A stretch of DNA of 64,000 nt from Halobellus inordinatus. Lineage in GTDB: Archaea > Halobacteriota > Halobacteria > Halobacteriales > Haloferacaceae. Where the stretch lies: contig NZ_JANHAV010000003.1 of assembly GCF_024464655.1 (NCBI RefSeq), forward strand, positions 1-64,000. The letters are read 5' to 3'. Positions 1 through 64,000 of this stretch are shown piece after piece (positions within the stretch are counted from its first letter, which is position 1; every line of letters starts with the position of its first letter). The translations under genes and the position numbers were made by a program. The notes beneath the pieces are model-generated. The model made no database searches. It had not been told where the DNA came from and was given only the letters and a program-made list of their open reading frames with translations.

Positions 1-531
1 TGCGACGAGGAACACGCCGACGCGATCGACAACGCGGTCTTCCCCGGCGCCCAGGGCGGCCCCCTGATGCACAACATCGCGGGCAAGGCCGTCGGGTTCA
101 AAGAAGCGCTCTCCGAGGAGTTCGACGAATACGCAGAACAGACGGTTACGAACGCCAAAGCGCTCGCCGACCAGTTGCAAGCGAACGGACTCAGCCTCGT
201 CTCTGGCGGCACTGACAACCACCTCGTGTTGGTCGACCTCCGACCCTCGCATCCCGACACGACGGGTAAAGACGTCGAGTCGGCACTCGAAGAGGCCGGG
301 ATCGTGATGAACGCGAATACGGTCCCCGGCGAGACGCGCTCGGCGTTCAACCCGAGCGGGATCCGCCTCGGGACGCCGGCGCTCACGACGCGTGGCTTCG
401 GCGAGGAGGCCACCCGCGAGGTCGGCGAACTCGTGGTCCGCGTGGTCGACAACTACGACGACGAGGACGTCGTGGCAGATGTCGCAGACCGCGTACAGGA
501 ACTCTGCGAGGAGTTCCCGCTCTACGAGTAA
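1..531 (+). CDS. glyA: Serine hydroxymethyltransferase (glycine hydroxymethyltransferase), 3' part only
   Basis: The reading frame is already open at base 1, so the gene starts outside the window; 176 C-terminal residues are present. It is a PLP enzyme that interconverts serine and glycine and loads one-carbon units onto (tetrahydro)folate in the cytosol. The first residues include FPGAQGGPLMHNIAGKAV, the segment downstream of the PLP lysine that is highly conserved in GlyA, and the TDNHLVLVDLR and GIRLGTPALTTRG motifs of the small C-terminal domain are intact. The next gene downstream is folD, which uses the methylene-folate produced here, so the pair forms a one-carbon module. A T-run follows the stop codon, so folD may have its own promoter. 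Confidence 0.95.
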   Translation, partial: CDEEHADAIDNAVFPGAQGGPLMHNIAGKAVGFKEALSEEFDEYAEQTVTNAKALADQLQANGLSLVSGGTDNHLVLVDLRPSHPDTTGKDVESALEEAGIVMNANTVPGETRSAFNPSGIRLGTPALTTRGFGEEATREVGELVVRVVDNYDDEDVVADVADRVQELCEEFPLYE

Positions 532-555
532 CGCTCCGAAACATACGACACGCCG

Positions 556-561
556 TTTTTT
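556..561 (+). terminator. Oligo-T terminator after glyA
   Basis: Six consecutive T residues lie 25 nt after the glyA stop codon in otherwise GC-rich DNA. Archaeal RNA polymerase terminates at such U-runs without needing a hairpin. A CACAC/GTGTG inverted repeat follows before folD. Confidence 0.45.
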
Positions 562-630
562 CGACGCATCTGCCTCGTTTTCAGCGCGGAAACCCACACG
601 TTTGAAGTGTGCTACCGACCCCTATAGCGT

Positions 631-1518
631 ATGACCGAGATCATCGACGGCAACGCCGTCGCCGAGGACATCCGGAACGGCCTCCTCGACAGCATCGAGA
701 CGCTGACCGACGCAGAGACGACGCCCTGTCTCGCCACCGTCCTGATGAACGACGACCCTGCGAGCCAGACGTACGTCTCGATGAAGCACAAAGACTGCGA
801 GGAAGTCGGAATCGCGACGCGTGATATCGAGATCGACCCCGAAGCCCCCGCAGACGAACTCTTCGGGACGGTCGACGAGCTGAACGCCGACCCCGAGGTA
901 CACGGCATCCTCGTCCAGATGCCGCTTCCGGACCACGTCGACGAGCGGGAGGTCCTGCGGCGTATCGACCCCGCGAAGGACGTCGACGGCTTCCACCCCG
1001 AAAACGTCGGTCGGCTCGTCGCCGGCAACGCTCGATACAAGCCCTGCACGCCCCACGGCGTCCAGAAACTCCTCGCCGCCGCGGACGTCGAAACCGAGGG
1101 CGCAGACGCCGTCGTCGTCGGTCGATCGAACATCGTCGGCAAACCGATGGCGAACCTCCTGATCCAGAAGGCCGAGGGCGGCAACGCGACCGTCACTGTC
1201 TGTCACTCCCGAACTGATGACCTCGCCGAAAAGACGCGTGCGGCCGACATCGTCATCGCCGCGGCTGGCGTCCCCGAGATGATCACCGGCGAGATGCTCT
1301 CGGAGGGGACCGTCGTGATCGACGTCGGAATCAACCGCGTCGAGACCGACGAGGGCTCCGAACTCGTCGGTGACGTCGACTACGAGAGTGCGAAAGAGAA
1401 GGCGAGCGCGATCACGCCCGTCCCGGGCGGCGTCGGGCCGATGACGCGCGCGATGCTCCTGTGGAACACGGTCAAGGCCGCAGGCGGCGTGGCCGGGATC
1501 GAGGTCGACCTGCCGTAG
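631..1518 (+). CDS. folD: Bifunctional methylenetetrahydrofolate dehydrogenase / methenyltetrahydrofolate cyclohydrolase
   Basis: FolD catalyses the NAD(P)-dependent oxidation of 5,10-methylene-THF and hydrolysis of methenyl-THF to 10-formyl-THF. The 295-residue length is normal for the family. Visible signatures are TYVSMKHKDCEEVG with the catalytic Y48-x3-K52, VQMPLPDHV, the CTPHG motif, the nucleotide-binding GRSNIVGKPMANLL loop and the C-terminal PVPGGVGPMTRAML. It sits directly downstream of glyA, consistent with a shared folate one-carbon role; many archaea use methanopterin instead, and the presence of folD fits the folate usage of haloarchaea. The start chosen is the first ATG, about 100 nt after the glyA stop. 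Confidence 0.95.
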   Translation: MTEIIDGNAVAEDIRNGLLDSIETLTDAETTPCLATVLMNDDPASQTYVSMKHKDCEEVGIATRDIEIDPEAPADELFGTVDELNADPEVHGILVQMPLPDHVDEREVLRRIDPAKDVDGFHPENVGRLVAGNARYKPCTPHGVQKLLAAADVETEGADAVVVGRSNIVGKPMANLLIQKAEGGNATVTVCHSRTDDLAEKTRAADIVIAAAGVPEMITGEMLSEGTVVIDVGINRVETDEGSELVGDVDYESAKEKASAITPVPGGVGPMTRAMLLWNTVKAAGGVAGIEVDLP

Positions 1519-1559
1519 GCCGCGGGCGACTCCCTGTTACGACATCGTCGTCCCGCTTT

Positions 1560-1982
1560 TCAGCCACCGAAACCGCTCGGTCCCCCCGGGCCGCTCGGGC
1601 CGTCTGTACCCCGTGGTTGGGACGGTCCGCCACCCGCGATCGTCGTGTGAGTGGCTTCCGGCCGTGGTTCGCCTTCTTCGCCGTCGACGAATCGGACGAA
1701 CGAGAGGTAAAACGGTCGTCCGCACGGACTCTTCGCAGTCGGATCTTCGACGTCGTCCGCGTCGCTCCGCTCACCCGTCCACCGCAGAGCGTCGACCTCG
1801 TCGCCACCCTCGCCACAGACGAAGCGGACGCCGTCGGTCGCCTCGAAATCCTCGTCGGGCTCGGCGTACTCCCACCCGGCGAGCGGGTAGGGTGTGACGG
1901 ACTTATCAGCGAGGTAGCCCTCCCGTTCCAGTTCGACGACGGCACCGCAGTGTGGACAGTAGTACGTGACCGGATAGCTCAT
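1560..1982 (-). CDS. Small zinc-ribbon protein of unknown function
   Basis: The 140-residue protein starts MSYPVTYYCPHCGAVVELER and carries an N-terminal CPHC pair, a later RFVCGEGG cysteine and a C-terminal CGRPFY, which together look like a zinc-ribbon-type domain; the last ~25 residues are a Gly/Pro/Ser-rich tail. An in-frame ATG 60 nt upstream would add 20 basic residues unlike the rest of the acidic protein, so the internal ATG beside the zinc motif was chosen. It is transcribed convergently with folD. I do not recognise a named family; a role in nucleic-acid or protein binding is only a guess from the ribbon. Confidence 0.65.
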   Translation of the reverse strand: MSYPVTYYCPHCGAVVELEREGYLADKSVTPYPLAGWEYAEPDEDFEATDGVRFVCGEGGDEVDALRWTGERSDADDVEDPTAKSPCGRPFYLSFVRFVDGEEGEPRPEATHTTIAGGGPSQPRGTDGPSGPGGPSGFGG

Positions 1983-2064
1983 TACGCAGGTAACGGGCTC
2001 GAATGGACTTAACGCCCGCGCCGACAGGGATTTACGCCGCATCGAACGCTCGAAATCGGAGACC

Positions 2065-2148
2065 TATAGTAGCATTTGCAAGTCTTCACGCATCGGATCG
2101 TTCGCTGTCGTGCGATCAGATGAGCAATCAGTTGCAAATGCTACCATA
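2065..2148. repeat. 84-bp near-palindromic foldback (MITE-like) element
   Basis: The outer 19 bases of each end are inverted repeats matching at 17 of 19 positions (core TAGCATTTGCAA / TTGCAAATGCTA). Pairing continues imperfectly inward for about 36 bp on each side around a 12-nt loop. It contains no ORF and is more A/T-rich than its surroundings. A short TA or ATAG repeat at both edges could be a target duplication. It lies between the zinc-ribbon gene and the HAD hydrolase gene. A long hairpin terminator is the alternative reading. Confidence 0.5.
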
Positions 2149-2263
2149 GAGTTCAAATACGATCGGGGGACCAGCGACCGCGTGCGTTGACAACGGCCGG
2201 GAGACGTGACGCGGGAGTGCGGCACGGCGTCTCGCCGGAACGCGGGTGCCGCCTGTTCGCCAG

Positions 2264-2842
2264 CTACTCTGAGACGGTCGATGTAGCGGACCGCTCGTCG
2301 ACGTAGCGGAACGCGACGCCCGCGCGTCGGGCCGCCTCCTCGTCTCGCTGGGAGTCGCCGACGAACACGGCGTCCGCTGGGTCCACATCGATCTGACGGA
2401 GCGTTTCGAGCAGCGGCTCCGGGTCGGGTTTCCGAGTCGCCACGGTGTCGCGTCCGACGACGGCGTCGACGTGGGGATCGAGTCCGTGAACGTCGAGCGC
2501 GGTCCGACAGGCGTCTTCGCAGTTCAGCGAGCAGACGCCCTCTGCTTGGTACTGGCCGACTTCGTCGGCGTGCGGAAGCCGTTCGGAACGCTGTGCGCCG
2601 TCGCGCTCGTGGCTCGCGATGACGGTCTCGACGTCGTCGCGGAGCCCTGACTCGTCGGCGAGCTCCAGGAGTTCCCAGAGATCGATCCCGGCGGCGTCGA
2701 TCCCGGCGTTTTCGAACACCGTGGCGACGTCACCGGTGACGGTCTCCCAGTCCACAGGGAGGTGTACGAGGGTCCCGTCCAGATCCCAGACGACGGCATC
2801 GAACTCCTCGAGGGACGGCACCTGTATCGGGTGGTTCGTCAT
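2264..2842 (-). CDS. HAD-superfamily phosphatase (phosphoglycolate-phosphatase-like)
   Basis: A 192-residue haloacid-dehalogenase hydrolase. Motif I is VVWDLDGTLVHL (nucleophile D19, acid/base D21). The conserved lysine lies in TRKPDPEPLL, and motif IV is FVGDSQRDEEAARRAG. A helical cap occupies roughly residues 35-100. Such enzymes dephosphorylate small phosphometabolites such as phosphoglycolate or sugar phosphates; the substrate cannot be told from sequence. It reads on the same strand as the alaX gene upstream with about 60 bp between them, and the foldback element lies downstream. Confidence 0.8.
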   Translation of the reverse strand: MTNHPIQVPSLEEFDAVVWDLDGTLVHLPVDWETVTGDVATVFENAGIDAAGIDLWELLELADESGLRDDVETVIASHERDGAQRSERLPHADEVGQYQAEGVCSLNCEDACRTALDVHGLDPHVDAVVGRDTVATRKPDPEPLLETLRQIDVDPADAVFVGDSQRDEEAARRAGVAFRYVDERSATSTVSE

Positions 2843-2902
2843 TAGTGGTCGTAGGAGCGCGAGGTGAAAAGGCGCTTCGGAAGACCTGACGCTTCGGAAG
2901 GC

Positions 2903-4108
2903 CTACTCCGCAGATTCCCACTCGCGAAGCGCCTCACGGACGTCTGCGGGGTCGGCGTCGAGACCGCCACCCTGTGCGAACGGCGGCCCGCCTCCGCCGC
3001 CGCCTCCGTACTCGTCGGTGACGGCATCGACGACGTCGCCTGCGTGGACACCGCTCTCGGATCCGGCCGCGACGACGACGTAGGGTCGCTCGTCGCCACC
3101 GACAGCACCGACGACGCCCGCGTCGTCGACCGCTTCTTTCGCCGCCTCGCCAGCGTCGTTGGGATCGACGCCGTCGAGCACGCCGAGTCGCCACGTCGCA
3201 CCCTGCTTCTCGACGGCTTCGAAGCCGTCGATCGCGTCAGCGACGGCCGCCTGTTCGAGTTCGCGAACGCGGTCCTGGAGATCGTCGCGCTCGGACCGGA
3301 CCGCGACTGCCGTCTCCGCGAGGTCGTCGACGTTCGTTTCGAGCGCCGCCGCGGTCTGCCGGAGCGCGCGGTGCCGCTCTGCGCTACGGTCGATACCACC
3401 CGGTCCGACAGCGAACTCGACGCGAGTGAGTCCCTCGCCCGGATTCGACCGATCGAGGACCGTGACCGGGCCGATCTCTCGCGTGTTCCCGACGTGGGTG
3501 CCCCCACAGGCGGCGACGTCCCAGCCGTCGATGTCGACGATTCGGACCGTGTCGGCGTCATCCATCACACCTTCTTCGGTCTTGGTGTTGAACGCGACGT
3601 CCTCGCGAGCCGTCGCTTCCTCGGTCGGGACTTCCTCCCAGCTCACGTCCAGGGAGTCCCACACGGCTCGGTTGGTCAGCCGTTCGAGCTCGACGAGCGT
3701 CTCGTCGTCGATGTCGGTCGGCGTGGTGAAGTCCACGCGAACCTTCTCCTCGGCGATGTCGAAGCCGCCGTAGCCGAGATCCTCGAGGAGGCGACGTCCC
3801 GCCCCGTAGAGCACGTGGCTCGCCGTGTGAGCGCGCATACAGTAGGTGCGGAAGTCGTCGTCGATCACACCGGAGACTGTGTCGCCGACCTCGAAGTCGG
3901 GCGAGGACGCAAGCGTGTGGTGCACGGCGTCGCCGTCGTCTTGTACGTCGACGACCCGGATGCCGTCGATCGTTCCTCTGTCCGCAGGCTGTCCGCCGCT
4001 CTCGGCGTAAAAGTACGTGGTGTCGAGCGTCACCGTCCGGTCGTCGAGAGCGACGACCTCGGCGGTGAACTCGCGAACCTCGGGATCTGCCGGGGCACGT
4101 GTTCGCAT
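2903..4108 (-). CDS. alaX: Alanyl-tRNA editing protein AlaX (long form, with DHHA1 domain)
   Basis: A free-standing trans-editing deacylase that hydrolyses Ser-tRNA(Ala)/Gly-tRNA(Ala). The N-terminal half resembles the AlaRS C-terminal region: YFYAESGGQPADRG, then zinc ligands H94 and H98 in HTASH and C201/H205 in CGGTHVG. A coiled segment (about 250-300) follows, and the C-terminus is a DHHA1-type domain ending in a seven-glycine stretch and PPFAQGGG. At 401 residues it is the long (AlaX-L) type; the AlaRS catalytic core is absent. The frame is open for 60 codons further upstream, but those codons overlap the aMBF1 gene and are not AlaX-like, so MRTRAPADPE is taken as the start. Confidence 0.9.
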   Translation of the reverse strand: MRTRAPADPEVREFTAEVVALDDRTVTLDTTYFYAESGGQPADRGTIDGIRVVDVQDDGDAVHHTLASSPDFEVGDTVSGVIDDDFRTYCMRAHTASHVLYGAGRRLLEDLGYGGFDIAEEKVRVDFTTPTDIDDETLVELERLTNRAVWDSLDVSWEEVPTEEATAREDVAFNTKTEEGVMDDADTVRIVDIDGWDVAACGGTHVGNTREIGPVTVLDRSNPGEGLTRVEFAVGPGGIDRSAERHRALRQTAAALETNVDDLAETAVAVRSERDDLQDRVRELEQAAVADAIDGFEAVEKQGATWRLGVLDGVDPNDAGEAAKEAVDDAGVVGAVGGDERPYVVVAAGSESGVHAGDVVDAVTDEYGGGGGGGPPFAQGGGLDADPADVREALREWESAE

Positions 4109-4184
4109 ACGAGCCGCTGAGGGTGTCGGGAGACAAAAATGGTGGCAGTTCACCCGCCCGATGCGCCGTCGCGTCGAGGGCCGA

Positions 4185-4712
4185 CTACTCGTCGACCAGT
4201 TCGACGCCGAGCCGCTCTTCGAGCGCTCGGACGAGTGACCCGCCGACGCCAGCGCGCGTCGCACGCCCCTGCTCGACGGCGACGACATCGGCCTCTTCGA
4301 CGCCGAGTTCGGCCGCCAACTCCTCGGTCGTCAGTCCCGCGTCCTGTCGTGCCGCCTCGACGCGATCCCCGTAGCCGGTGACGAGGTAGGGGAGCCGGTC
4401 CTGCTCGTAGTCAGTTCCCTCTTTCTCCCAGTGGCTCGCGTCGCCTTTCGCCTGGTCGTATATCCGCGCCTGTTTCTGGGCCGCGCGCTTGCTGCGGGAC
4501 GTCTCGGAGTCGTCGTAGCCGGCCCCGGAGTCCGCTCCCGAGGACGCGCTGGTCGTCTTTTGCGAGTCGTCGTGTGGCGCACAGTCCTCACAGACGAGGA
4601 GTTCCGCGCCGGCGACGTTGGCCCGGCGGAGATTGCCGGTCGAGCGACCGCAGAGTTCGCAGCTGTCGCCGTCGCCACCGCCGCTTCCGCTTCCGGTGGA
4701 GTATTTGGGCAT
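4185..4712 (-). CDS. Archaeal multiprotein-bridging factor 1 homologue (aMBF1)
   Basis: This 175-residue protein has the aMBF1 layout: start MPKYSTG, an N-terminal zinc ribbon (CELCG ... VCEDC, residues about 18-45), a Ser/Asp-rich linker, and a C-terminal Cro/XRE-type helix-turn-helix (residues about 110-170, LTTEELAAELGVEEADVVAVE). aMBF1 is a general transcription-associated factor in archaea that also associates with ribosomes. The preceding in-frame ATG (7 codons earlier) would lie within the likely transcript start region, so the MPKYS start is used; a TATA box lies 23-30 nt before it, indicating a leaderless mRNA. Confidence 0.88.
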   Translation of the reverse strand: MPKYSTGSGSGGGDGDSCELCGRSTGNLRRANVAGAELLVCEDCAPHDDSQKTTSASSGADSGAGYDDSETSRSKRAAQKQARIYDQAKGDASHWEKEGTDYEQDRLPYLVTGYGDRVEAARQDAGLTTEELAAELGVEEADVVAVEQGRATRAGVGGSLVRALEERLGVELVDE

Positions 4713-4734
4713 AGCACTCCGTACTGGCTCCACA

Positions 4735-4742
4735 GTTTAAAA
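4735..4742 (-). promoter_or_regulatory. TATA box for the aMBF1 gene
   Basis: The minus strand reads TTTTAAAC 23-30 nt before the ATG, a near-consensus halophile TATA element that places the transcript start at or next to the start codon. Confidence 0.65.
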
Positions 4743-4866
4743 CGTAGCCCCGTCGACGCCGCGCCGCCTGCGCCGCCTGTTGCCGGGGCTGACAGCCGTC
4801 GGCGACTTTCGGAACCGAGCGCGACGGCCGTGGCTATCGAGTGTAGCTTCGGAAGGATTGTGCGTG

Positions 4867-4895
4867 GGTGCTGTGTCCCCGAAGGGATGAGCACC
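4867..4895. other. Hairpin downstream of tRNA-Leu
   Basis: GGTGCT pairs with AGCACC and, inside it, TCCC pairs with GGGA around a CGAA loop. It lies about 33 nt beyond the 3' end of the minus-strand tRNA and could act in 3' processing or termination. No T-run follows on the minus strand, so the role is uncertain. Confidence 0.35.
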
Positions 4896-4927
4896 TGCAT
4901 CGAGTGGCGGATTTGTCCGCCGTGCGA

Positions 4928-5012
4928 TGCGTGGGACCGGATTTGAACCGGCGGACCCCTATGGGACAGCGCCCTCAACGCTGCGCCGTTGGCCTAGCTT
5001 GGCTACCCACGC
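4928..5012 (-). tRNA. tRNA-Leu (anticodon GAG)
   Basis: On the minus strand an 85-nt class II tRNA folds with a GCGTGGG/CCCACGC acceptor stem, D arm, anticodon stem CAGCG/CGCTG enclosing loop TTGAGGG (anticodon GAG), a long variable arm TCCCATAGGGG, and T arm CCGCCGGTTCAAATCCGG. The discriminator base is A and CCA is not encoded. It reads leucine CUC/CUU codons. Confidence 0.95.
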
Positions 5013-5051
5013 TCGCAGTGTCGTATCGTGCAATCACTGGTTGTCCGGGGT

Positions 5052-5059
5052 AATTTAAA
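5052..5059 (-). promoter_or_regulatory. TATA box for tRNA-Leu
   Basis: The minus strand shows TTTAAATT about 40-47 nt before the tRNA 5' end, consistent with a short 5' leader removed by RNase P. Confidence 0.5.
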
Positions 5060-5133
5060 TGAGTTTCCTTTCGACGGCGGGAGTCGCTTCTCGCAGCCGG
5101 CACCGTTTTTACCGCTCCGTCCGGCCATCAGGT

Positions 5134-5694
5134 ATGGAACTGCGTGCCCGCGATCACGTTCTCGAACTCACGACGGCACTCACGGTGGTTTCGCTCGCCG
5201 CGGTGTTCGGAGCCGTGCTCGGTGCGATCCCTCCGTCTGTCGTCCCTGAGGCGCCTGCAACGCTACTCGAGGCGATTCCGCATATCAACGCTGCACTCAG
5301 CACGGCCGCGATCGTAACGATCCTCCTCGGCGTGCGCTTCATCCGGCAGGGCGATGTCGGTCGACACCGCGCGATGATGCTCACGACGCTCGGGCTGTTC
5401 GTCGCGTTCCTCGTGCTCTACCTCTACCGGCTCATTCTCGTGGGCACCGCCGACTTTCCCGGACCGGAGACCGTCTACCAGTTCGTCTATCTGCCGACGC
5501 TCGCGGTCCACATCCTGCTCGCGATCGTCTGCATCCCGCTGTTGTACTACGTGCTGTTGCTCGCGGTCACACGTTCGATCCCCGAGATCTACGACTCCGC
5601 GCATAGACGAATCGGTCGCATCGCCGCCTCACTGTGGCTGGTCTCTTTTTTCCTCGGCGACGTCGTCTACGTGATGCTGTACGTCGTGTACTGA
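5134..5694 (+). CDS. DUF420 family integral membrane protein
   Basis: The 186-residue protein has five hydrophobic helices (about residues 10-30, 47-68, 80-102, 118-142, 160-182) and the DUF420 pattern of short conserved loops: PHINAALSTAAIVTILLGVRFI and GDVGRHRAMMLTTLGLFVAFLVLYLYR. DUF420 proteins are often found near cytochrome oxidase genes and are thought to be linked to haem-copper oxidase biogenesis, but no such gene is visible here. The ATG chosen lies about 21-30 nt after a GTTTTTACC TATA-like element; an ATG 75 nt upstream would add a non-membranous Ser/Arg-rich tail. Confidence 0.8.
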   Translation: MELRARDHVLELTTALTVVSLAAVFGAVLGAIPPSVVPEAPATLLEAIPHINAALSTAAIVTILLGVRFIRQGDVGRHRAMMLTTLGLFVAFLVLYLYRLILVGTADFPGPETVYQFVYLPTLAVHILLAIVCIPLLYYVLLLAVTRSIPEIYDSAHRRIGRIAASLWLVSFFLGDVVYVMLYVVY

Positions 5695-5724
5695 TACCGT
5701 CGGACCTACGATGTGAATATTCTC

Positions 5725-5742
5725 GGCACCCGCCGGGGTGCC
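5725..5742. other. Perfect 7-bp hairpin between DUF420 and MoaD-like genes
   Basis: GGCACCC and GGGTGCC form a perfect stem around a GCCG loop, 31 nt after the DUF420 stop. It is a candidate transcript-end structure. Confidence 0.35.
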
Positions 5743-5830
5743 ACACTACTTCTCGAACGTCTATCCGGCAGTACGAGGCTCCGAACATATTCGGCGGTAT
5801 CGACATATGGATCGGCGGTCTACAAAGAGT

Positions 5831-6223
5831 ATGGCGCAGCCTCAGGCTCGGTCGACGACGGAGACGACCGTCGACGTGCGCGCGACGGGCCACGTCCGCG
5901 ACGCGCTCGGTAAGTCACAGCTCACGTACACCTTCGAGGGCGACACGCTACGCGAGTTCGTCGAGGAGTTCTTCGCGGAGTACGACGTCCGCGACCTCGT
6001 GATCGCCGAAACCGACGCCGACTCGACCACTCGGGGCTGGGCGCCCATCGACGCGGCCGACGTCCCCGGGCATCTCCGAAAGAATCCGGACGGCGAACGA
6101 ACGCGCGCTTACGCGCGAATCCTGATCAACGGGCAGTTCAACGAGAATCTCGACGGGTTCGATACGGAACTACAAGACGGCGACAGAGTCGCGCTCGTCT
6201 ATCCGTTCCTCTTCTGTCTGTAG
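5831..6223 (+). CDS. MoaD/ThiS-like beta-grasp protein without a C-terminal GG
   Basis: At 130 residues it is longer than ordinary MoaD or SAMP proteins. The N-terminal part (VDVRATGHVRDALGKSQLTYTF) and the C-terminal part (ARILINGQFNENLDGFDTELQDGDRVALVYPFLFC) match the two ends of a MoaD/ThiS ubiquitin fold, separated by an insertion around residues 55-90. It ends FLFCL rather than the diglycine needed for adenylation or thiocarboxylation, so it is unlikely to be a sulfur carrier in the usual way; a structural or tungsten-oxidoreductase-associated paralogue is possible. The chosen ATG follows a TATA-like ACATATGG by about 25-30 nt. Confidence 0.65.
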   Translation: MAQPQARSTTETTVDVRATGHVRDALGKSQLTYTFEGDTLREFVEEFFAEYDVRDLVIAETDADSTTRGWAPIDAADVPGHLRKNPDGERTRAYARILINGQFNENLDGFDTELQDGDRVALVYPFLFCL

Positions 6224-6252
6224 CCCGTCGCTGTCTGACAGTACTGTAAGGA

Positions 6253-6291
6253 GACTGCAGAACGTTGCCGTCGACGGGACTGCAGAACGTT
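6253..6291. repeat. 14-bp tandem direct repeat at the purF 3' end
   Basis: GACTGCAGAACGTT occurs twice with a 25-nt period; the second copy overlaps the purF stop codon. It lies in the gap between two convergent genes and looks like a small duplication. Confidence 0.6.
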
Positions 6292-7864
6292 AGTCGTCGG
6301 CGTGGGCGGGCTCACCCTCGCCGATGACCGGGCGCTGGACGTCGCGGTCGGTCTCCTCGCCCTCGATGTCGTAAGGATACTCGCCGGTGACGCAGCCGAG
6401 ACAGAGATCGAGTTTCGACGCTCCGAGAACGTCGGCGACGGAGTCGACCGAGAGGTAGCCGAGACTGTCGGCGCCGATCTCCTCGCAGATCTCCTCGATC
6501 GAGCGATCGGCCGCGATGAGTTCCTCACGGGAAGCCATATCGATCCCCATATAACACGGCGCGACGATCGGCGGCGCACCGATGCGGACGTGGACCTCCT
6601 CTGCGCCGGCGTCCCGGAGCAACGAGACGAGCTGTCGGGACGTCGTTCCGCGGACGATGCTGTCGTCGATGATCGTGACCGAGCGTCCCTCGATGGTGCT
6701 CTTGATGGGGTTGAGCTTCAGTCGGACCGCGCGCTCGCGCTCGTCCTGCGTCGGCATAATGAACGTCCGGCCGACGTAGCGGTTCTTCATCAGCCCCTCT
6801 GCGAACTCGACGGCGTCTTCTCCTTCGTCGCGCGCTGTCCCGTCGGCGGTCATCTCGTTGGCCGCCTCGGCGTAACCGGAAGCGAACGCGCGGCCGGAGT
6901 CTGGGACGGGCAACACGACGTCCGTCTCGACGCCGGACTCCTCCCAGAGCTTTCGCCCGAGGTCGCGACGGGCCTCGTAGACGAGCGTGTCGTCGATGAC
7001 CGAGTCCGGGCGGGCGAAGTAGACGTGTTCGAAGAAGCAGTGGGCGGTGTCGTCGTTCTCGACGAGTTGATAGGTGTCGTATCCGGAACCGTCCGGTTCG
7101 AGGACGACGAGTTCGCCCGGTCGAACGTCCCGGACGAGTTCGCCGCCGAGCGTGTCGATCGCTGCGGACTCGGAGGCGACGACGTAGCCGTCCTCCAGTT
7201 CGCCGATGCAGAGTGGACGATTCCCCTGCGGGTCGCGGACGGCGAGGACGGTCTCGTCGTGCATAATCGTCAGCGCGTACGAGCCGTGGATTCGATCCAT
7301 CGTCCGCTTGACGGCGCGGACGAGATCGGCCTCCAGAAGATTCCGCGCGAGGTCGTGAGCGATGACCTCCGTATCGCCGTCGGACGTGAACGCGTGGCCC
7401 AGATCGGCGAGTTCCTCGCGGATCTCGTCGGCGTTGACGAGATTGCCGTTGTGTGAGAGCCCGAGCGACCCGGACTTGAACGAGACCGAAAACGGCTGGG
7501 CACAGGAGGCGTTGACGCCGCCCGAGGTGGGGTAGCGGACGTGACCGATTCCAGTCTGTCCCGCCAGCGAGTCGAGGTCGGACTCGTCGAAGGCGTCCCC
7601 GACGAGGCCCATCTCGACGTGGCTGTGCTGTTGGAAGCCGTCGTGAGTGACGATTCCCGCGGACTCCTGCCCGCGGTGCTGGAGCGCATACAGCGAGTAG
7701 TACAGCGGACGTGCGGCCGCCCGCTCATCGAGCGCGACACCGACGACACCGCACTTCTCGGTCGGACCGGAGAGGTCCGCGCTCGTCGGTGTCCCGTGTG
7801 TCGGTCCCGCGTTCGTCGTCTCGCGTCCGGGAGTGGGGTTCGAAGGGTCCCGCCCGTCAGGCAT
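6290..7864 (-). CDS. purF: Amidophosphoribosyltransferase
   Basis: PurF makes phosphoribosylamine from PRPP and glutamine, the first committed step of purine synthesis. The N-terminal nucleophile hydrolase domain begins at C38 (EKCGVVGVALDE, then LYALQHRGQESAGI), so a 37-residue propeptide would be removed to expose the cysteine. The C-terminal PRTase domain has the PRPP loop VTIIDDSIVRGTTSRQ. Near the C-terminus, LCLGCVTGEYPYDI contains cysteines of the type that bind an iron-sulfur cluster in some PurF proteins. Length is 524 residues. A GTTTTTAG TATA-like box about 30 nt upstream on the minus strand supports the start. Confidence 0.95.
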   Translation of the reverse strand: MPDGRDPSNPTPGRETTNAGPTHGTPTSADLSGPTEKCGVVGVALDERAAARPLYYSLYALQHRGQESAGIVTHDGFQQHSHVEMGLVGDAFDESDLDSLAGQTGIGHVRYPTSGGVNASCAQPFSVSFKSGSLGLSHNGNLVNADEIREELADLGHAFTSDGDTEVIAHDLARNLLEADLVRAVKRTMDRIHGSYALTIMHDETVLAVRDPQGNRPLCIGELEDGYVVASESAAIDTLGGELVRDVRPGELVVLEPDGSGYDTYQLVENDDTAHCFFEHVYFARPDSVIDDTLVYEARRDLGRKLWEESGVETDVVLPVPDSGRAFASGYAEAANEMTADGTARDEGEDAVEFAEGLMKNRYVGRTFIMPTQDERERAVRLKLNPIKSTIEGRSVTIIDDSIVRGTTSRQLVSLLRDAGAEEVHVRIGAPPIVAPCYMGIDMASREELIAADRSIEEICEEIGADSLGYLSVDSVADVLGASKLDLCLGCVTGEYPYDIEGEETDRDVQRPVIGEGEPAHADD

Positions 7865-7969
7865 ATGCGAGGATACGGATGCCGGGGGCTAAAAACCCGT
7901 CCATATGCTACCTTCGTCCGATAATCCGGGGTAGAATGCACACACACGTGTATACCCGGGTGGCCGCTA

Positions 7970-8320
7970 TCAACCGAGGAAGGCGCCGTTCGATCGTCGG
8001 TAGTAGGTGGTCGTTCCACCGTCGGTTTCGATCCGTTTCGACGCGAGGAACTCTGCGTCGCGCAGGTTTATCACGGCTTCGCGGACCTGGCGCTCAGTCA
8101 CATCCATCGGTGCGACGTCGACCTCGTCGTCATCGTCGTCCTCGCAGTCGCTCCACGTGTCAGTTTCGGGCGTGACGACGGTGCCACCGTCTGCGAGGAG
8201 GTCGTGGAGTTCGAGGACGGTGTAGGCTCGCGGTTCGACGGCGTCGAGGAACTCTGCGACCGAACGTTCGACTTCGGTCCACTGCTTACCGGACTCCCAC
8301 TCGTCGTCACTGATAGGCAT
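7970..8320 (-). CDS. Haloarchaeal conserved protein, winged-helix-like
   Basis: A 116-residue acidic protein. Helices around residues 15-45 (VERSVAEFLDAVEPRAYTVLE), a very acidic Asp stretch at about 60-68, and a C-terminal segment (TERQVREAVINLRDAEFLAS then ETDGGTTTYYRRS) give the helix-helix-wing pattern of a small DNA-binding domain. No named family is recognised. It sits between purF and dnaK on the same strand, with 150 bp to the end of dnaK and about 105 bp to purF. Confidence 0.65.
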   Translation of the reverse strand: MPISDDEWESGKQWTEVERSVAEFLDAVEPRAYTVLELHDLLADGGTVVTPETDTWSDCEDDDDDEVDVAPMDVTERQVREAVINLRDAEFLASKRIETDGGTTTYYRRSNGAFLG

Positions 8321-8440
8321 ACGCGCCAGTCGGACGGCACCGGAAAAAGTATTTTGCCAGGTTGGACTCGGTCCGGCCGGCGCTCACTGCGGGCCTGTGA
8401 GGTCGACGCACTGTTCTACCGTGTCGACGGCCGTGGTTAC

Positions 8441-8446
8441 AAAAAA
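8441..8446 (-). terminator. Oligo-T terminator downstream of dnaK
   Basis: The minus strand runs GGGAGCTTTTTTG 25-30 nt beyond the dnaK stop; the six-T tract is the only such run in the gap and fits archaeal U-tract termination. Confidence 0.5.
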
Positions 8447-8470
8447 GCTCCCAGAGGGCGTAGACGCGAG

Positions 8471-10378
8471 CTACTCCTCGTCGTCTTCGTCGACGTCCTC
8501 GAAGTCAGCGTCGACGTACTCGTCACCATCGCCGGCAGCGCCGCCCATATCACCCATTCCGCCGGGGCCAGCACCGGCAGCGCCGCCAGGACCTGCTCCT
8601 GCGGCACCGGCGCCGCCCGCACCGGCCGCCTGCTGGGCTTCGTACATCTGCTTGCCGATCTCCTGCAGTTCGGTGGTGAGAGCTTCGGTGACCTCTTCGA
8701 GGTCCTCTTTCGTCGCGTCCTCGTCTTCGAGGGTCGCCTCGACGTCTTCGATCTTCGCTTCGATCGACTCGCGGAGGTCGTCGTCGACGTTCTCTTCGTT
8801 TTCTTCGAGGAGGGTCTCCGCGCGCTGGACCGTGCTCTCGGCCTCGTTGCGGGCCTCGATACGCTCGCGACGCTGTTTGTCCTCTTCGGCGTGCGCCTCG
8901 GCTTCGTCCTGCATCCGCTCGATCTCCTCGTCGGAGAGGCCAGCGCCGCCCTCGATGGTGATGGACTCGGCGTTGCCGGAGCCTTTGTCCTCGGCTTCGA
9001 CGTTCACGATTCCGTTCTCGTCGATGTTGAACGAGACCTCGATCTGGGGCGTCCCAGCCGGGGCCGGCGGGATGCCCGTGAGCTGGAACTCGCCGAGCAG
9101 TTCGTTTTCGTCTGCGATCTCACGTTCTCCCTGGAAGACCCGAACGTTCACGGACGTCTGATTGTCCGCGGCCGTCGTGAAGATCTTCGATTCCTCGGTC
9201 GGGATCGTCGTGTTCTTGTCGATGAGTCGCTCGAAGAGGCCGCCCTTGACCTCGATACCGAGGCTCAGCGGCGTCACGTCGAGCAGGACGATGTCGTCGA
9301 CCTCGCCGCCGAGGACGCCACCCTGGATCGCCGCGCCGAGCGCGACGGCCTCGTCGGGGTTGACGTTCTTCTTCGGCTCGATGCCGAGCATCTCCTCGAC
9401 ATTCTCGTGGACCTGCGGCATCCGGGTGGAGCCGCCGACGAGGATGACTTCGTCGATGTCGCCCTTATCGTAGCCGGCGTCTGCGAGCGCCTGCTCGGTC
9501 GGGCCGACGGTGCGCTCGATCAGATCCTCGGTGAGCGACTCGAACTTCGCGCGCGAGAGCGTCTCTTCGAGGTGGACCGGGCCGGTGTCGGTTGCCGTGA
9601 TGAACGGGAGGTTGATCGTCGTCTCCTTTCGCGAGGAGAGTTCGATCTTCGCCTCCTCGGCGGCGTCCTTCAGTCGCTGGAGCGCCTGCCGGTCCTCGCG
9701 GAGGTCGATGTTGTGCTCGTTTTTGAACTGCTCGGCGAGCCAGTCGATGATGGCCTCGTCCCAGTCGTCGCCGCCGAGGTCGTTGTCACCGTTCGTCGCG
9801 ACGACCTCGTAGACGCCGCCGCCGAGGTCGAGCACGCTCACGTCGAACGTCCCGCCACCGAGGTCGTAGACGAGAATCGTCTGATCGGAATCGTCGTCGA
9901 GACCGTAAGCCATCGACGCCGCGGTCGGTTCGTTGACGATGCGCTCGACCTCGAAGCCGGCGATCTCGCCGGCGTCCTTGGTCGCCTGGCGCTGGCGGTC
10001 GTTGAAGTACGCCGGGACCGTAATGACGGCCTTCTCGATCTCGTCGCCGAGATAGTCTTCGGCGTCGCGCTTGATCTTCTGGAGGATCATCGCCGAGATC
10101 TGCTCGGGCGTGTACTCGTCGTCGTCGATCTCGACGGTGTAGTCGTCCTCCCCCATATGCCGCTTGATCGAGCCGATCGTGTGCTCTGGGTTCTGGATCG
10201 CTTGGTTCTTCGCGGGCTTGCCCACGAGTCGCTCGTCGTCGTCGGTGAACGCCACCACAGAGGGCGTGGTGCGGTCGCCCTCGGAGTTCACGATGATCTC
10301 CGGGTCGCCCCCTTCCATCACCGCGAACGCGCTGTTCGTGGTGCCGAGGTCGATACCGAGGATCTTGTTGCTCGCCAT
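8471..10378 (-). CDS. dnaK: Hsp70 chaperone DnaK
   Basis: A 635-residue Hsp70. The nucleotide-binding domain (1-~365) has phosphate loop [41 protein letters not shown] and [12 protein letters not shown]. The substrate-binding domain follows ([26 protein letters not shown]). The C-terminal helical lid ends in a Gly/Ala/Met-rich tail and an acidic [15 protein letters not shown] end. DnaK binds unfolded proteins with DnaJ and GrpE; neither partner lies on this side within the window. As in many high-GC genomes the opposite strand holds a long artefactual open frame. Confidence 0.97.
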
Positions 10379-10404
10379 CTTGCCGCCAACTACTGGTCTA
10401 AATC

Positions 10405-10411
10405 GGTTAAA
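10405..10411 (-). promoter_or_regulatory. TATA-like element for dnaK
   Basis: The minus strand shows TTTAACC 27-33 nt before the dnaK ATG. The rest of the ~230-bp gap up to the next gene shows another A/T-rich patch near 10497-10508 and a repeated GATCAG, but no gene. Confidence 0.45.
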
Positions 10412-10608
10412 GGTTACTAGACGGTGGCAGCCGGGGGTGAATCGACAACCTCCGCTGTACTGCGATTTTCCTGTGTGGTTGCCTGTCAGGTAGTAGGATT
10501 TATATTGAAGCGCACGTCAGCCGTCTCGGATCGGCCAGGGGGACGGCGACAGTGACGACCAATTGGTGTCAGTTGGGTGATTGGGTTCGATCAGCTGACC
10601 GAGACCGA

Positions 10609-11352
10609 TCAGATCACTTCCGGCCCCGAGTCGAGTGCCCCGAGCACGTCTTCGAGGACCGACTCGCGCCCCGGTGACGCGAAGAACTCGTGGCCGCCGT
10701 CGTACTGGCGACGGTTCGACGGCGGGGCGCGCGCTTCGATTGCCGCCGGGTCGACGACCTGGTCGTCCGGTGTGTAGAACACGGCGTCTTCGTCGTCGAA
10801 GGGACCAAGTCGCGACTGAGCGTCCCGAACCGTCGCCAGGAACGCCGGCGAGAGTCCGCTCGGACCGGACTCGGCTTCCGCGGGCGACTTCAGCGCGCCG
10901 ATCGCGTCGACGTCCAGTTCCGGATCGTAGAGCCGTCTCGCGGTCGGGAGTCGCTCGAAGACGGCGAGAACTGCGCGATCGAGCAGGCCGTCGGTTTCGA
11001 CGCCCCACCACGGACTGAGGAAGACGTTTCGAACGTCGTGGTTTCTCGCGAGGTGTTCGGCGATCAGTCCGCCGGTGCTGTGACTCAAGGCGACGTCGAA
11101 GTCGCGCTCGCGCACGTACTCGCCGAGCGGCGCGAGGTACTGGTCGTCGAAGTCCCACACGTTCGTCGGAATCGTGACCGCGTGGACGCGGTAGTCGGCC
11201 TCGATCAGCCGCGTCAGGAGCCACGCGACGTGTTCGTGTGTCGGCTTGTTCCCCCAGCCGAGGACGAAAAGCAGATCGTCGCCGTCTGTGCCGCGGCGCG
11301 TAATCTGCATCCGCGGGGTCACGCGGCCGAGGGCCGGGCGTGGAAGGTGCAT
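10609..11352 (-). CDS. Alpha/beta-hydrolase fold protein
   Basis: A 247-residue hydrolase-like protein with strand-helix pattern, nucleophile elbow VALSHSTGGLIAEHL (serine inside S-x-S-T-G), an acid in the DAVFYTPDDQVVDP strand and a C-terminal histidine in YDGGHEFFAS. No signal peptide or membrane segment is seen, so it is probably cytosolic; the substrate is unknown. The start MHLPRPALG was chosen because a CTTTTC A/T patch lies about 25-33 nt upstream, fitting a leaderless message; ATGs 39 nt upstream and 42 nt downstream are alternatives. Confidence 0.75.
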   Translation of the reverse strand: MHLPRPALGRVTPRMQITRRGTDGDDLLFVLGWGNKPTHEHVAWLLTRLIEADYRVHAVTIPTNVWDFDDQYLAPLGEYVRERDFDVALSHSTGGLIAEHLARNHDVRNVFLSPWWGVETDGLLDRAVLAVFERLPTARRLYDPELDVDAIGALKSPAEAESGPSGLSPAFLATVRDAQSRLGPFDDEDAVFYTPDDQVVDPAAIEARAPPSNRRQYDGGHEFFASPGRESVLEDVLGALDSGPEVI

Positions 11353-11449
11353 ACGCCCGAACCGTTCGGAGCGCAGAAAAGTCCTCGCCACGACGGTACT
11401 GCCGGACGGTGGCCACTCGGCGTCCGGCGGTTGGCGTCTGATTTGCGAT

Positions 11450-12463
11450 TCAGACGATGACGTCTTTCACGTCCGCTGCGCCCGCACGGCGGACGACCGC
11501 ACGGACTACGTCTTGCGCTCCCCCGAGGTTGTCGGAGTCGCCGTCGAGGACGAGGAGTTTCGCCTCGCGACCGGGCTCGATGACGCCGTAGTTCAACCCT
11601 GCAATCGCCGCGCCGTTGACAGTCGCCATCTGCAGCACCTCGCTCGCCGACACGTCCGCGAGTTTGGCGGCGAACTCCATCTCGCGGAACATCGACGGCG
11701 AGTTCAACATCACGTTGTCGGTGCCGAGCGCGACCGTAGTCCGTTCGGTCAATTCGCGGATCGGCGGCACGCCGACGCCGGTGACGAGGTTCGATCGCGG
11801 GCAGACGACCACCGGGATGTCGTTGTCGGCCAGCCGTTCGTAGTGGAGCGGTTCGGGGTGGACCATATGGACGAGAAAGTCCGGATCGAGGTCGAGCGCG
11901 GCGTTGATGTCGTGCGGGTCGCGCTCGCCAGCGTGGATCCCGAACAACTTCTCGGCCTCGCGGGTGGCGTTCCGCAAGCGGTCGAAGTCGGCGTCGCGCG
12001 CGCCTGAGGCACCGAACCCGTCGGATTCGTGCATCGCGTCCTCGGATTCGCGGCCGAGGACGACCGGGTCGATCGGGAGACTGGCGGCCGCGTCACGGAT
12101 GTATTCGACGCCCTCGACGCCCCCCTCGCGGAACTCGATGCAGGCGGCCGTCCCGGTCTCGCTCATCAATCGGAGCGAGCGACGCATCGCGTCGACGGTC
12201 TCCTCGCGGCTCGCCGCTCTGAGGAGTTGGTGTTTCAGTCCGTCCGGCGGCGCGACCAGTTCGTCCAGCGAGAGGCCCGCACCCGCTTCCTTGGCGATCG
12301 AGTCGCCGATGTGTGTGTGCGCGTTGACGAACGCCGGGAGCACGATGTCGTCGGAGTAGACGTCGGCTTCCTCGACGGCCGTGATCACGCCGTCCTCGAC
12401 GACGACGCGGCCCCGGATGGGTTCGAGTTCGGGCCCTCTGAGTACGGTCCCCTCGACGATCAT
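11450..12463 (-). CDS. Amidohydrolase family protein (chlorohydrolase / cytosine-deaminase-like)
   Basis: A 337-residue metal-dependent hydrolase. The N-terminal beta-sandwich (MIVEGTVLRGPELEPIRGRVV) leads into the metal-binding NAHTHIGDS motif. Further ligand candidates are the histidine in LFGIHAGERDPHD, the HMVHPEPLHYERL region, and the aspartate in TTVALGTDNVMLN. This fits deaminases of the SSN/ATZ-TRZ type acting on purines, pyrimidines or related amines; the exact substrate is not evident. It is followed at 79 bp by the HD-domain gene on the same strand, so the two may be co-transcribed. Confidence 0.8.
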   Translation of the reverse strand: MIVEGTVLRGPELEPIRGRVVVEDGVITAVEEADVYSDDIVLPAFVNAHTHIGDSIAKEAGAGLSLDELVAPPDGLKHQLLRAASREETVDAMRRSLRLMSETGTAACIEFREGGVEGVEYIRDAAASLPIDPVVLGRESEDAMHESDGFGASGARDADFDRLRNATREAEKLFGIHAGERDPHDINAALDLDPDFLVHMVHPEPLHYERLADNDIPVVVCPRSNLVTGVGVPPIRELTERTTVALGTDNVMLNSPSMFREMEFAAKLADVSASEVLQMATVNGAAIAGLNYGVIEPGREAKLLVLDGDSDNLGGAQDVVRAVVRRAGAADVKDVIV

Positions 12464-12542
12464 TGCGCGAGTGTCGCCAGCGCAGCGGCTTGAAACTCCC
12501 GAAGCGGAACGATCTCGTCGTGCGTGGCGAATAGAGATACCA

Positions 12543-13772
12543 TCACGATTCCGTGAACTCGTCCAGCGTCGCCGTCACGCCCGGCCGTACGTCCGAGACG
12601 AGCGCGCCGTCGACGTCGAGACCGAGCGTTTCCACGGCGAGCCGCCCCGCACGATCGGTCTCGTCGGCAGGAACGTAGACGCCGAGCCGCCACTGTTGCT
12701 TCTGGGCGGTCCGCAGCGCCGACACCAGGGGCGACTGTTTGCCCAGCCGACGCATCTCGCCGCTCACCATCACCCGCGACGTCGATTCGGTCATCGACGG
12801 CCGTTCCGGGACGTCGACAACGACCTGCTCGGCCGGCAGTCCGGCGCGGTCTGCGATCTCCGTTTCGAGGTCGCGCAGCGTTCCGTAGTCGGCGTCGACG
12901 ACGCTTTCGGGGACGGCCTCCAGTTCGGCCCACACCGCGCGTTTGTACAGGTCCCGAGTCCGGAGCCGACGGGCGAACTCGCTCGTCGCCGGCGTCGTCC
13001 GAAGCGCGACCAGGAGGTCGTGGTCGTCCATCCGGCGAAGCCGTCGGGGAGTGACGTTCGGCTGTTCGAGCAGCCGTTCGGCGCCCCGTCGGAGCATCGC
13101 CTTCGAGATGCGGGCGACGTGGTGCTGATAGACGGTGGGATTCATCAACGCGCGCGCGAGCAGCAGCGACTCGGCGGTCTGGACGTTCCCCTCCGCGAGG
13201 ACGAGTTCGCCGTCGACGAAGGTGAGTTCCCGGATCAGGCGCTCGTGGTCGATCGTGCCGTAGGGGACGCCCGTGTGGTGGGCGTCGCGCACGAGGTAGT
13301 CCATTCGGTCGACGTCCAGCTCGCCCGAGACGAGCTGTCCGTACTTGGCGTCGCCGGCGACGAGGTCGGCGATGTGCGCGGGATCGAGGTCGTGATCGCG
13401 GAGCACCGCGCCCACCGTCCCCTCGTCGAGGAGTTCGTGCACGTCGTCGTGGTACTTGCCCGTGTGACGGTGGGTGACGTCTTCGACGTTGTGACTGTAC
13501 GGGCCGTGACCGACGTCGTGGAGGAGCGCCGCTGCGCGGAGCCGCTCGGCCTGGATCCCGTCGATGCCGAGGTGCTCGAGCGCGCGGTCGGCGAGGTGAT
13601 AGACCCCGAGCGAGTGCTCGAACCGGGTGTGGTTCGCCGACGGATAGACCAACTGGACCGTCCCCAACTGCTTGATGTGGCGGAGCCGCTGCACCGGCTC
13701 GGTGTCGAGGAGGGCCGCCGCAACGCCCTCGACCTCGATGTGGTCGTGGACGCTGTCTTTGATCGTCGCCAT
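12543..13772 (-). CDS. HD-domain phosphohydrolase (SAMHD1/dGTPase-like)
   Basis: The 409-residue protein starts MATIKDSVHDHIEV and has the family sequence HTRFEHSLGVYHLADRAL, followed by the HD metal motif ALLHDVGHGPYSHNVEDVTH and a downstream D in DVDRMDYLVRDAHHTGVPYG. This is the layout of HD proteins related to dNTP triphosphohydrolases and SAMHD1. An upstream in-frame ATG would add 22 Arg-rich residues not typical of the family, so the internal ATG was used. A nucleotide-related role would suit its neighbour, the amidohydrolase, but that is inference. Confidence 0.85.
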   Translation of the reverse strand: MATIKDSVHDHIEVEGVAAALLDTEPVQRLRHIKQLGTVQLVYPSANHTRFEHSLGVYHLADRALEHLGIDGIQAERLRAAALLHDVGHGPYSHNVEDVTHRHTGKYHDDVHELLDEGTVGAVLRDHDLDPAHIADLVAGDAKYGQLVSGELDVDRMDYLVRDAHHTGVPYGTIDHERLIRELTFVDGELVLAEGNVQTAESLLLARALMNPTVYQHHVARISKAMLRRGAERLLEQPNVTPRRLRRMDDHDLLVALRTTPATSEFARRLRTRDLYKRAVWAELEAVPESVVDADYGTLRDLETEIADRAGLPAEQVVVDVPERPSMTESTSRVMVSGEMRRLGKQSPLVSALRTAQKQQWRLGVYVPADETDRAGRLAVETLGLDVDGALVSDVRPGVTATLDEFTES

Positions 13773-14218
13773 ACGTCGGGTTGCGCGGCATCGTACAAAA
13801 AGCGTCGGCCGTCGACGGCTACTCTCGGTGTTAGCCACACGCTACGACCTCACCCGTGAGATGTGTCGAAATCGACTGAACGCTGGAACGGCGAAAACAA
13901 CGGCGTTGTGGGCAAACAGCGATTTGAGCGCCTCAAACCGACGATTTCGAGGACAGTTTAGCCGAATTTAGCCGGATTTCATTCGGCGCGTGGCCCCGAA
14001 TCCGAGTTGACCGTCGCCCCAGTTGAAGTGGGTCCCCGAGTAAGGGATGGTTGCGACGTCGTGCAGATAGTTCGACGTCGCAGTGCGGCCACCCCGCTGG
14101 ATGGACGGGGACGCCGCTACGACACAGCCCGCACTCCGGGACGCTGCCCCCACCCGCGTCCCGCCGCGCTGACAGTGGTGCTGGCTACAGTCGCGAACGC
14201 GACTGTCGGATTCACGTA

Positions 14219-14253
14219 CCGACGCCGCCGACCTCCCGTCACGGCGGCGTCGG
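14219..14253. repeat. Perfect 12-bp inverted repeat
   Basis: CCGACGCCGCCG pairs exactly with CGGCGGCGTCGG across an 11-nt loop; after one mismatch two more outer pairs form. It is the strongest of three hairpins in the gap before the sensor kinase. Confidence 0.7.
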
Positions 14254-14434
14254 CACCGCTGCGGCCGGGGTGACCACCCGCCCGTAGTCGGCGCATCTCC
14301 AGGTCGTCGCCGACATCCGACGACCGACCGATGCAGAGGCACCCCAATGGAGGGTTCGCCTCCGACGGGAAGATCGACACCCCTTTCTGGCCGATACCGT
14401 CACACCCTGTGGTCGGTGGGTTGATGATGCTCCC

Positions 14435-14450
14435 CGTTAATCCCGGATTA
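14435..14450 (+). promoter_or_regulatory. TATA element overlapping a TAATCC-C-GGATTA palindrome
   Basis: GTTAAT is centred about 26 nt before the chosen kinase ATG, and the perfect 6-bp palindrome TAATCC/GGATTA overlaps its downstream side, where a repressor or the transcript start region would be placed. Confidence 0.45.
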
Positions 14451-14462
14451 CAACCGATTCAG

Positions 14463-16091
14463 ATGTTGCCGCCACTCTCTTCGAGCGCGTTATACGGCGC
14501 ATACGTGTTCGCATTTGCCGCTGCCGCCGTGCTCTGTTTCGGGATGCTCCGCCGGACGCGGCGGATCGAACACGAGGACACGCGCCGGGGGGTCTTCTGG
14601 CTTCTCGTCACAAGCGGCGGCTGGGCGGCCGCCCACGTCGGGTATCTCACGATGCCGACGCCCGACCTCCAGTACGTGTTCTACCTGACCGGGCTCGTCG
14701 TCGGCTTAGCCTCCGTCGGGCCGTGGCTGTACTTCTGTGCGGCGTACACCGGTCGACAGGTCCACCATAACTCGGCCGCGCGGAAGGGACTGCTCGTGGT
14801 CTTTCTCGCGTTCGTCGCGGTGAAGGTGACGAACCCGATCCACAACTGGTACTTCGTCGCCGAGGAAGCGAACACGCCGTTCGTCTACCTGCAGGTCAGC
14901 CACCGCCCGTTGCACTGGATCGCGATGGGGCTGGCGTACGCGCTCGCGTTCGTTGGCTTCTTTATGCTCTTCGAGCTGTTCATCCGGGTCAACTCCAACA
15001 CCCGCCCGCTGTTCGCGCTCCTCTCGCTCACCGGAATCCCGGTGGTCTTCGACGTTCTGGGCGCCATCGCCCCCGGCATCCTGGATATCACCTACTCGTC
15101 GATCGGCGTCGCCGTCTTCGCAGTCGGCGTGTTCTCGACGTACTTCGATCGGTTCCAGTACGTCCGCGTCACCGGCGAGAGCACCGACCCGATCCTCGTC
15201 GTCGACGACGGGAGAGAAATAAGGGATTTCAACACTCGCGCGGGCGACCTGTTTCCGTCGCTTTCGGGGGCCATCGGGAGACCGCTCTCGGACCCCGTTC
15301 CGGCGCTTGCGGACACGATGGAGGAGTCCGATCCGATCATCGAAGTCGAGGTCGACGGAACGAATCGCTACTACAACGTCACGTCGAACCCGTTCACGAT
15401 GGGGAGCGCAGAGATGGGTCACTCCGTCGTCCTGACAGACGTGACCGAGCGCGAGCAGTACCGGCAGGAACTCGAAGCGAAGAACGAGAAGCTCGAACAG
15501 TTCGCGAGCATCGTCTCCCACGACCTCCGGAACCCGCTTCAGGTCGCGAAGGGACGGACGGAACTCGCGCTGGAATCGGGAGACATAGACCACCTAGAGC
15601 CCGTCGTCCGGGCCCACGAACGGATGGAACAGTTGATCGAGGAGATGTTGACACTAGCGCGTGAGGGGATGTCGATCGACGACACAGAGCGCGTCGACAT
15701 CGCCGCACTCGCAGAACAGGCGTGGCGGATGATCGCCGCCGACCAGGCCACGCTCTCAATCGAAGACGACCTGGAGTGTACGGTCTCTGCGGACCCCGAA
15801 CGACTGCAACAACTGGTCGAGAACCTGTTTCGGAACGCGATCGAACACGGTGGCGACGACGTCGTCATCTCTGTGGGCGCGATCGCGGACGGGTTCTACG
15901 TCGCGGACGACGGCGACGGAATCCCCGAGGACGAACGCGAGGACGTCTTCGACGCAGGGTTCACGACGGCTGCCGACGGGACCGGGTTCGGCCTCGCGAT
16001 CGTCTCCGAGATCGTCGACGCGCACGACTGGGAGATCCGCGCGACCGAGGGGGACGCGGGCGGCGCGCGGTTCGAGATTCGAACCGAATAG
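14463..16091 (+). CDS. Membrane sensor histidine kinase (7TM-PAS-HisKA-HATPase)
   Basis: The 542-residue protein begins with seven hydrophobic helices (residues about 8-215) of the 7TM histidine-kinase N-terminal type, then a PAS-like domain (about 225-325, ending VVLTDVTEREQYRQEL). The H-box is FASIVSHDLRNPLQVAKG (H353). The ATPase has LVENLFRNAIEHGGDDV (N box), VADDGDGIPEDE (G1) and GTGFGLAIVSEIVDAHDW (G2). No response regulator is adjacent. The last ~200 residues closely resemble those of the minus-strand kinase 2.5 kb downstream. Start: ATGs 36 and 132 nt upstream are possible; the one used has a correctly spaced TATA element. Confidence 0.85.
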   Translation: MLPPLSSSALYGAYVFAFAAAAVLCFGMLRRTRRIEHEDTRRGVFWLLVTSGGWAAAHVGYLTMPTPDLQYVFYLTGLVVGLASVGPWLYFCAAYTGRQVHHNSAARKGLLVVFLAFVAVKVTNPIHNWYFVAEEANTPFVYLQVSHRPLHWIAMGLAYALAFVGFFMLFELFIRVNSNTRPLFALLSLTGIPVVFDVLGAIAPGILDITYSSIGVAVFAVGVFSTYFDRFQYVRVTGESTDPILVVDDGREIRDFNTRAGDLFPSLSGAIGRPLSDPVPALADTMEESDPIIEVEVDGTNRYYNVTSNPFTMGSAEMGHSVVLTDVTEREQYRQELEAKNEKLEQFASIVSHDLRNPLQVAKGRTELALESGDIDHLEPVVRAHERMEQLIEEMLTLAREGMSIDDTERVDIAALAEQAWRMIAADQATLSIEDDLECTVSADPERLQQLVENLFRNAIEHGGDDVVISVGAIADGFYVADDGDGIPEDEREDVFDAGFTTAADGTGFGLAIVSEIVDAHDWEIRATEGDAGGARFEIRTE

Positions 16092-16132
16092 CGCGCCGCC
16101 GAGAACCGGGCGCATCGCGTGCTGGCGACCGA

Positions 16133-16143
16133 TAGTATATATG
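16133..16143 (+). promoter_or_regulatory. TATA box for the cupin gene
   Basis: TAGTATATATG lies 24-34 nt before the cupin start codon in otherwise GC-rich DNA, giving a leaderless transcript. Confidence 0.6.
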
Positions 16144-16166
16144 CGATCCCGACGCAGTCCCTGCTG

Positions 16167-16496
16167 ATGGCTTCACTCGATCTGTACGACGAGGCGCGAG
16201 CCGCGCTCGACCCCGACGACGGCGAAATCGAGACGACGGAACTGGTCGTCACCGACGACGTACTCGTGAAGGGATTCGCGCTCGGCCCGGGTGCGGAACT
16301 GGACCCTCACGAGCATCCCGACAGCACGAACGTCTTTCACGTCCTGGAAGGTAGCGTGGTAGTCGTTCGCGACGGTGACGAGGAGACCGTCGACGCGCCG
16401 GGCGTCGTGCGCCACGACCGCGGTGCCGTCCACGGCGCACGCAACGAGACCGACGACGTCGCCATCTTTACCGCGAGTCTCTGCCCGCTGCCCTGA
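16167..16496 (+). CDS. Small cupin-domain protein
   Basis: A 109-residue single-domain cupin. Motif 1 is LDPHEHPDSTNVFHVLEG, with two His, a downstream His and the Glu/Gly that usually bind a metal; motif 2 is around VRHDRGAVHGARNETDDV. Small cupins of this kind serve as metal-dependent enzymes or small-molecule sensors; nothing indicates a substrate. The upstream in-frame ATG would start before the TATA-derived transcript, so the ATG at MASLDLYDEA is used. It lies between a sensor kinase and the beta-RFAP-synthase-like gene. Confidence 0.8.
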   Translation: MASLDLYDEARAALDPDDGEIETTELVVTDDVLVKGFALGPGAELDPHEHPDSTNVFHVLEGSVVVVRDGDEETVDAPGVVRHDRGAVHGARNETDDVAIFTASLCPLP

Positions 16497-16592
16497 AAGA
16501 CGACGAGCGGATCGGTCGGTGGGGAGTTCCGACACCGGGCCGGCTTGCCCACGTCGAAACCCACAACGAGGTGCCCCCAGTAGTAGGAGTCA

Positions 16593-17582
16593 ATGAGACG
16601 CGCTCGCGTCGCGACCAGCGCCCGCATTCACTTCGGGTTCTTGAACCTCAGCCTGGCGCTCGATCGACTGTACGGCGGTATCGGCGTCGCCGTCGACGAA
16701 CCGAAGACAGTCGTGACCGCCGAACCGGCCGCGAGCGTCGACTGCGAGGACCCCGTCGCCTGCCCGTACGCCGAGCGCGCCGTCGACCTGCTCGACGTGC
16801 CCGGCGCAGCCGTCACCGTCGAATCAGCACTCCCACGGCACTCGGGGCTCGGAAGCGGGACCCAACTGGCGCTGGCCGTCCTCACAGCCATCGGACGGGC
16901 GCACGACCGCGCCCCCGACGTCCGGTCGTTGGCACCGGAGTTCGGCCGCGGCGGTCGCTCCGGCGTCGGTGTCGGGACGTTCGAGCACGGCGGATTCGTG
17001 GTCGACGGCGGCCACCCGACCGCCCAGTTCACGACGGAGCGCCCGGCCGACGGCGACTGGACCGTGCCCTCGGTCACCGTCCGGCGATCAGTCCCCGACG
17101 ACTGGCGGTTCCTGCTCGTCCTCCCGGACGTCGAACCGGGGCGGAACGGCGACGCCGAAGAGGAGAGTATGCGATCGGTCGTCGAACGGGCCGATCCGGG
17201 CGTCGCAGACCGCATCGCCGGCGTCGTGACGCGACGGCTCCTCCCGGCGGTCGCCGAGGGCGACGCGAAGCGTTTCGGGGCCGCGGTCGAGTCTCTCGGC
17301 CGATTGAACGGGACGTGGTACGCCGACGAGCAGGGCGGCGTCTACCGCCCTCCGGTTGGCGAGTTGGTCACCGCGCTGGACAGCGACCCGGCGTGCTATG
17401 GGGCGGGCCAGTCGTCGTGGGGGCCGTGCGTCTACGGCGTCACCGACGCTGCACACGCCGATGCGGCCCGGAGCGCCGGGGGCGAGGCGCTCGACGCTGC
17501 CGGCATCGACGGCGACGTGCGAATCGTGGCCGGGCGGAACGATGGGGCAGAGATCGAGACCGTCGACGACGTCGTCGCGTAG
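16593..17582 (+). CDS. Beta-ribofuranosylaminobenzene 5'-phosphate synthase family protein (GHMP fold)
   Basis: The 329-residue protein starts RVATSARIHFGFLNLS and has the GHMP-type glycine-rich loop PRHSGLGSGTQLALAVLTAIG, GRSGVGVGTFEHGGFVVDGGH and, near the C-terminus, GAGQSSWGPCVYG. These fit beta-RFAP synthase, which in methanogens condenses p-aminobenzoate with PRPP to start methanopterin synthesis. Here the folate enzymes GlyA and FolD are encoded 16 kb away, so its product in this organism is not obvious: a modified pterin or another aryl-ribotide are possibilities. It stands alone, with about 95 bp on both sides. Confidence 0.82.
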   Translation: MRRARVATSARIHFGFLNLSLALDRLYGGIGVAVDEPKTVVTAEPAASVDCEDPVACPYAERAVDLLDVPGAAVTVESALPRHSGLGSGTQLALAVLTAIGRAHDRAPDVRSLAPEFGRGGRSGVGVGTFEHGGFVVDGGHPTAQFTTERPADGDWTVPSVTVRRSVPDDWRFLLVLPDVEPGRNGDAEEESMRSVVERADPGVADRIAGVVTRRLLPAVAEGDAKRFGAAVESLGRLNGTWYADEQGGVYRPPVGELVTALDSDPACYGAGQSSWGPCVYGVTDAAHADAARSAGGEALDAAGIDGDVRIVAGRNDGAEIETVDDVVA

Positions 17583-17676
17583 GTGTCGCTCGGTGGAGTA
17601 GATAGGCCGACCGCGTTCTCGCATCGGCCGCGCCGTCGCCCGAAACGGTTAACGGCACCGCCCGAGACGGACGGGT

Positions 17677-18513
17677 ATGGATCGCATCCCGTTCGGGGTG
17701 TCCCGATTCGACCGCGTCGTCGACGGCGGCGCGCCGCTTGGGACGGTCGTCTTGCTCGTCGGCGAACCCGGGGCCGGCGCCCGGGAGTTTATGTACACGA
17801 GCGCGACGATGAACGCCGTCGCTCACACCGACCGGGACTTATTCGAGTTGCACTACGGCGACCTCCACGCCGACGCCACGCTCCCACCGGAGGTGCACTA
17901 TCTGTCGTTCACCGCCGACGAGTCGAACGTGCGCCGCGAGATGTCGTACGTGTTGGACGACGACATCGTGAGCGCGGCGACAGAGCACATCGACGTCCGC
18001 GACTTCTCGCCGGAGTACTTCCAGCTGAGTCCGGTCCCGCGGGAGTGGTACCTCGGTGAGACGACGACGCTGCAAGACCTCGGCGGTCGCGAGGAGCGCG
18101 CCGACGTGCTGACGGCGCTCGGCCAGTACCTCAACGACAACGCCGCGGACAACCTCGTCATCATCGACTCGATCACCGATCTCGTCGCGGCCATCTCCGA
18201 CGAGATGGCGTGGAACGACATCGCGATGCTGATTCGCGGCCTCGGCAAGGCCGCACACCGTTGGGGCGGCCTCGTGCTCGCGTACGCGAGTCGGGAGACG
18301 CTCGAACGGACCGAACTCGGGCACCTGATGGACGCCGCCGACGGGACGCTCCAGTTCGAGTGGGAGTCCGGCGGGTCCAAGCGTGCGCGGACGATGGTCG
18401 TCCAGGAGTTCCGCGGCGTCCTCTCACAGATCGAGAGCGAGGACATCGTCCGGTTCGAAACCGAGATTCACGAGGGGGGCTTCGACGTGAGCGACGTGCG
18501 GAAGATCCGGTGA
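17677..18513 (+). CDS. KaiC/RAD55-like (HTR-like) ATPase homologue with degenerate P-loop
   Basis: The 278-residue protein starts FGVSRFDRVVDGGAPLGTVVLLVGEPGAG like archaeal RAD55/KaiC-type single-domain ATPases, and has a Walker-B-like strand LVIIDSITDLV and the C-terminal LQFEWESGGSKRARTMVVQEFRG. The P-loop reads GEPGAGAREF: the invariant GK(S/T) is replaced by G-A-R, so normal ATP hydrolysis is doubtful. Haloarchaea have many such 'HTR-like' proteins near signalling genes, and here two sensor kinases flank it within 4 kb, which suggests a signalling rather than repair role (inference). Confidence 0.75.
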   Translation: MDRIPFGVSRFDRVVDGGAPLGTVVLLVGEPGAGAREFMYTSATMNAVAHTDRDLFELHYGDLHADATLPPEVHYLSFTADESNVRREMSYVLDDDIVSAATEHIDVRDFSPEYFQLSPVPREWYLGETTTLQDLGGREERADVLTALGQYLNDNAADNLVIIDSITDLVAAISDEMAWNDIAMLIRGLGKAAHRWGGLVLAYASRETLERTELGHLMDAADGTLQFEWESGGSKRARTMVVQEFRGVLSQIESEDIVRFETEIHEGGFDVSDVRKIR

Positions 18514-18538
18514 GGCTGAAGAGCGACAGCAGTCATAA

Positions 18539-18611
18539 TGATTACTCTCGTCTCTTATCGCCGATCATCGCCACCGGGAGTGGCGCTCGGGGTACACAGT
18601 GAGAGTAATCA
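18539..18611. repeat. 11-bp inverted repeat in a convergent gap, with inner hairpin
   Basis: TGATTACTCTC and GAGAGTAATCA are exact inverted copies 51 bp apart; between them CGCCAC/GTGGCG forms a second hairpin. The structure fills the gap between two convergent genes and is likely a two-way transcript end, though it could also be a small foldback repeat. Confidence 0.5.
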
Positions 18612-18614
18612 CTA

Positions 18615-20954
18615 TCAGACGTCGGGGGCGTCGTCTCCATCGAGTGCGGCGCCGACGCCGCTGATCTCGAAGCGAGCCCCGCCGTCGGTCCCCTCGGTCG
18701 CGCGGATCTCCCAGCCGTGCGCGTCGACGATCTCGGAGACGATCGCGAGGCCGAATCCCGTGCCGCTCTGTGACGTCGAGTAGCCGTACTCGAAGACGTG
18801 ATCGCGCTCGTCTTCGGGGACACCGTCGCCGTCGTCGGCGACGTAGAAGCCGTTCTGGCAGGTGCCCACGCGGACGGTGACGTCCGGTCCGCCGTGCTCG
18901 ACTGCGTTCCGAAACAGGTTCTCGAACAGTTGTCGCAACTGTGACTCGTCGCCGGTGATCGTGCCGTCATCATCGACGACGAGCGTGGCCGCACCGGTGT
19001 CGACGTTCCGCCACGACGCCCGGACGAAGGGCTCAAACTGGATGGGCGTCGGATCGAGCGTCGTCTCGCGGTCGCGAGCGAGCGTCAGCAGGTCCTCGAT
19101 CAGATCCGCCATCCGCCCGTGGGCGCCTGCGACCTGCGTCAACTGGTCTCTGGCCTGCTCGTCCTCACAGAACTCCATCGCGAGTTCGAGCCGACCCTCG
19201 GCCACGTTGAGCGGATTGCGGAGGTCGTGTGAGACGACGCTCGCGAACTCTTCGAGTCGGGCGTTCTGTCGCGTGAGTTCCCGTTCGCGCTCGTGGAGGC
19301 GCTCGTTACGCCGGACCTGTTCGAGCGCCCTGACGATGTTGACGGCGAGGAGTTCACCGAGAACGACGTCCTCGTCGTCGAAGGCCCCCGGGGTCGGCGA
19401 GCCAGCGATGAAGTGGCCATAGCGGCCGAGCGGCAGGTGGATCTCGCTTCGAATCGGTGTCTCCGGGTTGTACACGTCGGGGTCCTCGCGAACGTCGTCG
19501 ATCGAGTACACCTCGCCCTCCGCGAAGGACCGCCAGGCGATCCCGTCGCCGTCGGTGAACGTCGGCGGCGAGCCGACGAGTTCGCGAGCGGCGTCACTGG
19601 AGGCGACTGGAACCAGTCCGGCATCCTCCTCGTAGAGGTGGATCGCGCTCGCGTCCAGATCGAGCACCTCTGCCGCCGCGTCGACGCCGATCGATGCGAC
19701 CTCCTCGCGACTCGCCGCGGTCATCAACTCCCGGGCCGTCTCGTTCAGCGCTTCCAGCCGTCGCTCGCGAACTTTCCGGTCGGTGACGTCGTAGTACACC
19801 CAGAGGTGGCCCTGGCCGTCCGGCAGTTCGATCGGCCGGTAGCTCCGCTCCAGCGCTCGGCCATCTTCGAGGAGCAGTTCGTCGTTCCACGCCGGTTCGC
19901 GCTCGTCGACGAGCGTATCGATCCGGGAGACGAACCCGTCGGGATCGACGAACATATCGCTGACGTCCTCGGCGAACGCCGCACAGTCCGCGCCGACGAC
20001 GTCCTCGGGCGATCCCGGTAGCTCGAACAGGTCGAACAGCCGGTCGTTGGCCGTGAGAACCTCTCTGTCGGCGTCCTCGGCGAGCACGCCGATCGGAAGC
20101 GTCTCGAAGAGCGTCGAGAGGACGGCGTTCGCACGCTCCAGTTCCCGCCGCTGGGCGCGCTCTGCGGTGACGTCCTCGAACTGAGAGAAGATCGTGATGA
20201 CGCTGTCGTCTTCGTCGGTGACGACTCGGTTGTACCACGTACAGAGCCGTCTCTCTCCGTATTTCGTCACGATCTCGTTGACGCTCTGGTAGCCGCCGCG
20301 ATCGTCGAGCAGTTGCCGTTCGATCTCGGCGACGTGTCGCTTCTCCTCGTCGGGGACGATCGGGAGCCACGTGCCACCGACGAGCTCGGAGTCCTCGTAG
20401 CCGGTGATCTCGGTCGCGGCGTCGTTAGTCTTGACGATCGTGAACGTCTCGTCGTACTCGATCGTCCCCAGCGGGGATTGTTCAATAAAGCGGGAGAGCC
20501 GCCGTTGACTCGCGGCCAACGCCTGCCGGGACCGGGTCTGTTCGACGGCGTTTTCGATCCGGTTCGCGAGGACGGCGTACTGGTCGGTGCCCATCCCCTT
20601 CTGGAGGTAATCGGTAACGCCGGCGGAGATCGCCCGGCTCGCGATCTCCTCGCTCCCCTTCCCGGTGAACAGGATGAACGGCACCTCGGAGTCGCGCTCT
20701 CTGACCCGTTCGAGCAGTTCGAGTCCGGACATCTCGGGCATCTCGTAGTCGCTGACGACGCAGTCGAGGGTGCCGTCCTCGATACGGTCGAGCGCCCGGT
20801 GGGGGTTGGTGGAGGTGGACACGGAGAACGTGTCGTTCTGCCGGGTCAGAAACGACGCGGTGAGGTCGACGAACTCGGAGTCGTCGTCCACGTGGAGGAT
20901 GCGAATTTCTTCCGGGGACTCGCCGATCGGATACTCGCTCGGTGGCCCGGACAT
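18615..20954 (-). CDS. Hybrid sensor: receiver-PAS-PAS-GAF-histidine kinase
   Basis: The 779-residue soluble protein begins with a response-regulator receiver domain (IRILHVDDDSEF, phospho-acceptor D69 in VVSDYEMPEM, VPFILFTGKG). Next come PAS domains (about 145-265 and 275-400) and a GAF domain (about 410-545, with DASAIHLYEEDAGLVPVASS). The kinase has H576 in FASVVSHDLRNPLNVAEG and ATPase boxes FENLFRNAVEHGG, VADDGDGVPEDE and GTGFGLAIVSEIVDAHGW. No membrane helices are seen. Receiver-first architecture is common in haloarchaeal 'bat/HoxA-like' sensors. The internal ATG at MSGPPSEY was chosen because a TATA box sits 24-34 nt upstream. Confidence 0.85.
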   Translation of the reverse strand: MSGPPSEYPIGESPEEIRILHVDDDSEFVDLTASFLTRQNDTFSVSTSTNPHRALDRIEDGTLDCVVSDYEMPEMSGLELLERVRERDSEVPFILFTGKGSEEIASRAISAGVTDYLQKGMGTDQYAVLANRIENAVEQTRSRQALAASQRRLSRFIEQSPLGTIEYDETFTIVKTNDAATEITGYEDSELVGGTWLPIVPDEEKRHVAEIERQLLDDRGGYQSVNEIVTKYGERRLCTWYNRVVTDEDDSVITIFSQFEDVTAERAQRRELERANAVLSTLFETLPIGVLAEDADREVLTANDRLFDLFELPGSPEDVVGADCAAFAEDVSDMFVDPDGFVSRIDTLVDEREPAWNDELLLEDGRALERSYRPIELPDGQGHLWVYYDVTDRKVRERRLEALNETARELMTAASREEVASIGVDAAAEVLDLDASAIHLYEEDAGLVPVASSDAARELVGSPPTFTDGDGIAWRSFAEGEVYSIDDVREDPDVYNPETPIRSEIHLPLGRYGHFIAGSPTPGAFDDEDVVLGELLAVNIVRALEQVRRNERLHERERELTRQNARLEEFASVVSHDLRNPLNVAEGRLELAMEFCEDEQARDQLTQVAGAHGRMADLIEDLLTLARDRETTLDPTPIQFEPFVRASWRNVDTGAATLVVDDDGTITGDESQLRQLFENLFRNAVEHGGPDVTVRVGTCQNGFYVADDGDGVPEDERDHVFEYGYSTSQSGTGFGLAIVSEIVDAHGWEIRATEGTDGGARFEISGVGAALDGDDAPDV

Positions 20955-20977
20955 ACACTGGCGTACTGACACCAGGA

Positions 20978-20988
20978 TCAAATATGTT
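20978..20988 (-). promoter_or_regulatory. TATA box for the receiver-kinase gene
   Basis: The minus strand reads AAACATATTTGAT 24-34 nt before the chosen ATG, the most A/T-rich patch in the divergent gap. Confidence 0.6.
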
Positions 20989-21099
20989 TGCACGCCATCG
21001 AGGCGTGTAAGCTACGTGCCGTGTGCGGACTGTGAACTCGAACGTCCGTCTACCCGAGTCGACAGTAGCCCTTTCACGGTTGCCGCCCGAGTGGCAGAT

Positions 21100-21894
21100 A
21101 TGCTCAGCGGCCTCCGTCGACTCGGCCTCGAAGTGAAGGATCTCGACGCGACGCGCGCGTTCTACGAAGACCGGCTGGGTCTCCAGGCAGCGCCCGGATC
21201 CGCGTCGGAGTCGCACGTCCTCTACGACGTGGGCGCGTCTGCCAGCGGGGCGGCCGTGGAGGGAGCCGACGCCGACCCCACGAGTCTCGTTCTCCGCCGA
21301 CCCACAGCGCAGCCGCGCGGGGGCGTCCACACGCACTACGCGTTTGCCACGACGCGAGCGGCGTACCCCCGCTGGCGACGCCGACTCGCCGATCTCGACC
21401 CCGTCGAGTTCTCGTTCGGCTCCAGCGACTCGCTGTACGTCTACGACCCCGCGGGTCACTGCGTCGAGATCGGCGGCATTCACGATACAGCGGCCGGCGA
21501 GGACAACACCGAGGCAGCGGCCGTCGAGAACGACACCGACGACGTGCCGCCGCTCACGGGCGTCTTTGAGGTCGTCTTGGAAGTGACCGACCTGTCGCGG
21601 GCGGAGGCACGCTACCGACGGCTCGGCTTCGAGGTCGTCGACCGCGGCGAGACGCGACGCCGCGTCCGGCTGACGGGACCCGTCGACCTCGAACTCTGGG
21701 AGCCACAACTCGGCATCGCGGACGCTCGCGGCGGCCTCCACGTCGATCTCGCATTCACGACAGGAGACGCAGCGGCCGCCGTCGAAGCCGGCGCGCCCTG
21801 GGCGGTCGGGCCGACGGACGTCGAGGAGGGCGTCCGCGTCGTCGACGACGACGGGCACGTGTTGACGTTCGTGCCACCGCAGTCAGGTGAGTGA
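21100..21894 (+). CDS. Two-domain VOC (glyoxalase/extradiol dioxygenase-like) protein
   Basis: The 264-residue protein contains two vicinal-oxygen-chelate modules. The first (1-~125) has LGLEVKDLDATRAFYEDRLGLQ and VYDPAGHCVEIGG; the second (about 148-264) has FEVVLEVTDLSRAEARYRRLGFEV and a final DDDGHVLTFVPP. An acidic linker (about 128-147) separates them. Such fused modules are typical of dioxygenases, glyoxalases and resistance proteins; metal ligands (H/E) are only partly preserved in the second half. The ATG used matches the beta-alpha start of the first module; the frame is open far upstream but runs antisense to the kinase gene. Confidence 0.75.
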   Translation: MLSGLRRLGLEVKDLDATRAFYEDRLGLQAAPGSASESHVLYDVGASASGAAVEGADADPTSLVLRRPTAQPRGGVHTHYAFATTRAAYPRWRRRLADLDPVEFSFGSSDSLYVYDPAGHCVEIGGIHDTAAGEDNTEAAAVENDTDDVPPLTGVFEVVLEVTDLSRAEARYRRLGFEVVDRGETRRRVRLTGPVDLELWEPQLGIADARGGLHVDLAFTTGDAAAAVEAGAPWAVGPTDVEEGVRVVDDDGHVLTFVPPQSGE

Positions 21895-21942
21895 TTGTAG
21901 GATCGTGAGACCCGACGCGAAGGCGAGACCGTTCAGCGTCGA

Positions 21943-22227
21943 TTAGAGTCGGTCGGTGTTGATGTCGACGCCGGGCGGGGAGACGATCAGAAAATCCCGG
22001 AAGTGCGTGAGCGTGCCGTCCATGTCTCTGACCGGGCGGGCGAAGCCCTTCGCGAGTTCGTTGAGGTCGCCCTCGACGGCGAGAACGAGGACGTTACCCG
22101 CCTCGACTGACCGGACCCACTCGTCAGGGTCCGTAGAGCCGTCGAGGACGCCGAGCACGACGTTGCCGGTGCCCTCCTCGTCGAGGTGTTCTTCGGCCTC
22201 CGAGAGGTTCAGGTTGAAGTCGCTCAT
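21943..22227 (-). CDS. Short conserved haloarchaeal protein (possibly DUF5779)
   Basis: A 94-residue protein, MSDFNLNLSEAEEHLDEEG..., with alternating strands (GNVVLGVLDGST, NVLVLAVEGDLNELAKGF) and a conserved-looking end FRDFLIVSPPGVDINTDRL. It reminds me of a haloarchaea-only family (DUF5779), but I hold that name only weakly. An in-frame ATG 24 nt upstream is rejected because a CCTTTTCG TATA-like element lies about 28 nt before the internal ATG. It is convergent with the VOC gene and divergent from leuA. Confidence 0.65.
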   Translation of the reverse strand: MSDFNLNLSEAEEHLDEEGTGNVVLGVLDGSTDPDEWVRSVEAGNVLVLAVEGDLNELAKGFARPVRDMDGTLTHFRDFLIVSPPGVDINTDRL

Positions 22228-22589
22228 ACCAGGGGCCACGCAGACCGGCACGAAAAGGATTCGGACGCGTTCTCCCGGGATTTGTCAGCAATTTTATCAT
22301 CCTCTCTCGTGTCGACGTCCCTCATCTGATGGACCGCACAGACGTTGCTGTTCGAGCGGCCCTCCCGCAACGCGCGCACCTGAACGTTCGTCCATCCAAC
22401 GCCGCGCGCGAGTAGTTCAGGTGGGCAATCGGCCGCACTCGCGGCGGAATTTGCACCAAACGGCCACTCCTCACACGGTCCGGGTCGTGGACGACGGCCG
22501 CGTTCGATTGTAGCCGCGTCTGTCCGCGAAACCATCGCGAGCAGCAGGTACGGAGCCCGCTCGGCGACTCAGAGATCGGCGATGTTCGG

Positions 22590-23915
<1,326 letters not shown>

Positions 23916-24032
23916 TGGCGCGCGCCCCGTTTGCTCGAATCGACGAGCCACGGGTGCGCCGCCGACCGACCTCCCGAAACGGACCCGCGGCGCGAAACGT
24001 TCATTACGGGCGAGAAGAATCTGTGGGATACG

Positions 24033-24155
24033 ATGCGACGACGGATCACCGACGCGACGGCTGCCGCTGCAGCGGCGGCGCAGGTCGCGCGTGTGCTCCA
24101 GTCGGCCGGCGTCGAAACGCTCGACGTCGACGTGCGTATTGTAGGGGCCGCCTAG
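24033..24155 (+). CDS. Possible 40-residue small protein between leuA and ilvB
   Basis: The frame MRRRITDATAAAAAAAQVARV... ends VETLDVDVRIVGAA: a basic N-terminus, an alanine-rich helix and a strand-like end. A TTCATTA element is 27-33 nt before the ATG, fitting a leaderless transcript. T-rich TTTTCGATTTTC follows the stop and may terminate it. No family is recognised. Confidence 0.4.
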   Translation: MRRRITDATAAAAAAAQVARVLQSAGVETLDVDVRIVGAA

Positions 24156-24234
24156 CCCCTCACACCCAATTTTCGATTTTCGGTTCCCGTACGCGCCCGC
24201 CAACTAACCCACCAGCGACCGTTACACAAGGCCA

Positions 24235-24327
24235 ATGGAGCACCACGCTCGACCCACACGACCATCGACGTATCGACCACGAACGACACCCGCGAACGCG
24301 CCCGCAGACGGCGGTGATGCACGATGA
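24235..24327 (+). CDS. Possible 30-residue leader ORF coupled to ilvB
   Basis: The frame begins MEHHARPTRP and ends GGDAR; its TGA overlaps the ilvB start as ATGA. The Arg/Pro/Thr-rich composition is unlike a folded haloarchaeal protein, so if translated it is more likely a coupling or leader peptide than an enzyme. Confidence 0.3.
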   Translation: MEHHARPTRPSTYRPRTTPANAPADGGDAR

Positions 24328-26072
24328 GTAAGCAGGCACCACCGGACGCGGAGGAAGCAGACGAGCCCGAGACGACGCAGTCGCCCGTGACGACCGGCTC
24401 CGAGTCCGTCATTCGCGCCTTGGAGAACGAGGGCGTCGAGGCGGCGTTCGGCGTCCAGGGCGGGGCGATTATGCCCGTCTACGACGCGCTGTACCACTCC
24501 GACATCCGCCACGTCACGATGGCGCACGAGCAGGGTGCAGCGCACGCCGCCGACGCGTTCAGCGTCGTCCGCAACGAACCAGGCGTCTGCCTGGCGACGT
24601 CGGGGCCGGGGGCGACCAACCTCGTCACCGGCATCGCCGACGCGAATATGGACTCCGACGGACTGCTGGCGCTCACCGGCCAGGTCCCCTCGGATATGGT
24701 CGGCTCCGACGCGTTCCAGGAGACCGACACCACCGGCGTCACCGCGCCGATCACGAAGCACAACTACTTCGCGAGCGACGCCGACACCGTCGGCGACACC
24801 GTCGGTGAAGCGCTCGCGCTGGCCGACGAGGGCCGTCCGGGGCCGACGCTCGTCGACCTCCCGAAGGACGTCACGCTCGGCGAGACCGACGCAGAGCCCG
24901 GTCCGGCAGCGCCGCCGGAGACGACGCGCCCGCAGTACGTCGCCGACGAGGGCGACGTCCAGACCGCGGCCGACGCGATCGAGGCGGCCGAACGGCCGCT
25001 GCTTCTCTTCGGTGGCGGCGTCATCAAGGCCGACGCGACCGGCGAGGCCCGCGCGTTCGCACGCGACTACGAGATCCCGGTCGTCACGACGATGCCGGGC
25101 ATCGGCTCGTTCCCCGAGGACGACGATCTCTGTCTCTCGTGGGCGGGGATGCACGGCACGGGCTACGCCAATATGGCGATCACCCACACCGATCTCCTCA
25201 TCGCGGTCGGGACGCGCTTCGACGACCGCTTGACCGGCGGCATCGACACGTTCGCGCCGGAAGCGGAGGTCATCCACGTCGACATCGACCCCGCGGAGAT
25301 CTCGAAGAACGTCTACGCGGACTACCCGCTCGTCGGCGACGCGGGGATCGTCATCGACCAACTGGACGACGCCATCAACACGGCCCCCGAGGCCGACGAG
25401 TGGCGCGAACAGGTCCAGACGTGGAAAGACGAGTACCCGATGGACTACGCGACGCCCGACGACGAACCGCTGAAGCCGCAGTTCGTCGTCGAGGTCCTCG
25501 ACGAGGCCACCTCCGACGAGGCCATCGTCACGACCGGCGTCGGTCAGCACCAGATGTGGGCCGCCCAGTACTGGACGTACCGCGAGCCGCGCACCTGGGT
25601 GTCGAGCCACGGGCTCGGGACGATGGGCTACGGACTGCCAGCGGCGATCGGTGCACGAATCGCGGCCGACGACGACCAGGAAGTCGTCTGCGTCGACGGC
25701 GACGGCTCGTTCCTGATGACGATTCAGGAGCTTTCGGTCGCGGTCCGCGAGGAACTGGACATCACCGTCGCAGTGCTCAACAACGAGTACATCGGGATGG
25801 TCCGGCAGTGGCAGGACGCCTTCTTCGAGGGGCGTCGGATGGCCGCCGAGTACAACTGGTGTCCCGAGTTCGACAAACTCGCAGAGGCGTTCGGCGCGCG
25901 CGGTTTCCGCGTCGACGACTACGACGAAGTCGCAGACACCGTCGAGGAGGCCCTCGAATACGACGGTCCGTCCGTCATCGACTTCCACATCGACCCGGCG
26001 GAGAACGTCTACCCGATGGTTCCCTCTGGCGGCGCGAACGGACAATTCGCTCTGACGGATGATCAGCTATGA
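24324..26072 (+). CDS. ilvB: Acetolactate synthase large (catalytic) subunit
   Basis: The 582-residue thiamine-diphosphate enzyme makes acetolactate from pyruvate and acetohydroxybutyrate from pyruvate plus 2-oxobutyrate. The N-terminal TPP domain has VEAAFGVQGGAIMPVYDAL (the catalytic Glu region is HVTMAHEQGAAHAADAF) and ATSGPGATNLVTGIADA; the C-terminal TPP motif is GDGSFLMTIQELSVAV...NN. An acidic, Thr/Glu-rich N-terminal tail of about 30 residues is typical of halophiles. Its last bases overlap the ilvN start (ATGA), indicating translational coupling with the regulatory subunit. Confidence 0.96.
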   Translation: MSKQAPPDAEEADEPETTQSPVTTGSESVIRALENEGVEAAFGVQGGAIMPVYDALYHSDIRHVTMAHEQGAAHAADAFSVVRNEPGVCLATSGPGATNLVTGIADANMDSDGLLALTGQVPSDMVGSDAFQETDTTGVTAPITKHNYFASDADTVGDTVGEALALADEGRPGPTLVDLPKDVTLGETDAEPGPAAPPETTRPQYVADEGDVQTAADAIEAAERPLLLFGGGVIKADATGEARAFARDYEIPVVTTMPGIGSFPEDDDLCLSWAGMHGTGYANMAITHTDLLIAVGTRFDDRLTGGIDTFAPEAEVIHVDIDPAEISKNVYADYPLVGDAGIVIDQLDDAINTAPEADEWREQVQTWKDEYPMDYATPDDEPLKPQFVVEVLDEATSDEAIVTTGVGQHQMWAAQYWTYREPRTWVSSHGLGTMGYGLPAAIGARIAADDDQEVVCVDGDGSFLMTIQELSVAVREELDITVAVLNNEYIGMVRQWQDAFFEGRRMAAEYNWCPEFDKLAEAFGARGFRVDDYDEVADTVEEALEYDGPSVIDFHIDPAENVYPMVPSGGANGQFALTDDQL

Positions 26073-26734
26073 GTTCTGACGACGACCTGCCCAAGCACGG
26101 ACTGCAAGGACCGGCCCCCGAAGAGCGCCCGCACCCCGAAGGGCGACGTAACTCCCAGGGAATCCGTATCGACCCCGAGGCGGAAGCCGAACACGAACCG
26201 CGGCGTGCGGTCATTTCGGCGCTCGTCGAGGACGACCCGGGCGTGCTCTCGCGCGTCTCCGGGCTGTTCTCCCGCCGGCAGTTCAACATCGAGAGCCTCA
26301 CCGTCGGGCCGACCACCGTCGAGAACCACTCGCGGATCACGATGGTCGTCGAAGAGCCCGATCCGGGGATCGACCAGATCGAGAAGCAACTCGCCAAACT
26401 CAAGCCCGTCATCTCCGTCGGTGAACTCGACGCCGACGCCGTGCGGACCGAGCTCGTCCTCCTGAAAGTCGAGGGCGACGACCCCGACAAGGTCCACGCC
26501 GTCACGGAGATGTACGACGGACAGACGCTCGACGCCGGGCCGCGGACCATCACGGTCCAACTCACCGGCGACGAACAGAAGATCGACGACGCGATCGACG
26601 CGTTCCGCCAGTTCGGCATCATCGAGATCGCCCGAACGGGATACACGGCGCTGGCGCGCGGCGATCAGGCGACCGTGCCGGGCGAGAAGCCAGGCACAGC
26701 AGACGAACCCACACAACCCACAAACGCACAATGA
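26069..26734 (+). CDS. ilvN: Acetolactate synthase small (regulatory) subunit
   Basis: At 221 residues it has an extra ~45-residue charged N-terminal extension before the ACT domain ([20 protein letters not shown], then [15 protein letters not shown]), followed by the second ACT-like domain and a Pro/Thr-rich C-terminal tail. The ACT domain binds valine for feedback control of IlvB. It overlaps ilvB at its start and ilvC at its end, both by ATGA, so the three genes are read as one coupled unit. Confidence 0.95.
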
Positions 26735-27771
26735 CAGACCTGAACACGACAGTATACTACGACGACGACGCGGATCGCTCATACATCGACGACAAGACCG
26801 TAGCCGTGCTCGGATACGGCAGCCAGGGTCACGCGCACTCTCAGAACCTCGCAGACAGCGGTGTCGACGTGATCGTCGGCCTGCGCGAGGACTCCTCCTC
26901 GCGCGCCGCTGCCGAGGCAGATGGCCTGCGCGTCGAGACGCCCGCCGACGCCGCCGCCGAGGCGGACATCGTCTCCGTGCTCGTCCCCGACACCGTCCAG
27001 CCGGCTGTCTTCGAGGAGATCAAGGACGGACTCGACGCGGGCGACACGCTTCAGTTCGCACACGGATTCAACATCCACTACAACCAGATCCGCCCGCCCG
27101 AAGACGTCGACGTGACGATGGTCGCGCCGAAGTCGCCGGGCCACCTCGTCCGCCGGAACTACGAGGCCGGCCAGGGCACGCCCGGTCTCGTCGCCGTCTA
27201 CCAGGACGAGACGGGCGAGGCGAGAGACGAAGCGTTCGCGTACGCGCACGCGATCGGCTGTACTCGCGCCGGCGTCATCGAGACGACGTTCCGCGAGGAG
27301 ACCGAGACCGACCTCTTCGGGGAGCAGGCCGTCCTCTGCGGCGGGATGACCGCGCTCGTCCGCGAGGGATTCGAGACGCTCGTCGACGCCGGCTACTCCC
27401 CGGAGATGGCGTACTTCGAGTGTCTGAACGAACTGAAGCTCATCGTCGATCTGATGTACGAAGGCGGCCTCTCCAATATGTGGGACTCCGTCTCCGACAC
27501 CGCCGAGTACGGCGGCCTGACTCGCGGCGACCGCATCATCGACGAGCACGCGCGCGAGCAGATGGAGGAGGTCCTCGAAGAGGTCCAGGACGGCACCTTC
27601 GCCCGCGAGTGGATCGCGGAGAACCAGGCCGGCCGACCGTCCTACACCCAGCTGAAGCACGCCGAGGAGACCCACGAGGTCGAAGAGGTCGGCGCACCGC
27701 TGCGCGACCTGTTCTCGTGGGCCGACGAGGGCGACGAAGCCGAAGCCGCCGAAGCGGCCGCTGACGACTGA
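26731..27771 (+). CDS. ilvC: Ketol-acid reductoisomerase
   Basis: The 346-residue class I enzyme performs the Mg-dependent alkyl shift and NADPH reduction of acetolactate. The Rossmann motif is [15 protein letters not shown], followed by a coenzyme-specificity loop with [15 protein letters not shown], whose serines/arginine fit NADP(H). [27 protein letters not shown], and the C-terminal knotted-domain motifs [12 protein letters not shown] and [18 protein letters not shown] carry the metal-binding acids. An acidic Glu/Ala/Asp tail is added. It directly follows ilvN and precedes leuC by about 50 bp. Confidence 0.97.
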
Positions 27772-27780
27772 ACGACGGAA

Positions 27781-27831
27781 ATGACAGTGACACAGGTATA
27801 CACGGAAATCCGCGGTGATGTAGATGAGTGA
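27781..27831 (+). CDS. Possible 16-codon ORF overlapping the leuC start
   Basis: [16 protein letters not shown] is followed by a TGA that lies within the first codons of leuC (ATGAGTGA). It is the only open frame in the ilvC-leuC gap and could pass ribosomes on to leuC. It is very short and may be chance. Confidence 0.25.
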
Positions 27832-29245
27832 GGGAACGCTGTACGACAAAGTCTGGGAGGAGCACACGGTCGCGGAACTGCCGACCGGACAGACGCAACT
27901 GTTCGTCGGCCTCCACCTCATCCACGAGGTGACGAGTCCGCAGGCGTTCGGGATGTTGCAGGAGCGCGATCTGGAAGTCGCCTATCCCGAACTGACGCAC
28001 GCGACGGTCGATCACATCGTGCCGACGTCGGACCAGTCGCGGCCGTACCGCGACGACGCCGCCGAGGAGATGATGTCCGAACTCGAACAGAACGTCCGCG
28101 AGTCGGGCATCCAGTTCTCGGACCCGAACTCGGGCGATCAGGGGATCGTCCACGTCATCGGGCCCGAGCAGGGACTCACCCAGCCCGGCAAGACGATCGT
28201 CTGCGGCGACTCTCACACCTCGACGCACGGCGCGTTCGGCGCGTTGGCGTTCGGGATCGGGACGAGCCAGATCCGCGACGTACTCGCGACCCAGACCGTC
28301 GCGATGGAGAAGAAAGACGTCCGGAAGATCGAGGTCACGGGCGAACTCGGCCCGGGCGTCGAGGCGAAAGACGTCATCCTCGAAGTGATCCGTCGTCTCG
28401 GTACCGAGGGCGGCGTCGGCTACGTCTACGAGTACGCCGGCGAAGCCATCGAGAACCTCGATATGGAAGGTCGGATGAGCATCTGTAATATGTCCATCGA
28501 GGGCGGCGCCCGCGCGGGCTACGTCAACCCCGACGAGACCACCTACGAGTGGCTCGAAAACACCGACTACTTCCAGGAGAACCCCGAGAAGTTCGACGAA
28601 CTCAAGCCCTACTGGGAGTCGATCCGCTCCGACGACGACGCCGAATACGACGACGTCGTCACGATCGACGGCTCCGAACTGGAACCCGTCGTCACGTGGG
28701 GTACCACGCCCGGGCAGGGCGTCGGCATCTCCGAGCCGATCCCCGAGCCCGAGTCGCTGCCGGAGGACAAACAGGACACCGCGCGACGCGCACAGGAGCA
28801 TATGCGTGTCACCCCCGGCGAGACGATGGAGGGCTATCAGATCGACGTCGCCTTCCTCGGCTCGTGTACGAACGCGCGCCTGCCCGACCTCCGTCGGGCC
28901 GCGAACGTCGTCGAAGGCCGACAGGTCCACGAGGACGTCCGCGCGATGGTCGTCCCCGGGAGCCAGCGCGTGAAGGCTGCCGCCGAAGCCGAAGGCCTCG
29001 ACGAGATTTTCGAGGACGCCGGCTTCGAGTGGCGGAACGCGGGCTGTTCGATGTGCCTCGGGATGAACGAGGACCAACTGGAGGGCGACGAGGCGTCCGC
29101 CTCCTCCTCGAACCGGAACTTCATCGGACGGCAGGGCTCGAAAGACGGCCGTACCGTCCTGATGAACCCGCGAATGGTCGCCGCGGCGGCGATCAAAGGC
29201 GAGGTAACTGACGTGCGCAAACTGAAGGAGGTGACGCTGGCATGA
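27824..29245 (+). CDS. leuC: 3-Isopropylmalate dehydratase large subunit
   Basis: This 473-residue aconitase-family protein isomerises 2- to 3-isopropylmalate with LeuD. Features are [11 protein letters not shown], the substrate-binding [21 protein letters not shown], and the three 4Fe-4S cysteine sites: the one before HTSTHG (VCGDSH), [11 protein letters not shown], and [11 protein letters not shown]. The overlap of its stop with the leuD start (ATGA) couples the two subunits. Confidence 0.96.
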
Positions 29246-29850
29246 CCGACGAGATCCCAGAAATCGACTCCGTGACGGGGACGGGCGTCCCCATCCGCGG
29301 GAACGACATCGACACCGACCAGATAATCCCGGCTCGCTTTATGAAGGTCGTCACGTTCGACGGCCTCGGCGAGTTCGCGTTCTTCGACCTCCGGTTCGAC
29401 GAGGACGACAACCCGAAGGACCACCCCTTCAACGAACCGCAGTTCCAGGACGCCTCGGTGCTCGCCGTCAACGCCAACTTCGGCTGTGGCTCCTCCCGAG
29501 AGCACGCGCCGCAGGCGCTGATGCGCTGGGGGATCGACGCCATCGTCGGCGAGTCATTCGCCGAGATCTTCGCCGGCAACTGCCTCGCGTTGGGTATCCC
29601 GACGGTCACGGCCGATCACGAGGAGATCGTCGCCCTGCAAGAGTGGATCGACGAGAACCCCGACGGCGAGATCGACGTCGACGTCGAAGCCGAGACCGTC
29701 ACCTACGGAGACACGACGATCGAAGCGACGGTCGACGACGCCCAGCGACGGGCGCTCACCGAGGGCGTCTGGGACACGACGGCGCTGATGAAGTCCAACG
29801 CCGACGCAGTCGCCGAGAAAGCCGCCGAACTCCCCTACGTCGATGTCTGA
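29242..29850 (+). CDS. leuD: 3-Isopropylmalate dehydratase small subunit
   Basis: At 202 residues it is the swivelling domain partner of LeuC. The family motifs are [18 protein letters not shown] and [17 protein letters not shown]. It overlaps leuC at the start and the beginning of leuB by 8 nt at the end, so all three leucine genes are translationally linked. Confidence 0.95.
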
Positions 29851-30823
29851 GGAGATCGTCGTCATCGAAGGCGACGGCATCGGCGGAGAGGTCGTTCCCG
29901 CGGCCGTCTCCGTGCTCGAAGCCGTCGGCGAATTCGACTTCGTCGAGGCTGAAGCCGGCGACGCCGTCAAGGAAACGACCGGCGAGGCGCTCCCCCAGGA
30001 GACCTACGACACCGTCGCCGAGGCCGACGCGACGCTGTTCGGCGCGGCCGGCGAGACGGCCGCCGACGTCATCCTCCCGCTTCGGGAGGCCGTCGGATCG
30101 TTCGTCAACATCCGCCCGGCGCGAGCGTACCCCGGCGTCGACGCGGTGCGCCCGGAGACCGATCTGGTCTTCCTGCGTGAGAACACCGAAGGGGTCTACG
30201 CGGGCCACGAGGACGAACTCTCGGAGGACCTCTCGACGCTGACGCGCGTCGTCACGACTTCCGCGTCCGAGCGACTGGCCGAGTTCGCCTGCGAGTACGT
30301 CGACGAACGCGAGGAGGACGGGTTCCAGGTCGTCCACAAGGCGAACGTGATGCGCGAGACCGACGGCCGGTTCCGCGACGCCGTCGTCGACGTCGCCGAG
30401 TCCGAGGGCGTCGAGACCGAAGAAGTGCTGATGGACGCGTTCGCGACGCGCGTCTGTCTGGACCCGACGCAGTTCGACGTGGTCGTCTGTCCGAACCTCG
30501 CGGGCGACGTCCTCTCGGACCTCGCGGCCGGCCTCGTCGGCGGCCTCGGGCTACTACCGTCGGCGAACGTCGGCCCGGACAACGCGCTGTTCGAGCCGGT
30601 CCACGGGACCGCCCCGGACATCGCGGGCGAGGGCGTCGCCAACCCGTCGGCGGCGATCCTCTCGGCGGCGATGATGCTCGAACACCTCGGCTACGACGAC
30701 GAGGCCGCGAACGTCCGGAACGCGGTCGAATCCGTGCTCGAAGACGGTCCGCGGACGGCCGACCTCGGCGGCGACGCCGGGACCGAAGACGTCACGAACG
30801 CGATCATCGATCGACTCGAATAA
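29843..30823 (+). CDS. leuB: 3-Isopropylmalate dehydrogenase
   Basis: The 326-residue NAD-dependent beta-decarboxylating dehydrogenase has [14 protein letters not shown] at the N-terminus, the substrate arginines in [13 protein letters not shown] and [16 protein letters not shown], metal-binding aspartates in [18 protein letters not shown], and the nucleotide loop [23 protein letters not shown]. Isocitrate dehydrogenase is the nearest alternative, but the length and the leuCD context support LeuB. It ends the branched-chain block; a 59-bp gap precedes the PTS genes. Confidence 0.95.
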
Positions 30824-30882
30824 CGGCGCTGTCGCGTCGTTTCGTTTTCTCGCGAGTTTCGCGAACACCCATCTGCTCAGGT

Positions 30883-31347
30883 ATGCTCGAAGACGACATC
30901 GACCGGCTGTTTCCGCGAGCGCACATCGCGCTCTCGGACCCGCCGGCGAGTAAACGGGCCGCGATCGAGTTCCTTCTGGATCTCCTCGCGGCCAACGACC
31001 GCGTCTCCGACCGAGGGGCCGCGTTCGACGCGTTGTGTGAGCGCGAGAATGTGGCCCCAACCGGCGTCGGAATGGGAATCGGGATCCCACACGCCAAGAC
31101 GGCAGCCGTTGCGGAGCCGTCAGTCGCGTTCGCTCGCTCCCGCGCGGGCCTCGACTTCGACGCGGTGGACGACGAGCCCGTGCGCTTGCTGTTTCTGATC
31201 CTCGTGCCCGAGGTGGGAGCCGAGGAACACTTACACATCTTGAGTTCCCTTTCGCGAGCACTGATGCACGAAGACGTTCGAGAGACGCTGTTCGGGGCCG
31301 ACGACGCAGAGACCGTCCAGAACGCCGTTCGGGAGGCGATGGACTGA
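30883..31347 (+). CDS. ptfA: PTS fructose/mannitol-type EIIA component
   Basis: The 154-residue EIIA(Fru) fold has the phosphorylatable H70 in GMGIGIPHAKTAAV and the downstream strand LLFLILVPEVGAEEHLHILSSL typical of this class. It accepts phosphate from HPr and hands it to EIIB. The gene symbol follows the haloarchaeal fructose PTS naming; the nitrogen-PTS EIIA (PtsN) is a related alternative. Its stop overlaps the HPr start by one base (TGATG). Confidence 0.88.
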   Translation: MLEDDIDRLFPRAHIALSDPPASKRAAIEFLLDLLAANDRVSDRGAAFDALCERENVAPTGVGMGIGIPHAKTAAVAEPSVAFARSRAGLDFDAVDDEPVRLLFLILVPEVGAEEHLHILSSLSRALMHEDVRETLFGADDAETVQNAVREAMD

Positions 31348-31616
31348 TGCCCGAGCGCGTCGTCACCGTCGTGCCCGAAGACGGCCTCCACGCGCGGCCC
31401 GCCTCGAACTTCGTCGAGGCGGCGAGCGAGTACGATATCGAGATCCAGGTGGGTCACGTCGACGGCGACTTGGTGAACGCGGCGAGTATGCTCGCAATCA
31501 CGGGACTCGGCGTCACCGCGGGCGAGGACGTGCGACTGGTCGCGGAGGGCCAAGAGGCCGAGGCTGCGCTCGACGAACTCGAACGCATCCTCTCGACGCC
31601 GGAAGGCGAAGGCTGA
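31347..31616 (+). CDS. ptsH1: PTS phosphocarrier protein HPr
   Basis: An 89-residue HPr with the active-site H15 in EDGLHARPASNFVEAAS. The regulatory serine region is replaced by NAASMLAITGLGVTAG, where the residue equivalent to Ser46 appears conserved as S in AASML. HPr shuttles phosphate from Enzyme I to EIIA. It sits between EIIA and EI with almost no spacing. Confidence 0.93.
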   Translation: MPERVVTVVPEDGLHARPASNFVEAASEYDIEIQVGHVDGDLVNAASMLAITGLGVTAGEDVRLVAEGQEAEAALDELERILSTPEGEG

Positions 31617-31620
31617 GTCG

Positions 31621-33321
31621 ATGACCGAGCGTCGACTCTCCGGCGTCGGCGCCACCCCGCTGTCGGGCGTCGGCACCGCCGTCTGGTACGCGCCCGACGC
31701 CGAACTCGGGTCTCCGCCGGACCCGGAGACGATCGACGCTGACGTCGAGCGCGAGCGGTTCGAGACGGCGCGCGACGCGGCTCGCGAGGAGATCCGCGCC
31801 GAACGCGAGCGCACCGCAGCGCGCCTGGGCGAGGCGGAATCCGAAGTGTTCGACGCCCACGTTCAGTTCCTCGACGATCCGCAGATCACCGAGGGCGTCG
31901 AAGCCGCGATCGGCGACGGACTCCCGGCCGGTCACGCGGTCGATCGTACCTTCGAGCAGTTCATCGAGCAGTTCGAGGGGATGGAGGGGCGAATGGCCGA
32001 GCGCGCAGACGACCTCCGCGACGTCCGGGATCGGCTCGTGCGCGCGCTCGGCGGCGACGAACGCGCCGACCTCGGGTCGCTGCCGGAGGGCAGCGTCGTA
32101 CTCGCAGAGCGATTGACGCCGAGCGACACCGCACAGCTAGATCCCGAGCGCGTCGCCGGCTTCGCCACCGTCACCGGCGGGCGGACGTCCCACGCCGCGA
32201 TATTCGCGCGCTCGCTCGCCCTGCCGGCGATCGTCGGCGTCGGCACAGCGCTACGGAACGTCGCGGACGGGACCGAGGTCGTCGTCGACGGCCGCGACGG
32301 CACCCTCCTGATCGGCCCCGACGAGGAGACCCGCGGGGGGACCGCGGGCGAGGAAGCCGTCGAGGTCCGCGACGGTACTGTCGAGACGGCGGACGGAGCG
32401 CCCATCGAGGTCGCCGCGAACGTCGGCACGGAAGCGGACCTGGCCTCGGCGGCCGAGCGCGGCGCCGACGGGATCGGGCTGTTCCGAACGGAGTTCCTCT
32501 TTCTCGACCGGGACTCGCCGCCGGGCGAAGACGAGCAGTACGAGACCTACCGCGAGGCGCTGGAGACGTTCCCCGACGGACGCGTCGTCGTGCGGACCCT
32601 CGACATCGGCGGCGACAAGCCCGTCGCGTACCTGGATCTGCCCGACGAGGAGAACCCGTTCCTCGGCGAGCGCGGTATCCGGCGGTCGCTCGGTCCCGAC
32701 GCAGACCTCTTCGAGACGCAACTGCGCGCACTCCTGCGTGCGGCGGGCGAGGAGGCGGGCGGAGAGCTTTCGGTGATGCTCCCGCTCGTCGCCACCGTCG
32801 ACGAAGTCCGCCAGGCGCGCGAGACGATGGAGTCAGTCGCGGCCGACCTCGAATCCGAGGGCGTCTCCGGCGCGCTCCCGGAGTTCGGCGTGATGATCGA
32901 GACGCCCGCGACGGCGTTTCTCGCCGACGCACTCATCGAGCACGTGGACTTCTTCAGCATCGGCACGAACGACCTCGTGCAGTACGTGATGGCCGCAGAG
33001 CGCGGCAACGACCGCGTGGCAGCGCTGGGCGATTACCGCCAGCCCGCGGTGCTCCGTGCGGTCCACACGACAGTCGCGGCGGCCCAGGGGACCGACGTCT
33101 GGGTCGGGATGTGCGGCGAGATGGCCGGCGACCCCGACGTGACGGAACTGCTCGTCGGCCTCGGGCTCGACGAACTGAGTATGAGCGCGGTCGCAGTGCC
33201 ACAAGTCAAGCGAGCCGTGAGCGAGACGACCGTCGCAGACGCGCGCGAACTCGCAGCGCGCGCGCTCGCGGCCAGCACGAAACGTGAAGTCGACTGTCTG
33301 CTAACGGAGATCACACGATGA
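31621..33321 (+). CDS. ptsI: Phosphoenolpyruvate-protein phosphotransferase (PTS Enzyme I)
   Basis: The 566-residue protein has the HPr-binding helical domain (about 25-140), the phosphohistidine domain with H191 in VTGGRTSHAAIFARSL, and the PEP-binding TIM barrel with RTEFLFLDRDSPPGEDEQ, VVRTLDIGGDKP, SIGTNDLVQYVMAAER and the catalytic cysteine in VGMCGEMAGDP. It takes phosphate from PEP and passes it to HPr, the cytosolic entry to the relay. It starts five bases after the HPr stop and overlaps the EIIB start by ATGA. Confidence 0.95.
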   Translation: MTERRLSGVGATPLSGVGTAVWYAPDAELGSPPDPETIDADVERERFETARDAAREEIRAERERTAARLGEAESEVFDAHVQFLDDPQITEGVEAAIGDGLPAGHAVDRTFEQFIEQFEGMEGRMAERADDLRDVRDRLVRALGGDERADLGSLPEGSVVLAERLTPSDTAQLDPERVAGFATVTGGRTSHAAIFARSLALPAIVGVGTALRNVADGTEVVVDGRDGTLLIGPDEETRGGTAGEEAVEVRDGTVETADGAPIEVAANVGTEADLASAAERGADGIGLFRTEFLFLDRDSPPGEDEQYETYREALETFPDGRVVVRTLDIGGDKPVAYLDLPDEENPFLGERGIRRSLGPDADLFETQLRALLRAAGEEAGGELSVMLPLVATVDEVRQARETMESVAADLESEGVSGALPEFGVMIETPATAFLADALIEHVDFFSIGTNDLVQYVMAAERGNDRVAALGDYRQPAVLRAVHTTVAAAQGTDVWVGMCGEMAGDPDVTELLVGLGLDELSMSAVAVPQVKRAVSETTVADARELAARALAASTKREVDCLLTEITR

Positions 33322-33800
33322 ACGTCGTCGCAGTCACGTCCTGTCCGACCGGGATCGCTCACTGCCAGATGGCGGCCGAGAACCTCGAACGGACGGGCGA
33401 GCGGCTCGGCCACGAGATCAAAGTCGAAGTCCAGGGCGCGGTTGGCACACAGAACGAGGTCACAGCCGCAGAGATCGACGACGCGGACGCGGTCATCATC
33501 GCCGCCGACACGGCAGTCAGTCGCGACCGCTTCGAGGGCAAACCGCTCGTGGGGGCATCGGTGAAAGACGGCGTCGACGATCCCGAGGACCTCTTCGAGC
33601 ACGCGGTCGACCTCGTGGAGGCGGGCGAGACCAGAACCATCGAAGTCGGTGGTGGCAGCGGGGGCGAGTCGGATGCGAGTGTCGGCGCGAACGGAGCGAC
33701 GGCAGGTACAGCGAGCGACGCCACCGAGGACGATTCGGGTCGCCGCGGTGGCGACCGCGGGCAGGGTCTCTTGGCACGGATCAAGAAGCTGTTCTCCTGA
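33318..33800 (+). CDS. ptfB: PTS fructose-type EIIB component
   Basis: The 160-residue protein has the EIIB(Fru) phosphocysteine loop VAVTSCPTGIAHCQMAAE (C9) and the conserved segment IKVEVQGAVGTQNEVTAAEI. Residues 1-~105 form the domain; the rest is a low-complexity Gly/Ser/Asp linker and a short basic end ARIKKLFS. In other fructose PTS loci this protein or domain is followed by the EIIC permease, but here the next gene lies on the other strand and is unrelated. The C-terminal linker looks like a broken-off tether to EIIC, which is inference only. Confidence 0.9.
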   Translation: MNVVAVTSCPTGIAHCQMAAENLERTGERLGHEIKVEVQGAVGTQNEVTAAEIDDADAVIIAADTAVSRDRFEGKPLVGASVKDGVDDPEDLFEHAVDLVEAGETRTIEVGGGSGGESDASVGANGATAGTASDATEDDSGRRGGDRGQGLLARIKKLFS

Positions 33801-33867
33801 TCCGGTCGCTGTGCGCCGGTACGGGTGCCGCTACCCCGAGGTCACGCCCCGTTCGTTCGCTATTCGA

Positions 33868-34353
33868 TCAGCCGACGGGTTCCGGGAGGAACGGCTCGGG
33901 GTCGTCGTGGACGAACGTCACGGTGTCGTCGTTCAGCCGACGGCAGAAGAGCCGCATCGTCCCCGTCTCCCGGATCGACTCGACGGTGTCGGTGGCCCCG
34001 CTCGGATCGTAGTAAGCGGGGACGAAGACGGCAGTCTCGGTTTCGGGGTCGCGCTCGGCGACGAGCAGATACATCAGCCCGTCGCCCGCAGCGCGGAACA
34101 CCTCGACGTCACGGAACGACTGGCGTTCGACGAGGCGTTCGAGTTCCTCGAACTCGGGGCCAGAGAGGAGAACGTCGATGCCCGTCCGGCGCTCGGAGTC
34201 GACGAGGACCGAGTCACCGGGGTGGAGTTCGAGCGTCGTCCACCCGCGGTCCCGGTATTCGGCCGCGGTCGCCTCCATATCCTCGATCACTGCCGGCCAG
34301 CCTTCCTGTGCGTGTACGTTCGGGGGGGCGTCGTCTGCGGGCGGTTCGGTCAT
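33868..34353 (-). CDS. Haloarchaeal conserved protein of unknown function
   Basis: A 161-residue acidic protein starting MTEPPADDAPPNVHAQEGWP. It contains WPAVIEDMEATAAEYRDRGWTTLELHPGDS, a mid-region of predicted strands and helices, and a C-terminal FVPAYYDPSGATDTVES segment. No known motif is recognised. The start was taken at the internal ATG because a TTTATGG TATA-like element lies about 28 nt before it; an upstream ATG would overlap the divergent promoter of the ABC transporter. It is convergent with the PTS EIIB gene. Confidence 0.65.
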   Translation of the reverse strand: MTEPPADDAPPNVHAQEGWPAVIEDMEATAAEYRDRGWTTLELHPGDSVLVDSERRTGIDVLLSGPEFEELERLVERQSFRDVEVFRAAGDGLMYLLVAERDPETETAVFVPAYYDPSGATDTVESIRETGTMRLFCRRLNDDTVTFVHDDPEPFLPEPVG

Positions 34354-34400
34354 ACGGGCACGCGTTCCGGTAGCGCCATAAATCGTTCCCCGCTCCCCAA

Positions 34401-34410
34401 GATATTTCTC
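34401..34410 (+). promoter_or_regulatory. TATA-like box for the fused ABC ATPase gene
   Basis: GATATTTCTC lies 24-33 nt before the GTG start codon and is the only A/T-rich patch at that distance. Confidence 0.45.
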
Positions 34411-34433
34411 CTGGAAGTGCACTATGGGAGAAA

Positions 34434-37163
34434 GTGACAAACCTCCTCTCGCTCTCGAACCTCCGGACCCAGTTCAGAACAGAACGGGGTGCGGTCAAGG
34501 CCGTCGACGGGATCGACCTCACGATCGAGGCCGGCGAGACCGTCGGCCTCGTCGGCGAGTCAGGGTCCGGCAAGAGCGTCACCGCCCTGTCCGCGATGGA
34601 CCTCGTCGACGACCCGGGCGAGATCGTCGGCGGTCGCATCACCCTCCGCGATACGGCCCTGGCCACCAGGCTCCTCGACGAGTTCGGCAACGCGCTCGTC
34701 CCGTACCCCTCCGAACTGATCGATGCGGTCGCGGCCATCAGTAGCGACCTCCGCGCCGGCACGCACGTCCGCGACACGTCGGCAGAAATTCGGGCGATAG
34801 CAGACGATCTCGCCGGCGTAGCGGATCCGGCGGACCTCGCGTCCGACCTCCGAACGGCCGCCGATCGGCTCGATGACCGGACCGCTGCCGAAGCCGTCGG
34901 TGACGAACTCGCCGCGGCGCTCGATGACGCCGCCGACGGGTTCGTCTACGTCGACGACGACGCCCGGGCCCGAATCCGCGACGGCGCGGAACCGAACGAC
35001 GTCGAAATATCAGATGGCGTCGTCGACGTGACGGCCGCCCCCGAGGCGGCCGTCCGGCGCATCCGGGGCGGCGAGATGGGGATGATCTTCCAGGACCCGA
35101 TGACCTCGCTGAACCCGGCGATTCCCGTCGGCGAGCAGATCGCCGAGTCGCTACGACTCCACCGGTATGGCGGCCAAAAGCGAGACTCCTGGCTCAACGG
35201 CATCCGCGAGATCCTCCCGAAGGTCGGGGGGCGTGACGGCGACAACGAGGTGATGGAGGAGGTCCTCAGAATGCTCCAGGCGGTCGGAATCCCGGAGGCG
35301 AAACAGCGACTGAACGACTATCCACACGAGTTCTCCGGCGGGATGCGCCAGCGGGTGCTCGTCGCTATCGCGCTCGCTTGCCGGCCGAACCTCCTCATCG
35401 CCGACGAACCCACGACCGCCCTCGACGTGACGATCCAGGCGCAGATCCTCGATCTCATCGACGACCTCCAGACGGACTTCGGGATGTCCGTCCTGATGAT
35501 CACCCACGACCTCGGCGTCGTGGCCGAGACCTGCGATCGCGTCGCCGTGATGTACGCCGGCGAGATCGTCGAGGAGGGCCCCGTCGAGGAAATCTTCCAC
35601 AATCCGAGCCATCCCTACACCTACACCCTGCTGGAGTCCGTCCCGACCGAGGAAAAAGAGCGGCTGACCCCGATCGAGGGGAACGTCCCCGACCTGATCG
35701 ATATGCCCGAGGGGTGTCACTTCGCGCCTCGCTGCCCGTGGGCCGAAGACCAGTGTCTCGAAGGCGAAATACCCTATCTCCAGCACGGGCCGGCCGACGT
35801 CGATCACCGATCGAAGTGCGTCCACGAGGCGTTCGACAAGGCGGCGTACGGAACGGAGGGCGTCGAGGCCGGGACCGAGCCCGACATCGGCGAGACGCTC
35901 CTCGAGGTGACGGGAATGCGCAAGTACTACGAACAGGAGGACAGCCCCCTCGATCGCGTGTTGGGGAGCGGCGGCCCGAGCGTCAAGGCGGTCGACGGCG
36001 TCGACCTGAACGTCCGCGAGCGGGAGACCCTCGGACTCGTCGGCGAATCCGGCTGCGGAAAGTCCACCGCGGGGCGGGCGATCCTCTACTTGGACCCGCC
36101 GACGGACGGCACCGTCGTGTTCGCGGGCGACGACCTCGGGACGCTCTCGAAGTCCGAACTCCGGAAGCGCCGGAAGGATATGCAGATGGTGTTCCAGGAT
36201 CCGATGTCGAGTCTGGATCCGCGGATGACGGCGGGCCAGACGATTATGGAACCGCTGAAGATCCACGGCCTCGCCGAGGGTCGCCGCCGCGAGCGGGTGT
36301 TCGAGTTGATGGAGGCGGTCGGACTCGAACGCGGACAGTACGGACGGTACCCGCACGAACTCTCCGGCGGCCAGCGCCAGCGGGTCGGGATCGCGCGGGC
36401 GCTCGCTGTCGATCCCGACTTCATCGTCGCCGACGAGCCGGTGTCGGCCCTGGACGTCTCGGTCCAGGCGCAGATCATCAACCTCCTCGAAGATCTCCAA
36501 GAGGAGTTCGGGCTCACGTACCTGTTCATCGCCCACGACCTGAGCGTCGTCAGGCACATCTCCGACCGAGTGGCCGTGATGTACCTCGGCGAGATCGTCG
36601 AGGTGGCCGGGACGGACGACCTATTCGAGACGCCGAAGCACCCCTACACGAGGGCGCTGTTGTCAGCGATTCCGGAACCGGATCCGCTCGCAGACACCGG
36701 CGATCGCACGATCCTCAAGGGGGACGTCCCCTCGCCGATCAACCCACCCTCGAACTGCCGGTTCCGGACCCGTTGTCCGTCGATCATCCCGCCGGACGAC
36801 TTAGACATCGAACAGGAGCGGTATCGCGAGGTGATGTTCTACCGGCAGCGGCTCGAAGCCGGCGACGTCGACCTCGACGCCATCGAGTCGGAGGTCCGCA
36901 TCGAAGCCGAGACGACACCCACCGCCGTCGCAGACGGTGGTGAACACGCGGCCCTGTTCGAGTACTTCTTCGACGGTCCGCTCTCGGGAGAGGCCGAAGC
37001 GGCGGTCGCGGAGTCCTTCGAGCACCTCGAGAACGACCGCCGGGAGCAGGCCGAAGCGACGCTCCGGGACACCTTCGAGAGTGTTTGTGAACGAAAACAC
37101 CCGAAACTCGGGGAGAGCGACCACCCGGCTGCTTGTCACTTGCACGACGAAGAACCGGAGTAA
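34434..37163 (+). CDS. Dipeptide/oligopeptide ABC transporter, two fused ATP-binding domains (DppD-DppF type)
   Basis: This 909-residue chain contains two full ABC ATPases. Domain 1: Walker A GESGSGKS (41-48), Q-loop [10 protein letters not shown] (~219), signature SGGMRQRVL, Walker [13 protein letters not shown]. Domain 2: Walker [10 protein letters not shown] (~537), [37 protein letters not shown]. Each is followed by an oligopeptide/dipeptide C-terminal Cys motif ([20 protein letters not shown]). Between Walker A and the Q-loop of domain 1 there is an extra ~120-residue Ala/Asp-rich helical insertion, and the protein has a ~110-residue helical C-terminal extension. The start is GTG. The substrate-binding and permease genes follow. 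Confidence 0.92.
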
Positions 37164-37175
37164 TTTTCTGTTTTT
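37164..37175 (+). terminator. T-rich terminator after the fused ATPase gene
   Basis: TTTTCTGTTTTT begins directly after the stop codon, a U-rich tract expected to stop archaeal transcription; it separates the ATPase gene from the strongly promoted substrate-binding gene. Confidence 0.5.
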
Positions 37176-37182
37176 CCGCCAG

Positions 37183-37192
37183 TATTATTAAT
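37183..37192 (+). promoter_or_regulatory. Strong TATA box for the substrate-binding protein
   Basis: TATTATTAAT lies 23-32 nt before the ATG, probably giving the binding protein its own, higher expression than the ATPase. A CTGAGGT near the ATG could serve as a weak Shine-Dalgarno sequence. Confidence 0.65.
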
Positions 37193-37214
37193 CTAGCAAC
37201 ATATTCCCTGAGGT

Positions 37215-38939
37215 ATGGCCTCAAACACCAAGGGCTCCTCGAGACGGGATTTCCTGAAGCGGGCCGGCGGGGCGACGGTCGCAACGGCGTCGATCACCAC
37301 GCTCGCCGGGTGCGGCGGCGGGAACGACGACACCGAGACCGAAACGGACGCCGGTGGCGACACCGGCGACGGCGACACCGAAACAGAGGGTGACACCGGC
37401 GATGGCGAGGGTGAGGAGACGACCAGGCTCCGGTATGGCCGCGGTGCCCACTCGAGTACCCTGGACCCCCAGAACACCACGAGCGGCGAGGTCGCGAAGG
37501 TGACGAATCAGGCCTACGATGGGCTGATCAGTTTCCAGGCCGGCGAGGCGTCTCTCACCGAGGGGCTCGCAACCGACTGGTCGATGGACGGCGAATCGGT
37601 GACGCTCACGCTGCGTGAGGGAGTGACGTTCCACGACGGATCGGACTTCACCGCCGACGACTTCATCGCCACGTACCGCCGGTTCGTCGACGAGGACTAC
37701 GAGTACTACTTCGAGGACGCCTCGGTGTACGGTCCGTTCACGCTGGGGAACTGGATCGAGAGCGTCGAAGCAGCGGGCGACTACGAACTCTCGATCACCC
37801 TGACCCAGACGTACGCGCCGTTCCTCCGCAACCTCGCGATGTTCGCGGCCGTCGTCATCTCCCAGGAGGCGATCGAAGGCGACACCAACCTCGGCGAGGA
37901 GATGGTCGGCACCGGACCGTTCCAGTTGGAGACGCTCGACGACGCCAACAACCGCATCCGCCTCACTGCCTTCGACGACTACTGGGGCGACGGTCCGAAC
38001 GTCGACGAGGTTCTGTTCCTGACCCGCGGACAGAACTCCACGCGGGCGCAGGCGCTCGTCGAACAGGAACTCGACATCATCGACGGTCTCGACCCCGACA
38101 GTATGCAGATCGTCGAAGGGTCCGACACCGCCGAGAACCGGACGGCGACCGGGATCAACATCGGGTATATGGCGTTCAACCTCTCGCGGGTCGAGGCGTT
38201 CCGCGACCGGCGCGTCCGCCGGGCGATCAGTTACGCGATCGACACGCAGGCGATCGTCGAGAACATCTACTCGGGAATCGCCACGCAGGCCGACCAGCCG
38301 ATCCCACCCGCACTGTTCGGCCACAACGACGACATCAGCCCCTACGAACACGACCCCGAACAGGCCCAGAGCCTCCTCGACGAGGCCGGCTACGGCGACG
38401 GGTTCTCCTTTACGCTGACGACCTTCCAGAACCCCCGTGGCTACAACCCCGCACCGCTCCCGACCGCACAGACGATCAGAACGAACCTCGCGGAGATCGG
38501 TATCGAGATGTCGATCGACGACCGGCAGTTCTCGGATTATCTCACCTACACCAGTCAGGGGCGCCACGACGCGACGCTCGCGGGGTGGTACACCGACAAC
38601 GCCGACCCGGACAACTTCTGTTACGTCCTCTTGCACCCGCAAGTCGAGGTGCCCGACGGACAGGACTGGGTCTCTTGGGACACCGAGGGCTACAACACCT
38701 CGAACAACGCCGCGTGGGCGAACACCGAGTATATGGACCTCGTCGAGCAGGCCCAGCGGACCACGAATCAGGACGAGCGGGCACAGTTGTACCGCGAGGC
38801 CGCACAACTCGCACACGACGAAGCCCCCTGGGTGTTCATCGACTACGCCGACGAGGTCCGCGGCGTCGCTAACACCGTGAGCAACTACACCGTCGCTGCG
38901 ATCGGCGGCCCATTCCTCGAAGTTGTCGAGGTCGAGTAA
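37215..38939 (+). CDS. ABC transporter substrate-binding lipoprotein (peptide/nickel family 5)
   Basis: The 574-residue extracellular protein has a Tat signal (SSRRDFLKRAG) and lipobox LAGC with C33, after which a Thr/Glu/Asp/Gly linker leads to the mature domain. Family 5 signatures are RYGRGAHSSTLDPQ, GLATDWSMDGESVTLTLREGV and the C-terminal AQLAHDEAPWVFIDYADEVRGVAN. It binds oligopeptides or dipeptides at the cell surface for the permease pair encoded downstream. The Tat route is typical of haloarchaeal lipoproteins. Confidence 0.93.
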   Translation: MASNTKGSSRRDFLKRAGGATVATASITTLAGCGGGNDDTETETDAGGDTGDGDTETEGDTGDGEGEETTRLRYGRGAHSSTLDPQNTTSGEVAKVTNQAYDGLISFQAGEASLTEGLATDWSMDGESVTLTLREGVTFHDGSDFTADDFIATYRRFVDEDYEYYFEDASVYGPFTLGNWIESVEAAGDYELSITLTQTYAPFLRNLAMFAAVVISQEAIEGDTNLGEEMVGTGPFQLETLDDANNRIRLTAFDDYWGDGPNVDEVLFLTRGQNSTRAQALVEQELDIIDGLDPDSMQIVEGSDTAENRTATGINIGYMAFNLSRVEAFRDRRVRRAISYAIDTQAIVENIYSGIATQADQPIPPALFGHNDDISPYEHDPEQAQSLLDEAGYGDGFSFTLTTFQNPRGYNPAPLPTAQTIRTNLAEIGIEMSIDDRQFSDYLTYTSQGRHDATLAGWYTDNADPDNFCYVLLHPQVEVPDGQDWVSWDTEGYNTSNNAAWANTEYMDLVEQAQRTTNQDERAQLYREAAQLAHDEAPWVFIDYADEVRGVANTVSNYTVAAIGGPFLEVVEVE

Positions 38940-38981
38940 CGAGTACCGTCTCATTCAGTATCTCACTCACCGCGCCCCAGA

Positions 38982-39995
38982 ATGGTCTCGAATCGATTCG
39001 TCCTGAAACGGCTGCTCCTCTTGTTCCCCGTGCTGTTCGGGGTCGCGACCGTCGTCTTCGCCATCCTTCATCTCTCGCCCGGCGATCCGGCCGTGGTCAT
39101 CGCCGGCGACAGAGCGAGCCAGGAGTTCGTCGAGCAGATCCGCTCGGATCTCGGACTCGACGACCCGCTGTGGCAGCAGTACGTCCGGTTCCTCGGCGAC
39201 GTCGCGACGTTCGACTTCGGTCAGTCCTACCAGGTGAACCGCGGCACGCAGGTGAGCCAGATCCTCGTCGACCGGCTTCCGATCACGATCGAACTCGCGC
39301 TGCTCGGGCAGTTTGCGGGGCTCCTGTTCGGACTTCCGCTGGGCATCCTCAGCGCCGTCAAGCAGGACACCTGGACCGACCACCTCACCCGTGTCGGCGC
39401 GCTCAGCGGGATCAGCGTACCGATCTACTGGAGCGGCCCGCTTTTGATCCTGCTCTTCGCGCAGTTCCTCGGGATCTTGCCGACCAGCGGCCGGATCGGC
39501 TCGGAGTACTTCATCGAACCGGCCACGGGGTTGATCCTCGTCGACACGCTGTTAGCCGGGAACGTCCCGGCGTTCCAGTCTGCGGTCGTTCACCTGCTCC
39601 TGCCGGTGGTTGTGCTGGGGATCTACCAGATGGCCCTGCTCTCGCGGATGATGCGCTCGTCGATGGTCGAGGTGATCCGCCAAGACTACATACGGACTGC
39701 CCGGGCGAAGGGCCAAGGGTCGAAGATCACCGTGATGAAACACGGCCTCCGTAACGCGTTCATCCCCGTCATCACCGTCATCGGCATCCAGTTCGGCTCG
39801 CTCCTCGGCGGCGCCGTCCTCACCGAGACCGTCTTCGAGATCAACGGCATCGGCACGCTACTGGTGGACGCGATCAGCCGCAGCGACTACCCCGTCGTGC
39901 AGGGCACCGTCTTAGTCTTCGCCGTGCTGTACACGCTGGTCAACCTGGCGGTCGACATCACGTACTCGGTCCTCGATCCCCGCATCGAACAATGA
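38982..39995 (+). CDS. ABC transporter permease (DppB type)
   Basis: The 337-residue protein has an N-terminal membrane helix (LLLLFPVLFGVATVVFAILHL) and a conserved extracellular loop, then five more membrane helices. The EAA loop that contacts the ATPase is DYIRTARAKGQGSKITVMKHGL. The first ~100 residues include LGLDDPLWQQYVRFLGDV, typical of the DppB/OppB subfamily. It overlaps the next permease gene by ATGA. Confidence 0.93.
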   Translation: MVSNRFVLKRLLLLFPVLFGVATVVFAILHLSPGDPAVVIAGDRASQEFVEQIRSDLGLDDPLWQQYVRFLGDVATFDFGQSYQVNRGTQVSQILVDRLPITIELALLGQFAGLLFGLPLGILSAVKQDTWTDHLTRVGALSGISVPIYWSGPLLILLFAQFLGILPTSGRIGSEYFIEPATGLILVDTLLAGNVPAFQSAVVHLLLPVVVLGIYQMALLSRMMRSSMVEVIRQDYIRTARAKGQGSKITVMKHGLRNAFIPVITVIGIQFGSLLGGAVLTETVFEINGIGTLLVDAISRSDYPVVQGTVLVFAVLYTLVNLAVDITYSVLDPRIEQ

Positions 39996-40909
39996 GCACA
40001 GAAACACAGACCGGAACCGTCGATCGGAGCATCGTCGAGCGCCTGCGCGCGAGTCCGTTCCTCTCGCAACTCGTCTCGAACCGGCTCGCAGTCACCGGGC
40101 TCGTCATCATCGCCGTCGTCGTCGTGGTCGCGATCTACGCGCGGTTCACCTACGACCTCAGCAATCTGATGGCGACGCAGTTCGGCACCAACCCCTCGGA
40201 GGCCGCTCCCAGTATCGAGTACCCGTTCGGCACGGACGGACAGGCTCGTGACATCTTCCCGCGGGTGCTGTACGGCGCGTGGTACGCCGTCCTCTACGGA
40301 ACCGTCACCGTCGCGGCCTCGACGTTCCTCGGGGTCGGCCTGGGCATCGTCGCGGCGTACTACGGCGACCTCACGGACAACGTCATTATGCGGACGATGG
40401 ACGTCCTACTGTCGTTCCCGTCGCTCCTGCTGGCGCTCGCGCTCGTCACGATCTTCCCCGAGGAGCTGGGCCTGTGGCGTGCAGTCGGCGCGCTGACGCT
40501 CGTCTATACGCCCCGATTCGCCCGCGTCGTCCGTGGCGCGGCGCTAAAAGTACTCGAAGACGAGTACACCGACGCGACGAAGGCGCTCGGCGCGACCGAT
40601 CCGCGGCTGCTCATCCGGCACATTCTGCCGAACTGCCTCGCGCCGATCACCGTCCAGTCGACGCTCAACTACGGCCTCGCCATCATCGACATCGCCGCGC
40701 TCTCGTTCCTCGGCTTCGGCGCCAGTCCCGGCGAGCCGACCTGGGGGATGATGCTCTCGAACGGCGTCGAATTCGGGCTGTTCTCCGGGGCGTGGTGGTG
40801 GTCGTTCTTCCCCGGCCTGCTGCTCGCGCTGACGGTGCTCGGGTTCAACCTCCTCGGCGACGGGATGCGCGACGCGCTCGACCCGCGGATGCGGGAGACC
40901 GTTGACTGA
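39992..40909 (+). CDS. ABC transporter permease (DppC type)
   Basis: The 305-residue second permease has an N-terminal helix with NRLAVTGLVIIAVVVVVAI, the DppC-typical YPFGTDGQARDIFPRVLYGAW segment, and an EAA loop DEYTDATKALGATDPRLLIRHI. It forms the membrane pore with the DppB-type subunit. Its stop overlaps the TTG start of the next small membrane gene. Confidence 0.93.
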   Translation: MSTETQTGTVDRSIVERLRASPFLSQLVSNRLAVTGLVIIAVVVVVAIYARFTYDLSNLMATQFGTNPSEAAPSIEYPFGTDGQARDIFPRVLYGAWYAVLYGTVTVAASTFLGVGLGIVAAYYGDLTDNVIMRTMDVLLSFPSLLLALALVTIFPEELGLWRAVGALTLVYTPRFARVVRGAALKVLEDEYTDATKALGATDPRLLIRHILPNCLAPITVQSTLNYGLAIIDIAALSFLGFGASPGEPTWGMMLSNGVEFGLFSGAWWWSFFPGLLLALTVLGFNLLGDGMRDALDPRMRETVD

Positions 40910-41249
40910 GATCGACGTCCGACCGTTCGGTCGCGCGGTCACGCGGTGGGTCGGCGTCGGCGCGTGCGTCGGCGCTGTCGTCGCGGCCGCGCTTCTCTCG
41001 GTTGTCGGAGCCAAAGCCGCGACTGACGCTTCCTTCGCACTCGGTACGCTGGTGCTCGGATTCGGGGTCGCGACGTGGGCCGGAACGGTCGGCTTCGGCG
41101 AGTCGATGGCGGCGGTGCAGGATCACCTCGGCGGTGAGTCGGGGTGGAACCAGGGCGGGGCCCGGCAGGCGTTCGCCGTGCTGACCTGGATCGGCGTCGG
41201 CTGGTCGGCCGCCGCTGTCGTGGCCTCGATCCTACTCGTCGGCCTGTGA
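40902..41249 (+). CDS. Small membrane protein downstream of dppC
   Basis: The 115-residue protein has four hydrophobic segments (about 13-38, 43-66, 85-110, the last two partly joined). It begins with a TTG codon that overlaps the dppC stop, so it is likely translated with the transporter. No family is recognised, and a role as an accessory transporter subunit is only suggested by position. No signal cleavage site is visible. Confidence 0.55.
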   Translation: MTEIDVRPFGRAVTRWVGVGACVGAVVAAALLSVVGAKAATDASFALGTLVLGFGVATWAGTVGFGESMAAVQDHLGGESGWNQGGARQAFAVLTWIGVGWSAAAVVASILLVGL

Positions 41250-41340
41250 GCTGGCCGGTGATCGTCGCTGACGAGTGAGACGTTGGACACGACCGGACAG
41301 TGACCGGGCACTTAAGTTTCCCCACGGCGTGGTCCCGGGT

Positions 41341-41490
41341 ATGCCACAGGTGCACCTCGACGAGGAGACGGTTGCGCGACTGGACTCGCTCCGTCAGGAA
41401 GACGAAGACTACGACGAAATCGTCACCGAACTCATCAACATCTACGAAGCCGAGGAACTGACGCTGTTCCGTACCGGCGACGAAATCTGA
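41341..41490 (+). CDS. 49-residue acidic protein (antitoxin-like size and charge)
   Basis: MPQVHLDEETVARLDSLRQEDEDYDEIVTELINIYEAE is strand-helix-helix, resembling short ribbon-helix-helix proteins or halophilic antitoxins. No toxin gene is next to it. The ATG is preceded by an A/T patch CACTTAAG about 25-30 nt upstream, so the longer in-frame upstream ATG was discarded. Confidence 0.6.
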   Translation: MPQVHLDEETVARLDSLRQEDEDYDEIVTELINIYEAEELTLFRTGDEI

Positions 41491-41612
41491 TCTCCGCCTC
41501 AGTCGGCTGTCGTCCCGGCCTCGACCCCACTCTCCGGGTTCTTCTTCGCGTTACTGCTGGCGGCAGCGCTCGTGACCGATCGGCGAGCAGCGACTACGGC
41601 AAGTTCGCGGAT

Positions 41613-41852
41613 CTAACAGAGGCGGTAGCGCTCGGCGTCCTGGTCGATCAGGCCGCGTTCACACAGCGTCGAAAGAATACTGTACAGCGAAATCTTCTTC
41701 ATCTCCAGACTGGATTCGAGTTCGGAAATCGTCGCTTCCCCATACGTCGACAGGAATAGATAGACGAGTTTCGCGCGCGGCGATTCGAGTTCGGACGGAA
41801 TCGTCGGCGCTTCGAGCCCTGCTGTCGGTCGTGTGTGCATCGTGCCCTGCAT
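41613..41852 (-). CDS. Small winged-helix (MarR/TrmB-like) transcription regulator
   Basis: The 79-residue protein consists mainly of one helix-turn-helix: SPRAKLVYLFLSTYGEATISELESSLEMKKISLYSILSTLCERGLIDQDAERYRL, where the second helix recognises DNA and the last hairpin forms a wing. It lacks an effector domain. A TTTTATTA box lies about 32-39 nt before the ATG with a purine-rich AAGGAG in between, suggesting a short leader. It is convergent with the 49-residue gene and faces a tRNA-like gene upstream; regulated targets are unknown. Confidence 0.7.
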   Translation of the reverse strand: MQGTMHTRPTAGLEAPTIPSELESPRAKLVYLFLSTYGEATISELESSLEMKKISLYSILSTLCERGLIDQDAERYRLC

Positions 41853-42071
41853 CGTTGTTGTCTACTCCTTGGATTCGACGATAATAAAACCCATCCACGA
41901 CGATTGTCGAACAGCCCCGATTCGAGAAATAGCGATAGAGCGCCTCTCAGGCCCGCTTTGCGAAATGTGGACGAATGTTCATTTCTTTTTCGCCGGCGAT
42001 CGCCGCCGTTTTTTTCGACTGGTGACGATATCGGCGCGGCCGAGCGGCCGGGGCACGTCTCGGTACAGAAG

Positions 42072-42165
42072 TGGAAGGGGCGGGAGTCGAACCACGCGAA
42101 GCCGTAAGCCGGCGCGACCGTATGACGGTCACTGCCGGATTGCTCTACCACTGAGCCACCCTTCC
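42072..42165 (-). tRNA. Aberrant tRNA-like gene (possible CAT anticodon, elongated anticodon arm)
   Basis: The minus strand gives a 7-bp acceptor (GGAAGGG/CCCTTCC), a D arm GCTCAGTGGTAGAGC, and a T arm GGTTCGACTCCCGC with a bulged T in the 5' side of the stem. The middle is about 20 nt too long: an outer stem CCGGC/GCCGG encloses an inner arm GTGACC/GGTCGC with loop GTCATAC (CAT after the U33 position). No standard intron (bulge-helix-bulge) explains it. It could be an unusual intron-containing tRNA, a tRNA pseudogene, or a tRNA-derived RNA. Isotype is not secure. Confidence 0.5.
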
Positions 42166-42244
42166 GATCGAAACGTACGCGACGCTGTCGTATATGGATG
42201 ACGGCACCTCCGTCCGAGCAGAAAAAACGACGGTGGAACGGCGT

Positions 42245-44089
42245 TCAGTAGCTCCGGATCTTCGGCTCGTAGCGCTTCTCTTCGCCTTCCAGCAGCACCG
42301 GCTTGTACCACAGCTCCGGCGATCCGTCGTTCCACGAGAGCATCGTGTGCTTCAGCCAGTTCTCGTCGTCGCGCTCCTGGTACTCCTTCCGCCAGTGCGC
42401 CCCGCGGAACTCGTCGCGAGCCAGTGCGCCGAGCGTGATGGCTTCGGCGATGTCGATGATGTTCCGCGTCTCGATGGTGTGCAGCAGGTCCGTGTTGAAC
42501 GTCCGCGATTGGTCCGCGACGCCGACGTTCTGGTACGCTTCGCGAGCGTCACGGATGTCGCGGAGCGCCTGCTTGAGGCCTTCCTCCTCTCGGAACACGT
42601 TGACGTGCTGGGTCATCGACTCCTGGACGTCCGAACGGATCTCCGAGTGGTTGCGGCCGTCGTTCTCCAAGAGCGCGTCGACGCGCCGGTCCGTGCGCTC
42701 GGTCGCGCGCGCGACGAGTTCGTCAGGCGAGAGATCAGAGCCCTCGGCGGCCGCACCGCCGTCCGCGACGGCGTCGGCGCCGGAGATACCAGCCTCGCCG
42801 GGAGCGACTGGCGTCTCGACGTCGCCGGACTCCCACTCACCGCGCTTGCCGGTGGTGATCTCGGCCTCTCCGAGATCGCGACCCGCGGCGTGGTGGCCCG
42901 CGCGCGCACCGAAGACGATGAGTTCCGGCAGCGCGTTCCCGCCCAGACGGTTCGAGCCGTGGACGGACGCACACGCACACTCGCCGGCGGCGTAGAGCCC
43001 CCCGATACACGTCTCTCCGTTCTCGTCGGTCTCGATGCCGCCCATCGCGTAGTGCTGGCCGGGCTTGACTGGCATCGGTTCTTCGAGCGCGTCGACGCCC
43101 TCGAAGTCCTTGGCCAAGTGGAGGATGTTCTCGAGGCGGTCGGTGATACGCTCCTCGCCGAGGTGGCGCATATCGAGGTGGACGTACTCGTCCTCGATGC
43201 CGCGCCCTTCGTTCACTTCGCTCAGTTCGGCGCGAGCGACGACGTCGCGTGAGGCGAGTTCGCCGTCGTTGCTGGCGTACCCGTACTCGAACATGAAGCG
43301 CTCGCCCTCGGAGTTGTAGAGGATGCCACCCTCGCCGCGGACACCCTCGGAGATGAGCACGCCCGTGCTGGGCAGGCTCGTCGGGTGGAACTGGATGAAC
43401 TCCATGTCCTCGATCGGGACGCCGGCGCGGTAGGCCATCGCGACGCCGTCGCCGGTGTTCGCGACGGCATTGGTGGTGTGATCGAACACCTGGCCGAGAC
43501 CGCCGGTCGCGAGGATGACGCCGTCGCGGGCGCGGAAGCCCTCGATGTTTCCGGACTGGATGTCGTAGCCGACGACGCCGTGGCAGGTCCGGTCTTCGGG
43601 GTCGTCCTCGTCGCTGACGGCCAGATCGAGGACGTACCACTCGTCGTAGACCTCGATGCCGCGCTTGACGAGCTGTTCGTACATCGTGTGCAGGAGCTGA
43701 TGTCCCGTCTCCGCACCGGCGTAGGTCGTCCGCGGGAACGAGAGGCCGCCGAACGGACGCTGGGAGACGCGGCCGTCCTCCTCTCGGGAGAAGGCCATCC
43801 CCCAGTGTTCGAGTTGGATGACCTCCTCGGGACTGTCCTGCGCAAGGGTCTCGATCGCCGGCGCGTCGCCGAGGTAGTCCGACCCCTTCATCGTGTCGTA
43901 GGCGTGGTCTTCCCAGGAGTCGGCCTCGCGGAGCGCCGCGTTGATGCCGCCCTCGGCGGCCCCGGTGTGGCTTCGAACCGGGTGCAGTTTCGAGACGATG
44001 GCCACGTCGGCCCCTTCTTCCTGTGCCGCGATGGCCGCGCGAAGGCCCGCGCCTCCCGCGCCCACCACGATGACGTCGTGTTCGTGCAT
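42245..44089 (-). CDS. sdhA: Succinate dehydrogenase flavoprotein subunit
   Basis: The 614-residue flavoprotein carries covalently bound FAD: VVGAGGAGLRAAIAAQEEG (dinucleotide fold), RSHTGAAEGGINAAL (flavin His), and the substrate-binding region PTSLPSTGVLISEGVRGEGG. The capping and C-terminal domains contain HRxGxN-like SNRLGGNALPELIVFG. It oxidises succinate to fumarate and passes electrons to SdhB. Last gene of the sdhCDBA unit. Confidence 0.97.
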   Translation of the reverse strand: MHEHDVIVVGAGGAGLRAAIAAQEEGADVAIVSKLHPVRSHTGAAEGGINAALREADSWEDHAYDTMKGSDYLGDAPAIETLAQDSPEEVIQLEHWGMAFSREEDGRVSQRPFGGLSFPRTTYAGAETGHQLLHTMYEQLVKRGIEVYDEWYVLDLAVSDEDDPEDRTCHGVVGYDIQSGNIEGFRARDGVILATGGLGQVFDHTTNAVANTGDGVAMAYRAGVPIEDMEFIQFHPTSLPSTGVLISEGVRGEGGILYNSEGERFMFEYGYASNDGELASRDVVARAELSEVNEGRGIEDEYVHLDMRHLGEERITDRLENILHLAKDFEGVDALEEPMPVKPGQHYAMGGIETDENGETCIGGLYAAGECACASVHGSNRLGGNALPELIVFGARAGHHAAGRDLGEAEITTGKRGEWESGDVETPVAPGEAGISGADAVADGGAAAEGSDLSPDELVARATERTDRRVDALLENDGRNHSEIRSDVQESMTQHVNVFREEEGLKQALRDIRDAREAYQNVGVADQSRTFNTDLLHTIETRNIIDIAEAITLGALARDEFRGAHWRKEYQERDDENWLKHTMLSWNDGSPELWYKPVLLEGEEKRYEPKIRSY

Positions 44090-44158
44090 AATGTATGATT
44101 GCTGAATTGCGTTGGTCTCGTGTTCGTCGCGTGAATTGCGGTTACGTACTCCTCAGGT

Positions 44159-45049
44159 CTACCAGAACTTGAGGTTGTTCTTGACCGCTTCGCGCTTGAG
44201 TTCCTGGATGTGCTCGGTCAGCGGGATGTCCTTCGGACAGACCTCCGTACAGGAGAACTGGGTCTGACACCGCCAGACGCCGTGTTCCTGTTCGAGGATT
44301 TCGAGCCGCTGTTGCTTCATATCCTCGCCCTCGCGCTCGTCCATCGTGAAGCGATACGCCTTGTTGAGCGCTGCCGGGCCGAGATACTGGTTGTCGCCCG
44401 CGGCAATGTTACACGAGGACATACACGCGCCACACCAGATACAGCGCGTGGACATCTTCACCTTCTCGCGGTTCTCACGCGTCTGATGCTGCTCTTCGAG
44501 TTCACCCTCCGGAAGCTCGTTCGTCTGGAAGTACGGCTCGACGGCCTCCATCTGGTCGTAAAAGTGCTCCATATCTACGACGAGGTCCTTGACGACCTCC
44601 GCGTGCGGGAGCGGTTCGATGCGGACCGGCTCTTCGAGGTCCGAGAGCTGTGTCTTACAGCAGAGGCGCTGGGAACCGTTGACGAACATCGCGTCCGAAC
44701 CACAGATCGCCTGTCGGCAGGAGTGCCGGAACGTGAGGCTCGAATCGTACGTGTCGCGCGCGTACATCAGCGCGTCGAGGACGGTCATCCCCTTGTGGTA
44801 GGGGACGTGGAAGTCGTCGAAGCGCGGCTCTTTCTTGCCTGCGATCTCGGGATCGTAGCGGAACACCTTCAGATGGTAGGTGTCCTCTTCGTCGAGCGCT
44901 TTCTCCGCCTCTTCGGCCTGGCGCTGGCGCTCTTTCTCTTCGGCGCGCTGTCTCTTCTTTTCCAGCCGGCGTTCCTGGGCTGCAGACGTCGGTTCGGCCT
45001 CGGCGGCGGACGATTCTTCTTCGACCTGTTCGGGAAGTTGCGTGCTCAT
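44159..45049 (-). CDS. sdhB: Succinate dehydrogenase iron-sulfur subunit
   Basis: The 296-residue protein has a charged Lys/Glu/Arg coiled N-terminal extension (about 1-55) and three cluster-binding regions: CRQAICGSDAMFVNGSQRLCC for [2Fe-2S], CIWCGACMSSCN, and CQTQFSCTEVCPKDI for the [4Fe-4S]/[3Fe-4S] clusters. It carries electrons from SdhA to the membrane anchors SdhC/SdhD. A 69-bp gap separates it from sdhA. Confidence 0.96.
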   Translation of the reverse strand: MSTQLPEQVEEESSAAEAEPTSAAQERRLEKKRQRAEEKERQRQAEEAEKALDEEDTYHLKVFRYDPEIAGKKEPRFDDFHVPYHKGMTVLDALMYARDTYDSSLTFRHSCRQAICGSDAMFVNGSQRLCCKTQLSDLEEPVRIEPLPHAEVVKDLVVDMEHFYDQMEAVEPYFQTNELPEGELEEQHQTRENREKVKMSTRCIWCGACMSSCNIAAGDNQYLGPAALNKAYRFTMDEREGEDMKQQRLEILEQEHGVWRCQTQFSCTEVCPKDIPLTEHIQELKREAVKNNLKFW

Positions 45050-45062
45050 TGTACTGTGACGC

Positions 45063-45434
45063 TTAGAGTGGGACGCCTCCGGCCCACGCGAGTGCGGTTC
45101 GGACGCCCTGCACGATCACGACGGCGCTCGCGACGCCGAGGACCAGTTTCGCGGCGGTCTTGCGGGTCCCGGTGAGGCCCTGATTGATGAGGGCGTTGTA
45201 GACGCCGTTGACGCCGTGGAACGTCGCCGTCAGGAGGAACAAGATCATAAGCGAGAAGTACGTCAGCTCCTGCATCCGACCCTGCGACATCGCGAAGGTG
45301 ACTTCGTCGGCGTGGTGGACGAAGTGCAGGAGGAAGAAGTGGAACGCGAGGACGACCACGAGGAACGCGGCCGTGATGCGCTGCCAGAGCCACCGGCGTC
45401 CACCGGCCTGGAACGAGGAGTAACGCTCGGCCAT
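45063..45434 (-). CDS. sdhD: Succinate dehydrogenase membrane anchor subunit SdhD
   Basis: The 123-residue protein has three membrane helices (about 20-40, 55-75 and 92-115) with histidines in FHFFLLHFVHHADEV and ATFHGVNGVYN positioned for quinone or haem binding. It starts at the ATG that overlaps the stop of sdhC, confirming the short form rather than the long frame upstream. With SdhC it anchors the complex to the membrane. Confidence 0.9.
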   Translation of the reverse strand: MAERYSSFQAGGRRWLWQRITAAFLVVVLAFHFFLLHFVHHADEVTFAMSQGRMQELTYFSLMILFLLTATFHGVNGVYNALINQGLTGTRKTAAKLVLGVASAVVIVQGVRTALAWAGGVPL

Positions 45435-45829
45435 CAGCCGAACACCCCCGCGAGGAACGTCGGAACGCTCGCGACGACGATCGCACCCGTCAGGAGCAGC
45501 GACGCGTAGAAGCTCTTGTCTTGAGATTCCAGGCCGACGCCGAGGTCGACGAACAGTAGCCGGAGACCGTTGAGGATGTGGAAGACGGCCACTGCGAGCA
45601 ATCCGACCTCCAGGATGCGGACGACCAGCAATCCCTCGAGCGTCTGGATCGTCGTCGTGTACGCATCCGGGCTCTGCAGTGCCGTCGAGAGGACGGCGAT
45701 GTGGGTAAATAGGTACCCCACGAGCACCCAACCCGTGAACTTGTGGAACACCCAGGCCCACATTCCCGCTGAGAACTCCCGCCAGCGGCCGAAGTCCTCG
45801 ATGAGGCCCCGATTGTAAGACTGACTCAT
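45434..45829 (-). CDS. sdhC: Succinate dehydrogenase cytochrome b subunit SdhC
   Basis: A 131-residue membrane protein with three helices. [22 protein letters not shown] has the haem-ligand histidine pattern, and [15 protein letters not shown] is family-typical. As first gene of the sdh operon it has the promoter: CTATAGAA on the plus strand (TTCTATAG on the minus strand) lies 28-35 nt before the ATG. Confidence 0.9.
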
Positions 45830-45856
45830 ACTCTTGTGAGATTCAGGACGGACCCA

Positions 45857-45864
45857 CTATAGAA
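45857..45864 (-). promoter_or_regulatory. TATA box of the sdhCDBA operon
   Basis: TTCTATAG on the minus strand, 28-35 nt before the sdhC ATG, in a gap of about 120 bp with no other gene. Confidence 0.55.
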
Positions 45865-45953
45865 CTTACGTGTACGGGTCGAGAGCCATTCGCTGGAACT
45901 ATTTGCCAGCGCGTGTTCAGCGGCCAAATTGGCGGGTCGAGACCGCCTCGAAG

Positions 45954-46970
45954 CTACCGCGAACCGGCCGACTGTTCCCGTTCGACGACCCGGCGAACGT
46001 CTTCGTCGAGTTCGACGAGGTGACAGAGCGGATTGCCGGGGTAGACCACGGGGTTCTCCAGCACGCCGACGAGCAGGCCGGTGAAGGGGGCTTCGACGGC
46101 GATGTTTTCACTCTTGAACGGATCGGTGAGCGTGCAGATGCGTTCGCCCTCGTGGACCAGCGAGCCGCGCTCGTAGTGCATATCGACGATGCCACCGGCG
46201 TCTGCGCGAATCCACGTCTTCTCGCTCGCGCTGTCGATGACGGTGCGCCAGCCGGGCCAGCGGACTGAGCCGGCCTCCCGGAGTTCGTACTCGGCGAAGA
46301 CGCTCTTGACGCCCGCGAGCGCGTCGTCGATGAGCCCGCGCTGGAATCGGTGGGCTTCGCCCATCTCGATCGTGACGGTCGGAATGCCGACCCGCGTCGC
46401 CTCCGTGCGGAGGACGCCGTCGCTCCCTTCGGAGTCGATGATCACGTTCGTGCCGAACGACCGGGCCAGCCGGGCGACGTCGTCGTCGGACATATCGGCC
46501 CTGACGTGGAGCATATTCGTCCGCCCGCGCGTGGACGTGTGGAAGTCGAGCCCGAAATCACAGGGGGCGACGAAGTTGTCGAAGATGCGCGCGGCCATCC
46601 GCTTCGCGCTCGTCGAGTCCTCGCGACCGGGGAACGATCGGTTCAGGTCGCGGTCGTAGATGGGGAGATAGCGCTGCTGGGCGAGGAACGCGGGGACGTT
46701 CAGCACCGGGAGACAGACGAGCGTGCCGGCGAGGTCCGAGAGGTCCCATTCGTGGGCGACCTCACGGACGACCTCGATGCCGTTGAGCTCGTCGCCGTGC
46801 GCGGCTGCAGACAGGAACACGGTCGGCCCATCCTGCTCGCCGTTGATGATGGTGACCGGAATGCGGACCGGGTCCCCGAGATACGTCTCGCTGATCCCGT
46901 AGCGGAGATTCTGCCGCTCTCCGGGTTCGACCTTCCCGCCGTTGTACGTGAAGGTCCCGTCGGTGCTCAT
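45954..46970 (-). CDS. Succinylglutamate desuccinylase / aspartoacylase family deacylase
   Basis: The 338-residue zinc carboxypeptidase-like enzyme has VFLSAAAHGDELNGIEVVREV (Zn ligands H and E), DLNRSFPGR (conserved Arg in the active site), and the second zinc ligand in FGLDFHTSTRGRTN, followed by TVTIEMGEAHRFQ (catalytic Glu). The last ~90 residues form the beta-barrel with EAPFTGLLVGVLENPVVYPGNPL. It cleaves an acyl or amino-acid amide bond; the divergent RimK-RimB gene suggests it reverses or trims that enzyme's products. A tandem repeat lies between the two. Confidence 0.85.
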   Translation of the reverse strand: MSTDGTFTYNGGKVEPGERQNLRYGISETYLGDPVRIPVTIINGEQDGPTVFLSAAAHGDELNGIEVVREVAHEWDLSDLAGTLVCLPVLNVPAFLAQQRYLPIYDRDLNRSFPGREDSTSAKRMAARIFDNFVAPCDFGLDFHTSTRGRTNMLHVRADMSDDDVARLARSFGTNVIIDSEGSDGVLRTEATRVGIPTVTIEMGEAHRFQRGLIDDALAGVKSVFAEYELREAGSVRWPGWRTVIDSASEKTWIRADAGGIVDMHYERGSLVHEGERICTLTDPFKSENIAVEAPFTGLLVGVLENPVVYPGNPLCHLVELDEDVRRVVEREQSAGSR

Positions 46971-47039
46971 ACTCGCCGTGGACGGGCCGGGGGGATAAAC
47001 GCTCGCACCGACTCCCGCGCTCGCGCTCGTGTCGACCCC

Positions 47040-47088
47040 CGAAGCGTGAAACGGTCACATCAGCGAAGTGTGAAACGGTCACACCAGC
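47040..47088. repeat. Two tandem 24-bp operator-like repeats between divergent genes
   Basis: Two copies of CGAAG-Y-GTGAAACGGTCACA-Y-CAGC stand head-to-tail with a 24-bp period (about two helical turns). Each contains an inner inverted repeat GTGA-AACGG-TCAC (TGTGA/TCACA in the second). They lie in the common upstream region of the deacylase and RimK-RimB genes, so one regulator could control both. Confidence 0.6.
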
Positions 47089-47143
47089 TGTTCTGAGTGC
47101 TGGATCGGCACCTCTTTGATTGTGTGGTTGAGTACGGAACAAT

Positions 47144-48502
47144 ATGTCTTCCGACGGAGAGCAAGTTCGCGTAGGCGTCCTCTCGTTACACAACAGCAAG
47201 GAGACGAAGGCTATTCTCAACGCAGTCGACGATCTCGGCCACGACGGGATCTGGTTACGCCGGGAGAACTCCGCGATCTCCATCGAAGACGGCGACGTCG
47301 CGATCGAACCGGAAGTCGACGTCGTTGCCAACCGTCTGCTGCTCTCGAACACCGAAGAGCCGGCCGAACTACTCGGGCTGGCGACGACGTTCGAGCGGAT
47401 CCGTCCGATGCTGAACGAGCCGGCGTCGGTCCTCACCGCCATCCACAAGTTCGCGACTGCGGCGACGCTCGCGAACTGGAACATCAAGGTCCCCGACGCC
47501 CTGCTCGCACTCTCGAACAACCGCCTGAACCAGGGTCGGGATCGGTTCGGCGAGGTCGGCGTCTACAAGTCCGCCATCGGAACGCACGGCGGCGGCACCT
47601 GGAAGGTCGATCTCACCGAACCCGTGAACCCCAAGGTCGGCAACCGCCAAGCGTTCCTGCAGGATCTCATCGACCGCGACGAGACGCGACACCGCGATCT
47701 CCGCGTCTACATCGTCGACGACGAGGTCGTCGGCGCGATGTACCGCTACGCGCCCGAAGGCGAGTGGCGGACGAACGTCGCACTCGGCGGCGACGTCGTC
47801 GACGCGACCGACGATATGCCGCAGGAAGCGCGGGAGACCGCGCTGTACGCCGCCGAAGTGATGGGACTGGATTACGTCGGCGTCGACCTCATCGAAGGTG
47901 ACGACGGCTGGTTCGTCCTCGAAGTCAACCCGACGGCCGGATTCAAAGGGCTGCACAAAGCGACCGGCCGCAGTCCCGCGCCGTACATCGCAAAGCTCGC
48001 GATCGAGCGTGTCGGCGGCGACGTCGACGACGAGCGCGTCGAGGAACTGTCGGCGACGCTCGACGACTCCCGGCCCGCGGGGATGCCACGCGTCAGTTCG
48101 GGCCCGGTCGGCGACCGCCCGACGATCGGCTACATCGAGGAGGTCGTCGTCTCCGGTACCAGCGGGTCGACGCAGGCGAAAGCCAAGTCCGACACCGGGG
48201 CGACGCGGACGAGCATCGACACCTCGCTGGCCGCCGAGATCGGTGCCGGGCCGATCAAGAGTATGACGCGCGTGAAGTCCGGTTCGCTGAAGTCGGGGAA
48301 GGCCCGCCCGGTCGTCGACCTCGTCATCGGGATCGGCGGCACCCAGCACACAGTCACTGCGAGCGTCGAGGACCGCTCGCACATGGACTACCCCCTGCTC
48401 CTCGGTCGCGACATCCTCGAACACTACCAGGTCGACGTCACGCGCCGGACCGACGAACCCGGCCGCGACGACGAGGAGCGCGAAGAGGAGTATCTGGAGT
48501 AG
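47144..48502 (+). CDS. RimK-type ATP-grasp ligase fused to RimB-like retropepsin-fold domain
   Basis: Residues 1-~295 are a RimK/MptN/CofF-type glutamate ligase: pre-ATP-grasp domain (VRVGVLSLHNSKETKAILNAV), KSAIGTHGGGTWKV, and the metal/ATP site LDYVGVDLIEGDDGWFVLEVNP. Residues ~315-440 resemble the 'ATP-dependent zinc protease' RimB (PF05618): YIEEVVVSG, KSDTGATRTSIDT with D350, and DYPLLLGRDIL. RimB-type domains look like retropepsins. RimK-like ligases add glutamates to ribosomal protein S6, F420 or tetrahydromethanopterin; the target here is unknown. Divergent from a deacylase gene. Confidence 0.9.
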   Translation: MSSDGEQVRVGVLSLHNSKETKAILNAVDDLGHDGIWLRRENSAISIEDGDVAIEPEVDVVANRLLLSNTEEPAELLGLATTFERIRPMLNEPASVLTAIHKFATAATLANWNIKVPDALLALSNNRLNQGRDRFGEVGVYKSAIGTHGGGTWKVDLTEPVNPKVGNRQAFLQDLIDRDETRHRDLRVYIVDDEVVGAMYRYAPEGEWRTNVALGGDVVDATDDMPQEARETALYAAEVMGLDYVGVDLIEGDDGWFVLEVNPTAGFKGLHKATGRSPAPYIAKLAIERVGGDVDDERVEELSATLDDSRPAGMPRVSSGPVGDRPTIGYIEEVVVSGTSGSTQAKAKSDTGATRTSIDTSLAAEIGAGPIKSMTRVKSGSLKSGKARPVVDLVIGIGGTQHTVTASVEDRSHMDYPLLLGRDILEHYQVDVTRRTDEPGRDDEEREEEYLE

Positions 48503-48564
48503 ACCTGCCCGTTTCACCGGCTCTTAGCCACTGTCTCTCGCGTTCGGTTCGTTCCGCACCAACG

Positions 48565-48572
48565 CTTAATAG
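48565..48572 (+). promoter_or_regulatory. TATA box for the formamidase gene
   Basis: CTTAATAG lies 22-29 nt before the first ATG (MYMSQQ), supporting that start over the second ATG six bases on. Confidence 0.5.
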
Positions 48573-48593
48573 ATTCTCTCACGATCGTTCACA

Positions 48594-49904
48594 ATGTATA
48601 TGTCTCAACAGGTAGTCACCGAACTCGAGGTCGACGAGTACACGCTCGGGCTGGTCGGTCCCGATCAGGAGTGGGCCGGGACGGTCGCCGACGGCGGTAC
48701 GGTCCGGACGCACACGCCGCCGGCCTGCTGGGGACCGATGATCACACCGAAGTTCCGGGGCGGTCACGAGGTCACGAAGCCGATCGCCGTCGACGGTGCG
48801 GAGGTCGGCGACGCGATCGCGATTCACATCAAGGACATCGAAGTGACGAGTGTCGCCACGAGCACCGGGTCGATGGCGGAACGCGAGGACGCCTTCGGCG
48901 ACGACCCCTTCGTGGATCACCGCTGTCCGGAGTGCGGTGCCGAGTGGCCCGAGAGCGTCGTCGAGGGGACCGGCGAGGACGCCATCAGGTGTGCCGAGTG
49001 CGGTGCGAACGCCTCCTCGTTCGCGTTCGAGTACGGCATCACGACGGTCTTCGATGACGACTACGAGGTCGGCCTGACCGTCGACGAGGCGGCCGCCCAC
49101 GACCTCGCCGAGCGCGCCGCGGAGGCGAGTGCGCTGCCGGAGAACTCCAGACAACATCCGATTCTGCTGTACGAACCGTCGGAGATGCCGGGGACGCTCG
49201 GACATCTCCGGCCGTTCCTCGGCAACATCGGGACGACGCCGCCGGTCGAACTGCCGGACTCCCATAACGCCGGCGACTTCGGCCAGTTCCTCATCGGTGC
49301 CAGCCACGAGTGGGGCCTCGAAGACGAATCGGAACTGGACGCCCGAACGGACGGGCATATGGACATCAACGCGGTCCGCGAGGGCGCAGTCCTGATCTGT
49401 CCGGTGAAAGTCGACGGCGGCGGCATCTACGTCGGCGATATGCACGCCAATCAGGGCGACGGCGAACTCGCACTCCACACGACGGACGTCAGCGGCCACA
49501 CCGAGTTCGAGGTCGAGGTCATCAAAGGTCTCGACATCGGCGGACCGCTCCTTCTGCCCAACGAGGAGGACCTCCCGCACATCAGCAAACCGTACAGCGA
49601 ATCGGACATCGAGCGTGGGCGCGAACTCGGCGCGCAGTACGGCGTCGACGTCGAAACCGATATGGGGCCGATTCAGGTGATCGGATCCGGAGCGACGATC
49701 AACGACGCCACCGACAACGCCTTCGATCGCGCCGGCGACCTGCTGGGAATGAGCGAGGGCGAGGTCCGGACCCGCTGTACGTTCACCGGCGGCGTCGAAA
49801 TCGGTCGGCTCCCCGGCGTCGTCCAGCTGACGATGCTCGCGCCGATGGAGACGCTCGCGGACCGCGGACTCGACCACCTCGTGCGCGATCAGTACGGGTT
49901 GTGA
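48594..49904 (+). CDS. Acetamidase/formamidase family protein with zinc-ribbon insertion
   Basis: The 436-residue protein matches FmdA/AmdA: start VVTELEVDEYTLGLVGPDQEW, AVDGAEVGDAIAIHIKDIEV, then GGGIYVGDMHANQGDGELALHTTDVSGH with the metal-binding histidine/acid cluster, and VIGSGATINDATDNAF. At about 98-135, a CPECG ... CAECG pair forms a zinc-ribbon inserted in the fold, which ordinary formamidases lack as far as I can recall. It hydrolyses short amides (formamide/acetamide) to ammonia and acid. No partner genes (amide transporter) are adjacent; a stretch of about 80 bp follows before the next gene on the opposite strand. Confidence 0.88.
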   Translation: MYMSQQVVTELEVDEYTLGLVGPDQEWAGTVADGGTVRTHTPPACWGPMITPKFRGGHEVTKPIAVDGAEVGDAIAIHIKDIEVTSVATSTGSMAEREDAFGDDPFVDHRCPECGAEWPESVVEGTGEDAIRCAECGANASSFAFEYGITTVFDDDYEVGLTVDEAAAHDLAERAAEASALPENSRQHPILLYEPSEMPGTLGHLRPFLGNIGTTPPVELPDSHNAGDFGQFLIGASHEWGLEDESELDARTDGHMDINAVREGAVLICPVKVDGGGIYVGDMHANQGDGELALHTTDVSGHTEFEVEVIKGLDIGGPLLLPNEEDLPHISKPYSESDIERGRELGAQYGVDVETDMGPIQVIGSGATINDATDNAFDRAGDLLGMSEGEVRTRCTFTGGVEIGRLPGVVQLTMLAPMETLADRGLDHLVRDQYGL

Positions 49905-49986
49905 GCCGCGAACGACGGACTGTGAGCCCCGAGCGCCGGCGGACGGTGAGTCGCGCGCAGACGGTGGCCGGCGACCGCGCGGACGC

Positions 49987-50247
49987 TCACCCGCCCTGAA
50001 CTGCCGGGTGCACAGCGAGCGACGCGTCGGCCGGACACGGGTCGTCTACGTCTGCCGAGTCGCCGTCGACCGAGATGCGAACGCTCGGGGCGATACGACC
50101 GTCGTTCCGATACATCTGGGCTTTCGCCCGCGGATACGCGGCGACCAGTGCCTCGATCGCGTCTCGAACCGTTCCACCCTCGAACTCGATCTGTACGTGC
50201 TTGTCGCCGGTCGCGCTCCGAAGCGGTCCGTACACCGTGACGTCCAT
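49987..50247 (-). CDS. SAMP1-like ubiquitin-fold small archaeal modifier / MoaD family protein
   Basis: The 86-residue protein, starting MDVTVYGPLRSATGDKHVQIEF, has the beta-grasp fold and ends in AVQGG, the diglycine used for adenylation by the E1-like UbaA. Proteins of this type are attached to lysines (sampylation) and can serve in molybdopterin sulfur transfer. Its length and VxGG end resemble Haloferax SAMP1. The longer in-frame start was rejected because the N-terminus would lose the strand at the very beginning. Contrast with the MoaD-like protein at 5.8 kb, which lacks GG. Confidence 0.85.
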   Translation of the reverse strand: MDVTVYGPLRSATGDKHVQIEFEGGTVRDAIEALVAAYPRAKAQMYRNDGRIAPSVRISVDGDSADVDDPCPADASLAVHPAVQGG

Positions 50248-50279
50248 ACGTTGCTTTCGTCGCCCCGGAAGTTGGATGC

Positions 50280-50320
50280 TTCTGTGGGCCCAGCGAATAT
50301 TCTGTGGGACCAAGGGAATA
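50280..50320. repeat. Tandem TTCTGTGGG repeats in the SAMP1/coiled-coil divergent promoter
   Basis: TTCTGTGGGCCCAGCGAATA is followed at once by TTCTGTGGGACCAAGGGAATA; a third degenerate copy (GATGTGGACCCCAAAGGAT) lies 20 nt further. They overlap the TATA box of the plus-strand gene and could be regulator sites. Confidence 0.5.
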
Positions 50321-50326
50321 CTTAAG
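50317..50326 (+). promoter_or_regulatory. TATA box for the coiled-coil zinc-ribbon gene
   Basis: AATACTTAAG lies 26-35 nt before the ATG, overlapping the end of the second tandem repeat. Confidence 0.5.
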
Positions 50327-50351
50327 ATGTGGACCCCAAAGGATGCGGTAG

Positions 50352-51311
50352 ATGGGGAGTGAGGGCGTTGACGGGCTGCCGGAAGAGCTCGACTCGTGGG
50401 TGGCCGACAGAGCCGCAGCCACAGATACCTCGCGAGCGGACGTCCTCCGTCGGCTCCTCGCGGCCCACCGTCTGCTCGACGAGCATCCGGAAGCTCTTGA
50501 GGACCCCGAATCGATCGACGTCACCGAACTACTCGGGAGCGCGCCGGACACCAACGACGATACTGCGGTTTCAGCGGAGGTCGACGCTCTCACGGCCGAC
50601 GTCGCCGAGATGGTCGCGCGGATCAACGCGCTGGAGGACGACCTCGACGAGAAGATCACCGACGTCCGCGAGCGCGTCATCCAGGTCAAGCGCGAAACCG
50701 ACGCCAAAGCGCCCGAGGACCACGACCACCCCGACATCGAACGCCGGCTACGTCAGGGCTTCGAGAACTACGAGGAGATCTTAGAGTACCTCACCGAGAC
50801 GACCGACGACCACGACGCGAAACTGGATACTGTCGCCAGCGCCATCGTCGATCTCAGAGGACGCATCGCGACCCTCGAACGGGACTCGAACGAGCGCGCT
50901 GCGGCGGCCGACCTCCGTCGGGAGGCGAACCGACAGGGCGTCGCCGAGGCCGTCTGTGAGTCCTGCGGCGAGTCGGTCCACCTCGGTCTGCTCGACAGCC
51001 CGTTCTGCCCGCACTGTGAATCGACTTTCGACGGCGTCGAGCCGAAGCGCGGCTTCTTCGGGTCACACCGGCTCACGGTGGGCCAGCGGCCGGCATTGGA
51101 GGCACCGACCGAATCCGCGAGCGCCGGCGCCGAACGCGATGGCCTCTTCGACGACGAAAGTCGGGGTGCAGAAGATACGTCCGGTGCGCGCGCGGATGGG
51201 TCCACGTCTCACGATACCGCAGGAGAAGAGCAAGAAAAGAGTGCCGCAGCAGAGGACGTCTCCGAGCGCGACACGGATCGAACTGCGAACACAGCGCAGG
51301 TAAACGAGTGA
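50352..51311 (+). CDS. Ribbon-helix-helix-like, coiled-coil, zinc-ribbon protein
   Basis: The 319-residue acidic protein has a CopG-like N-terminal segment (LPEELDSWVADRAAATDTSRADVLRRLLAAH), a long coiled coil (about 75-195, with LTADVAEMVARINALEDDLDEKI), a C4 zinc ribbon (VCESCGESVHLGL...FCPHCE, about 200-228), a conserved RGFFGSHRLT, and a disordered Glu/Asp/Ser tail. No enzyme motif is visible; a structural or regulatory role at DNA or a membrane is possible. It is followed at 7 bp by the next Cys-rich acidic gene, so the pair is probably co-transcribed. Confidence 0.7.
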   Translation: MGSEGVDGLPEELDSWVADRAAATDTSRADVLRRLLAAHRLLDEHPEALEDPESIDVTELLGSAPDTNDDTAVSAEVDALTADVAEMVARINALEDDLDEKITDVRERVIQVKRETDAKAPEDHDHPDIERRLRQGFENYEEILEYLTETTDDHDAKLDTVASAIVDLRGRIATLERDSNERAAAADLRREANRQGVAEAVCESCGESVHLGLLDSPFCPHCESTFDGVEPKRGFFGSHRLTVGQRPALEAPTESASAGAERDGLFDDESRGAEDTSGARADGSTSHDTAGEEQEKSAAAEDVSERDTDRTANTAQVNE

Positions 51312-51318
51312 TCGAGAA

Positions 51319-51987
51319 GTGACCGACGAAGACACAGACCCTGACGCCGATCGCTCGACTGACCCTGGGACCTCGCCAGAGCGGAATGCGAATGAGGCGA
51401 CCGACATCGACTGGGTCGACGACGACGAACGCTCTGCGGGAACAGCGGACGAGCGGGACGCGACTCCCGAACCGGAAACCAGCCCCGAGGAGGAACGGGC
51501 TCCGCTGTCGGATCTAGCGCGTCGGGTGTCCGAGCGCCGTGGCGCACGGGACCCCGAGACCGCGTCGACGACGCAGAGTGACAGCGTCCGCGGCAGCGAT
51601 GCGAGCAAGCCGGACGCCGAGGGCGACGCCGCAGGCGAGGACCACGGGACAGGTCGTGGCGAGAGCGTTGACGCGGACGACCTCTTCGAGGAGATGTCCG
51701 TCGGCGATATCGAAGCGGAGACGCTCTGGTCGTCGCTCGAAAGCGACGATTCAGCCGAGCAGGTCGGGCTCGGCGAGACCGCCAGCAGCGTCTCCGAAGC
51801 AGGCACGACGACGCGGACGTCGTCGCGGGCTACGGAACACGTCGTCTCGAAGACGAAGTACTGCCAGAAGTGTCCGTACCTGACTGAACCGCCGGAGCTG
51901 GCCTGCGCTCACGACGGAACGGAGATCGTCGCTGTCGTCGACGCCGATCACTTCCGGGTGCGAGAGTGTCCGATGGTCGACGAGTGA
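51319..51987 (+). CDS. Acidic disordered protein with C-terminal Cys cluster
   Basis: Residues 1-~165 are low-complexity Asp/Glu/Ser/Thr, broken by helices APLSDLARRVSERRGARD and DDLFEEMSVGDIEAETLWSSLE. The last ~45 residues hold four cysteines (KYCQKCPYLTEPPELACAHDGTEIVAVVDADHFRVRECP) that look like a metal site. Start is GTG. It immediately follows the coiled-coil zinc-ribbon gene; the two share acidic linkers plus terminal zinc-like modules, suggesting joint function. No known family is recognised. Confidence 0.65.
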   Translation: MTDEDTDPDADRSTDPGTSPERNANEATDIDWVDDDERSAGTADERDATPEPETSPEEERAPLSDLARRVSERRGARDPETASTTQSDSVRGSDASKPDAEGDAAGEDHGTGRGESVDADDLFEEMSVGDIEAETLWSSLESDDSAEQVGLGETASSVSEAGTTTRTSSRATEHVVSKTKYCQKCPYLTEPPELACAHDGTEIVAVVDADHFRVRECPMVDE

Positions 51988-52051
51988 GCCCGTCCGCGGG
52001 CGATCGAGAATCCTGCCGAACGCTTTTGCTTACATAGACAAACGGTACCAT

Positions 52052-53236
52052 ATGGCGTTCGCTCGCCAGGGGAGCGAGGAGCGAACCGACCTCGGTGCGC
52101 TCCTCTCGCAGGTCCACCCGGTGTTTATGTTGCCGCCGCTCGCCGCGAGTGGGTTCGGTGCCGTCCTCGCCGGGCCGGCGACGCCCGCACCGCTCGTCCT
52201 CCACGCGATGGCCACGTTCTTCGCGGTCTACACGGCGCACGTCAAAGACGGCTACGTGGACTTCTACCGTCGCGGCGAGGACGACGACCACCCAATGAGC
52301 GAAGCGGGCTGTCGACGGGCGCTCGCCTGCGCGACGCTCGGGTTCGGCATCGTCACCGTGCTGCTCGGCACGCGCGTCGACGTCGTCGCCGCCGCCGTCA
52401 CGGTCCCGATGTGGCTGCTGGGATTCTTCCACGCCCCGCAGTTCGACACGAACCCGGTTACGACGACGCTCGGATATCCACTCGGCATCGCGCTCGCCAT
52501 CGTCGGCGGGCACTACGCCCAAGCAGGGCAGTTCGGCGCTGAACCGCTCGGATTCGCGCTCGTCTTTCTCACGACGCTCGCCGGCGTGAAGATCGTCGAC
52601 GACTCCACGGATTACCAGTACGACCGCTCCATCGGCAAGCGGACGGTCGCCGTCGCGCTCGGCCTCGAACGCGCGCGACGCTTGGCGTACGCGCTGCTGT
52701 ATCTCGGCTTCGTGTTCGTCGTCCTGTTCGCCGTCGGCGGGCCGTTCCCGGCGTCCGCACCGCTGGCTGCCGTCGCCTTCGGAATGGTCGCGCTCGTCGC
52801 GACGCGGGCAGACGCGACGGTGGCGACGATGCTGCTCGTCCGCGGCGCGTACGTCTTCCTCGCGCTCTTGGTCGTCGCCGTTTGGTACCGCCCGCTCGCG
52901 GGCGTACCGCTTCCGGATATCGGCCTGCTCGGCCCGTACACCTATCTCGCGACCGAAATCGCCTTCGGAACACTCGCGCTCGCCCTCCTGGTGTACGCCG
53001 ACGCCCTCCGCCGCGCCGCGGTGACGGTCCTGGCGCTCTATCCACTCGCGTACGTCTGGGACTGGTACACGCTCGAAGTCGGGGTGTTCGCGATTCCGCT
53101 GCGGACCGGCGTCGAACTCCTTGGTATTCCAGTCGAAGAACACCTGTTTATGCTCGTCGTCCCGGCGCTCGTGATCGGGATCCACGAGACAGTGAACGGC
53201 AGGGGGCGCACCGCCGCGGCCGACGAGCGGGAGTGA
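52052..53236 (+). CDS. UbiA-type prenyltransferase fused to a lycopene-cyclase-like domain
   Basis: The 394-residue membrane protein has about ten helices. Residues 1-~285 are a UbiA prenyltransferase with D66-x3-D70 (KDGYVDFYRRG) and a second acidic motif KIVDDSTDYQYDRSIGKRTVAVALG that bind Mg-prenyl diphosphate. Residues ~290-385 resemble CrtYcd-type lycopene cyclase domains: TYLATEIAFGTLALALLVYAD, YVWDWYTLEVGVFAIP and the characteristic PVEEHLFMLVVPALVIGIHE. Related UbiA enzymes (lycopene elongase) add C5 units to lycopene in bacterioruberin synthesis. The fusion suggests carotenoid chemistry at both ends. No other carotenoid gene is adjacent. Confidence 0.8.
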   Translation: MAFARQGSEERTDLGALLSQVHPVFMLPPLAASGFGAVLAGPATPAPLVLHAMATFFAVYTAHVKDGYVDFYRRGEDDDHPMSEAGCRRALACATLGFGIVTVLLGTRVDVVAAAVTVPMWLLGFFHAPQFDTNPVTTTLGYPLGIALAIVGGHYAQAGQFGAEPLGFALVFLTTLAGVKIVDDSTDYQYDRSIGKRTVAVALGLERARRLAYALLYLGFVFVVLFAVGGPFPASAPLAAVAFGMVALVATRADATVATMLLVRGAYVFLALLVVAVWYRPLAGVPLPDIGLLGPYTYLATEIAFGTLALALLVYADALRRAAVTVLALYPLAYVWDWYTLEVGVFAIPLRTGVELLGIPVEEHLFMLVVPALVIGIHETVNGRGRTAAADERE

Positions 53237-53311
53237 GGCCGCAGTAGCCTTTCGTGTACGCGGCGGACACTCCCGAGAGACACTTGTGTCCGGGACCGAT
53301 ACGAGGAGTAA

Positions 53312-53641
53312 ATGCAGTTCTGCGACGAGTGCGGTTCGATGATGGTCTCTCGGGACGGCGCGATGGTCTGCACCAACGAGGACTGCGGCGCGCGGGCCGA
53401 ACAGGACGAGGAGTTGGCCGAGCAGTTCGTCTCAACGGAGGCTCAGACCGACGACGACGTGATCGAAACCACCGAAGACGCGAACTTCGAGGGCAAACCG
53501 ACGGCCACCGACGTGGTCTGCGACGAGTGCGGCAATCAAGAGGCGTGGTACACGATCAAACAGACCGGCTCGGCCGACGAACCGCCGACGCGATTCTTCA
53601 AGTGTACCGAGTGCGGCCATCGGTGGCGGGGGTACAACTAA
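53312..53641 (+). CDS. tfs: Archaeal transcription factor S (TFS, TFIIS-like)
   Basis: The 109-residue protein has an N-terminal zinc ribbon (FCDECGSMMVSRDGAMVCTNEDCG) and a C-terminal TFIIS ribbon (VCDECGNQEAWYTIKQTGSADE ... FFKCTECGHRWRGYN). The acidic DE pair in the tip hairpin (GSADEPPT) is kept, so it should stimulate RNA cleavage by backtracked RNA polymerase. Length and architecture are standard for archaeal TFS. Confidence 0.92.
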   Translation: MQFCDECGSMMVSRDGAMVCTNEDCGARAEQDEELAEQFVSTEAQTDDDVIETTEDANFEGKPTATDVVCDECGNQEAWYTIKQTGSADEPPTRFFKCTECGHRWRGYN

Positions 53642-53754
53642 CCCACCTTTTTCCACGGTGGGTTTCCTCGCGGCGCTTCGCGCCGCTGTGGGAACCCACC
53701 GCACAAAAACCTGGAGGGAAAAAGCCGCGAGGCTCGCGTTCGCTCGCCTCGCGG
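53640..53754. repeat. REP-like cluster of three strong hairpins after tfs
   Basis: AACCCACC (53640) pairs with GGTGGGTT; the same GGTGGGTT can instead pair with GGAACCCACC (ending 53700), enclosing a GCGGCGC-TTC-GCGCCGC hairpin; then CCGCGAGGC pairs with GCCTCGCGG (53725-53754). The first structure could terminate tfs; the cluster looks like a haloarchaeal palindromic repeat. No coding potential is seen in this ~200-bp gap. Confidence 0.55.
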
Positions 53755-53850
53755 TACTACTCGTAGGTACCGCATCCGCCACAGCTCCGCGACAGCTCCG
53801 CCTCTGTACGGCACGGTACACTATTACCAACGGGCACCGAACGGCGTGAT

Positions 53851-54273
53851 ATGTCCCTCCACCAACGCTTCCGCGACCGACTCCGCCCGTGGTACCTCCT
53901 CGACCTCGCCGCGTTCATATTCGGCGCCGGGGGATCGCTCTGGCGCAACAGTTCCGGATTCGAGACCGCTCCCCCGTTATTCGCGCTCGTCACGGCCATC
54001 GTTTCCGGCCTCCTCGCGGTCGTCGTCCTCCGGTTCACCCTCGGCAACCTCTGGGGGTACGCCGTCGAGTACGCCAACGCGGGCGGCCAGTGGAGCGACC
54101 TCGCGTTTCTCGTCCCGGTGGGGAGCGGCCTCGCGGGCGTCGTGGTCACGTACGCGGTCACGACGGATCTCGGCGCGGCCGCGTGGGCCGGCTTCTGGAC
54201 CTTCGCGGTCGTTGCCGGCGTCGTCGCGGTCGCCGTCTCCTTCGCCGCGGGCTACCGCGGGACGTCCGCCTGA
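53851..54273 (+). CDS. Small integral membrane protein, unknown function
   Basis: The 140-residue protein has four hydrophobic helices (about 15-33, 43-63, 82-105 and 110-135). It begins MSLHQRFRDRLRPWYLLDL, so the basic N-terminus would face the cytosol. No motif or named family is recognised. Its 3' end overlaps the convergent hydrolase gene by 22 bp. The start ATG is preceded by an ACACTATTACC A/T patch at about 24-33 nt. Confidence 0.6.
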   Translation: MSLHQRFRDRLRPWYLLDLAAFIFGAGGSLWRNSSGFETAPPLFALVTAIVSGLLAVVVLRFTLGNLWGYAVEYANAGGQWSDLAFLVPVGSGLAGVVVTYAVTTDLGAAAWAGFWTFAVVAGVVAVAVSFAAGYRGTSA

Positions 54274-54959
54274 AGCGCCGGCTCCAGGAACTCCGCGACG
54301 GCTGTTGCGACTTTTCCGGCCTGCCCGATGAAGAAGTGGTCCGCGGCGAACTCGACAATCGAGTGACCGCGTGTGCGTGTGGCGTCGACGACTGCCCCGA
54401 CGTCGACGACGTCGTCGCGCGTGCCGTACAGCACTTGTACGCCGATCTGCTCCGGGATCTTCGGGAGGTCCGCGACGACGTCGATACCGCCGATGCTGCC
54501 GTCATCCGGTGTCTCGGGGTCCGCTCGTGTCGTTCCGAGCCGCGCGTCCGGCGCGAGGGCGGCGACCGCGACGACGTCAGCACCGTGGGCGGCGGCAGAG
54601 AGAGCGGCCGACGCGCCGAAACTGAAGCCGAACAGCGCGACGCGATCGTACCGCTCGTTCGCCCACGCGACGGCGTTCAGCGCGTCGGTTCGTTCGCCCC
54701 GGCCGCCGTCCCAGGGGCCGTAGTCGAACCGCAGACAGTCGATCCCTCGCTCTCGGAGTTCGTCGCTCACCGCCCGGAGGCGCTGGTCACCGCGGTGGCC
54801 GCCGTGTTGGGGGTGCGGTGGGCACGCGACGACGCACGCGTCGGCCGCAGTCGCCGCGTCGTCGGTCTCGGTGTCCGCGGCGGCGCCATCAGAGTCTGCA
54901 GCGACGTCGAGCGTCCCGCGAGCGTCGCGGCCGCCGGGCAGCAGAATCGTCTCGCTCAT
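54252..54959 (-). CDS. Alpha/beta hydrolase (dienelactone-hydrolase-like)
   Basis: The 235-residue protein has the strand-turn-helix nucleophile elbow ALFGFSFGASAALSAAAHG, an acid in VQVLYGTRDDVVDVGAV and the catalytic histidine in IVEFAADHFFIGQAGK. VACPPHPQHGGHRGDQRL near residue 50 supplies the oxyanion-hole region (PHPQHGG), a feature of cytosolic hydrolases of the YfbB/dienelactone type. Substrate unknown. The start is the ATG paired with the shared TATA box; it is transcribed divergently from pspA. Confidence 0.8.
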   Translation of the reverse strand: MSETILLPGGRDARGTLDVAADSDGAAADTETDDAATAADACVVACPPHPQHGGHRGDQRLRAVSDELRERGIDCLRFDYGPWDGGRGERTDALNAVAWANERYDRVALFGFSFGASAALSAAAHGADVVAVAALAPDARLGTTRADPETPDDGSIGGIDVVADLPKIPEQIGVQVLYGTRDDVVDVGAVVDATRTRGHSIVEFAADHFFIGQAGKVATAVAEFLEPALQADVPR

Positions 54960-54985
54960 CGAACGTGCGGCGTTCGGCACGTGAG

Positions 54986-54993
54986 GTTTTAAC
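54986..54993. promoter_or_regulatory. Single symmetric TATA box serving two divergent genes
   Basis: GTTTTAAC reads as a TATA element on either strand. It is about 25-32 nt before the pspA ATG on the plus strand and 27-34 nt before the hydrolase ATG on the minus strand, with no second A/T-rich patch in the 58-bp gap. Confidence 0.5.
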
Positions 54994-55017
54994 TCCGGCG
55001 TGCCCAACGTGGGACGT

Positions 55018-55848
55018 ATGGGAATCCTCTCACGCGCGTCCTACGTCGTCCGCTCGAAGCTCAACGCCCTCCTCAACCGCGCAGAGGATCCGACGGAAAC
55101 GCTCGATTACTCCTACGAGCAGATGCGTGACGAACTGCAGGACGTAAAGCAAGGCATCGCCGACCTGACGACCCAGAAGAAGCGCCTGGAGATTCAAAAG
55201 CGCCGGCTCGAAGAGAACGTCGAAAAGCACAACGACCAGGCCCGCGAGGCCGTCCGGCAGGGCCGCGACGACCTCGCTCGACAGGCCCTAGAGAAGAAGC
55301 AGGCGAAAATGTCCCAGATCGAAGAACTGGAGGGACAGATCGCAGAGCTCCAGTCGACTCAGGACGACCTCGTCGAGAAGAAGAACGAACTCCAGGGCAG
55401 AATCGAGGAGTTCCGCACGAAGAAGGAGACGATGAAAGCCCGCTACGAGGCCGCGGAGGCGTCCTCGCGCGTCTCGGAGGCGATGACGGGCGTCGGCGAC
55501 GAGATGGCCGACGTCTCCCGGGCGATCGAGCGCGCCGAGGAACGCACCGACGAGATGGAGGCCCGTTCGGAGGCGATGGACGAACTCGTCGACACCGGCG
55601 CGTTCGACGAGGCGATGTCGGACAAAGACAGCATCGACCGACAGCTCGAAAGCGGCCGCACCGGCGCCGAGGTCGACTCAGAGTTGGAAACGCTGAAAGC
55701 CGAGATGGGCGGGACCGACGAGGGGGAGACGGAAGCCGCCGACGTCGAGGCCGAATCGGATGCGGGCGAGGAGAGCGCCCCGGACGTCGACGTCTCTGAC
55801 GCCGAGGTCGAAGCCGAACTGGAAGAGCTGAAAGACGACGAGAACTGA
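55018..55848 (+). CDS. pspA: PspA/IM30 (Vipp1) family membrane-remodelling protein
   Basis: The 276-residue protein is almost entirely helical and coiled: MGILSRASYVVRSKLNALLNRAEDP (amphipathic N-terminal helix that binds membranes), then a long coiled coil with DLTTQKKRLEIQKRRLEEN and AEASSRVSEAMTGV, and a highly acidic C-terminal tail. PspA/Vipp1 proteins form rings or rods resembling ESCRT-III and protect or remodel membranes. The ATG at MGILS fits the family and the TATA spacing; an upstream ATG would add 6 residues. Confidence 0.88.
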   Translation: MGILSRASYVVRSKLNALLNRAEDPTETLDYSYEQMRDELQDVKQGIADLTTQKKRLEIQKRRLEENVEKHNDQAREAVRQGRDDLARQALEKKQAKMSQIEELEGQIAELQSTQDDLVEKKNELQGRIEEFRTKKETMKARYEAAEASSRVSEAMTGVGDEMADVSRAIERAEERTDEMEARSEAMDELVDTGAFDEAMSDKDSIDRQLESGRTGAEVDSELETLKAEMGGTDEGETEAADVEAESDAGEESAPDVDVSDAEVEAELEELKDDEN

Positions 55849-55957
55849 CGCTCGCGAGCCGAACACACCGCTGCGTCGCGGACGTCGGCGCGAGCACTTT
55901 TCATCACCCGGCTGGGACGTCCGGACACCACTGTCGCTGCGGCTTTCGAGAATACCG

Positions 55958-57172
55958 ATGATGGGCAAAGAGACATCGGCCGACGACGGGACGGCGAGTG
56001 AGGGCGCGACGACCGACAGGTCGGCCGTCGAGGAACCGCCCGCTGGCCAGACAGCAGCCGACAAAGCCGCAGGGAGCCGGGGATCGGCCGACGAGCCGAG
56101 CGACACGATGCGCCGCCGCGGCACGGAGAACCGGCTGAAGCTCTGGCTCCTATTGGAGGCGAACCGGTGGGTCGTCGCCGCGGTCGTTCTGGCTGGCTTC
56201 GTTCTCGGGACGCTCCTCGTCGCTGCCCTCGTCCCCGACCGGGTCGTCCTCTCAGTCGGTGATCCGGTCGAAACGCTCTTTCAGGGGCTCGTGACCGCGA
56301 CGATCACCGGCGTCACGCTCGTCGTCTCGATCAACTCGCTCGTGCTCTCACAGGAACTGGGGACGCTGGGCGACCAGCGCGACCGGATGGAGGGCGCGAT
56401 GTCGTTCCGCCGCGACGTCGAGGACGAACTGGGCGTCGAGATCGCGCCGGCGACACCCGCGGCGTTCCTCCGGGTACTCGTCGACGGCGTCGAACGGCGT
56501 GGCGCTCGACTCTCGAAGGCCGCAGCGGCCGTCGCATCCGAGCGGGTCGAAACCGAGCGCGCACGAGCCTTCGCCGACGACGTCCGCGGCCACGCCTCGT
56601 CGGTCAGCAGCGACCTCGCGGACCGTCAGTTCGGTACGTTCGGCGTCCTCTCGGCGGCGCTGAACTTCAACTACTCCTGGAAGATCCACGAGGCGCGACG
56701 GTTGCGCGAGTCGCTTCCGGAGGCCGACGAGACTGCGGACGCCGAGTCGATACGGGAACTGCGCGATGCGCTCGATTCGGTCGTGGCGGCGCTGACGCTG
56801 TTCGGTCCCGCCAGAGAGCACGTCAAAACGCTGTACTTCCAGTGGGAACTGGTCGACCTCTCGCGAGCGATGCTCTACAGCGCGGTTCCGGCACTGCTGG
56901 TGGCGACGAACACGCTGCTGTTTCACGGCACGCTCGGATCGGTGTCGGGGGCGACGCTCGGAATCGCCCACTACGTCTGGATCGTCGCGCTCACGGCCTC
57001 GATCACGCTCGCGCCGTTCGCCATCCTCCTGTCGTTCGTCCTCCGGATCGGCACGGTCGCGAAGCGGACGCTCTCGATCGGTCCGTTCATCCTGCGTACG
57101 ACCGGCGGCGACGAGGTCGGCGGTGGACGCGGCGATAGTGGACGCAGCGATAATAGACGCGACGGCGAGTGA
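55958..57172 (+). CDS. Conserved haloarchaeal membrane protein of unknown function
   Basis: The 404-residue protein has an acidic disordered N-terminus (about 1-55), two membrane helices (~72-95 and ~105-130), a long soluble helical domain (~135-285) and two more membrane helices (~305-325 and ~335-365), with a short Gly/Asp/Arg tail. No enzymatic motif is recognised. Plausibly a channel-like or stress membrane protein given pspA just upstream, but that is inference. The end of this gene lies 82 bp before the GCS2 gene on the same strand. Confidence 0.65.
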   Translation: MMGKETSADDGTASEGATTDRSAVEEPPAGQTAADKAAGSRGSADEPSDTMRRRGTENRLKLWLLLEANRWVVAAVVLAGFVLGTLLVAALVPDRVVLSVGDPVETLFQGLVTATITGVTLVVSINSLVLSQELGTLGDQRDRMEGAMSFRRDVEDELGVEIAPATPAAFLRVLVDGVERRGARLSKAAAAVASERVETERARAFADDVRGHASSVSSDLADRQFGTFGVLSAALNFNYSWKIHEARRLRESLPEADETADAESIRELRDALDSVVAALTLFGPAREHVKTLYFQWELVDLSRAMLYSAVPALLVATNTLLFHGTLGSVSGATLGIAHYVWIVALTASITLAPFAILLSFVLRIGTVAKRTLSIGPFILRTTGGDEVGGGRGDSGRSDNRRDGE

Positions 57173-57254
57173 AGGGATCCGAACCGACTCGGGGGACCGT
57201 GCGGGGCGCGCACAGCCGACAGTATCAGTAGCCGTCGGCCGCGACACGTACGCA

Positions 57255-58844
57255 ATGACCGAGACGACCGACGCCGTCCGCGCGGCGCTCGATCCAGACC
57301 GACGCGCCGCCTTCGAGCGCCGCGTCGACCGGGAAGCCGAATCACTGCGGAACGACGTCGCCGCGGGCGCCTTCGATGCGCCCGACTTCGCCGTCGGACT
57401 CGAACTCGAGGGCTACGTCGTCGACGCCGACGGCCGACTCGCGGCCGCCCCCGAGAGCCTCTTCGAGAACGACGGCTGTAGCCGGGAACTCGGCGTCCAC
57501 AACGCCGAGATGCACACTGCGCCGGACGTCGTCTCCGACGCGGGACTCCGCCAGCAGTACGACGAACTGCGAGGAATCTACGACGACGTCCAGCGCCACC
57601 TCGGCGAGTCGGACCGCCGCTTCGTCCTCGATGCGATGTGGACTGTGCCGCCCGAGTCGGGCACGCGCCGGTATCTCAGCGCGGGGACGGAGACCGACGG
57701 GATCTTTCTCGCCGACAATATGCGCCCCGTTCCCCGGTACGTCGCCCTCGATCAGAAAATCCGCGAGGCGAACGGGGGACGAATCGGACTCGGCCTGCCC
57801 GGCTACGACGACGCCCGCTCGATGCTCGTCGAGTCGCTCGCGACGTCGATGCAGCCACACCTCCAGCTCCCGGACCCGACGGACATTCCGCGCTACCTGA
57901 ACGTCGCCACGCGGACGATGGGGCCGATCCTCTCGCTGACGGCCAACTCGCCGTTCCTCCCAGCCGATATATACGATGACGAGCCAGTCTCTGGTGTCGA
58001 GGAGGTGGTCGCACAGACCCCGCACGAACTCCGGATTCCGATCTTCGAGCGCTCCGTCGACGAGGGAACGAACAAGTGTCGCGTTCCGCGTGACGTAGCG
58101 AGCATCGGCGAACTGATCGACCGAATCGCCGAGGACCCGACGCTCGTCGCGCCGCCGGATCTGGGTGCAGACGGCAACGAAGACGGCGACGAGGGCGGAT
58201 CGCAAGACGACAGTGGGGGAAAAGGCGACCCCGGAAGCGAGCGCTACCCCGCGTTCGGGGCGAAGCGCGGGACGTACTGGCGCTGGGTTCGCCCGGTCTT
58301 CGGCGGCGAGATCCCGCGCGGCGCGGACGGCGCACCGATCCCGGGCGCGAGCGAGGAGTCGGTGCGGATCGAGTACCGGCCGCTCCCGACGCAGCCGACG
58401 CTCAGAGACACCGTCGGCGTGCAGGCGCTCGTCGCCGGCGTGCTCCGCGGCGTCGACGTCGCGGACCACCCGCTCGCGACGCTCTCGTGGGAGGACGCGC
58501 GAGCATCGTTCTACGCCGCGGTCGACGATGGCCCGGACGCGGACTTACGCTGGGTGACGAAGGACGGCGAGCAGACGGGGGAAACCGAAGCTATCTACGA
58601 CGACCTGTTCGCCCTCGCACGTCGCGGCCTCGACGCACTCGGTGTCGGTGCGGACGCGATCGAGTGGGCACTCGGACCGATCGAGGCGCGGCGCGATGCG
58701 GCGCACACCTCGCCGAGCGCGTGGAAGCGAGCGAGGGTTCGGGAAGCGGTCGAAGACGGGGCGTCGCTGCCGGCGGCGATCAGCGAGATGCAGGGAGAGT
58801 ACGTCGAACGTGTCGCGGGCGGAACGCCGTTCGCGCAGTGGTAG
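57255..58844 (+). CDS. gshA: Glutamate-cysteine ligase family (GCS2) protein
   Basis: The 529-residue protein has the GCS2 core: DFAVGLELEGYVVDADG (the ExExExx metal motif), NAEMHTAPDVVSDAG, TDGIFLADNM, and MQPHLQLPDPTDIPRYLNVA. It would join glutamate to cysteine, giving gamma-glutamylcysteine, the main thiol of haloarchaea; other GCS2 proteins use other amines, so the substrate is inferred. A Gly/Asp/Ser-rich insertion sits around residues 310-335. The ATG used follows a weak A/T patch; the longer open frame overlaps the previous gene. Confidence 0.8.
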   Translation: MTETTDAVRAALDPDRRAAFERRVDREAESLRNDVAAGAFDAPDFAVGLELEGYVVDADGRLAAAPESLFENDGCSRELGVHNAEMHTAPDVVSDAGLRQQYDELRGIYDDVQRHLGESDRRFVLDAMWTVPPESGTRRYLSAGTETDGIFLADNMRPVPRYVALDQKIREANGGRIGLGLPGYDDARSMLVESLATSMQPHLQLPDPTDIPRYLNVATRTMGPILSLTANSPFLPADIYDDEPVSGVEEVVAQTPHELRIPIFERSVDEGTNKCRVPRDVASIGELIDRIAEDPTLVAPPDLGADGNEDGDEGGSQDDSGGKGDPGSERYPAFGAKRGTYWRWVRPVFGGEIPRGADGAPIPGASEESVRIEYRPLPTQPTLRDTVGVQALVAGVLRGVDVADHPLATLSWEDARASFYAAVDDGPDADLRWVTKDGEQTGETEAIYDDLFALARRGLDALGVGADAIEWALGPIEARRDAAHTSPSAWKRARVREAVEDGASLPAAISEMQGEYVERVAGGTPFAQW

Positions 58845-58881
58845 GGACCAGTTTGTGGCGTGGTAATCTGACCGAATACGC

Positions 58882-59325
58882 TCACTCGCCGGCGCCGACG
58901 ACCTCGTCGAGGCGCTCGAAGTAGGTCTCGCGCGGGATCTGATACGCCGCGCGGTAGTCGACGTCGCCGTCGGCGAAGCGGCGGGCGAGGTCGTTCGCGC
59001 CCGCGAGTGCGGCGGCGCGGCTGTCGTACGACTCGGATACCGCCTCGATCTCCGGTTCGAGCGTGAGGACGACGTGCCAGGTGGTCGTCGGAATCTGGGA
59101 AGCACCGGGACGGCGGGCCCGCGACCCGTTCGAGATCATAATCGTCGGGAGACACTCCGCGGGAAGGCCGTTCTGTTCGTTGAATACGTCCGGCCGAAAC
59201 ACCAGAATACGGCGGCCCTGTGGCTCGTCGTTCCAGAGGGTCCAACCGGATGGGGGTCTCTCGGGGGCGTCGTCTGCCGCGCCGTCGCGTTCGTCGTCTC
59301 TCGCCGGTCGCGGGCGGTCCTCCAT
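58882..59325 (-). CDS. Haloarchaeal conserved protein (possibly DUF5820)
   Basis: The 147-residue acidic protein has the order GWTLWNDEPQGRRILVFRPDVFNE, GLPAECLPTIMISNG, WHVVLTLEPEIEAVSESYDSR and ALAGANDLARRFADGDVDY. It is familiar as a haloarchaea-only family (I think DUF5820), held loosely. A TATATATC element on the minus strand (59349-59357) is 24-32 nt before the internal ATG, supporting that start rather than the longer frame. Convergent with the GCS2 gene and divergent from the prkA genes. Confidence 0.65.
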   Translation of the reverse strand: MEDRPRPARDDERDGAADDAPERPPSGWTLWNDEPQGRRILVFRPDVFNEQNGLPAECLPTIMISNGSRARRPGASQIPTTTWHVVLTLEPEIEAVSESYDSRAAALAGANDLARRFADGDVDYRAAYQIPRETYFERLDEVVGAGE

Positions 59326-59675
59326 ACTCCGTCTTCGGGTTCCCGGATACATATATCGTCGCGTTGTGGACGGTCAGTTCCCAGGTATCGCCCCCCAAAC
59401 CGAGGGAAGGCTTATGTGTGTCGATCACTCACACACTCTCAGTCTCGGTCAATCGGATCGAGCGACCGCCTGTACGCGCACCGCCCGCTGAATCCCGACG
59501 TTCTGTCGCCCTGTCGCCGCCTGGTCGCTGTCGCCCGATGACGTCTCGCCGCGCGCGTGCTGATTGGTATGTGTAATCATACCATACTTGCCACGAGCGC
59601 GCCATCGCGTTCGTGCGCGTCTACCCTCGCCACGCGCCAGGGAGACGCGGCGTCGCTCCCCGAGACGGACAAACA
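59326..59675. other. Divergent promoter region between DUF5820-like gene and prkA
   Basis: The left edge has the TATATATC promoter for the minus-strand gene. Near 59411-59440 TGTGTG and CACACA form an inverted repeat around TCGATCACT. At 59565-59584 lies a perfect 7-bp palindrome, TGGTATG/CATACCA. No gene is visible in the gap, and the prkA transcript probably has a leader here because no TATA box sits at the usual distance. Confidence 0.5.
59565..59584. promoter_or_regulatory. TGGTATG-TGTAAT-CATACCA palindrome upstream of prkA
   Basis: A perfect 7-bp inverted repeat with an A/T-rich 6-nt centre, 92-111 nt before the prkA ATG. It may combine an operator and a core promoter element for a leadered transcript. 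Confidence 0.45.
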
Positions 59676-61745
59676 ATGAACGGTGACAGAGAAACCCTCG
59701 AATCCCTGAGTCGGCAATACAAGGACTCGGTTCCCTCGGACCTTCGCGAAGCGAAGCGCTTCGAGTGGTACCTCGACGCGGTGTACGAAGACCCGCGTAT
59801 CGCCAGAAACGCCCACCAGCGCGTGGCCGATATGTTCGACCACTACGGCACCGACTACGACGAGGACGCCGGCGTCGTCGAGTATCGGATGGCCGCCGAA
59901 GATCCGCTCCACGACGGTGAAAACACCTTCTACGGACGGGAGGTCCACGAGTCGATTCACGAGTTCGTGAACAAGGTGAAATCCGGTGCGCGCGGACTCG
60001 GTCCCGAGAAGCGGATCAAACTCCTCCTCGGCCCGGTCGGCTCCGGGAAATCGCACTTCGACTGGATGGTCCGCCGCTACTTCGAGGATTACACCGCGAC
60101 GGACGCGGGGCGGATGTACACCTTCCGGTGGACGAACCTCTGCGACGTCATCCGCGATCAGGACCCCGAGGACGACGTCGTCACCTCCCCGATGAATCAG
60201 GACCCGCTGGTCCTCCTCCCACAAGAGCAGCGCGACGAGGTCCTCGCGCGCCTCAACGAGCGACTGGACGCGCCGTACACGATCCGGAACGACCAGACGC
60301 TCGACCCCGCCTCGGAGTTCTATCTCGACTCGCTGCTTGCGTCCTACGACGACGACCTCCAGGCCGTCTTGGAGAACCACGTCGAGATCGTCCGCCTCGT
60401 CGCCTCCGAGAACAAGCGGCAGTGCGTCGAGACGTTCGAGCCGAAGGACAAGAAGAACCAAGACGAGACCGAACTCACCGGCGACGTCAACTACTCGAAA
60501 CTCGCCGTCTACGGCGAGTCCGACCCGCGCGCGTTCGATTACTCCGGGGCGTTCTGTAACGCCAACCGCGGGCTCTTCTCCGGCGAAGAGCTGCTGAAGC
60601 TCCAGCGGGAGTTCCTCTATGACTTCCTGCACGCCTCCCAGGAGCAGACGATCAAGCCGAAGAACAACCCCCGGATCGACATCGACCAGGTGATCGTCGG
60701 GCGGACGAACATGCCCGAATACAGAGAGAAGAAGGGCGACGAGAAGATGGAGGCGTTCAACGACCGGACCAAGCGGATCGACTTCCCGTACGTGTTAGAG
60801 TACGACGAGGAGGCCGAAATCTACCGCAAGATGCTCCGGAACGCGGACGTCCCGGATATGCACATCGAACCGCACGCCTTAGAGATGGCGGGGCTGTTCG
60901 GCGTGCTCACCCGGATCACCGAACCCGACGGCAACGTCTCGCTCGTGCAGAAGGCGAAGGCGTATAACGGCGAAATCGACGACGGCGACGACGTCGACGT
61001 CCGAAAAATCCGCGAGAGCGGCGAGGAGAAAGCCGACATCGGCGAGGGGATGGACGGCGTCTCCGCGCGGTTCATCGGCGACGAGATCGCCGAGGCGATT
61101 ATGGACTCGACCCACCGCGACCGGTCGTACCTCTCGCCGCTGTCGGTGTTCTCGCACTTCGAGGCCAACTTGGAGAACCACGGGTCGATCCCCGAGGACA
61201 ACCTCGATCGCTACTACCGCTACCTCGAACTCGTCCGCGAGGAGTACAAGGCGCGCGCCATCGAGGACGTGCGGCACGCGCTCGCGTACGATCTCGAAGA
61301 GATCCAGCGGCAGGGCGAGAAGTACATGGATCACGTGATGGCGTACATCGACGACGCCACCGTCGAAGACGAACTCACCGGGCGCGAGCAGGACCCCGAC
61401 GAGACGTTCCTCCGCTCGGTCGAGGAGAAACTCGAGATCCCCGAAGACCGGAAGGACGACTTCCGCCAGGAGGTCTCGAACTGGGTCTCCCGCCGCGCCC
61501 GCGACGGGACCTCCTTCGACCCGCAGGACAACGACCGACTCCGCCGCGCGCTGGAACGCAAGCTCTGGGAAGACAAGAAACACAACATCAACTTCTCGGC
61601 GCTGGTCAGCGCGAACGAACTCGACGACGACGAGCGCAGCGCGTGGATCGACGCCCTGATCGACCAGGGCTACTCCCCGGAGGGAGCCCGCGAAGTGCTC
61701 GAGTTCGCCGGCGCGGAGGTGGCAAAGAGCGAACTGGAAGAGTAA
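59676..61745 (+). CDS. prkA: PrkA-type AAA+/serine kinase, first copy
   Basis: The 689-residue protein has an N-terminal segment (about 1-95), an AAA+ module with Walker A LLLGPVGSGKSHFDWMVRRYF, and the C-terminal PrkA kinase-like domain (about 460-640). Conserved PrkA features include RTNMPEYREKKGDEKMEAFNDRTKRIDFPYVL (the conserved segment preceding the C-domain) and SPLSVFSHFEANLENHGSIPEDN. PrkA is associated with stress response and stationary phase in bacteria. It is followed by a second PrkA-like gene after a 1-nt gap; SpoVR and DUF444 partners may follow outside the window. The start ATG chosen has RDGQTMNGDRETLE. Confidence 0.9.
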   Translation: MNGDRETLESLSRQYKDSVPSDLREAKRFEWYLDAVYEDPRIARNAHQRVADMFDHYGTDYDEDAGVVEYRMAAEDPLHDGENTFYGREVHESIHEFVNKVKSGARGLGPEKRIKLLLGPVGSGKSHFDWMVRRYFEDYTATDAGRMYTFRWTNLCDVIRDQDPEDDVVTSPMNQDPLVLLPQEQRDEVLARLNERLDAPYTIRNDQTLDPASEFYLDSLLASYDDDLQAVLENHVEIVRLVASENKRQCVETFEPKDKKNQDETELTGDVNYSKLAVYGESDPRAFDYSGAFCNANRGLFSGEELLKLQREFLYDFLHASQEQTIKPKNNPRIDIDQVIVGRTNMPEYREKKGDEKMEAFNDRTKRIDFPYVLEYDEEAEIYRKMLRNADVPDMHIEPHALEMAGLFGVLTRITEPDGNVSLVQKAKAYNGEIDDGDDVDVRKIRESGEEKADIGEGMDGVSARFIGDEIAEAIMDSTHRDRSYLSPLSVFSHFEANLENHGSIPEDNLDRYYRYLELVREEYKARAIEDVRHALAYDLEEIQRQGEKYMDHVMAYIDDATVEDELTGREQDPDETFLRSVEEKLEIPEDRKDDFRQEVSNWVSRRARDGTSFDPQDNDRLRRALERKLWEDKKHNINFSALVSANELDDDERSAWIDALIDQGYSPEGAREVLEFAGAEVAKSELEE

Positions 61746-61746
61746 G

Positions 61747-64000
61747 ATGACCGCCCACAACCCAAACCCCGCGAAGGACTACGTCGAGACCGCAGACGAC
61801 CACCTCCGCGGTACCTACGAGGAGCCGATGAGCCTGGAGGCGTACGTCGATGCCGCGTTCGAGCGACCGTCGATCGCCGCCCACGCCTCGAAGTACCTGC
61901 TGGACGCGATCGAGTCGATGGGAACGCGAACGGTTCTCGAAGAGGGGGAGACGCGCGAGCGCTACCGCTTCTTCGACGACCCCGCGAACGACGGCGAACA
62001 CGCCGTCCTCGGAAACACCGAGGTCTTGAACCGCTTCGTCGACGACCTCCGGACGATCGCCGCCGACCGGGGGAAATCAGAGAAGATCCTCTGGTTCGAC
62101 GGCCCGACCGCGACCGGGAAGTCCGAGCTCAAGCGCTGTCTCATCAACGGCCTGCGCGCGTACTCGAAGACCGACGCCGGCCGGCGCTACACCGTCGAGT
62201 GGAACGTCGCCGCCGCCAGCGACACCCGCGGCCTCTCGTACGGCGGCGAGTCGACCGCGCCCGAACAGGAGTCCGACTGGTACGAGAGCCCGGTACAGTC
62301 GCACCCGCTGTCTGTCTTCCCGTCGGCGGTTCGCAGCGACCTCCTGGCGGAACTGAACCGCCAGTCCGGCGATCACGTCCCCATCGCCGTCGACGAGGAA
62401 CTCGACCCGTTCTGCCGGGAGGCCTACGAGTTCTTAGAGGAGAAGTACCGCCGCAACGGGCGCCGGGAGTTGTTCTCGGCGGTGACCGACCCCTCGCACC
62501 TGCGCGTGAAGAACTACGTCGTCGACGTCGGGCGCGGGATCGGCGTCCTCCACTCCGAGGACGACGGCTCGCCCAAAGAGCGCCTCGTCGGGTCGTGGAT
62601 GCCGGGGATGCTCCGCGAACTCGACTCGCGCGGGCGGAAGAACCCCCAGGCGTTCAGCTACGACGGCGTGCTCTCGCAGGGCAACGGCCTCCTCACGATC
62701 GTCGAGGACGCCGCCCAGCACGCGGACCTGCTCCAGAAGCTCCTGAACGTCCCCGACGAGGGACACGTCAAGCTGGATAAGGGAATCGGGATGGACGTCG
62801 ACACCCAACTCGTCATCATCTCGAACCCCGACCTCGACGCCGAACTCGACAAGTACGCCGACCGGAACGGTCGCGACCCGCTGAAGGCGCTCAAGCGCCG
62901 GCTCGACAAACACGAGTTCCGCTACCTCACGAACGTCTCGTTGGAGGCGGAGTTGATCCGCCGGGAGCTAACCGACGAAACGGCCGTCTGGGACGTCGAA
63001 GACGAAGACGAACTCCGCGAGCGCGTCCGCGCGCCGCTCGTCGTCGACGTGCAGAACGCGCCGGGGTCGGTGCGGGCCAGAGAACTCGCGCCGCACGCTG
63101 TGGAGGCGGCCGCGATGTACAGCGTGCTCACCCGACTCGACAGCGAGGACGTCCCCGCCGGCTACGACCTCGTCGACAAGGCGCTGCTCTTCGACTTCGG
63201 CTACGTTCAGGAGGGCGACGACCGAACCCGCGTCGACGAGTTCGACTTCGACGGCGACGGCGAGGGGATCCACGGCGTCCCCGTCACGTTCACCCGGGAC
63301 GTCATCGCGGACCTGCTGCACGAGGAGACCGACCGCTGGCACACCGACCTCGCCGTCGAACACGTGGTCCTGCCCGAGGACGTACTCGACGCGATGGCTG
63401 CCGGCCTCCACGACGCCCCCGTCTTCTCCCGCTCGGAGCGCGCGGAGTACGAGGACCGCGTGACGCTGGCAAAGGAGTACGTTCTCGACAGACAGGAGTC
63501 CGACGTGCTCGCTGCGTTGCTCGCGGACCGCTCGGTCGAACGCGAGACGGTCGCGGAGTACGTCGAGCACGTCTACGCGTGGGACGGCGACGAGCAGGTC
63601 GAGACCGAGCGCGGACCGGTCGATCCCGATCCGCTGTTGATGAAGCTCTTCGAGACCGAACAGCTCGGTCGGTTCGACGACGACGCCTACCTCGGAAACC
63701 GCCCGACCGACTCCGTCGAGGAGTTCCGCCGCGAGAAGATCATCACCGCGCTGAACCGCTACGCGTGGGAGAACCGCGACGCCGGGTTCACCGTCGACGA
63801 CGTCGACCTCTCGGAGATTCCGGTGATCCGATCGGTGCTCGACACCTACGACTGGGACGACGTCAAACGGCTCTACGAGGACTTCGACCCCGCGCAGTGG
63901 GACGACCCGCCGGAGAACACGGAGACGGCGCGGCTGAAAGCACAGACGATCAGCGAACTGACGGCCCGCGGCTACACGCCGGCGTCGGCCGAACTGACGA
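61747..64000 (+). CDS. prkA2: PrkA-type kinase, second copy (3' end outside the window)
   Basis: The frame starts one base after the first prkA stop and stays open for 751 codons to the window edge. The P-loop is WFDGPTATGKSELKRCLINGL; N-terminal HASKYLLDAIESMGTRTVLEEGE and DAAFERPSIAAH resemble the first copy's start. In the middle, VPIAVDEELDPFCREAYEFLEEKYRRNG and LHSEDDGSPKERLVGSWMPGM fit the family, and a charged region follows. Two different PrkA kinases in tandem is the arrangement known from several haloarchaea; they may work as a pair. Its stop codon is not in the window. Confidence 0.88.
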   Translation, partial: MTAHNPNPAKDYVETADDHLRGTYEEPMSLEAYVDAAFERPSIAAHASKYLLDAIESMGTRTVLEEGETRERYRFFDDPANDGEHAVLGNTEVLNRFVDDLRTIAADRGKSEKILWFDGPTATGKSELKRCLINGLRAYSKTDAGRRYTVEWNVAAASDTRGLSYGGESTAPEQESDWYESPVQSHPLSVFPSAVRSDLLAELNRQSGDHVPIAVDEELDPFCREAYEFLEEKYRRNGRRELFSAVTDPSHLRVKNYVVDVGRGIGVLHSEDDGSPKERLVGSWMPGMLRELDSRGRKNPQAFSYDGVLSQGNGLLTIVEDAAQHADLLQKLLNVPDEGHVKLDKGIGMDVDTQLVIISNPDLDAELDKYADRNGRDPLKALKRRLDKHEFRYLTNVSLEAELIRRELTDETAVWDVEDEDELRERVRAPLVVDVQNAPGSVRARELAPHAVEAAAMYSVLTRLDSEDVPAGYDLVDKALLFDFGYVQEGDDRTRVDEFDFDGDGEGIHGVPVTFTRDVIADLLHEETDRWHTDLAVEHVVLPEDVLDAMAAGLHDAPVFSRSERAEYEDRVTLAKEYVLDRQESDVLAALLADRSVERETVAEYVEHVYAWDGDEQVETERGPVDPDPLLMKLFETEQLGRFDDDAYLGNRPTDSVEEFRREKIITALNRYAWENRDAGFTVDDVDLSEIPVIRSVLDTYDWDDVKRLYEDFDPAQWDDPPENTETARLKAQTISELTARGYTPASAELT

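Follow-up and report, generated by a model that had tools for sequence, protein, structure and literature searches.

A RimK-RimB fusion gene and a divergent AspA/AstE-type deacylase gene are conserved together in haloarchaea

Introduction

RimK glutamylates the C-terminal Glu of the ribosomal protein bS6 (PMC11957791, PMC10092738). In Pseudomonas, RimB strips glutamate residues from RpsF that has been polyglutamylated, and it stimulates the synthesis of free poly-alpha-glutamate by RimK (PMC11957791). A bacterial RimBK hybrid, with RimB first, has also been studied; its protease activity was kept, and the RpsF tested was not glutamylated (PMC11957791). Additionally, the RloA/B/C system of Pseudomonas aeruginosa is encoded by an operon with a retropepsin and an ATP-grasp gene, and has been assigned poly-Glu cleavage and a hypoosmotic role (PMC12239564).

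Here we analyzed a haloarchaeal locus from Halobellus inordinatus, within a window that we define as the whole 64,000-nucleotide stretch of DNA examined, in which a RimK-RimB fusion gene lies divergent to an AspA/AstE-type deacylase gene. Pseudomonas RimABK (PMC11957791, PMC7343187) likewise combines a RimK-type ligase with a RimB retropepsin carrying the conserved catalytic Asp motif, but it is encoded by separate genes, its substrate bS6/RpsF is not an archaeal ribosomal protein, and no AstE partner has been described. The RimBK hybrid of Desulfotalea, Flavobacteriales and Rhodobacterales resembles the haloarchaeal protein in holding RimB and RimK in one polypeptide. However, RimB is N-terminal in the hybrid and C-terminal (aa 327-431) in the haloarchaeal fusion, and neither an AstE partner nor a Glu tail was reported for the hybrid in a survey of bacterial accessions only (PMC11957791). 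The Rlo operon is similar to the locus described here and differs from it in having a secreted protease, a membrane transglutaminase-like RloB and no AstE. A literature search returned no paper on the haloarchaeal pair, nor on RimK together with succinylglutamate desuccinylase.

Results and Discussion

The fusion gene (47144..48502, + strand) encodes a 452-aa protein consisting of an N-terminal RimK-type ATP-grasp ligase, a C-terminal RimB-like retropepsin and a Glu-rich tail. This architecture had been proposed in a preliminary description of the window and was borne out by the open reading frame, Pfam, NCBIfam, AlphaFold, Foldseek and alignment. The RimK/ATP-grasp region (about aa 8-290; 47165..48013, +), placed by Pfam, alignment and Foldseek, includes a match to RimK PF08443 (aa 101-276, E 1e-24), and residues K142, D185, R187, N211, D248, E260 and N262 are invariant in an alignment of 30 sequences. 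The RimB-like domain (about aa 327-431; 48122..48436, +), placed by Pfam, alignment and AlphaFold, matches the RimB family (PF05618, 'Zn_protease') over aa 373-435 (E 5e-10; 39.8 bits against a Pfam cut-off of 27), with the match spanning just the C-terminal half of the profile. Alignment locates D350-T-G-A and G421-R-D here, so that the D-T/S-G catalytic motif of a retropepsin is present; the motif is degenerate in several fusion paralogues. The AlphaFold model, built from 24 homologues (mean pLDDT 70), contains an ATP-grasp body, of which the middle (aa 119-182) is poorly modelled, and a separate beta domain at aa 327-431. In Foldseek, the best PDB matches of this model were RimK (E 5e-16). 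The putative retropepsin half is assigned from Pfam, from sequence matches to the solved RimB-family proteins 9g58 and 9g59 and from the DTGA and GRD motifs, with no independent fold match.

The ligase is only distantly RimK-like. It scores 140.0 bits against rimK_fam (TIGR00768), just under the NCBIfam cut-off of 143.4, and the amino acid used could therefore differ; paralogues score 159.6 and 166.0 bits. The next-best NCBIfam matches are MptN (NF040720; 113.7 bits, cut-off 350) and LysX (95 bits, cut-off 276), which would fit a plain coenzyme ligase, CofF- or MptN-like and unrelated to the deacylase. These scores are nevertheless far under the cut-offs, as is that for CofF (TIGR04443; 51.5 bits, cut-off 300), an identity that the preliminary description had named as one that would refute its proposal. 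Moreover, the F420 ligase CofE is kept in 18 of 18 tested genomes without the fusion. The low CofF and MptN scores and the retention of CofE argue against a coenzyme ligase, and the strong co-occurrence and pairing with the deacylase (below) stand against it as well; we consider this explanation very improbable, and a plain CofF/F420 ligase was rejected. The fusion also scores low against the S6:glutamate ligase PRK10446 (62.6 bits, cut-off 331). Thus, by curated sequence cut-offs, the ligase is not CofF, MptN or S6 ligase.

The same genome carries a second full-length RimK-RimB fusion, 61% identical to the first (G000:C19:167746-169047) and located between ECF/cobalt-type transporter and Na/Ca exchanger genes. 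On a Salinirubellus plasmid, a RimK-RimB paralogue (L155, 2140-3480) is found near genes for cyclic 2,3-diphosphoglycerate synthase and universal stress proteins.

The second gene of the pair (45954..46970, - strand; 338 aa) was recognized as an AspA/AstE-type zinc deacylase in the preliminary description, and the reading frame, Pfam, alignment and Foldseek agree. The protein matches PF24827 AstE_AspA_cat above the Pfam cut-off (E 1e-48, 165 bits). It has the HxxE...H zinc site and catalytic Glu (H58, E61, H144 and E202), and these residues, together with R100, N110 and R111, are conserved in the alignment as far as methanogen and bacterial homologues. A Foldseek search with its AlphaFold model (18 homologues, mean pLDDT 77) returned DoeB, CphZ, AstE and AspA and, further down, the tubulin deglutamylase CCP5. 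While fold and catalytic residues are common to this protein, the AspA/AstE zinc deacylases, DoeB and CphZ, it scores under each of the curated cut-offs for DoeB (TIGR02994; 96.4 bits, cut-off 402.7), AstE and aspartoacylase (NCBIfam). Other haloarchaeal AstE-like plasmid genes sit in unrelated contexts, indicating that membership of the AstE family does not by itself mark this module. A Pseudomonas phage Cygsa01 gene annotated doeB (PP179332.1, 64103-65014) encodes a product with 22% identity to the window deacylase.

By sequence inspection, the 173-bp divergent intergenic region (46971..47143) contains two TATA-like sequences, one for each gene: GATAAACG (near 46994, as read on the - strand) would serve the deacylase, and CTCTTTGAT (near 47112) the fusion. 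Between them is a 24-bp tandem repeat in two copies (47040..47087, +), each with the dyad GTGA-N5-TCAC. Such operator-like repeats had been put forward as a mark of the system. We found two copies only in the window, one in one Halobellus relative, and degenerate copies or none elsewhere. Because the repeat is confined to the nearest relatives, it does not define the system, and a shared regulatory signature was rejected beyond them.

We surveyed 391 genomes of the haloarchaeal class for the fusion (E <= 1e-60) and for a close deacylase (best E below 1e-80), which were present in 348 and 353 genomes, respectively. Both genes occur in 347 genomes and neither in 37, leaving seven with a single gene (one fusion only, six deacylase only); the sole fusion-only genome is fragmented, with the fusion at a contig start. 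This co-occurrence has a Fisher p of 2e-44, ignoring phylogeny. The fusion and the deacylase are thus gained and lost together. In a list of 128 genomes with both positions, which favours the window's own family, the genes form a divergent adjacent pair in 110 (median gap about 140 bp), lie within 25 kb in 12 and are unlinked in six. The preliminary description had taken the divergent gene for a partner of the fusion, while allowing that a survey might find the two seldom adjacent; the opposite was found, with the genes neighbours in most listed haloarchaeal genomes, in support of a conserved functional partner. The same divergent layout is seen in families f2, f3, f6, f7 and f8; in f4, one or two genes intervene. 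One insertion in f4, a GNAT acyltransferase between the fusion and the deacylase, was rejected as a third component since it is limited to that family.

The sdh-deacylase-fusion block is largely syntenic, so the haloarchaeal counts are not independent, and the arrangement could in principle reflect inherited gene order without shared function. We regard this as highly unlikely: 37 genomes have lost both genes, the two stay paired on plasmids, and methanogens and bacteria encode the three activities in operons of their own.

The sdhCDBA genes for succinate dehydrogenase (42245..45829, -) are co-directional with the deacylase gene and lie 124 bp downstream of it. In about 50 of the examined loci, the deacylase is directly 5' of sdhCDBA in the same direction, and it remains with sdh where it is apart from the fusion (L067, L093, L095 and L096). 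RIMKLA/B make NAAG and beta-citrylglutamate. By analogy, the ligase could attach glutamate to an N-acyl amino acid or to a TCA acid (such as citrate or N-acetylaspartate) and the AstE enzyme could then remove the acyl group, a small-metabolite cycle that would tie the pair to succinate dehydrogenase. The conserved position beside sdhCDBA, the action of AspA/AstE/DoeB relatives on N-acyl amino acids and the f4 GNAT are all in keeping with such a cycle. However, it leaves the RimB protease domain unexplained, the GNAT is lineage-specific, and the stand-alone operons described below are not beside sdh. Additionally, in Halolamina and Halorarius the divergent pair is preserved on plasmids with no sdh beside it, and sdhC is still present in seven of eight pair-less genomes, with other genes upstream. 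The sdh link is therefore frequent and not required; a functional dependence on succinate dehydrogenase is weakened, and we judge the metabolite cycle unlikely.

Outside the haloarchaea, the three activities are encoded together by separate genes. A tight rimB-rimK-astE operon is present in 20 of the 24 AstE-bearing genomes of one methanogen family, in which adjacent genes overlap by up to 4 bp or lie up to 9 bp apart. In a bacterial sample made up of plasmids only, three-gene operons with RimB either first or last (RimB-RimK-AstE or RimK-AstE-RimB) were found in Vibrio europaeus, V. nigripulchritudo, Salinivibrio, Acaryochloris and Phaeobacter. These operons uphold the earlier remark that RimK, RimB and AstE recur together, a remark for which Iyer et al. 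2009 is reportedly the likely source. The window pair also encodes all three activities and so qualifies as a RimB-RimK-AstE module. The methanogen and bacterial deacylases are 32-36% identical to the window deacylase with all catalytic residues in common. Compared with the haloarchaeal pair, the operons of methanogens, Vibrionaceae, Acaryochloris and Phaeobacter form one transcription unit of separate genes, have channel gene neighbours and lack a Glu tail. Their RimK also differs in scoring above the curated S6-ligase cut-off, as found for the methanogen and Vibrio proteins tested. No bS6 is known from archaea, and the S6-ligase name is thus unlikely to fit the function of methanogen RimK. 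Small stand-alone RimB-family matches in other methanogens (L137-L144) had no adjacent rimK or astE, and a scan of the phylum centred on Oceanobacillus, run without a positive control, found nothing.

Several features of these operons were noted in passing. In both the methanogen and the bacterial operons, the C-terminus of RimK is a conserved basic stretch, KTRTRGKG or similar (L131-L136, L181-L191 and L196-L198). In some methanogen genomes (L192, L193 and L194) a second, distant rimK-like gene is directly beside rimK-astE, and in a Vibrio parahaemolyticus plasmid record (L153) the astE homologue lies unannotated in two overlapping frames.

The fusion architecture, intact catalytic residues, co-occurrence, divergent pairing and equivalent operons elsewhere are direct observations; from family membership we infer the substrate, the bond type and the ligase, protease and deacylase chemistry of the pair. 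With a probability of about 0.5, the pair is a haloarchaeal version of a RimB-RimK-AstE system with three parts, in which ligase, endopeptidase and zinc exo-hydrolase would act in a cycle on alpha-glutamyl chains. It is the biochemistry of RimB and RimK, together with the reverse-order fusion in bacteria, that leads us to read the pair as one glutamyl-chain cycle of making, cutting and finishing. The ATP-grasp half would use ATP to extend a Glu-ended acceptor through alpha-peptide bonds with an amino acid, likeliest L-glutamate; as in related ligases, the product would be a short poly-alpha-glutamate, which may be free or attached to the tail of a protein. The retropepsin half, judging from its DTG motif and from RimB biochemistry, would cut the glutamate chain as a dimer and may tune the ligase. 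The AstE-type zinc enzyme would then take the last residue or an N-acyl cap off the short products. In logic, this proposed cycle resembles cyanophycin turnover, which consists of an ATP-grasp polymerase, an endopeptidase and the AstE-like dipeptide hydrolase CphZ, the last of these being among the structural matches from Foldseek.

The pair is kept by about nine-tenths of the sampled haloarchaeal genomes. One system would bring the annotations 'S6 ligase', 'zinc protease' and 'succinylglutamate desuccinylase', now scattered, into a single pathway that can be tested, and suggests that many RimK genes labelled S6 ligase have another function, for example those of methanogens, where bS6 is unexpected. 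The family of the host includes the genetically tractable Haloferax, in which the product could be sought.

Our analysis adds two leads beyond the preliminary description: the Glu-ending tail of the fusion and, for the stand-alone operons, the repeated presence of Mg2+ and mechanosensitive channel genes nearby. The C-terminal tail (48449..48499, +) ends in DDEEREEEYLE and is predicted to be disordered (pLDDT <50). Among 62 fusion sequences, which are interrelated so that the counts are not independent, the last residue is Glu in 85%, as opposed to 14% of 1015 other proteins from the same loci. Similarly, 61% of the fusions end in Glu-Glu (1.6% of the others), and 74% have at least four Glu in the last ten residues (2.9% of the others). 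Tail sequence and length vary between lineages. In Haloferax paralogues the tail is absent and the retropepsin motif is degenerate too, whereas the paralogue at L156 has the tail although the motif is lost. Acidity is general among halophilic proteins, and the Glu tail could be one more case of it, although the other proteins of these loci are without such a tail. The best candidate for an acceptor at present is this tail of the fusion itself, to which glutamate would be added in cis.

Alternatively, the target could be a specific haloarchaeal protein that is reversibly glutamylated at its tail, with the fusion itself as one candidate. There is precedent in the action of RimK on the C-terminal Glu of bS6 (PMC11957791, PMC10092738), a terminal Glu is far commoner in the fusions than in other proteins, and the zinc enzyme is structurally related to CCP5. 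Protein-tail modification is nonetheless doubtful: no conserved partner substrate gene was found in the neighbourhood of the pair, most AstE relatives act on small molecules, and the stand-alone methanogen and bacterial RimB, RimK and AstE proteins had no Glu tail. A bolder version would give haloarchaea a near-universal reversible polyglutamylation, having writer and eraser in one polypeptide, an M14-related zinc finisher, its own tail as acceptor and a tie to intracellular cation balance. With its own tail as acceptor, the fusion would sense and set its own chain length, and TTLL/CCP tubulin glutamylation and cyanophycin turnover would be counterparts in logic. We hold this extended scheme to be quite improbable.

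Returning to the glutamyl-chain cycle, the genes within three positions of the stand-alone operons repeatedly include ion channels and transporters, as confirmed by Pfam for representatives; these are raw recurrences without background frequency, some of them from related genomes. MscS is found beside operons of Vibrio, Photobacterium and Salinivibrio and at two methanogen loci; CorA in Vibrio, Phaeobacter, Photobacterium and one methanogen; and MgtE in Vibrio, Salinivibrio and Photobacterium. CNNM and TrkA/TrkH are also among the neighbours. The haloarchaeal pair, for its part, adjoins sdh and not ion channels. Independent support for an ion theme comes from published work: cleavage of poly-Glu and protection under hypoosmotic stress have both been described for RloA proteases (PMC12239564), and RimK is commoner in brackish than in marine genomes (PMC10219603). 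Judging from the MscS, CorA, MgtE and related neighbours, and from the saline settings in which the named hosts live, the system probably has a role in ion or osmotic balance; for the methanogens, such a setting is conjecture. The same three activities in haloarchaea, marine bacteria and methanogens point to a shared, undescribed salt- or ion-related pathway.

Two further genes of the window were noted. Just downstream of the fusion is an FmdA/AmdA-type acetamidase/formamidase gene (48594-49904), with no clustered counterpart beside the pair at other loci. At 52052-53236, the window encodes a protein that has a UbiA prenyltransferase domain at its N-terminus and a lycopene-cyclase-like domain at its C-terminus.
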